Positions 1-20,434 of a DNA stretch of 20,434 nt are shown in pieces; positions within the stretch are counted from its first letter, which is position 1; every line of letters starts with the position of its first letter. A model generated the notes under the pieces. It saw only the letters and a list, made by a program, of their open reading frames with translations. It had not been told where the DNA came from and made no database searches. The stretch spans positions 1 to 20,434 of the IMG/VR virus record IMGVR_UViG_3300025890_000205, one strand, 5' to 3'. The translations under genes and the position numbers were made by a program. The DNA is from a virus.

Positions 1-173
1 GGATGAACATGATCGATAGATAATTGACTAAGGTCATAGGTTTTTCCGCAATAGATACAAGTATGGTCAAAGTGTTCCTTAATAGAGCGCCTCCACAGGC
101 GCTTAGCTTCTGGTGAGGTCATGACTATTAAGTTGTAGAGGTAATCGTTAGGTGTAGGAAGTAGTGGGGTCAT
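1..173 (-). CDS. HNH endonuclease, N-terminal part (cut by window edge)
   Basis: Partial gene: 57 complete codons are visible before the window ends. The translation contains a Cys-x2-Cys pair (CIYC, residues 39-42) followed 12 residues later by the Asp-His of DHVHP (residues 55-56), with the last proline completed beyond the edge. This is the usual opening of a zinc-ribbon HNH nuclease fold. The ATG overlaps the stop of the upstream gene as ATGA, and an AAGGA Shine-Dalgarno lies 5 bases upstream (179-183). HNH proteins beside terminase genes often assist DNA cutting during packaging in tailed phages, and free-standing homing endonucleases look similar. The catalytic second half is not visible, so function beyond the fold is inference. 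Confidence 0.8.
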   Translation of the reverse strand, partial: MTPLLPTPNDYLYNLIVMTSPEAKRLWRRSIKEHFDHTCIYCGKTYDLSQLSIDHVH

Positions 174-406
174 GCGCGTCCTTTACGTGCTCTGTTTTTT
201 GATGCTGCTTCGAGGAATGTTTTTCCATTTTTCTTGTGGGATACATCCTTGCCATCACCGTTGCCGTAGGTTCCACGTTTACGGTTTTCTTTATTTAGTT
301 TGGATCGTTTAGAGATCTGTAATTTAGAGCCATCATATTTCTTTTGGTAAGATTTATAATTACCATTAGCATATTTGGCTCCGCTATAGTTAGACTTTCG
401 AGCCAT
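170..406 (-). CDS. Conserved small basic phage protein, function unknown
   Basis: A 78-residue, strongly basic protein starting MARKSNYSG and containing the motif KRGTYGNGDGKDVSHKKNG. I recall similar proteins in marine tailed phages near HNH or packaging genes, but know no assigned function. The chosen start at 406 has a GGAGA ribosome binding site 4 bases upstream (411-415). An in-frame ATG at 436 would lengthen the overlap with the small terminase gene and lacks such a site. The stop overlaps the HNH start as ATGA, so the two are probably translationally coupled. The Lys/Arg/Asn-rich make-up suggests nucleic-acid contact, which is only inference. Confidence 0.75.
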   Translation of the reverse strand: MARKSNYSGAKYANGNYKSYQKKYDGSKLQISKRSKLNKENRKRGTYGNGDGKDVSHKKNGKTFLEAASKNRARKGRA

Positions 407-638
407 AAAGTCTCCGTTGTACAAGTTCAGGGTCAACAGTTGGCATAATACTAACTAGCTTATCTAGTGGGCTACCTTCAAAGGCGACACCACTGATATC
501 ATTCTTTGATAACCAATCACAAGCTGCTTTTAGATCTTGTGTGGAAGCCTCACCCGATTTAATACGGGCAAGGAATTCCTTTGTGACAAGATTATGCAAC
601 TCATTGAACTGGTCTTCAGTTGCTTTCTTGTTTGTCAT
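390..638 (-). CDS. gp18: Probable terminase small subunit (DNA maturase A, T7 gp18-like)
   Basis: An 82-residue protein starting MTNKKATEDQFNELHNLV, with a helical N-terminal half and the segment DLKAACDWLSKNDISG in the middle. T7 gp18 is 89 residues long, and this reading has the size, charge pattern and position (after the fibre and holin region) expected of the small subunit that recognises concatemer DNA and hands it to the large terminase. The central DLKAACDWL-type helix pair resembles the DNA-binding region I recall in marine T7-like small terminases. The start overlaps the preceding stop as ATGA, and the 3' end overlaps the next gene by 17 bases. The assignment is from recalled family features and position, not from a search. 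The large subunit is not in the window. Confidence 0.68.
   Translation of the reverse strand: MTNKKATEDQFNELHNLVTKEFLARIKSGEASTQDLKAACDWLSKNDISGVAFEGSPLDKLVSIMPTVDPELVQRRLYGSKV
411..415 (-). promoter_or_regulatory. Ribosome binding site deciding the start at 406
   Basis: GGAGA on the minus strand, 4 bases before the ATG at 406. It lies inside the 3' end of the upstream small terminase gene and favours this start over the in-frame ATG at 436. Confidence 0.7.
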
Positions 639-799
639 TTTGCTTTAGGTTTAGCCTTTGGTTTAGCTGGTGCTTTAATCTCATAACGAACTTCATTAGG
701 TTCATGGATAAGATGTGATTCGTCACGTTCAGCTTCAGCTAGTGTTTCGTAATTACCAAGTACTTTATTGGTGTATAGGTCGATAAGTTGATAAGTCAT
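635..799 (-). CDS. Small hydrophilic protein with Lys/Pro/Ala tail
   Basis: A 54-residue reading frame: MTYQLIDLYTNKVLGNYETL at the start, then an acidic helix, then a C-terminal tail made of Ala-Pro-Lys repeats (APAKPKAKPKAK). No family function is known to me; short phage proteins opening with MTYQLI are common. Both ends are coupled by ATGA overlaps to the neighbouring genes (796-799 and 635-638), which is the main evidence that it is translated. It has no transmembrane segment and no catalytic motif. Confidence 0.65.
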   Translation of the reverse strand: MTYQLIDLYTNKVLGNYETLAEAERDESHLIHEPNEVRYEIKAPAKPKAKPKAK

Positions 800-957
800 G
801 CTTCGTTAACAGAGTTTGTTTTACCTTTTGCTTGTTTTGGCAACTGATAACGATAAGGGTTTTCAGGGTTACCACGTTTGTTAGGGTCACCACCGCGACT
901 CTTAAGCTGGTCTTCTTTCATTTGTTGCATGTAAGACTTTTGTCCGCCTCTAGGCAT
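796..957 (-). CDS. Small basic protein, function unknown
   Basis: A 53-residue protein starting MPRGGQKSYMQQMKEDQLKS and continuing into a Gly/Asn/Pro-rich hydrophilic part (GGDPNKRGNPENPYRYQLP). It has a good Shine-Dalgarno, GAGGAA at 964-969, 6 bases before the ATG. It begins 2 bases after the stop of the coiled-coil gene and ends in an ATGA overlap with the next gene. The sequence looks disordered and basic; I see no domain. Confidence 0.65.
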   Translation of the reverse strand: MPRGGQKSYMQQMKEDQLKSRGGDPNKRGNPENPYRYQLPKQAKGKTNSVNEA

Positions 958-959
958 GA

Positions 960-1208
960 TTAATTCCTCAATACGATTTGATCTAATTTGTTTTCGATAC
1001 GTATCATATGATCTTCCATACGTTGGACCATTACTGATAGGTCAGCTTTAGATACGTAGTCTTGCGCTACATTTAATTCAATAGCATCAATACGTCTGTC
1101 AAGACCACTAATGCGGTCATGCACGTTATTTATTCTGTTGTGTAATCTGTTATTTAAAGCTGCCCCACCACCAATCAAAGCGATAAGAGCAGTGACTGCT
1201 GCTTCCAT
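960..1208 (-). CDS. Small protein with hydrophobic N-terminus and coiled coil
   Basis: An 82-residue protein. Residues 3-18 (AAVTALIALIGGGAAL) are hydrophobic and could be a short membrane anchor. Residues 20-82 are a charged amphipathic helix with heptad-like spacing (RINNVHDRISGLDRRIDAI, MEDHMIRIENKLDQIV), so a coiled coil is likely. Such an architecture beside a holin candidate is reminiscent of an inner-membrane spanin, but the anchor is short and no outer-membrane lipoprotein partner with a lipobox is visible. I recall similar proteins in cyanophages as unknowns. The ATG overlaps the upstream stop as TAATG; there is no clear Shine-Dalgarno. Confidence 0.75.
   Translation of the reverse strand: MEAAVTALIALIGGGAALNNRLHNRINNVHDRISGLDRRIDAIELNVAQDYVSKADLSVMVQRMEDHMIRIENKLDQIVLRN
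964..969 (-). promoter_or_regulatory. Ribosome binding site for the 53-residue gene
   Basis: GAGGAA on the minus strand with a 6-base spacer to the ATG at 957. It is one of the clearer Shine-Dalgarno sequences in this cassette and supports a gene of only 53 codons. Confidence 0.6.
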
Positions 1209-1840
1209 TATTTAAGAGAGACAATAGGTACTATGTCATGGCACAGTACTTCTACGCGACTGCCAGGACGAAAGGTAAAACCAGCTTTCATGATTTCTGT
1301 ACATTTAAGAGCACGTACTAGCTCATAGTCCAACCTCATCTTCTGTTCGTGTCTACGTGCTATCTGTTTACACGTTTCAACCATGCCGCCATCTAACGGT
1401 ACAGAAAAACCTATCTGCACACCAAAGTTTTGGGTACGTTGATAGGTATCTGTATGAACATCACCGCCCATATAAAATGGTTGGAATGTCATCGTTGTTC
1501 CGTTACAGGAGTTACTACCAGCAAAGACTTGTCTGGAAGGTGCTCCATTATTTTGGAACTGCACGGCTTGGTTAGTAACGTTACCTGTTGCAGCCGCTAC
1601 AGGGTTTGCAGTATTAGATACGGTGGGTTCTTCTGCGTAAGCTGGTCCTATTGCGAGAAGACTGATAAGGAAGTAGTAGTAGAAACTTGTTGGATAGCTT
1701 CGGTAATGTCGATTGTTTCGATCACTCCTGCTGCTCTGTCTACAATTTCCAGTTGGAACTGCTCGCCAGAATTTGTCACTGAAAATGTTGTGGATCCATC
1801 TTCGATTGAACCACTTGGTGTTACGTTGGTTCCAGACCAT
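1208..1840 (-). CDS. Exported four-cysteine protein, gene overlapping its neighbour
   Basis: A 210-codon frame whose first 193 bases lie out of frame inside the 3' end of the preceding gene. Residues 53-69 form a hydrophobic segment ending in a signal-peptidase-like site (LLAIGPAYA then E70). The part before it (1-52) is unusually long and basic: 11 Lys/Arg against 2 acidic residues. The predicted mature part, 70-210, has four cysteines (112, 157, 180, 200), enough for two disulfides in the periplasm, and a C-terminal motif RVEVLCHDIVPI. I checked the codons from 1840 to the hydrophobic core and found no other ATG, GTG or TTG, so 1840 is the only standard start. GGAGGAG sits 10 bases before it. 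A non-standard start nearer the signal segment, or a frameshift from the upstream gene, cannot be excluded. Function unknown. Confidence 0.65.
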   Translation of the reverse strand: MVWNQRNTKWFNRRWIHNIFSDKFWRAVPTGNCRQSSRSDRNNRHYRSYPTSFYYYFLISLLAIGPAYAEEPTVSNTANPVAAATGNVTNQAVQFQNNGAPSRQVFAGSNSCNGTTMTFQPFYMGGDVHTDTYQRTQNFGVQIGFSVPLDGGMVETCKQIARRHEQKMRLDYELVRALKCTEIMKAGFTFRPGSRVEVLCHDIVPIVSLK

Positions 1841-1998
1841 GCTTTGTAATCTCCTCCGTACACTTCAGTTGCAATTGTACGGTCAATATCAATAGTTGTA
1901 GTTGTGGTAGATTGCATGCTACCTTGTGTAAAATTAGGTGTAACTGATTGTGCTGCAGCAGGTGTTGCAAGCAAAAGCAAAGCCAAAAGTTTTTTCAT
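1648..1998 (-). CDS. Exported Thr/Ser-rich protein, conserved in cyanophages
   Basis: A 116-residue protein with a textbook signal peptide: MKKLLALLLLATPAAAQ, cleavage expected after AAA. The mature part is Thr/Ser-rich and beta-prone (QGSMQSTTTTTIDIDRT, WSGTNVTPSGSIEDGSTTF, STTTSLSVFSQ at the end). I recall closely similar proteins in marine cyanophages with no known function. The start at 1998 overlaps the upstream stop as ATGA; an in-frame ATG at 2154 would add a non-signal extension and is rejected. There is no lipobox cysteine. The export signal and the place in the lysis region suggest action in the periplasm or at the outer membrane, which is inference. Confidence 0.78.
   Translation of the reverse strand: MKKLLALLLLATPAAAQSVTPNFTQGSMQSTTTTTIDIDRTIATEVYGGDYKAWSGTNVTPSGSIEDGSTTFSVTNSGEQFQLEIVDRAAGVIETIDITEAIQQVSTTTSLSVFSQ
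1851..1857 (-). promoter_or_regulatory. Ribosome binding site inside the upstream gene, for the start at 1840
   Basis: GGAGGAG on the minus strand with a 10-base spacer to the ATG at 1840. It also encodes a Gly-Gly pair in the YGGDY of the upstream exported protein, so its presence could be due to that protein rather than to selection for initiation. Confidence 0.45.
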
Positions 1999-2180
1999 TG
2001 TTTTTTCTCTCGTGTAATAGCGTAAGCTGTTAAAGTACCTGATAAAATTGAAGCAACATATGTAGGATCCATCTTGCTCATCCATCCGGCGTAGGAGGCA
2101 GTGAGGAGTCCTGCGGACCAGACAAGTATGAGGAATCTGACGAGTCCATTCCACCTTTCGTTTTTGTGATCTTCTCCCAT
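1995..2180 (-). CDS. Candidate holin: 61-residue protein with two membrane helices
   Basis: A 61-residue protein with a charged N-terminus (MGEDHKNER), hydrophobic segments at about 13-30 (LVRFLILVWSAGLLTASY) and 40-55 (TYVASILSGTLTAYAI), and a charged tail (REKKQ). Two helices with short charged ends fit a class II holin, and T7 places its class II holin (gp17.5) in the same position after the fibre. Against this: no sequence signature proves holin activity. The gene begins inside the upstream proline-rich gene, overlapping it by 103 bases in another frame, and has no recognisable Shine-Dalgarno before the ATG. Its end is coupled to the next gene by ATGA. Confidence 0.6.
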   Translation of the reverse strand: MGEDHKNERWNGLVRFLILVWSAGLLTASYAGWMSKMDPTYVASILSGTLTAYAITREKKQ

Positions 2181-2599
2181 GTTTTTTTAAATACAGGTTT
2201 CATAATTTGAACTAAACGTTTAAATAATGCTGTTGCAGTTAAAGTAGCTGCAACTGATACTGTAGCAGTCGTACCTGCTGTAATAAGTATTTCATTTTGC
2301 GGAATAGGTATAGAAATACCTGTACCGGGTATGTTAATTTTTTGTATTAAAGTAGGTTGTGGGGGAAGGATGGGTATTTCAACCTTTGGTTTACTTGGAA
2401 TAATTTGTTTTGTTTTCTTAGGTAATTTATCTTTTGGTTTCCCTTTAATACCCGGAGGTGGTCTAAGGTCGCTAGGAGGCACCACCAAGGGCTTGTAAGA
2501 CGGTATGTCTGCCCTTGGTACTTCCAGTATAGGTGCAGGTAATTGAAGCGGTTCAGGGAGCGTTATAGAGGGAAACAATGGTGGCTCACCTAAGTCCAT
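2078..2599 (-). CDS. Proline-rich membrane-anchored protein, conserved in cyanophages
   Basis: A 173-residue protein. The first 100 residues hold about 26 prolines (for example LPEPLQLPAPILEVP and PPSDLRPPPGIKGKP), with a Lys-rich stretch at 51-72. One hydrophobic helix at about 103-126 (EILITAGTTATVSVAATLTA) is followed by a basic helix (FKRLVQIMKPVFKKTWEKI) and a Ser/Pro tail at 150-173. I recall cyanophage proteins beginning MDLGEPPLFP with this same helix; no function is established. A proline-rich rod attached to a membrane helix recalls TonB-like or tail-tip spacers, but that is analogy only. The start overlaps the upstream stop as TAATG. The last 34 codons overlap the holin candidate. 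Confidence 0.75.
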   Translation of the reverse strand: MDLGEPPLFPSITLPEPLQLPAPILEVPRADIPSYKPLVVPPSDLRPPPGIKGKPKDKLPKKTKQIIPSKPKVEIPILPPQPTLIQKINIPGTGISIPIPQNEILITAGTTATVSVAATLTATALFKRLVQIMKPVFKKTWEKITKTKGGMDSSDSSYLSGPQDSSLPPTPDG

Positions 2600-2760
2600 T
2601 ATTTAGACGGAAATAATCCGTTACGGACAAATTCTACTGCTTTATCATCGATATCATTATCGGTTGATTCAGCAAGCTTAGTAAGCATATCTACAATAAG
2701 TAGTTTAACTTTTTCAGACTGTAGGAATGAAAATAGGATTGGTCGGATTAGTGTAATCAT
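2599..2760 (-). CDS. Conserved 53-residue cyanophage protein, function unknown
   Basis: The product starts MITLIRPILFSFLQSEKVKL and ends AVEFVRNGLFPSK. It has an amphipathic, moderately hydrophobic N-terminal half and an acidic middle (ESTDNDIDDKA). I recall similar short proteins in marine cyanophages near the fibre genes. The reading frame runs without interruption from an ATG at 2760 to a TAA that overlaps the next ATG as TAATG. The 12-base leader separating it from the upstream gene is made only of A and T, and there is no Shine-Dalgarno. The first 14 residues might associate with a membrane, but the charged residues make a true transmembrane helix doubtful. Confidence 0.68.
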   Translation of the reverse strand: MITLIRPILFSFLQSEKVKLLIVDMLTKLAESTDNDIDDKAVEFVRNGLFPSK

Positions 2761-2772
2761 AATTAATTTAAA

Positions 2773-3132
2773 TTAAACGTCTAAGGCGTCCGCAAAATCA
2801 TGATGTTGCTTCAGCCATAGATAAGCATTTTGCAGTGGGTTATCGATTACCAATGCTGGATCTGGTGCGGCAAGGATGGGGTTGCCATCAGCATCAACCT
2901 CGCCAGTGTCACGCGGTGCATTTAACGCACCAACACTTAACGAAGATACGGAAGTTTGGTAAGACCGCTGGTCAATTTCTTGTGAGTCAGACTGTCTTGC
3001 TTCAGCGTTAGCGTAAAACTTAACAACAATAAGAGCATCCGATCCAAGCAGTCGAACAAATTCAATCCGTGCATATGATTCAGGCAACGGAATGCCAACG
3101 GGGGTTGTGGTCAGGTCGAGTTGTAAAGCCAT
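2773..3132 (-). CDS. Conserved small protein following the tail fibre, possibly structural
   Basis: A 119-residue protein starting MALQLDLTTTPVGIPLPESY, with a beta-rich first half (ARIEFVRLLGSDALIVVKFY) and a C-terminal helix (NAYLWLKQHHDFADALDV). Proteins of this size opening with MALQL and ending in a predicted helix are frequent next to fibre genes in cyanophages; some are annotated as virion proteins, but I know of no firm function. It is the first gene after the fibre and has a 48-base gap before it, so it could begin a new transcript. It has no membrane segment or signal peptide. A fibre-associated chaperone or accessory tail protein is possible but unproven. Confidence 0.7.
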   Translation of the reverse strand: MALQLDLTTTPVGIPLPESYARIEFVRLLGSDALIVVKFYANAEARQSDSQEIDQRSYQTSVSSLSVGALNAPRDTGEVDADGNPILAAPDPALVIDNPLQNAYLWLKQHHDFADALDV

Positions 3133-3162
3133 GATGTGTGTCTATAGAAAAGAAAAAAGGTG

Positions 3163-3203
3163 GACAGTGGTTATGTAAGTTTAGGGTTCGTCTGTCACAT
3201 AAC
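3163..3203 (-). repeat. Interlocked inverted repeats over the tail-fibre stop codon
   Basis: In the intergenic gap and the end of the fibre gene, GTTATGT (arm at 3197-3203) can pair with ACATAAC (arm at 3170-3176), and GACAG (3192-3196) with CTGTC (3163-3167), all read on the minus strand. The arms alternate, so the two stems would form a pseudoknot rather than a simple hairpin. Six T residues follow at 3158-3153. This could act as a terminator or processing site, but stem and T-run are not adjacent and L1 of the knot would have zero length, so the call is weak. Confidence 0.3.
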
Positions 3204-6200
3204 AAGTCAGATAAGCAGTCCAGAGGAGTGATGCGTCATTTGATCCAAAGACCGTAATCCGCCGCCAGAATTCCTCGGAAGTTCCAGACCCGCTGGATCC
3301 GGCAAAGTCGACAATGTTTGGGGCGGAATATCCCTCGTCGTTGAATTTTTCGGTTACGTTTGTGTTTTGAATTCCGCCAGGACCTCTAATGAATCCTGAT
3401 ATCTCCCAAATTGCGTACTCTGCGTTGTTACCACCACCTACTTCGGATGCTTTGACAATACCTTCGAAGTACATGTGCCGTGAATTTGTGCCATCTGCTC
3501 TTCCGACATAGAGTGAATTGTTTTTACTATCTGTGGTGGTGCCCGTACTCACAGACCCCCCATCAGTTGTTAGAAACCGTCGAGCGGCATCGCCTGTGCC
3601 TTCAGGAGTTACAGCAGTAAGGATTACTTTATAGAACTGTGGATTTTTGTATGTTGAACTAGTGGTCCCAAATGGTGCAATCGCATGTAATCCTTTGATA
3701 CCTTGTGTATTAGCTTTCGTTCCAATCGCTACACCATACTCCGCACTGGCTGTTGACTCTAATCCAATTGCTGTGGTTCTTGTGTCTGTAGCAGAGTTAG
3801 AAGCCCCGAACGTAAATGAATAAATTCCAGATGAAGTGTTTGATTGTCCGTATGAGTGAGCGAAAAAGCCTGAAGATATGTTTTGGCTTCCCATCGCAAC
3901 TGAATAAGCTGCAGAGGCTGTGTTCGACCAACCACCAGGAATTATGGAATAAGTGCCACTTGCAACTTGAGTCGCTGCACCGCGAATCGTTTGAAGATCA
4001 ACTGCGTGATTACCTCTAGCGTTGCCTCCTGCTGTTGTTCCATCAGGTTCGTGAGCAATAAGCGCACCATTACCTTTTGGGCTTAATACAGCATTGATAT
4101 TCGTATCGGTTCCACTAGCCTCAAAAATGCTGCTTACAGAACTGCTATATGTGGATTGGCTTTCGGTGAAGTTAGTTAAACCGCCACCGCCACCGCCAGA
4201 CTGAGCAACCCAGTCATAATCGGAACCTGTCCAGCTTAAGACCTCTCCATTAGATGCGGTGGAGGTGTTTAGATGAGCGTCTACGTCTGAATCTGCATAG
4301 CTACTGCCGCTACCAGCCGCCCAAGTTAAATTGCCGCTGCCATCAGTCTGTAAAAAGTCACTGGCAGCACCATCATCATTAGGCAAAGTTAGGGTGTAAC
4401 TGGCTGCGGCAGAATGTGGCGGGCCTTTGATGACAATCCCATGACTGTTTTGCTCACAGTTCAGCTTGATTTGACCTGAGCCACGAGTCGCATTACCTTT
4501 GGCAACAACAACGCCAGATCCATTGGGGTCTAAATCAATATCGCCATTAGAAGTGGTAATAATGTCATTACCGTTTAGATCTAAATCACCCCCAAGTTGA
4601 GGCGCTGTATCAGCAACAAGATCGCTGTTGGCATCTACATAAGCTTTAACAGCATTTTGCGTTGGAACGGTATTACCGTCTGATGCTCCCGTTGATGCAA
4701 TCAAGCTGGTGTTATCACTTACTTCACGTAGCTGAACACCAACCGTGGAGAATCCACCATTACGACTAAACGGACCAACAAAATTTAAACCTGAAATATT
4801 AAATTCAGATGTGTTAATTGTTGCACTACCAGTTGTACCGTCAATACTAAATGTATTATCGCCAATCTCGAAGTCACCTTTTTCGTTAATAGTTGCACCA
4901 AATACTCTGCCGTTGTTTAATTCAACACGTTGATTAGCGGCAATAGGTACACCACCATTCCAAGGCAATGCATTGTAATTAGTACCTGAACCTACATACT
5001 CCATGGTATGAAGGGAACACGAAACTTGAGACCTAAGACGGAAATCAATTGTTTGACCAGCAGCAAGTGGTGATCTAAGTCCACCATTTACTGTGTTGTA
5101 AAAGTTAAGCCTGTAGCCTGCAAGGCTTGGACTGTCTGCTGCAACAACATTTCCGTTTGCGTCAATTGGCTCGCTGCTTGTTACAACATAAGCACCTTGA
5201 TTTGGGCAAATAAATTCAAGTCCAGATAGTACAGCTGAATCCCCATTACTAGGCGTGTAACCAGATGCAGTTAAAGTAATTACACCTGTTGTGTGGTCAT
5301 AAACAGCAGAAGTTACATTATAAGATGTGCCTCCAACAGTTACTGTACCTCCAGTTACATATTCATGAGCATAGCTAAATGTATTAAGAGGTAAAGTAAA
5401 TTCATTACCACTTGTTACGGTAACTGTAACAGCATTACCAGTTGATCCTGGTTCTCCTGCAGACGGGAACGTTTGACGTGGGAACATCAATTGACCTGGA
5501 TTAGGTCGTGATAACGAACCAATTCGATTAGAGGTAAAAGAAACAATATCAGCAGTAAGTTCACCTTGACGTGTTACTTGATAAGTACCTGTTGCTGATC
5601 CTGTCATGTTTACAGCAGTACCACCTTGTGTCGCACTAACACTAAAAACAGTATTGGTAAAATTAGAATTAATTACATAGTAAGTTGTACCAGTAACTAT
5701 TTCAGTAGGTAAACTACCATCAGTTGCTTTAAATGTGACTTGATCGTTTACTGAAAGACCATGATTAGTTGCAGTAGTAAATGTATCAGAAGTAGTATTA
5801 ATTGTTACTACTTTTTCGATGCGATCAGCACCATACACAGCAACACGAGAATCACCAGTAAAATTAGACAAACGGCTATAACCATCAGCAACAAGACCTT
5901 GGTCTCCAAAATCACTTGTACCACCACCACTTAAGTTAGCTTGACCACCAGTTTCAGTTTTTACATGGAATGTACAGAATGTACCAAAGAAAGATACAAG
6001 CTGAGCGTAACCATCATTTTTAACAAGACAACCAGGTCCACCTAAGTTAACTTGAGTATAAGAATCAACAACCATTGAACGGATAGGGCTGTTTGCTGCA
6101 CACTTGTCACCATCAACTTCCATACCGCCGCCAGTATCACCAGTAGAAACTGAACCAGCAGTACCTGCATCATCTTCTGCTGTAACACTAGAACAGTTTT

Positions 6201-9200
6201 GAATATAAGGTGATTTAAAAATATAAGCACCCGTAGTGTTTGCTCCAATGCCAGTATTATCGGCTTGATCGTCAAAAGAGATTGCCCATGATTGTTGGTT
6301 ATTAGCAAGGTCTGCCTGATGACCAGCAAACTCCAAACCCCAACACCAGAAACCACTATCTACTTTAAAGAATCCATTCATTTCCTGCCCAGAAGCAGGT
6401 TTAATTTGAACTTGTCGGAGACTAGAAGCAAAAATACCTACATTTCTAGGGACTCTAAGAGGTAGTGAATTTTCTGTATAAATGCCAGGAGCAACTTCAA
6501 TTAGATCACCAGGTTGAGCAGCAGCAATTGCAGCAGCAAAAGTAGCAAAGGGTTCTTCTGGTGAAGTACCGTTATTACTATCGCTTGCTTTTACGTCTTT
6601 ACTAATGTAAATTCTTCGGCTATCTCTAGCACGTTCTGCAATTAATTGTTCAAGGTTTTTTGAACCAACAATAACATTTTGTAAAGAACTAATGTTAAAG
6701 TTATTACTAACAGTTAGATCATTAGATACTGTTGCATCATTACTAACAGTCAAATCAGCAGCAGTAGCATTACCACTTACTGCCAAAGTACCTGTAACAT
6801 TAGTATCTTTTAAAGCAACAGTTTCAGAAACTTGATCAACAACTAGTGTACTACCAGCTTTAAATTTACCAATTTGATCAGTACTTGATTGCCAAACCTT
6901 ACCACCATTTAATTCAATAACTTGATTAGCTTCAATAGGTACACCACCTTCGTCAGGATGATCACTATAATTAGTACCTACACCAACAAATTCAAATGTA
7001 TGTCCACCAGTACTAATATAAGAACGTAACGCAAAACTAGCAGTAGTACTTGTAATGTTACTAGTAAGTCCAGACGTAAGCGTTACATCCCAACCAGAAC
7101 CATTAGCAACACTATTTACAACACCATAATCAACACCATCAATGGTGATCATCATAGTGTTTAAAGGTTGTGAAACAGTACCGTGGAATGTACCTTGAGT
7201 TAATGCTCCAATAGTTACTGTTGTATTACCGAGTCCTGTACCAGCACTAGGGGACGAAATAGAAGCAGTTGCAATAGCATTCGGACTTTTACCGTCAGCA
7301 ATAAGACCATAACGACCAAAATCACTAACACAATTACTTAGATTAAGTTGTCCTCCATTCTTAGCTTTAGCATGATAATGTGTAAACGTGCCAAAGAAGG
7401 ATACAAGTTGTGCGTAACCATTATTAGTTACAAGAATACCAGGACCATCCAAACAAATTTGTGTAAACGCATCTACAACCATACTTCGGATAGGACTTGA
7501 AGAGCTGACAGCAGCGCCGTCAACTAACAAACCACCACCACAAGGTGCTGATGTTCTGTCCCCTGCTACTGAGCTATAAGTCTCTGCGTCAGTAGACTGG
7601 AAAGTATTAGGATCAAAATTTGCATTATCAAAATGTGCATCACTAAAGTGTGTGCAATTTTGGATGTAGGGACTCTTTAGAATAATAGGTTGGATGTCAG
7701 TACGGAATCTGACAGCAAATGGTTGATTACTGGGCAAACCATAAGTAGCGTCATTATCCAAACTGTTATTTCTACTACCTTGATCACTTGTAGGGACTTT
7801 AAGACCAAGTAAAGTTAAATTGCTAATATATGTTCCACTGGTAACCTCGAACATATCGTTGTTTTCAGTAGCAACTGTAGGATGCACAAAACAACTACGC
7901 ATTGATGTACCAACAATTGAGATGTTATTTTTCTCAATACGTAAAGGTAGTTCTTCTTGATATGTACCAGGTGCAACGACAATTAATGTACCATCACCAG
8001 TAGCAGAAGCATTAACCAATGTCAACGCTCTTTTAATTGATCTTAAAGGTGCTTGAGGGAGAAAACCTGTTACATCAGCAGCATCAGTACCATTAGTTAC
8101 ATCTACATAACGTACAATAGTTGAAGTTGCAGGTGTATATGGTGTTCCAACAGAAACAGCTCTCCAATTACTACCATCATAAATTCTATAAACTTGATTA
8201 CCTGGAATAAGATTTAACCATTGTTTTCCAGGTTGATCAGTAACAGGTGCAGTAATATCAGAATTTACAATTACATCATGTCGTGCTTCAAGAGCACCCA
8301 CAGTGGCTACTTTATCGTCAACATTTGTCCATGTTGTAGAGTAATCAGCAGTCTGAACAATATCAGTAGTTTTAATACGATCTAGATCAACACTATTAGC
8401 ACCAATACCAATGGTAGTTTGTCCACCAGTGGCGCTTTTAGTAAGACCAGTACTATCAACTAAAATGTCATTTTCAATTGCTAAATCAATAACATCATCA
8501 ATCTTTGCAGTAGTTGCAATTGTGTCGTCATTGTTTGGCCATGCTTCACTACTGGTAATAGTTTCAGATAATTCATCTTGGAAACGTGCATCTAATGCAG
8601 CAGTAGTTGCAATATGATCGTCATCACTTACCCAAGTTTCAGTACTTAAAATTGTTTCATCAGCTTCGTCTTGAAATCTTTGATCCAAAGCCGCTGTGGT
8701 AGCAATTGTTTGATCATTACTAACCCATGTTTCATTAGAATAAACTACATCACTATAATTATTCCAATAATACTCATCTAAATATTCAAGTAATTTATCA
8801 GGTATTTGACATTTACCTTCTTGAATAGCATAACGTAGTTGTTCAAAGTTTTTATTAAGGTCCGTAGCACGAATGGCTGAACCTTGGTTAAATACTGAAC
8901 GAATGTCTGTCATGTCAGTAACACGATAAACCTTAACATTATAGATAGGGTCTTCGTTTACATCTGGAGTAGGTGGTGCAGGTGGTGCAGTACCTGTAAA
9001 AGTTACAGCAGTTGGGTTTGCATCATTAACTTCCCATGGATACGTAGCATCAGTTGTTAGGATGTCTTCATGTTTTTTTGTAGTGTTGTTCCAAAGAGCA
9101 ACTTTTACTTCAGTTTTAAAGTCATAAGGAAATGGAAAAGCAAATACACTTAAGGAACCATTACCTTGATATTCAATTTGTACTAGCTCGCATGGAGTTG

Positions 9201-9204
9201 TCAT
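3181..9204 (-). CDS. gp17: Giant tail fibre protein (T7 gp17-like N-terminus)
   Basis: A 2007-residue fibre; T7 gp17 has 553. Residues 1 to about 150 are the T7-type attachment domain, with the family-typical FAFPFPYDFKTEVKV and IRATDLNKNFEQL. Residues 157-310 hold Trp-containing repeats with a 31-residue period (Trp at 160, 191, 222, and a further one at 292). Two related beta-helix modules follow (363 to about 785 and 863 to about 1425), sharing SPYIQNC, IRSMVVD and GYAQLVSFFGTF. After about 1500 come NTVPTQNAVKAYVD, a six-glycine linker near 1670, YadA-head-like repeats at about 1760-1830 (for example AYSVAMGSQNISSG), and a C-terminal tip ending YLTCYVTDEP. The N-terminus should sit at the tail nozzle and the tip should bind host receptors. 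It starts right after the gp16 stop with no Shine-Dalgarno. Pectate-lyase-like folds may cleave polysaccharide, but I see no clear catalytic set. Confidence 0.92.
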   Translation of the reverse strand: MTTPCELVQIEYQGNGSLSVFAFPFPYDFKTEVKVALWNNTTKKHEDILTTDATYPWEVNDANPTAVTFTGTAPPAPPTPDVNEDPIYNVKVYRVTDMTDIRSVFNQGSAIRATDLNKNFEQLRYAIQEGKCQIPDKLLEYLDEYYWNNYSDVVYSNETWVSNDQTIATTAALDQRFQDEADETILSTETWVSDDDHIATTAALDARFQDELSETITSSEAWPNNDDTIATTAKIDDVIDLAIENDILVDSTGLTKSATGGQTTIGIGANSVDLDRIKTTDIVQTADYSTTWTNVDDKVATVGALEARHDVIVNSDITAPVTDQPGKQWLNLIPGNQVYRIYDGSNWRAVSVGTPYTPATSTIVRYVDVTNGTDAADVTGFLPQAPLRSIKRALTLVNASATGDGTLIVVAPGTYQEELPLRIEKNNISIVGTSMRSCFVHPTVATENNDMFEVTSGTYISNLTLLGLKVPTSDQGSRNNSLDNDATYGLPSNQPFAVRFRTDIQPIILKSPYIQNCTHFSDAHFDNANFDPNTFQSTDAETYSSVAGDRTSAPCGGGLLVDGAAVSSSSPIRSMVVDAFTQICLDGPGILVTNNGYAQLVSFFGTFTHYHAKAKNGGQLNLSNCVSDFGRYGLIADGKSPNAIATASISSPSAGTGLGNTTVTIGALTQGTFHGTVSQPLNTMMITIDGVDYGVVNSVANGSGWDVTLTSGLTSNITSTTASFALRSYISTGGHTFEFVGVGTNYSDHPDEGGVPIEANQVIELNGGKVWQSSTDQIGKFKAGSTLVVDQVSETVALKDTNVTGTLAVSGNATAADLTVSNDATVSNDLTVSNNFNISSLQNVIVGSKNLEQLIAERARDSRRIYISKDVKASDSNNGTSPEEPFATFAAAIAAAQPGDLIEVAPGIYTENSLPLRVPRNVGIFASSLRQVQIKPASGQEMNGFFKVDSGFWCWGLEFAGHQADLANNQQSWAISFDDQADNTGIGANTTGAYIFKSPYIQNCSSVTAEDDAGTAGSVSTGDTGGGMEVDGDKCAANSPIRSMVVDSYTQVNLGGPGCLVKNDGYAQLVSFFGTFCTFHVKTETGGQANLSGGGTSDFGDQGLVADGYSRLSNFTGDSRVAVYGADRIEKVVTINTTSDTFTTATNHGLSVNDQVTFKATDGSLPTEIVTGTTYYVINSNFTNTVFSVSATQGGTAVNMTGSATGTYQVTRQGELTADIVSFTSNRIGSLSRPNPGQLMFPRQTFPSAGEPGSTGNAVTVTVTSGNEFTLPLNTFSYAHEYVTGGTVTVGGTSYNVTSAVYDHTTGVITLTASGYTPSNGDSAVLSGLEFICPNQGAYVVTSSEPIDANGNVVAADSPSLAGYRLNFYNTVNGGLRSPLAAGQTIDFRLRSQVSCSLHTMEYVGSGTNYNALPWNGGVPIAANQRVELNNGRVFGATINEKGDFEIGDNTFSIDGTTGSATINTSEFNISGLNFVGPFSRNGGFSTVGVQLREVSDNTSLIASTGASDGNTVPTQNAVKAYVDANSDLVADTAPQLGGDLDLNGNDIITTSNGDIDLDPNGSGVVVAKGNATRGSGQIKLNCEQNSHGIVIKGPPHSAAASYTLTLPNDDGAASDFLQTDGSGNLTWAAGSGSSYADSDVDAHLNTSTASNGEVLSWTGSDYDWVAQSGGGGGGLTNFTESQSTYSSSVSSIFEASGTDTNINAVLSPKGNGALIAHEPDGTTAGGNARGNHAVDLQTIRGAATQVASGTYSIIPGGWSNTASAAYSVAMGSQNISSGFFAHSYGQSNTSSGIYSFTFGASNSATDTRTTAIGLESTASAEYGVAIGTKANTQGIKGLHAIAPFGTTSSTYKNPQFYKVILTAVTPEGTGDAARRFLTTDGGSVSTGTTTDSKNNSLYVGRADGTNSRHMYFEGIVKASEVGGGNNAEYAIWEISGFIRGPGGIQNTNVTEKFNDEGYSAPNIVDFAGSSGSGTSEEFWRRITVFGSNDASLLWTAYLTCYVTDEP
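4930..6618 (-). repeat. Beta-helix module, copy 2 of 2, with an inserted domain
   Basis: Fibre residues 863 to about 1425. It repeats the landmarks of copy 1 in the same order: IYISKDVKASDSNNG, IEVAPGIYTENSLPL, SPYIQNC at 998, GYAQLVSFFGTF near 1065, and GTNY followed by GGVPIAANQRVELNNGRVF. It is longer than copy 1 because of an extra stretch at about 1129-1390 that includes an FCCH-like unit (HGLSVNDQVTF, TTYYVINSNFTNTVFSVSA). Confidence 0.75.
6850..8118 (-). repeat. Beta-helix module, copy 1 of 2
   Basis: Fibre residues 363 to about 785. The module opens with a pectate-lyase-like start (YVDVTNGTD, LRSIKRALTL, LIVVAPGTYQEELPL), continues with SPYIQNC at 511 and GYAQLVSFFGTF near 596, and closes with GTNY and GGVPIEANQVIELNGGKVW. 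Boundaries are approximate. Confidence 0.75.
8449..8736 (-). repeat. 31-residue tandem repeats in the fibre shaft
   Basis: Three consecutive units in the fibre protein, with Trp at residues 160, 191 and 222. Each has the pattern E-T/A-W, a few Asp/Asn, then IATTAALDxRF or a variant. A fourth, separated unit lies near residue 292 (TTWTNVDDKVATVGALEAR). The regular period points to a trimeric shaft segment. Confidence 0.75.
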
Positions 9205-9206
9205 AG

Positions 9207-12200
9207 TTAATTACGAATGTTTAGAATTGAATCATCAAAAGTTTCACCAGCTATATTGGCTTCTTCTGTTAGTTGTTTTTGAACTTGACGTAGTTCAAGT
9301 GCAGCATACATGTCTGCATCCATATCTGCAAAAGCAAAGTCTTCTGCAGCACGTCTAGCTTCAGATAACCTAGCATGTAAATCATGCCACTTCTTTAGAG
9401 ATACTTCATCTGATTTATAACCTTGGTTACGCATTTCACGTAGCTTTTCAATACTCTTCCAGTCACCTGCATCACGCATGATTTCTTGAATAGCTTCTTT
9501 AAAGAATCCACGCTCACCCATCAAACGGAATAGTTCAGAACGTTCAGGAGCAGTTAGTTTGACACCATCTTTAGATCTAAAGTTAGTGTTTATATCAAAC
9601 TCCATTTCTTGTAAGAACTTTTCTTCAGGTGATTGTTCTGCATGAATTTTAATAGGACTATAAGCATTCCACACACGTTGTAAGAAACTATAACCATTAG
9701 GTTTTTCACCAGTAACTGGGCTATAAACATAAGGTTGTCTATTGGAAGGATCCAGTTCACCAGCAAACCTATTACGGTTTTCTAGTTGTGACATAAAATC
9801 ATTCTCAACTTCTACTAAACCTTGACTTAAGATACGACTCCATTCTCCACGTTGTGAAGCAAGAGGACCAAGACTATTAATAAAACCAGCAGACCAACGT
9901 GTCAGCGCACCTTCGTTACCACTAAGAATATCAAGTAATGGTTTAATAGTAGACAAACCAGTACGATCAGTAACAGCAGCACCAAAAACAAAACCTAGTT
10001 TAGAAAGAAAATGTTCTACTTTAGCTTCACCAAGCATATCAAAGTTATCAGCAACATTAGCTGTAAGTGCTAACCAATCAGCAATTGGACCTAAAGCTTC
10101 ATATGAATAGAATTTACCATCAAGACCTTTAATACTACGTTTCTCCCATTTAGAGTTCTTTACCCTAGACATTTGGGTTTCTTTATCGTAAAGACCATCA
10201 CCAGTAATACGGTCATTCATAATAAGACCGACAGCACCTGTTACGGCTAATGCACCAATAGCTTTACGACCACGTGTCATGTACTTAAGATCAGCAATTT
10301 TATTTTGCTTAGCAATAGTATCCATACTTTCAATATCGATATTACGTGCTTTAAGTAATTGATCGATACGTTCTTCGTTACCAAGTAAGTCGTCTAATTT
10401 AGTATAGGCTAATTCATTTACATCACGTTGAAATGGTGTCCAAGGACCGTACTTACCCATCATATCAATCATGTTCATACCAGTTGTGGGGAACATAAGG
10501 AATGGACGCATACCAGGTACTGTTTTAACAAGATCACCAACACCTTGTGCTAATGGTGTGTCTAGGTTAAGAGCCATTTCACTATTGGCATATTTAACAG
10601 CTTCATCTTTTAACAAACCGTTATCACCAAACATTTGCTTATAATATTTATCAGCAATAGGTTTGACGTTTTCTTTAGTAATTGGTTTACCAGATGCTAT
10701 AAGTTCATCCATAGCACGGAATCTAGATTCAGCTGCTGCATTAAATACACCAGTAAATCCATCCAATGCTGTCATAGCATTAGGACCAAATCTAAGTACA
10801 GGATCTTTACCAAGATCACTAAGCATTTCAATTTGATTTACAATATACTGTAAACCATCGTCACCATCAGCAGCCTGTGCACGTGCTGCTTGTTTAAGAA
10901 AATCTAACTCACGTTCTGATTGTAGTAACAAATCAGTACGAGTAACAGAACGAATTGAATCAGGTTCACGAGAAGCTTTAAGGAAAACATCACCAGCATA
11001 AGGTAATGCTTTACGCATAGTTTCCCCAACAGAACTATAAGCAATCCAACCACGTTGCATAGCTTTTAGACCTTTACCAGATAATGCTGCACCAGCAAAA
11101 TAAGAAATAGGTTGACTAATAATACCACCAAAGTTACCAGAAAGTGCTTGAATAGGTGTTTTAAATGCAGATAGAATACTGTTATAAACATTAGACCATA
11201 CACCAGCAATTAACTTATTCTCTACTTCAGGATTAAGGTTAATAATAGCTTTACCTAAATCAGTAGTCATTCCAGCGATGTAGTTATTCATCTTAGTGAT
11301 AGTATCGATACTACCATCAGTAAGTTCATAAGCCATCAAGAATTGATCCATCAGCTGTGGTTGATTAGCTGCTATCTGACGCATTGTATTACCAAACCTT
11401 TGAGAATCTTCAAAGATACGTTTAGCAGTTTCACCCGCTCCAAGTACAGTAGCTTCATTATAACCTTCAATGTTCTTAAATCCATTCTGTACTTGTTGGA
11501 TAAGATTTATCTTACGGTTTTTGTAGTATTTAGCAGAAGCAGATAATTGAGTGACATATTGCATCATATCAATGATCTTTTCTTGTGCTACTTCTACAGC
11601 AGCTGTACCTTCCATTAACCTTGCACCTTCAGAAAGGTCTGAGATGCGTCCAGAAAGGCTTCCAGCAAGGATGGACTGTGCCCTTGCTACATCCATACTG
11701 GTAAGGTCACTTCCGAAGCCTCTGAGAGCCTTAGCAGCCATAGCAAAACCACCTTCTGCTAGGATCTCCTTACCGTCATCAGTACGAGTAATAAATGGTT
11801 CTAATACTTTCCTTACATCTGCTTTACTCATACGTGGATCAAATAATTGAATTGCAAGGTTTTCACCTTCATCAATTACATCATCAAAAGTAACTTTCCA
11901 ACCGTTACCTTCCATCCCAATACGACCAGCTTGTTGCAGTTGATCAGCAAGACCAAGAACAACATCTTGTGCATTATCACCACTTGTTAGGCTATACTTT
12001 AATGCAGGTTCAGAAATTACATTACCAAGTCTACCATAAACAGTATCTAAGTTTTTAGCAACACGAACTGCATCCACACTAGCACCAACAACACCAAAGT
12101 CATCAACAGTACGGATACCAACTTCAGTGTAATCATACATATCATGTACACCTTTGATTGGTTGATCCATAGCAGGATTCATAGAATAACCATACATCCC

Positions 12201-13190
12201 CATCTCATCAAGAGCTTCCTCTTGTTTAATAGCAGATTGAATGACAGCTTCTTCTGGATCAGCAGAACTAGCAGGTGGTTTATTTGTATCTAACCATTTA
12301 CGTGCTTGAGGAGTTTCACCAACAAGTCTATTAGACTTACGTAAAGCACCAGTAGCACCAATAATAGAATTAACAAATTTAACACTACCTAAAGCTAAAT
12401 CAGTGACAAAACCAAGACCAATATCTTCACGTATATTCTTCTGACGTTTCATGTCAGGAGTATCACTATCCAAAGTAGCCATGCTATCAGGAATAAAGTC
12501 AAACGTTTTAGGAAACGCTTTCTTTAAAGTACCTGTAGCATTATCTTCTTCGTATTCACTACTAACAGCACCTACAGTAAGTCCTGCTAAAGCTTCAACA
12601 CCACGCTCACCCATAAACTGGACAAATTTATTCTGACCAACTGACCAACCAACACGTGTGTTAGCAGCAGTACCAGCGGCTTTACCTGCACCACCTAATA
12701 AAATAGTAGGTGTAATAACAGAAGATATTTGTCTTATTGCTTGTGCTGTTTCGTTTTCAAATTTAGTAGGTTTAGGTATATTAACACCAGGAATTACATT
12801 AAGAATTTCTGTACCAAAGTCAAGTAAACTTGTAGGTACAGCTGCAGCAAGTTCAGCAGCATATCTTGGATCTTCAGCAAACCCTTCTAGTTCACCACCT
12901 GTACCTGTAGCCATTTGCCTGCGGTTCCATTCACCACGACTCATTCCTTGGGCTTCGTAATAAGAAAAGTCTTTTGTTTTGTCGAATGGTTCTTCTTGTT
13001 GAGGTGCCGTAGCTACCTCGGTTTGTGGAGCTTGTTCAGGCTGTTCTCCCGTAGGAGTAGAGGTTTCATCTAGTTGAGTATCTTCAAGCTGTGCAGCCTC
13101 TTGTTGAAGCTGCATTTCAGCGTTGAATTCTGGAGATAACTCCATCTCACCTGGATCCTCCCTAAACATCTCGTTAGGATCGTATTCCAT
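9207..13190 (-). CDS. gp16: Internal virion (core) protein, T7 gp16-like
   Basis: A 1327-residue protein; T7 gp16 is 1318 residues long and occupies the same place before the fibre. In T7 this protein is ejected first with the genome and helps build the trans-envelope channel. Here residues 1 to about 75 are acidic and rich in Gln, Pro and Thr, and look disordered. The remainder is mostly helical, with hydrophobic segments such as PTILLGGAGKAAGTAA near 160-175 and KAIGALAVTGAVGLIMN near 975. The lytic transglycosylase domain that opens T7 gp16 is not visible: no ES-type catalytic motif near the N-terminus. Assignment rests on order, length and composition. The leader is AT-rich and has no Shine-Dalgarno. 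Confidence 0.83.
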   Translation of the reverse strand: MEYDPNEMFREDPGEMELSPEFNAEMQLQQEAAQLEDTQLDETSTPTGEQPEQAPQTEVATAPQQEEPFDKTKDFSYYEAQGMSRGEWNRRQMATGTGGELEGFAEDPRYAAELAAAVPTSLLDFGTEILNVIPGVNIPKPTKFENETAQAIRQISSVITPTILLGGAGKAAGTAANTRVGWSVGQNKFVQFMGERGVEALAGLTVGAVSSEYEEDNATGTLKKAFPKTFDFIPDSMATLDSDTPDMKRQKNIREDIGLGFVTDLALGSVKFVNSIIGATGALRKSNRLVGETPQARKWLDTNKPPASSADPEEAVIQSAIKQEEALDEMGMYGYSMNPAMDQPIKGVHDMYDYTEVGIRTVDDFGVVGASVDAVRVAKNLDTVYGRLGNVISEPALKYSLTSGDNAQDVVLGLADQLQQAGRIGMEGNGWKVTFDDVIDEGENLAIQLFDPRMSKADVRKVLEPFITRTDDGKEILAEGGFAMAAKALRGFGSDLTSMDVARAQSILAGSLSGRISDLSEGARLMEGTAAVEVAQEKIIDMMQYVTQLSASAKYYKNRKINLIQQVQNGFKNIEGYNEATVLGAGETAKRIFEDSQRFGNTMRQIAANQPQLMDQFLMAYELTDGSIDTITKMNNYIAGMTTDLGKAIINLNPEVENKLIAGVWSNVYNSILSAFKTPIQALSGNFGGIISQPISYFAGAALSGKGLKAMQRGWIAYSSVGETMRKALPYAGDVFLKASREPDSIRSVTRTDLLLQSERELDFLKQAARAQAADGDDGLQYIVNQIEMLSDLGKDPVLRFGPNAMTALDGFTGVFNAAAESRFRAMDELIASGKPITKENVKPIADKYYKQMFGDNGLLKDEAVKYANSEMALNLDTPLAQGVGDLVKTVPGMRPFLMFPTTGMNMIDMMGKYGPWTPFQRDVNELAYTKLDDLLGNEERIDQLLKARNIDIESMDTIAKQNKIADLKYMTRGRKAIGALAVTGAVGLIMNDRITGDGLYDKETQMSRVKNSKWEKRSIKGLDGKFYSYEALGPIADWLALTANVADNFDMLGEAKVEHFLSKLGFVFGAAVTDRTGLSTIKPLLDILSGNEGALTRWSAGFINSLGPLASQRGEWSRILSQGLVEVENDFMSQLENRNRFAGELDPSNRQPYVYSPVTGEKPNGYSFLQRVWNAYSPIKIHAEQSPEEKFLQEMEFDINTNFRSKDGVKLTAPERSELFRLMGERGFFKEAIQEIMRDAGDWKSIEKLREMRNQGYKSDEVSLKKWHDLHARLSEARRAAEDFAFADMDADMYAALELRQVQKQLTEEANIAGETFDDSILNIRN

Positions 13191-13210
13191 AGTTTAATTT
13201 AAAAATTTAA

Positions 13211-15841
13211 TTACTGCCCAGCATAATGGTAAAAGTTACCTGTTGGAGCAAACATAGGATCTTCAGATGCTACCCTATTTTTTAGCATAGTTTGACCTTT
13301 AAAATCAGTACGTCCATCTAATTGCATAAAGAAATTTCTAATCTTTTCTCTACCTTCAGCTGATTTTAATTTACTTGATAAAGAAGGTTCATATCGTGCC
13401 ATGCCTTTATAAACAGCCTCATATTGACCAGGTGCTCTGATAATCTCACCAATAGAAGTACCATACTTACCTGAAGCCAATCTAGTTAAAACAGAAGCTG
13501 CTACACCAAATTCATCATCAGTGTTACGTGCTGCTTCACTACTAACAACATAACCTAATTCATCCCAATCTGCATCTGTAAGATTACTAAGAATGTTTTC
13601 AATTGTATTATTTGAAGAAGTCCTACGGAATGTAGAACCAGCTCTCATACGCATAGGTTGTCTAAAAGTACTGGTATCACCAGACGTTTGTGATAAGCCT
13701 TGTTCTAATGCACGTCTTTTAGACGCTGCTCGTGTCTTTGCATCATAGATCATACTACGAAACTCAGGGCTTACTTGTGCATTTAAATCTTGTGTTATTT
13801 GTGGTGGGTCTAATGGATCAAGATCTAAAGCTTCAAGTTGTGCATTAATAATTGTAAAAGGATCAGCACCATTGCTCATACCAGCAACAGCTGCAACATC
13901 ACGAGGAATAGTAAAACCAGGTTTACCATAATCATTCATAATAGCTACTGCTTCTTCTTGAGTAATAATGCTTTCAGGTGTTTTTAAAACTGTAGCTAAA
14001 CCTTTATCGTAAATATCTTTTTTAAGTTCAGCATATCTACGCTTTGCTTTTTCTAGTGCTGGTAAGTTGCCTTGGTTAAGATTAGGAAAGGTTGCACTAC
14101 CTCCAGCTTGATTAGGTTTACGAAACCACAAATTTTCTGGATCACGTGCACCAGCTTTTACCTCTGCAGCTAATTGTTGACCGATTGTAGTAGCTGCAGT
14201 ATTAAAGTCCATACCACCTGCTACAGCTTGATCGACACGTTTACGATATTCAGCTCGCATACGACCTTGTAGAAACAAACTGGCAGGTGTATTAGGTTTG
14301 TTTGAACCAAAAGTTGTTACACCATTAGCAATTGTTTTAAAGGAATCAGATTGATCTTTAAAGACACCCTTAGTGTATTTCTTTTGTTGTTCAGCAAATC
14401 TTGTACTTAATGTTGTAGCTGCAGTAGGATCAATACCACTTAAAGCATCAACAGCTTCTTGTGTAATAAAACCATCAGGAATAGTTTCATACTGTTCAAT
14501 AGCTTTAGCCTTTGCTACTGCTTCATGAGTATAACTGTTTGCAAACTTTTGGATTGATTGTGGTACTTTACCATGCGTCTCTCTAAAGTATTTAATTACT
14601 TCTTCAGCATTAGCTTTACTACCATCTTCTGTTAGAGCTGCTAAGAATTTCTGAGTATCTTCTTTATACCCTATTTCATCAGCTTGAACCTGAGCACTAC
14701 GATACTGTGTATCACCACGCTCCCGTGCCATCTTAATAGCACCCATTCTACCAGGGTTACTAACAGCAAAAGGTTGTCCTTTATTTACAGTAGCATTAGC
14801 TATCTGATCAAGGGTAAATAAATACTCACCGTTAACACCTCTTTGAGTAGCTAAACCTTCAAGCCATTTATAAGCAGCTTCGTAATCACCACCATTATCT
14901 CTTACAATTGTATTAAAAGAAGAGACAACATTTTGATTAAATGCACTGGGGTTTTGAGTCAGAATTGTAGTAGCATTATCTATTCTAATGCCTTTCTTTA
15001 CTTTTAACTCACGTTGAGTTGCTTTTGTCTGGACTCCTTGGTTAACACCTTGAAGAGCTGCCAAACCATCACGTAACATCTCAGGTTTATAAGCTAAGAC
15101 ATTAGACCTTTCAAAAAACTCTCTTTGAAAATTAGTAACAAAAGCAGCTGTTTGAGCAGAGTCCAAATCACCAGCATCTAGCAAAGCTTTGTTTAGTTGC
15201 TGTGGGTAGATATTCTTTAGAATATAATTAACCCTAGCTTGGTCTAATTTATAACGACCATTACTATCTAAAGATCTAGCTCTAGATATAGCTACTGGAT
15301 TGGCCTTTTTTGCTTGAAGTACATCTAGTTCACTTTGACGTACTTCTTCTGTAGCTGCTAATTCATACTCCCCTAAGACTTGTTTAATAACTTTGTCTTG
15401 ATTAGGATTAATTAAGAACTCATTAATTGCTTGTTGTGCAGCTTCATCAGACTTTGCCTTTGCAATTTCTACAAACTTGTCAGATGCTGTTTTACTTAAA
15501 CTAGCAACATTTTCAAATATTTTAGATTGTGCTGCTTGATTTACTTCTAATTGTTTTGCAGCAGTTTGTGAATCTAGTTGACTTTGACGAAGTTCAGTGT
15601 TTTGATTTTGTGTTTGTATCTGAAAGTTTCTTTGACGATCTGTTTTTTCAGCCTGTTGGTTTGCTTTAACCTCTTGGCTGATACGTTGCCGTTGTTTAAT
15701 GTCAGCTTCAGCAGCAGTCCGCATACCTTGTACGACACGATTACTTTCTTCACGCATACGTGAGATAGCAGCGTCGCTTACTTGCATTGGGGAGAAACCT
15801 CTAGCTTTGGCAGCACCCCTAAATTGTACTTGTTTTGCCAT
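13211..15841 (-). CDS. gp15: Internal virion protein, T7 gp15-like, with C-terminal cell-wall hydrolase domain
   Basis: An 876-residue protein; T7 gp15 has 747. Residues 15-110 are a long Gln/Lys/Glu-rich coiled coil (RISQEVKANQQAEKTDRQRN). The middle is helical, as expected of an ejected core protein. The C-terminal 125 residues look like a SleB/CwlJ-type hydrolase (Hydrolase_2): VVSSEAARN with the candidate catalytic Glu at 769, then DEFGVAASVLTRLASGKYG, IGEIIRAPGQYEAV and a terminal FYHYAGQ. Such domains cleave peptidoglycan, so this protein would open the wall during genome entry. The gene overlaps the end of gp14 by 23 bases and starts without a Shine-Dalgarno in the leader TTTAAATAACTATG. 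The domain call is by motif recognition only. Confidence 0.83.
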   Translation of the reverse strand: MAKQVQFRGAAKARGFSPMQVSDAAISRMREESNRVVQGMRTAAEADIKQRQRISQEVKANQQAEKTDRQRNFQIQTQNQNTELRQSQLDSQTAAKQLEVNQAAQSKIFENVASLSKTASDKFVEIAKAKSDEAAQQAINEFLINPNQDKVIKQVLGEYELAATEEVRQSELDVLQAKKANPVAISRARSLDSNGRYKLDQARVNYILKNIYPQQLNKALLDAGDLDSAQTAAFVTNFQREFFERSNVLAYKPEMLRDGLAALQGVNQGVQTKATQRELKVKKGIRIDNATTILTQNPSAFNQNVVSSFNTIVRDNGGDYEAAYKWLEGLATQRGVNGEYLFTLDQIANATVNKGQPFAVSNPGRMGAIKMARERGDTQYRSAQVQADEIGYKEDTQKFLAALTEDGSKANAEEVIKYFRETHGKVPQSIQKFANSYTHEAVAKAKAIEQYETIPDGFITQEAVDALSGIDPTAATTLSTRFAEQQKKYTKGVFKDQSDSFKTIANGVTTFGSNKPNTPASLFLQGRMRAEYRKRVDQAVAGGMDFNTAATTIGQQLAAEVKAGARDPENLWFRKPNQAGGSATFPNLNQGNLPALEKAKRRYAELKKDIYDKGLATVLKTPESIITQEEAVAIMNDYGKPGFTIPRDVAAVAGMSNGADPFTIINAQLEALDLDPLDPPQITQDLNAQVSPEFRSMIYDAKTRAASKRRALEQGLSQTSGDTSTFRQPMRMRAGSTFRRTSSNNTIENILSNLTDADWDELGYVVSSEAARNTDDEFGVAASVLTRLASGKYGTSIGEIIRAPGQYEAVYKGMARYEPSLSSKLKSAEGREKIRNFFMQLDGRTDFKGQTMLKNRVASEDPMFAPTGNFYHYAGQ

Positions 15842-16745
15842 AGTTATTTAAATATGAGTTCTGTGCAATGCCACCTGCAATTGTTGCCGCACTTGACATT
15901 AACCCAGAAATTAATGGTGCAGACGTACTTTGTCTGATAGGTGCTTGGATAGCTTGTGGTAGTACTTCCATAGGTTCGATGAAGATACGCTCGGGTCCTT
16001 GCACAGGTTTCAATACATCAGGCGGTGCTTCAGGTCTAATCATCAAGTTTGCCTCAGCTGCCATATCAGCAGCATAACGTTGTGCACCAATCTGTTGTAA
16101 GTTACGTTGTGATTGCTCAACAGAACTAGACAAACTAGCATCCATAATAGCAGCATTACGACCTAAAGCTGCAATACTAGATTGAAGAGCTTTAGTACGT
16201 GAATTACCAGCTTGTCCTAAGCCAGCTCTACCTTCGGACTGCAATTGATCGACAAGCATACCTTGACGACTAAAAGCATCTTCAGTATAAAGATCATTTA
16301 GTGATGATTGCTCAGCTTCATAAGCTTGCATTGCTGCAAGGCTATTATACGCAAGCCTGCTATTAGTGTTTTCAACAGACTTACCGAATTGTTTTACAGC
16401 TGATAAGTACTGATAATCTTGAATTTCAGTGTTATACTTCCACTGTCTTACAGCAGTATTCCACTCGTAAGCTCTGTTGTTTTGATAATTTTGTTTATCA
16501 ACTTCAAATACTCTTTTATTGTATTCGTTAGTTGCATCAGCTGCTTCTTCTGCAGCTTTCTGTGCTTTTTTTTGTGCCTTCCTTGCTTGTCTGTTTTGCT
16601 TGTCAGCTTGAGATGCACCAAAGATACCACCAATAATAGAGGTTGCACCACCAATAAGTGCAGCACCAATAGCAGGGGCAATACTCATCTCCAGTCCAGA
16701 CTCAGCTAGCTGCTCACCCAGAAGATCATAATTCTTATTAATCAT
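15819..16745 (-). CDS. gp14: Internal virion protein, T7 gp14-like
   Basis: A 308-residue protein; T7 gp14 has 196. Residues 22-43 are a Gly/Ala-rich hydrophobic segment (APAIGAALIGGATSIIGGIF). They are followed by a basic Ala/Lys/Gln helix (NRQARKAQKKAQKAAEEAA) and a long helical body rich in Tyr, Gln and Asn. A second hydrophobic stretch lies near 276-294. The layout of a membrane-active N-terminus plus helices matches gp14, which forms the outer-membrane part of the ejection channel. The strong AGGAGGG just upstream fixes the start at 16745. The ATG overlaps the gp12 stop as TAATG, and its own end overlaps gp15 by 23 bases. Confidence 0.8.
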   Translation of the reverse strand: MINKNYDLLGEQLAESGLEMSIAPAIGAALIGGATSIIGGIFGASQADKQNRQARKAQKKAQKAAEEAADATNEYNKRVFEVDKQNYQNNRAYEWNTAVRQWKYNTEIQDYQYLSAVKQFGKSVENTNSRLAYNSLAAMQAYEAEQSSLNDLYTEDAFSRQGMLVDQLQSEGRAGLGQAGNSRTKALQSSIAALGRNAAIMDASLSSSVEQSQRNLQQIGAQRYAADMAAEANLMIRPEAPPDVLKPVQGPERIFIEPMEVLPQAIQAPIRQSTSAPLISGLMSSAATIAGGIAQNSYLNNYGKTSTI

Positions 16746-19342
16746 TAAGCCCTCCTATAAAAACGTGGGGAATAGTTCCCTTCCCACATCATTGACACCA
16801 ACGATACAGGGTATGGTAAATTACTTGTCACTTTAAGTTCAAAATTAGTATTACGTTGATGGATGGGTACAGTAAAAGTTTTTTCTTCTTTAATTGGATT
16901 ACTATCGCCTGTATAATAACTAGCTTGAGCTACATTTTTTATATCAATCCAGTCATTAGAACCTTTAGCTTTTGATTTAAATACAACAGCACCAGTCCTA
17001 CCAAGTGAAAAGTTAGCTCTAGCGATAGTTAATGTTGCAGTATAATCAGTAGTGGCTGCATCACGTCTGTAGTAAAACTTAGGTAGTGTTGCTTCAAAGT
17101 CATAGTTATAACCTACAAGCATACCATCAGCATAACCAGTAAAATTACCTTGGATTTCAAAGTAATAATAATCAGTACCTGGTTCTTTAAACCCTTCTAC
17201 TTCAGCCCAATAACCAGCATCTGCATCTAAAGCAGCTGATGTATTATTAACTTCTGCTTTAGGTATATTAAGGAGCATAGCACCTTTTTTATTACTAAGT
17301 GGTGTATAAGGTAAATAGATTTTAGTACGATCTAATGCTTCTTCATATACAACCGCTGAGATACCTCCAGCAGGGCTTACAGGACGTGTAGCCATGTCTA
17401 GACAGGCATTGCCTTCAAAGGTATTTGTGTCTGATACAGAGTTTCCTGTAGGGATCTCATCAAGTATTATGGACCCAATAGAATATTCAGTTTCATGCTG
17501 CTGAACTACTACAACATTATCATTAATAATTTTTGCAGCTTGAATAGTACTAGGTAGTTCCCATTTAGTCCAAGCTTGAAACAGGTCTTTCTCACCGTTG
17601 TTATAATAACGATACAGGTACAAGTAAGATGTATCTCTATCTACTAACATTATAAGAGAGTTAGGCGGACTTGTAGTAATATCATCTACAGTAGCAGGGA
17701 TCCATTCTAATACTGCTTTGCTGATATCTACAACAATAGGGCTTTGCTCTACATCACGTAGTGCCATGGTAAAAAGTTTACTATAACCAGGTAGTTTACT
17801 GACAAATGCAGAGGTAGTACCAATGTCTACAGGAGAAATATCAGTAGCCATTTCATAGTTAGATAGTGCTCGAATAACAGCAGAAGTTGGTGTAAGAATG
17901 CTGGCATCAGTTGCATATAGTTGAAATTGTTGACGTTCACTAAATAAAGCAAGTCCTTGTGGTGAAGGTAGCACATCAAACAATTTAACAGGTCGTACAC
18001 TAGATACGTTTAAATCAATAGGGTCTGAATCAATTTGCGTTAATGCTGACTTGACAAAGAAATTATAAGCGTCATTAGCTATTCCAAGAACTACATTATC
18101 ACCAGACAATACACCAAAACGGTTACTGTAAAAGAAGGAAGAATTAATAGGTGAACCAATAAAAGATGGTATGGGACTGGTTAGATTATCACCAGCAAGC
18201 CTAGGCTTATAATCAATAGGACCAAAAGTAAATGTAGTATTACCAGTGTTAGACAACTCATGTGGCATGGTAGATGCAAGAAGACCAGGTGATGCATCAC
18301 GTGATCGTGCTTCTTCCCAATAACCACGACCTCTATTTAAAGTAGTGTCGTAAGCAACAAAATTAACATAGTAATCATCTTCATTACTATCACTGTTTAA
18401 AATTTTTACGTTATGACCACCAAAAGATTCAAGTGATAGTTTAGATATATCAGTTACTTCATCTTCAAACACTTCAAGTGAAATGTTATTAAGACCACCT
18501 CTAGCATCAATGTTAAAGGCTACAGGAGTACCAGTAACTGCACTATAATCAGTTACCACTGCATTAGCACCAGTACCACGTTTAATAACAAGACTATTGT
18601 TGTAGCCTTCTAAATACCAAATACCATCAAAATTGGTATTACCTGCTGTATGCTGTGCTTCAATAGTAGCTTTAATAGCATCAACTAAATGGTGGTTAAC
18701 ATTAACAGCAGTGGCATCATACAACAACATATCATCAAATGTTGTATTATTTTGAGCAGTTACTTGTGCTACTACATCATCTGTATTGTTAGCAGCAGCA
18801 GCAGGAAAAGTAACTGTATATTCATACGTTTCTACAAGTGTAAGTAGTTTAAGCGTAGCTACTGAATTAGCAACAAACGTACCCGTTGGTTGCATAGCAG
18901 TGGTAACAGTTTTGTTTGTAATAATTGTAGTATCTTGAATGCTACGGAAATGAAAAGAAGGTTCTGTTGCAGGAGCATCAAAATTAGTTAGATACGAAGT
19001 AACATATGCTCCTCCACCTGGTGCAGTAACAGTACAAAACGTACCATCAGCTGCTGTCCAGATATAAATGGCAGCACCTTTAATACAACCAACATAAGAA
19101 CCAGCACTAGCACGGTCAATATAAAACCATACTGCATCTGCTAGTTCTGCTTTAGTAAATACATCACCATTAGCTTTTTTTAAAACATTAATATGTTTCA
19201 TACCAGGTCTTTTAAGTAGACCAAAGGTAGGATCAGGATAACCGTTGATGCATTCAGTTATCTGACCTTCTAATTTTTTGTCGTCATTTTGTTTAGAGAC
19301 ACCACCAAGAAAGTTAGGTGTCAATTGAGTTACTGCTGGCAT
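16745..19342 (-). CDS. gp12: Tail tubular protein B / nozzle, T7 gp12-like
   Basis: An 865-residue protein; T7 gp12 has 794. The N-terminus MPAVTQLTPNFLGGVSKQ followed by GYPDPTFGLLKRPGMKHI is the hallmark opening of the family. The rest is beta-rich, as expected of the nozzle propeller, and ends GNYSPRFYRRA. This protein closes the tail tube below the gp11 adaptor ring and contacts the fibres. The start overlaps the gp11 stop as TAATG and the end overlaps the gp14 start the same way, so the three genes are probably translated from one message in succession. No clear Shine-Dalgarno precedes the start. No disruption is seen. Confidence 0.92.
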   Translation of the reverse strand: MPAVTQLTPNFLGGVSKQNDDKKLEGQITECINGYPDPTFGLLKRPGMKHINVLKKANGDVFTKAELADAVWFYIDRASAGSYVGCIKGAAIYIWTAADGTFCTVTAPGGGAYVTSYLTNFDAPATEPSFHFRSIQDTTIITNKTVTTAMQPTGTFVANSVATLKLLTLVETYEYTVTFPAAAANNTDDVVAQVTAQNNTTFDDMLLYDATAVNVNHHLVDAIKATIEAQHTAGNTNFDGIWYLEGYNNSLVIKRGTGANAVVTDYSAVTGTPVAFNIDARGGLNNISLEVFEDEVTDISKLSLESFGGHNVKILNSDSNEDDYYVNFVAYDTTLNRGRGYWEEARSRDASPGLLASTMPHELSNTGNTTFTFGPIDYKPRLAGDNLTSPIPSFIGSPINSSFFYSNRFGVLSGDNVVLGIANDAYNFFVKSALTQIDSDPIDLNVSSVRPVKLFDVLPSPQGLALFSERQQFQLYATDASILTPTSAVIRALSNYEMATDISPVDIGTTSAFVSKLPGYSKLFTMALRDVEQSPIVVDISKAVLEWIPATVDDITTSPPNSLIMLVDRDTSYLYLYRYYNNGEKDLFQAWTKWELPSTIQAAKIINDNVVVVQQHETEYSIGSIILDEIPTGNSVSDTNTFEGNACLDMATRPVSPAGGISAVVYEEALDRTKIYLPYTPLSNKKGAMLLNIPKAEVNNTSAALDADAGYWAEVEGFKEPGTDYYYFEIQGNFTGYADGMLVGYNYDFEATLPKFYYRRDAATTDYTATLTIARANFSLGRTGAVVFKSKAKGSNDWIDIKNVAQASYYTGDSNPIKEEKTFTVPIHQRNTNFELKVTSNLPYPVSLVSMMWEGNYSPRFYRRA
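16750..16756 (-). promoter_or_regulatory. Strong ribosome binding site for the gp14-like gene
   Basis: AGGAGGG on the minus strand, with a 5-base spacer between AGGAGG and the ATG. It lies inside the last codons of the gp12-like gene, where AGG AGG also encodes the Arg-Arg of the C-terminal FYRRA. It is the best Shine-Dalgarno among the large virion genes. Confidence 0.75.
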
Positions 19343-20412
19343 TATCGAATCAGGGAGTCAAAGGGACTGTAGCTCTTGTAGTAGTTACCTTGTTGTGGTG
19401 CACCAAAGAAACTATGGTCTCCTTGGTTACAATCATATTCAAGAGCAAACGATCTTGCATACGCTTCTTTTTGTTGTAGCATTTGGTATTGATTTGGATC
19501 ACCAATAATCCTACTAGATACAGTAGCAGCCGCACGTGCTACAATATAAGCTTGAATAGGTTGAGGGATGTCTGAATAATCCCGCTCCCATACTACATCA
19601 AAATAAAGTGTTTCATCTGTATCCCAGATGTCAGTATGTTTAATAGTATCATAAACATAACCAGCACGATTAACAACATTACGACCAAGACTGTTTGTAT
19701 AGTCTTGGCTTAAATCCATTTGGATTACATTGTTAGGGATAGCAATTTTTTTAGAAACATCAGGTTGAAACTGATCATAATTTCTTTCTGTATTATAAGA
19801 CCAACCCTCAGATTGTACTTCACGTGAAGTTTCTTTTAATGTGTTGTAAGTAATTGCAACATCGGGGTTGGTTTGAGTTTCTACTTTTTGTGTGACTATA
19901 GCTCTTGATAGATTAAGAAAATCATCTGAAGTAGCTACTGTTTGTGAAATGTTAGTGGGGTACTCATACAGAATAGGATCTAATGTTAACGTGGTAGATG
20001 TAGCATCTACTGCACTAACTGTATAAGTATAAGGACCAGAACCACTTGGTCCTGATTGCACTAATACATTAGCAATTCCAGTTCCAGTGATAAAAGTATT
20101 CTTCGGAATATATGGGGATGGAGAAGTAAGTACATTACTTGTAATAGAACCTGTGGTAGAGAACACGGTTTCTGTAGCAGCAATTGCTGTATTATTAGCA
20201 ACGCCAATACCAGAAATGTAAGTACCAGCTGGAATGTTATTTGTATTAGTAAAGAGTTTAGTAGAATCTAAGAAGCCTGTAATTCTTGACACCTCATTAA
20301 ATACAAGGACTTCTTCTGTATCTAGCGTAGTGACAGGAGCCTGACCAACTGACGCCAGGATCTGATTAACAGCTTGTAGCTCAGTATTGGAGCCAGTAGT
20401 AGGAAAAGGCAT
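19342..20412 (-). CDS. gp11: Tail tubular protein A / adaptor, T7 gp11-like, with inserted domain
   Basis: A 356-residue protein; T7 gp11 has 196. The family opening is split: residues 10-31 (TELQAVNQILASVGQAPVTT) join, in ordinary members, almost directly to what is here residue 182 onward (NPDVAITYNTLKETSREVQ, then EGWSYNTERNYDQFQPD). Between them lie about 140 extra residues, beta-prone and Gly/Thr/Ser-rich, with an internal repeat (IPAGTYISGIGVANNTAI at 60-77; IPKNTFITGTGIANVLV at 102-118). The C-terminal part (IPQPIQAYIVARAAATVSS) is typical of the ring that joins portal and nozzle. The leader is AT-rich with no Shine-Dalgarno. The 22 bases beyond the start, to the window edge, hold nothing I can assign. 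Confidence 0.9.
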   Translation of the reverse strand: MPFPTTGSNTELQAVNQILASVGQAPVTTLDTEEVLVFNEVSRITGFLDSTKLFTNTNNIPAGTYISGIGVANNTAIAATETVFSTTGSITSNVLTSPSPYIPKNTFITGTGIANVLVQSGPSGSGPYTYTVSAVDATSTTLTLDPILYEYPTNISQTVATSDDFLNLSRAIVTQKVETQTNPDVAITYNTLKETSREVQSEGWSYNTERNYDQFQPDVSKKIAIPNNVIQMDLSQDYTNSLGRNVVNRAGYVYDTIKHTDIWDTDETLYFDVVWERDYSDIPQPIQAYIVARAAATVSSRIIGDPNQYQMLQQKEAYARSFALEYDCNQGDHSFFGAPQQGNYYKSYSPFDSLIR

Positions 20413-20434
20413 AATTTGATAATGAGTATTATTC

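Follow-up and report, generated by a model that had tools for sequence, protein, structure and literature searches.

A secreted-protein gene that begins inside another, in a different reading frame, in marine and freshwater cyanobacterial viruses

Introduction

In overlapped two-component spanins (P2 type; embedded in lambda and T7), two exported proteins are encoded by genes of which the second starts out of frame inside the first, and the embedded start is often misannotated (PMC6139136). The same survey lists many cyanophages as spanin-less and raises the point that the host outer membrane may be fragile (PMC6139136). The gene pair described here, ORF1 and ORF2 of a 20,434-base IMG/VR virus record (the window, that is, the whole stretch analysed), has the same arrangement but comprises neither a lipoprotein nor a signal-anchor protein: the signal peptide of ORF1 is of the cleavable type, and ORF2 carries four cysteines but lacks a lipobox.

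The ORF2 product also recalls the ESPR of autotransporters in carrying a long basic N-terminal extension ahead of a hydrophobic core. It differs in that this leader has no ESPR motif, its charge is explained by the overlapping gene, its length runs from ~10 to ~100 residues across homologues, and the 141-residue mature protein is no autotransporter or two-partner passenger, matching only phrog_1755 and phrog_848.

By sequence, ORF1 and ORF2 belong, or are clearly related, to known families, DUF6322/T4-GC_236 and phrog_1755 plus phrog_848/T4-GC_235, respectively, the T4-GC designations being the family names in T4-like cyanophage records. A cluster including T4-GC 235 and 237 occurs in all but one of the compared cyanomyoviruses, with its function given as unknown (Sullivan et al. 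2010, PMC3037559). The available parts of that paper describe neither the overlap nor the start site, and our literature search found no existing description of the overlap. In hundreds of marine and freshwater cyanobacterial viruses, one secreted-protein gene begins inside another, in another frame. Comparison of about 240 loci indicates that ORF2 truly starts at the ATG at position 1840 of the window; we estimate at roughly 0.9 the probability that this start site is correct and, jointly, that the leader it entails is a passenger, with function left out of the estimate.

Loci and Counting

The comparison covers 239 loci from four IMG/VR scans and phage records, a locus being defined by an ORF1 ending in SLSVFSQ or a close variant and by the hydrophobic core of ORF2 lying over that end in the -1 frame. 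Positions are given as n, the number of codons counted back from the ORF1 stop. The 83 window-like genomes used to assess the start codon at n=63 were picked by mature ORF2 only, blind to the start, while open-frame and ribosome-binding-site counts refer to 73 distinct window-like genomes; the genomes are related, and the counts are therefore not independent. Relatives of ORF2 were found in 453 phage records and those of ORF1 in 51 (E 0.01), from T7-like and T4-like cyanophages. A host-side search returned eight matches in genome contigs, MAG or single-cell assemblies of mixed phyla, and these look like captured phage contigs.

Gene Layout

The main genes of the window lie on the minus strand and encode a tail protein, an endolysin-domain protein, a 2007-residue protein of tail-fibre size, a run of small proteins and a small terminase (390-638). 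Features of the gene pair are listed in Table 1. ORF1 most likely starts at the ATG at 1998 (MKKLLALLLLATPAAA) and not at the mechanically assigned GTG at 2154; its end at 1648 includes the TAG, and ORF2 is read in the -1 frame relative to it.

A sequence-only reading of the window had proposed that two exported-protein genes overlap out of frame by 193 bases, that the ATG at 1840 is the only standard start of ORF2, with no ATG, GTG or TTG from there to the hydrophobic core, that GGAGGAG stands 10 bases before it, and that residues 1-52 contain 11 Lys/Arg and 2 acidic residues, followed by FYYYFLISLLAIGPAYA. Each of these points was confirmed, including the boundaries at 1648 and 1840. An assembly error hiding an ATG is excluded, as independent assemblies agree.

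Table 1. Features of the ORF1/ORF2 locus in the window.
Feature	Positions	Strand	Remarks
ORF1, 116 aa	1648..1998	minus	predicted Sec signal peptide MKKLLALLLLATPAAA, then Thr-rich domain ending SLSVFSQ
ORF2, 210-aa precursor	1208..1840	minus	four invariant Cys in mature part
ORF1/ORF2 overlap, 193 bases, out of frame	1648..1840	minus	free of ORF2-frame stops
ORF2 ATG	1838..1840	minus	formed from the last base of an Ala codon (GCA) and the TG of TGG, the only Trp codon in ORF1
GGAGGAG ribosome-binding site, 10 bases 5' of ORF2 ATG	1851..1857	minus	perfect in the window
52-residue leader of ORF2 (MVWNQ...SYPTS)	1685..1840	minus	length variable in relatives
Signal-peptide hydrophobic core and signal peptidase I-like site, FYYYFLISLLAIGPAYA	1634..1684	minus	straddles ORF1 stop codon
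Mature ORF2, 141 aa, from EEPTVSNT	1211..1633	minus	
Upstream small membrane protein (DUF6450), holin-like size	1995..2180	minus	4-base overlap with ORF1 start
Downstream gene, N-terminal hydrophobic segment and coiled coil	960..1208	minus	shares one base with ORF2 stop

Elsewhere in the window, the 876-residue product of 13211-15841 matches phrog_90 ('endolysin') across ~600 residues, and 2078-2599 encodes a proline-rich protein with one hydrophobic segment (phrog_9426). The 960-1208 product has a weak match to phrog_462 ('lipoprotein'), though it contains no Cys.

The Two Proteins

The window ORF1 scores 20.7 bits against DUF6322 (PF19847), below the Pfam cut-off of 30.6, and 41 of 52 aligned ORF1 homologues match the same family at E 0.1 (best E 1.1e-42); the protein was assigned to phrog_650. 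Structure prediction gave a long beta-hairpin (pLDDT 87), for which Foldseek retrieved the upper tail of phage Andhra (8egr, E 4.8e-4) together with beta-pore stems. With Z at most 4.4 in a second comparison, an identity as a collar protein or pore stem was set aside and the fold treated as a common long hairpin. A link to curli secretion was likewise rejected, the CsgF match being sub-threshold (E 0.0083 for the full and 0.0044 for the mature protein) and found in one of 52 homologues. Searching the PDB by sequence with ORF1 found nothing.

Mature ORF2 matches phrog_1755 (E 3e-47) and phrog_848 (E 4.6e-36), both of which are matched by all 57 members. The window ORF2 gave no match in Pfam and nothing below E 0.1 in a PDB sequence search; its structure model is poor (pLDDT 63), and Foldseek returned nothing below E 0.15 for it. 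A signal-peptidase-like site lies just past the ORF1 stop in 206 of 209 distinct ORF2s, most commonly AYA before E; the sites are of the AxA type, and +1 is E, Q or N in most cases and never Cys.

Judged by these sequences, ORF1 and ORF2 are phage families without an assigned function that form a predicted Sec-exported pair, and signal peptidase probably cuts ORF2 after AYA to leave a 141-residue, four-cysteine envelope protein acting with ORF1. In the mechanism that we propose, ribosomes would make ORF1, and ORF2 would be initiated separately at an internal start codon in the -1 frame. Its signal peptide would be encoded by the 3' end of ORF1 in the shifted frame, with the mature part beginning just past the ORF1 stop.

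Stop Avoidance in the Overlap

With the ORF1 protein fixed and its codons redrawn, the ORF2 frame of the window stayed open over 62 codons in 458 of 60,000 draws. Across the 73 distinct window-like genomes, the frame is open in 71, against 0.7 expected with the ORF1 protein fixed. Chance falls far short of explaining the overlap.

Over the 16 codons upstream of the ATG in window-like genomes, the ORF2 frame has 0.12-0.135 stops per codon (0.135 at n=68-64); the rate then falls to 0.005 at n=62-58 and to zero from n=49. At positions where a third-base T would make a stop, its frequency drops from 72% upstream of the ATG to 1.3% within the leader. Among freshwater T4-like genomes, stops still occur in the n=29-22 bin and are absent from n=19. 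Selection alone, read from this boundary, locates the translation start.

Conservation of the Internal Start Codon

The base 5' of the TGG at n=63 is A in 81 of the 83 window-like genomes and C in the two exceptions; for comparison, A is the third base of 39% of Ser codons elsewhere in ORF1. The conserved ATG at the 1840 position that the sequence-only reading had proposed looking for in homologues is thus present. Synonymous variation at the start codon is 0.08 of that expected, compared with 0.83-0.89 (~0.85) upstream, and this conservation is not due to relatedness alone, because neighbouring third positions are near saturation. Freshwater T4-like genomes have ACA-TGG at n=20 in 71 of 71 cases, and in two loci of the window-like set that lack the ATG (L036 and L045), the sole start is a GTG at n=36. 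An ATG, GTG or TTG is present in the open frame at all 239 loci. The GGAGGAG of the window is imperfect in most relatives: a GGAG motif or better is kept in 27 of 73 and no GGAG-like motif is seen in the other 46; the P-SSP7-type GTG starts also lack one. A literature search found no ribosome profiling of cyanophage infection. Selection therefore places the start of ORF2 at the internal ATG in the window's clade, where the 52-residue leader would be translated, as had been proposed.

A -1 ribosomal frameshift that fuses ORF1 to ORF2, leaving ORF2 without a start of its own, would account for an ORF2 that lies in the -1 frame and overlaps the ORF1 tail without exception. Under such a mechanism, however, a conserved start codon is unexpected. 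An in-frame XXXYYY heptamer occurs in the open region of only 4 of 239 loci, at three different positions; none is present in the window, in agreement with the first inspection of its overlap. Moreover, P-SCSP2 (L269, 1741-2575) has the same arrangement in the +1 frame, with an ORF2 homologue that begins over the ORF1 tail at its own ATG. We consider a frameshift to have almost no chance of being the explanation.

It is also very improbable that ORF2 starts at a non-AUG codon near the hydrophobic core, the ATG at 1840 being incidental. For an ordinary signal peptide, 10-20 residues ahead of the core suffice, synonymous constraint on ORF1 increases once more at n=22-17 and n=9 (0.50 over n=21-9, which corresponds to the n-region and the start of the core), and ORF2 starts at n=20, 21 or 36 in other clades, some of them with GTG or TTG. 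In window-like genomes, however, ORF2-frame stops nearly disappear exactly at the ATG, so that stop avoidance begins at n=63, the A of this codon is kept as described above, and the codon at n=36 is ATT, GTT or CTT and is not conserved. Reduced synonymous variation, proposed as a check over the whole overlap, was found at the start codon and at n=21-9, whereas the leader body is near normal.

Origin and Nature of the Leader

Internal initiation at the ATG explains the length of the leader through the codons of ORF1. An NTG in the -1 frame requires the next ORF1 codon to begin with TG, that is, to encode Trp or Cys. The last 100 residues are free of Cys in all 209 distinct ORF1s and contain a single Trp in 125 of them. 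The window ORF1 has no Cys and one Trp, which leaves the ATG at 1840 as the one possible ORF2 start inside it; with the start 63 codons back, the 52-residue leader is carried along.

ORF2 starts at n=63 in window-like loci, n=36 in P-SSP7-like, n=21 in P-SSP3-like and n=20 in freshwater T4-like loci, where the Trp at n=20 provides the start, and at n=54, 96 or 105 in marine T4-like phages. Some related clades use GTG or TTG, at another Trp codon. Judging from this co-variation, the ORF1 Trp appears to be kept for the overlapping gene. The locus offers a natural case in which the amino-acid sequence of one gene dictates where an overlapping gene can start, at Trp codons only, while the remaining overlap frame is held open by synonymous choice.

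Whatever the start position or frame, the signal peptide lies inside the ORF1 tail in every relative. Homologues without the leader, the case named in the sequence-only reading as contrary to it, do occur: P-SSP3, freshwater T4-like phages and P-SCSP2 start ORF2 18-21 codons before the ORF1 stop, and in P-SCSP2 the ATG 18 codons before that stop yields an ordinary signal peptide of ~23 residues. These homologues therefore indicate that the position of the signal peptide in the ORF1 tail is kept and the leader is not.

The leader had been likened to the extended basic signal regions of autotransporters. That it is a functional region of this kind, slowing or targeting export, would agree with its translation as indicated by selection, its strongly basic character, its presence throughout the window's clade and the still longer leaders of marine T4-like phages. 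Its net charge of +9, however, equals that of codon-shuffled open ORF1 frames (9.7 ± 2.4, SD), with clade means of 7.9 and 8.5. Synonymous variation of ORF1 in the leader body is near normal (0.72-0.79 vs 0.83-0.89 upstream, with overlapping intervals), which leaves room for weak constraint there. Pfam models, ESPR included, gave no match to full ORF2 at E 0.1, and homologues dispense with the leader. A dedicated export function is thus improbable. The selection tests support a leader that is a tolerated passenger, basic because of the ORF1 codons from which it is read, and not an evolved export signal.

Possible Function of the Pair

The pair sits between the gene of tail-fibre size and the small terminase, beside the DUF6450 small membrane protein. 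In T7, the holin and Rz/Rz1 lysis genes occupy that same interval. An envelope or lysis role is plausible for the pair, and gene position hints, as a first guess, at action on the host envelope through lysis or outer-membrane disruption. The occurrence of the pair in both T7-like and T4-like cyanophages points to a host-envelope function common to the two as a candidate.

A more specific proposal, compatible with internal initiation of ORF2, is that the pair forms a spanin-like system that disrupts the outer membrane of cyanophage hosts. It draws on the overlapped exported genes in this interval, the small membrane protein encoded upstream, the weak likeness of the ORF1 hairpin to pore stems, and the listing of P-SSP7, Syn9, P-HM1 and other cyanophages as spanin-less (PMC6139136). 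Against it, that likeness reaches a Z of about 4, there is no spanin-family match, and the pair is absent from Syn5 and P60, two further phages on the spanin-less list. No o-spanin lipobox Cys was found in the last 100 residues of the 209 distinct ORF1s or at +1 of ORF2. As for i-spanin features, ORF1 has a cleavable-type signal peptide and predicted beta structure in place of a signal-anchor topology; a hydrophobic N-terminus and a coiled coil are found in the 960-1208 product. We regard a spanin-like role as unlikely. Similarly unlikely is the broader version, in which the pair would be the missing, non-lipoprotein spanin-equivalent of many marine T7-like/T4-like cyanophages, with a start that has moved from Trp codon to Trp codon.

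Consequences for Annotation

Of 18 public records inspected, 10 place the ORF2 start after the signal peptide, two omit ORF2 and six start it inside ORF1. The signal peptide is thereby lost from many database entries, and the protein looks cytoplasmic though it is probably exported. The comparison fixes the likely true N-terminus of this family in hundreds of cyanophages.

The deposited annotation of S-SSM7 (L265, 1090-1600) lacks ORF1, apparently as a result of calling ORF2 with a start within ORF1. In P-GSP1 (L006, 1690-2280) and P-SSP3 (L009, 1714-2343), ORF2 is continuous, in the same frame, with a sequence homologous to the small protein of window positions 2599-2760, which represents gene fusion or stop loss.
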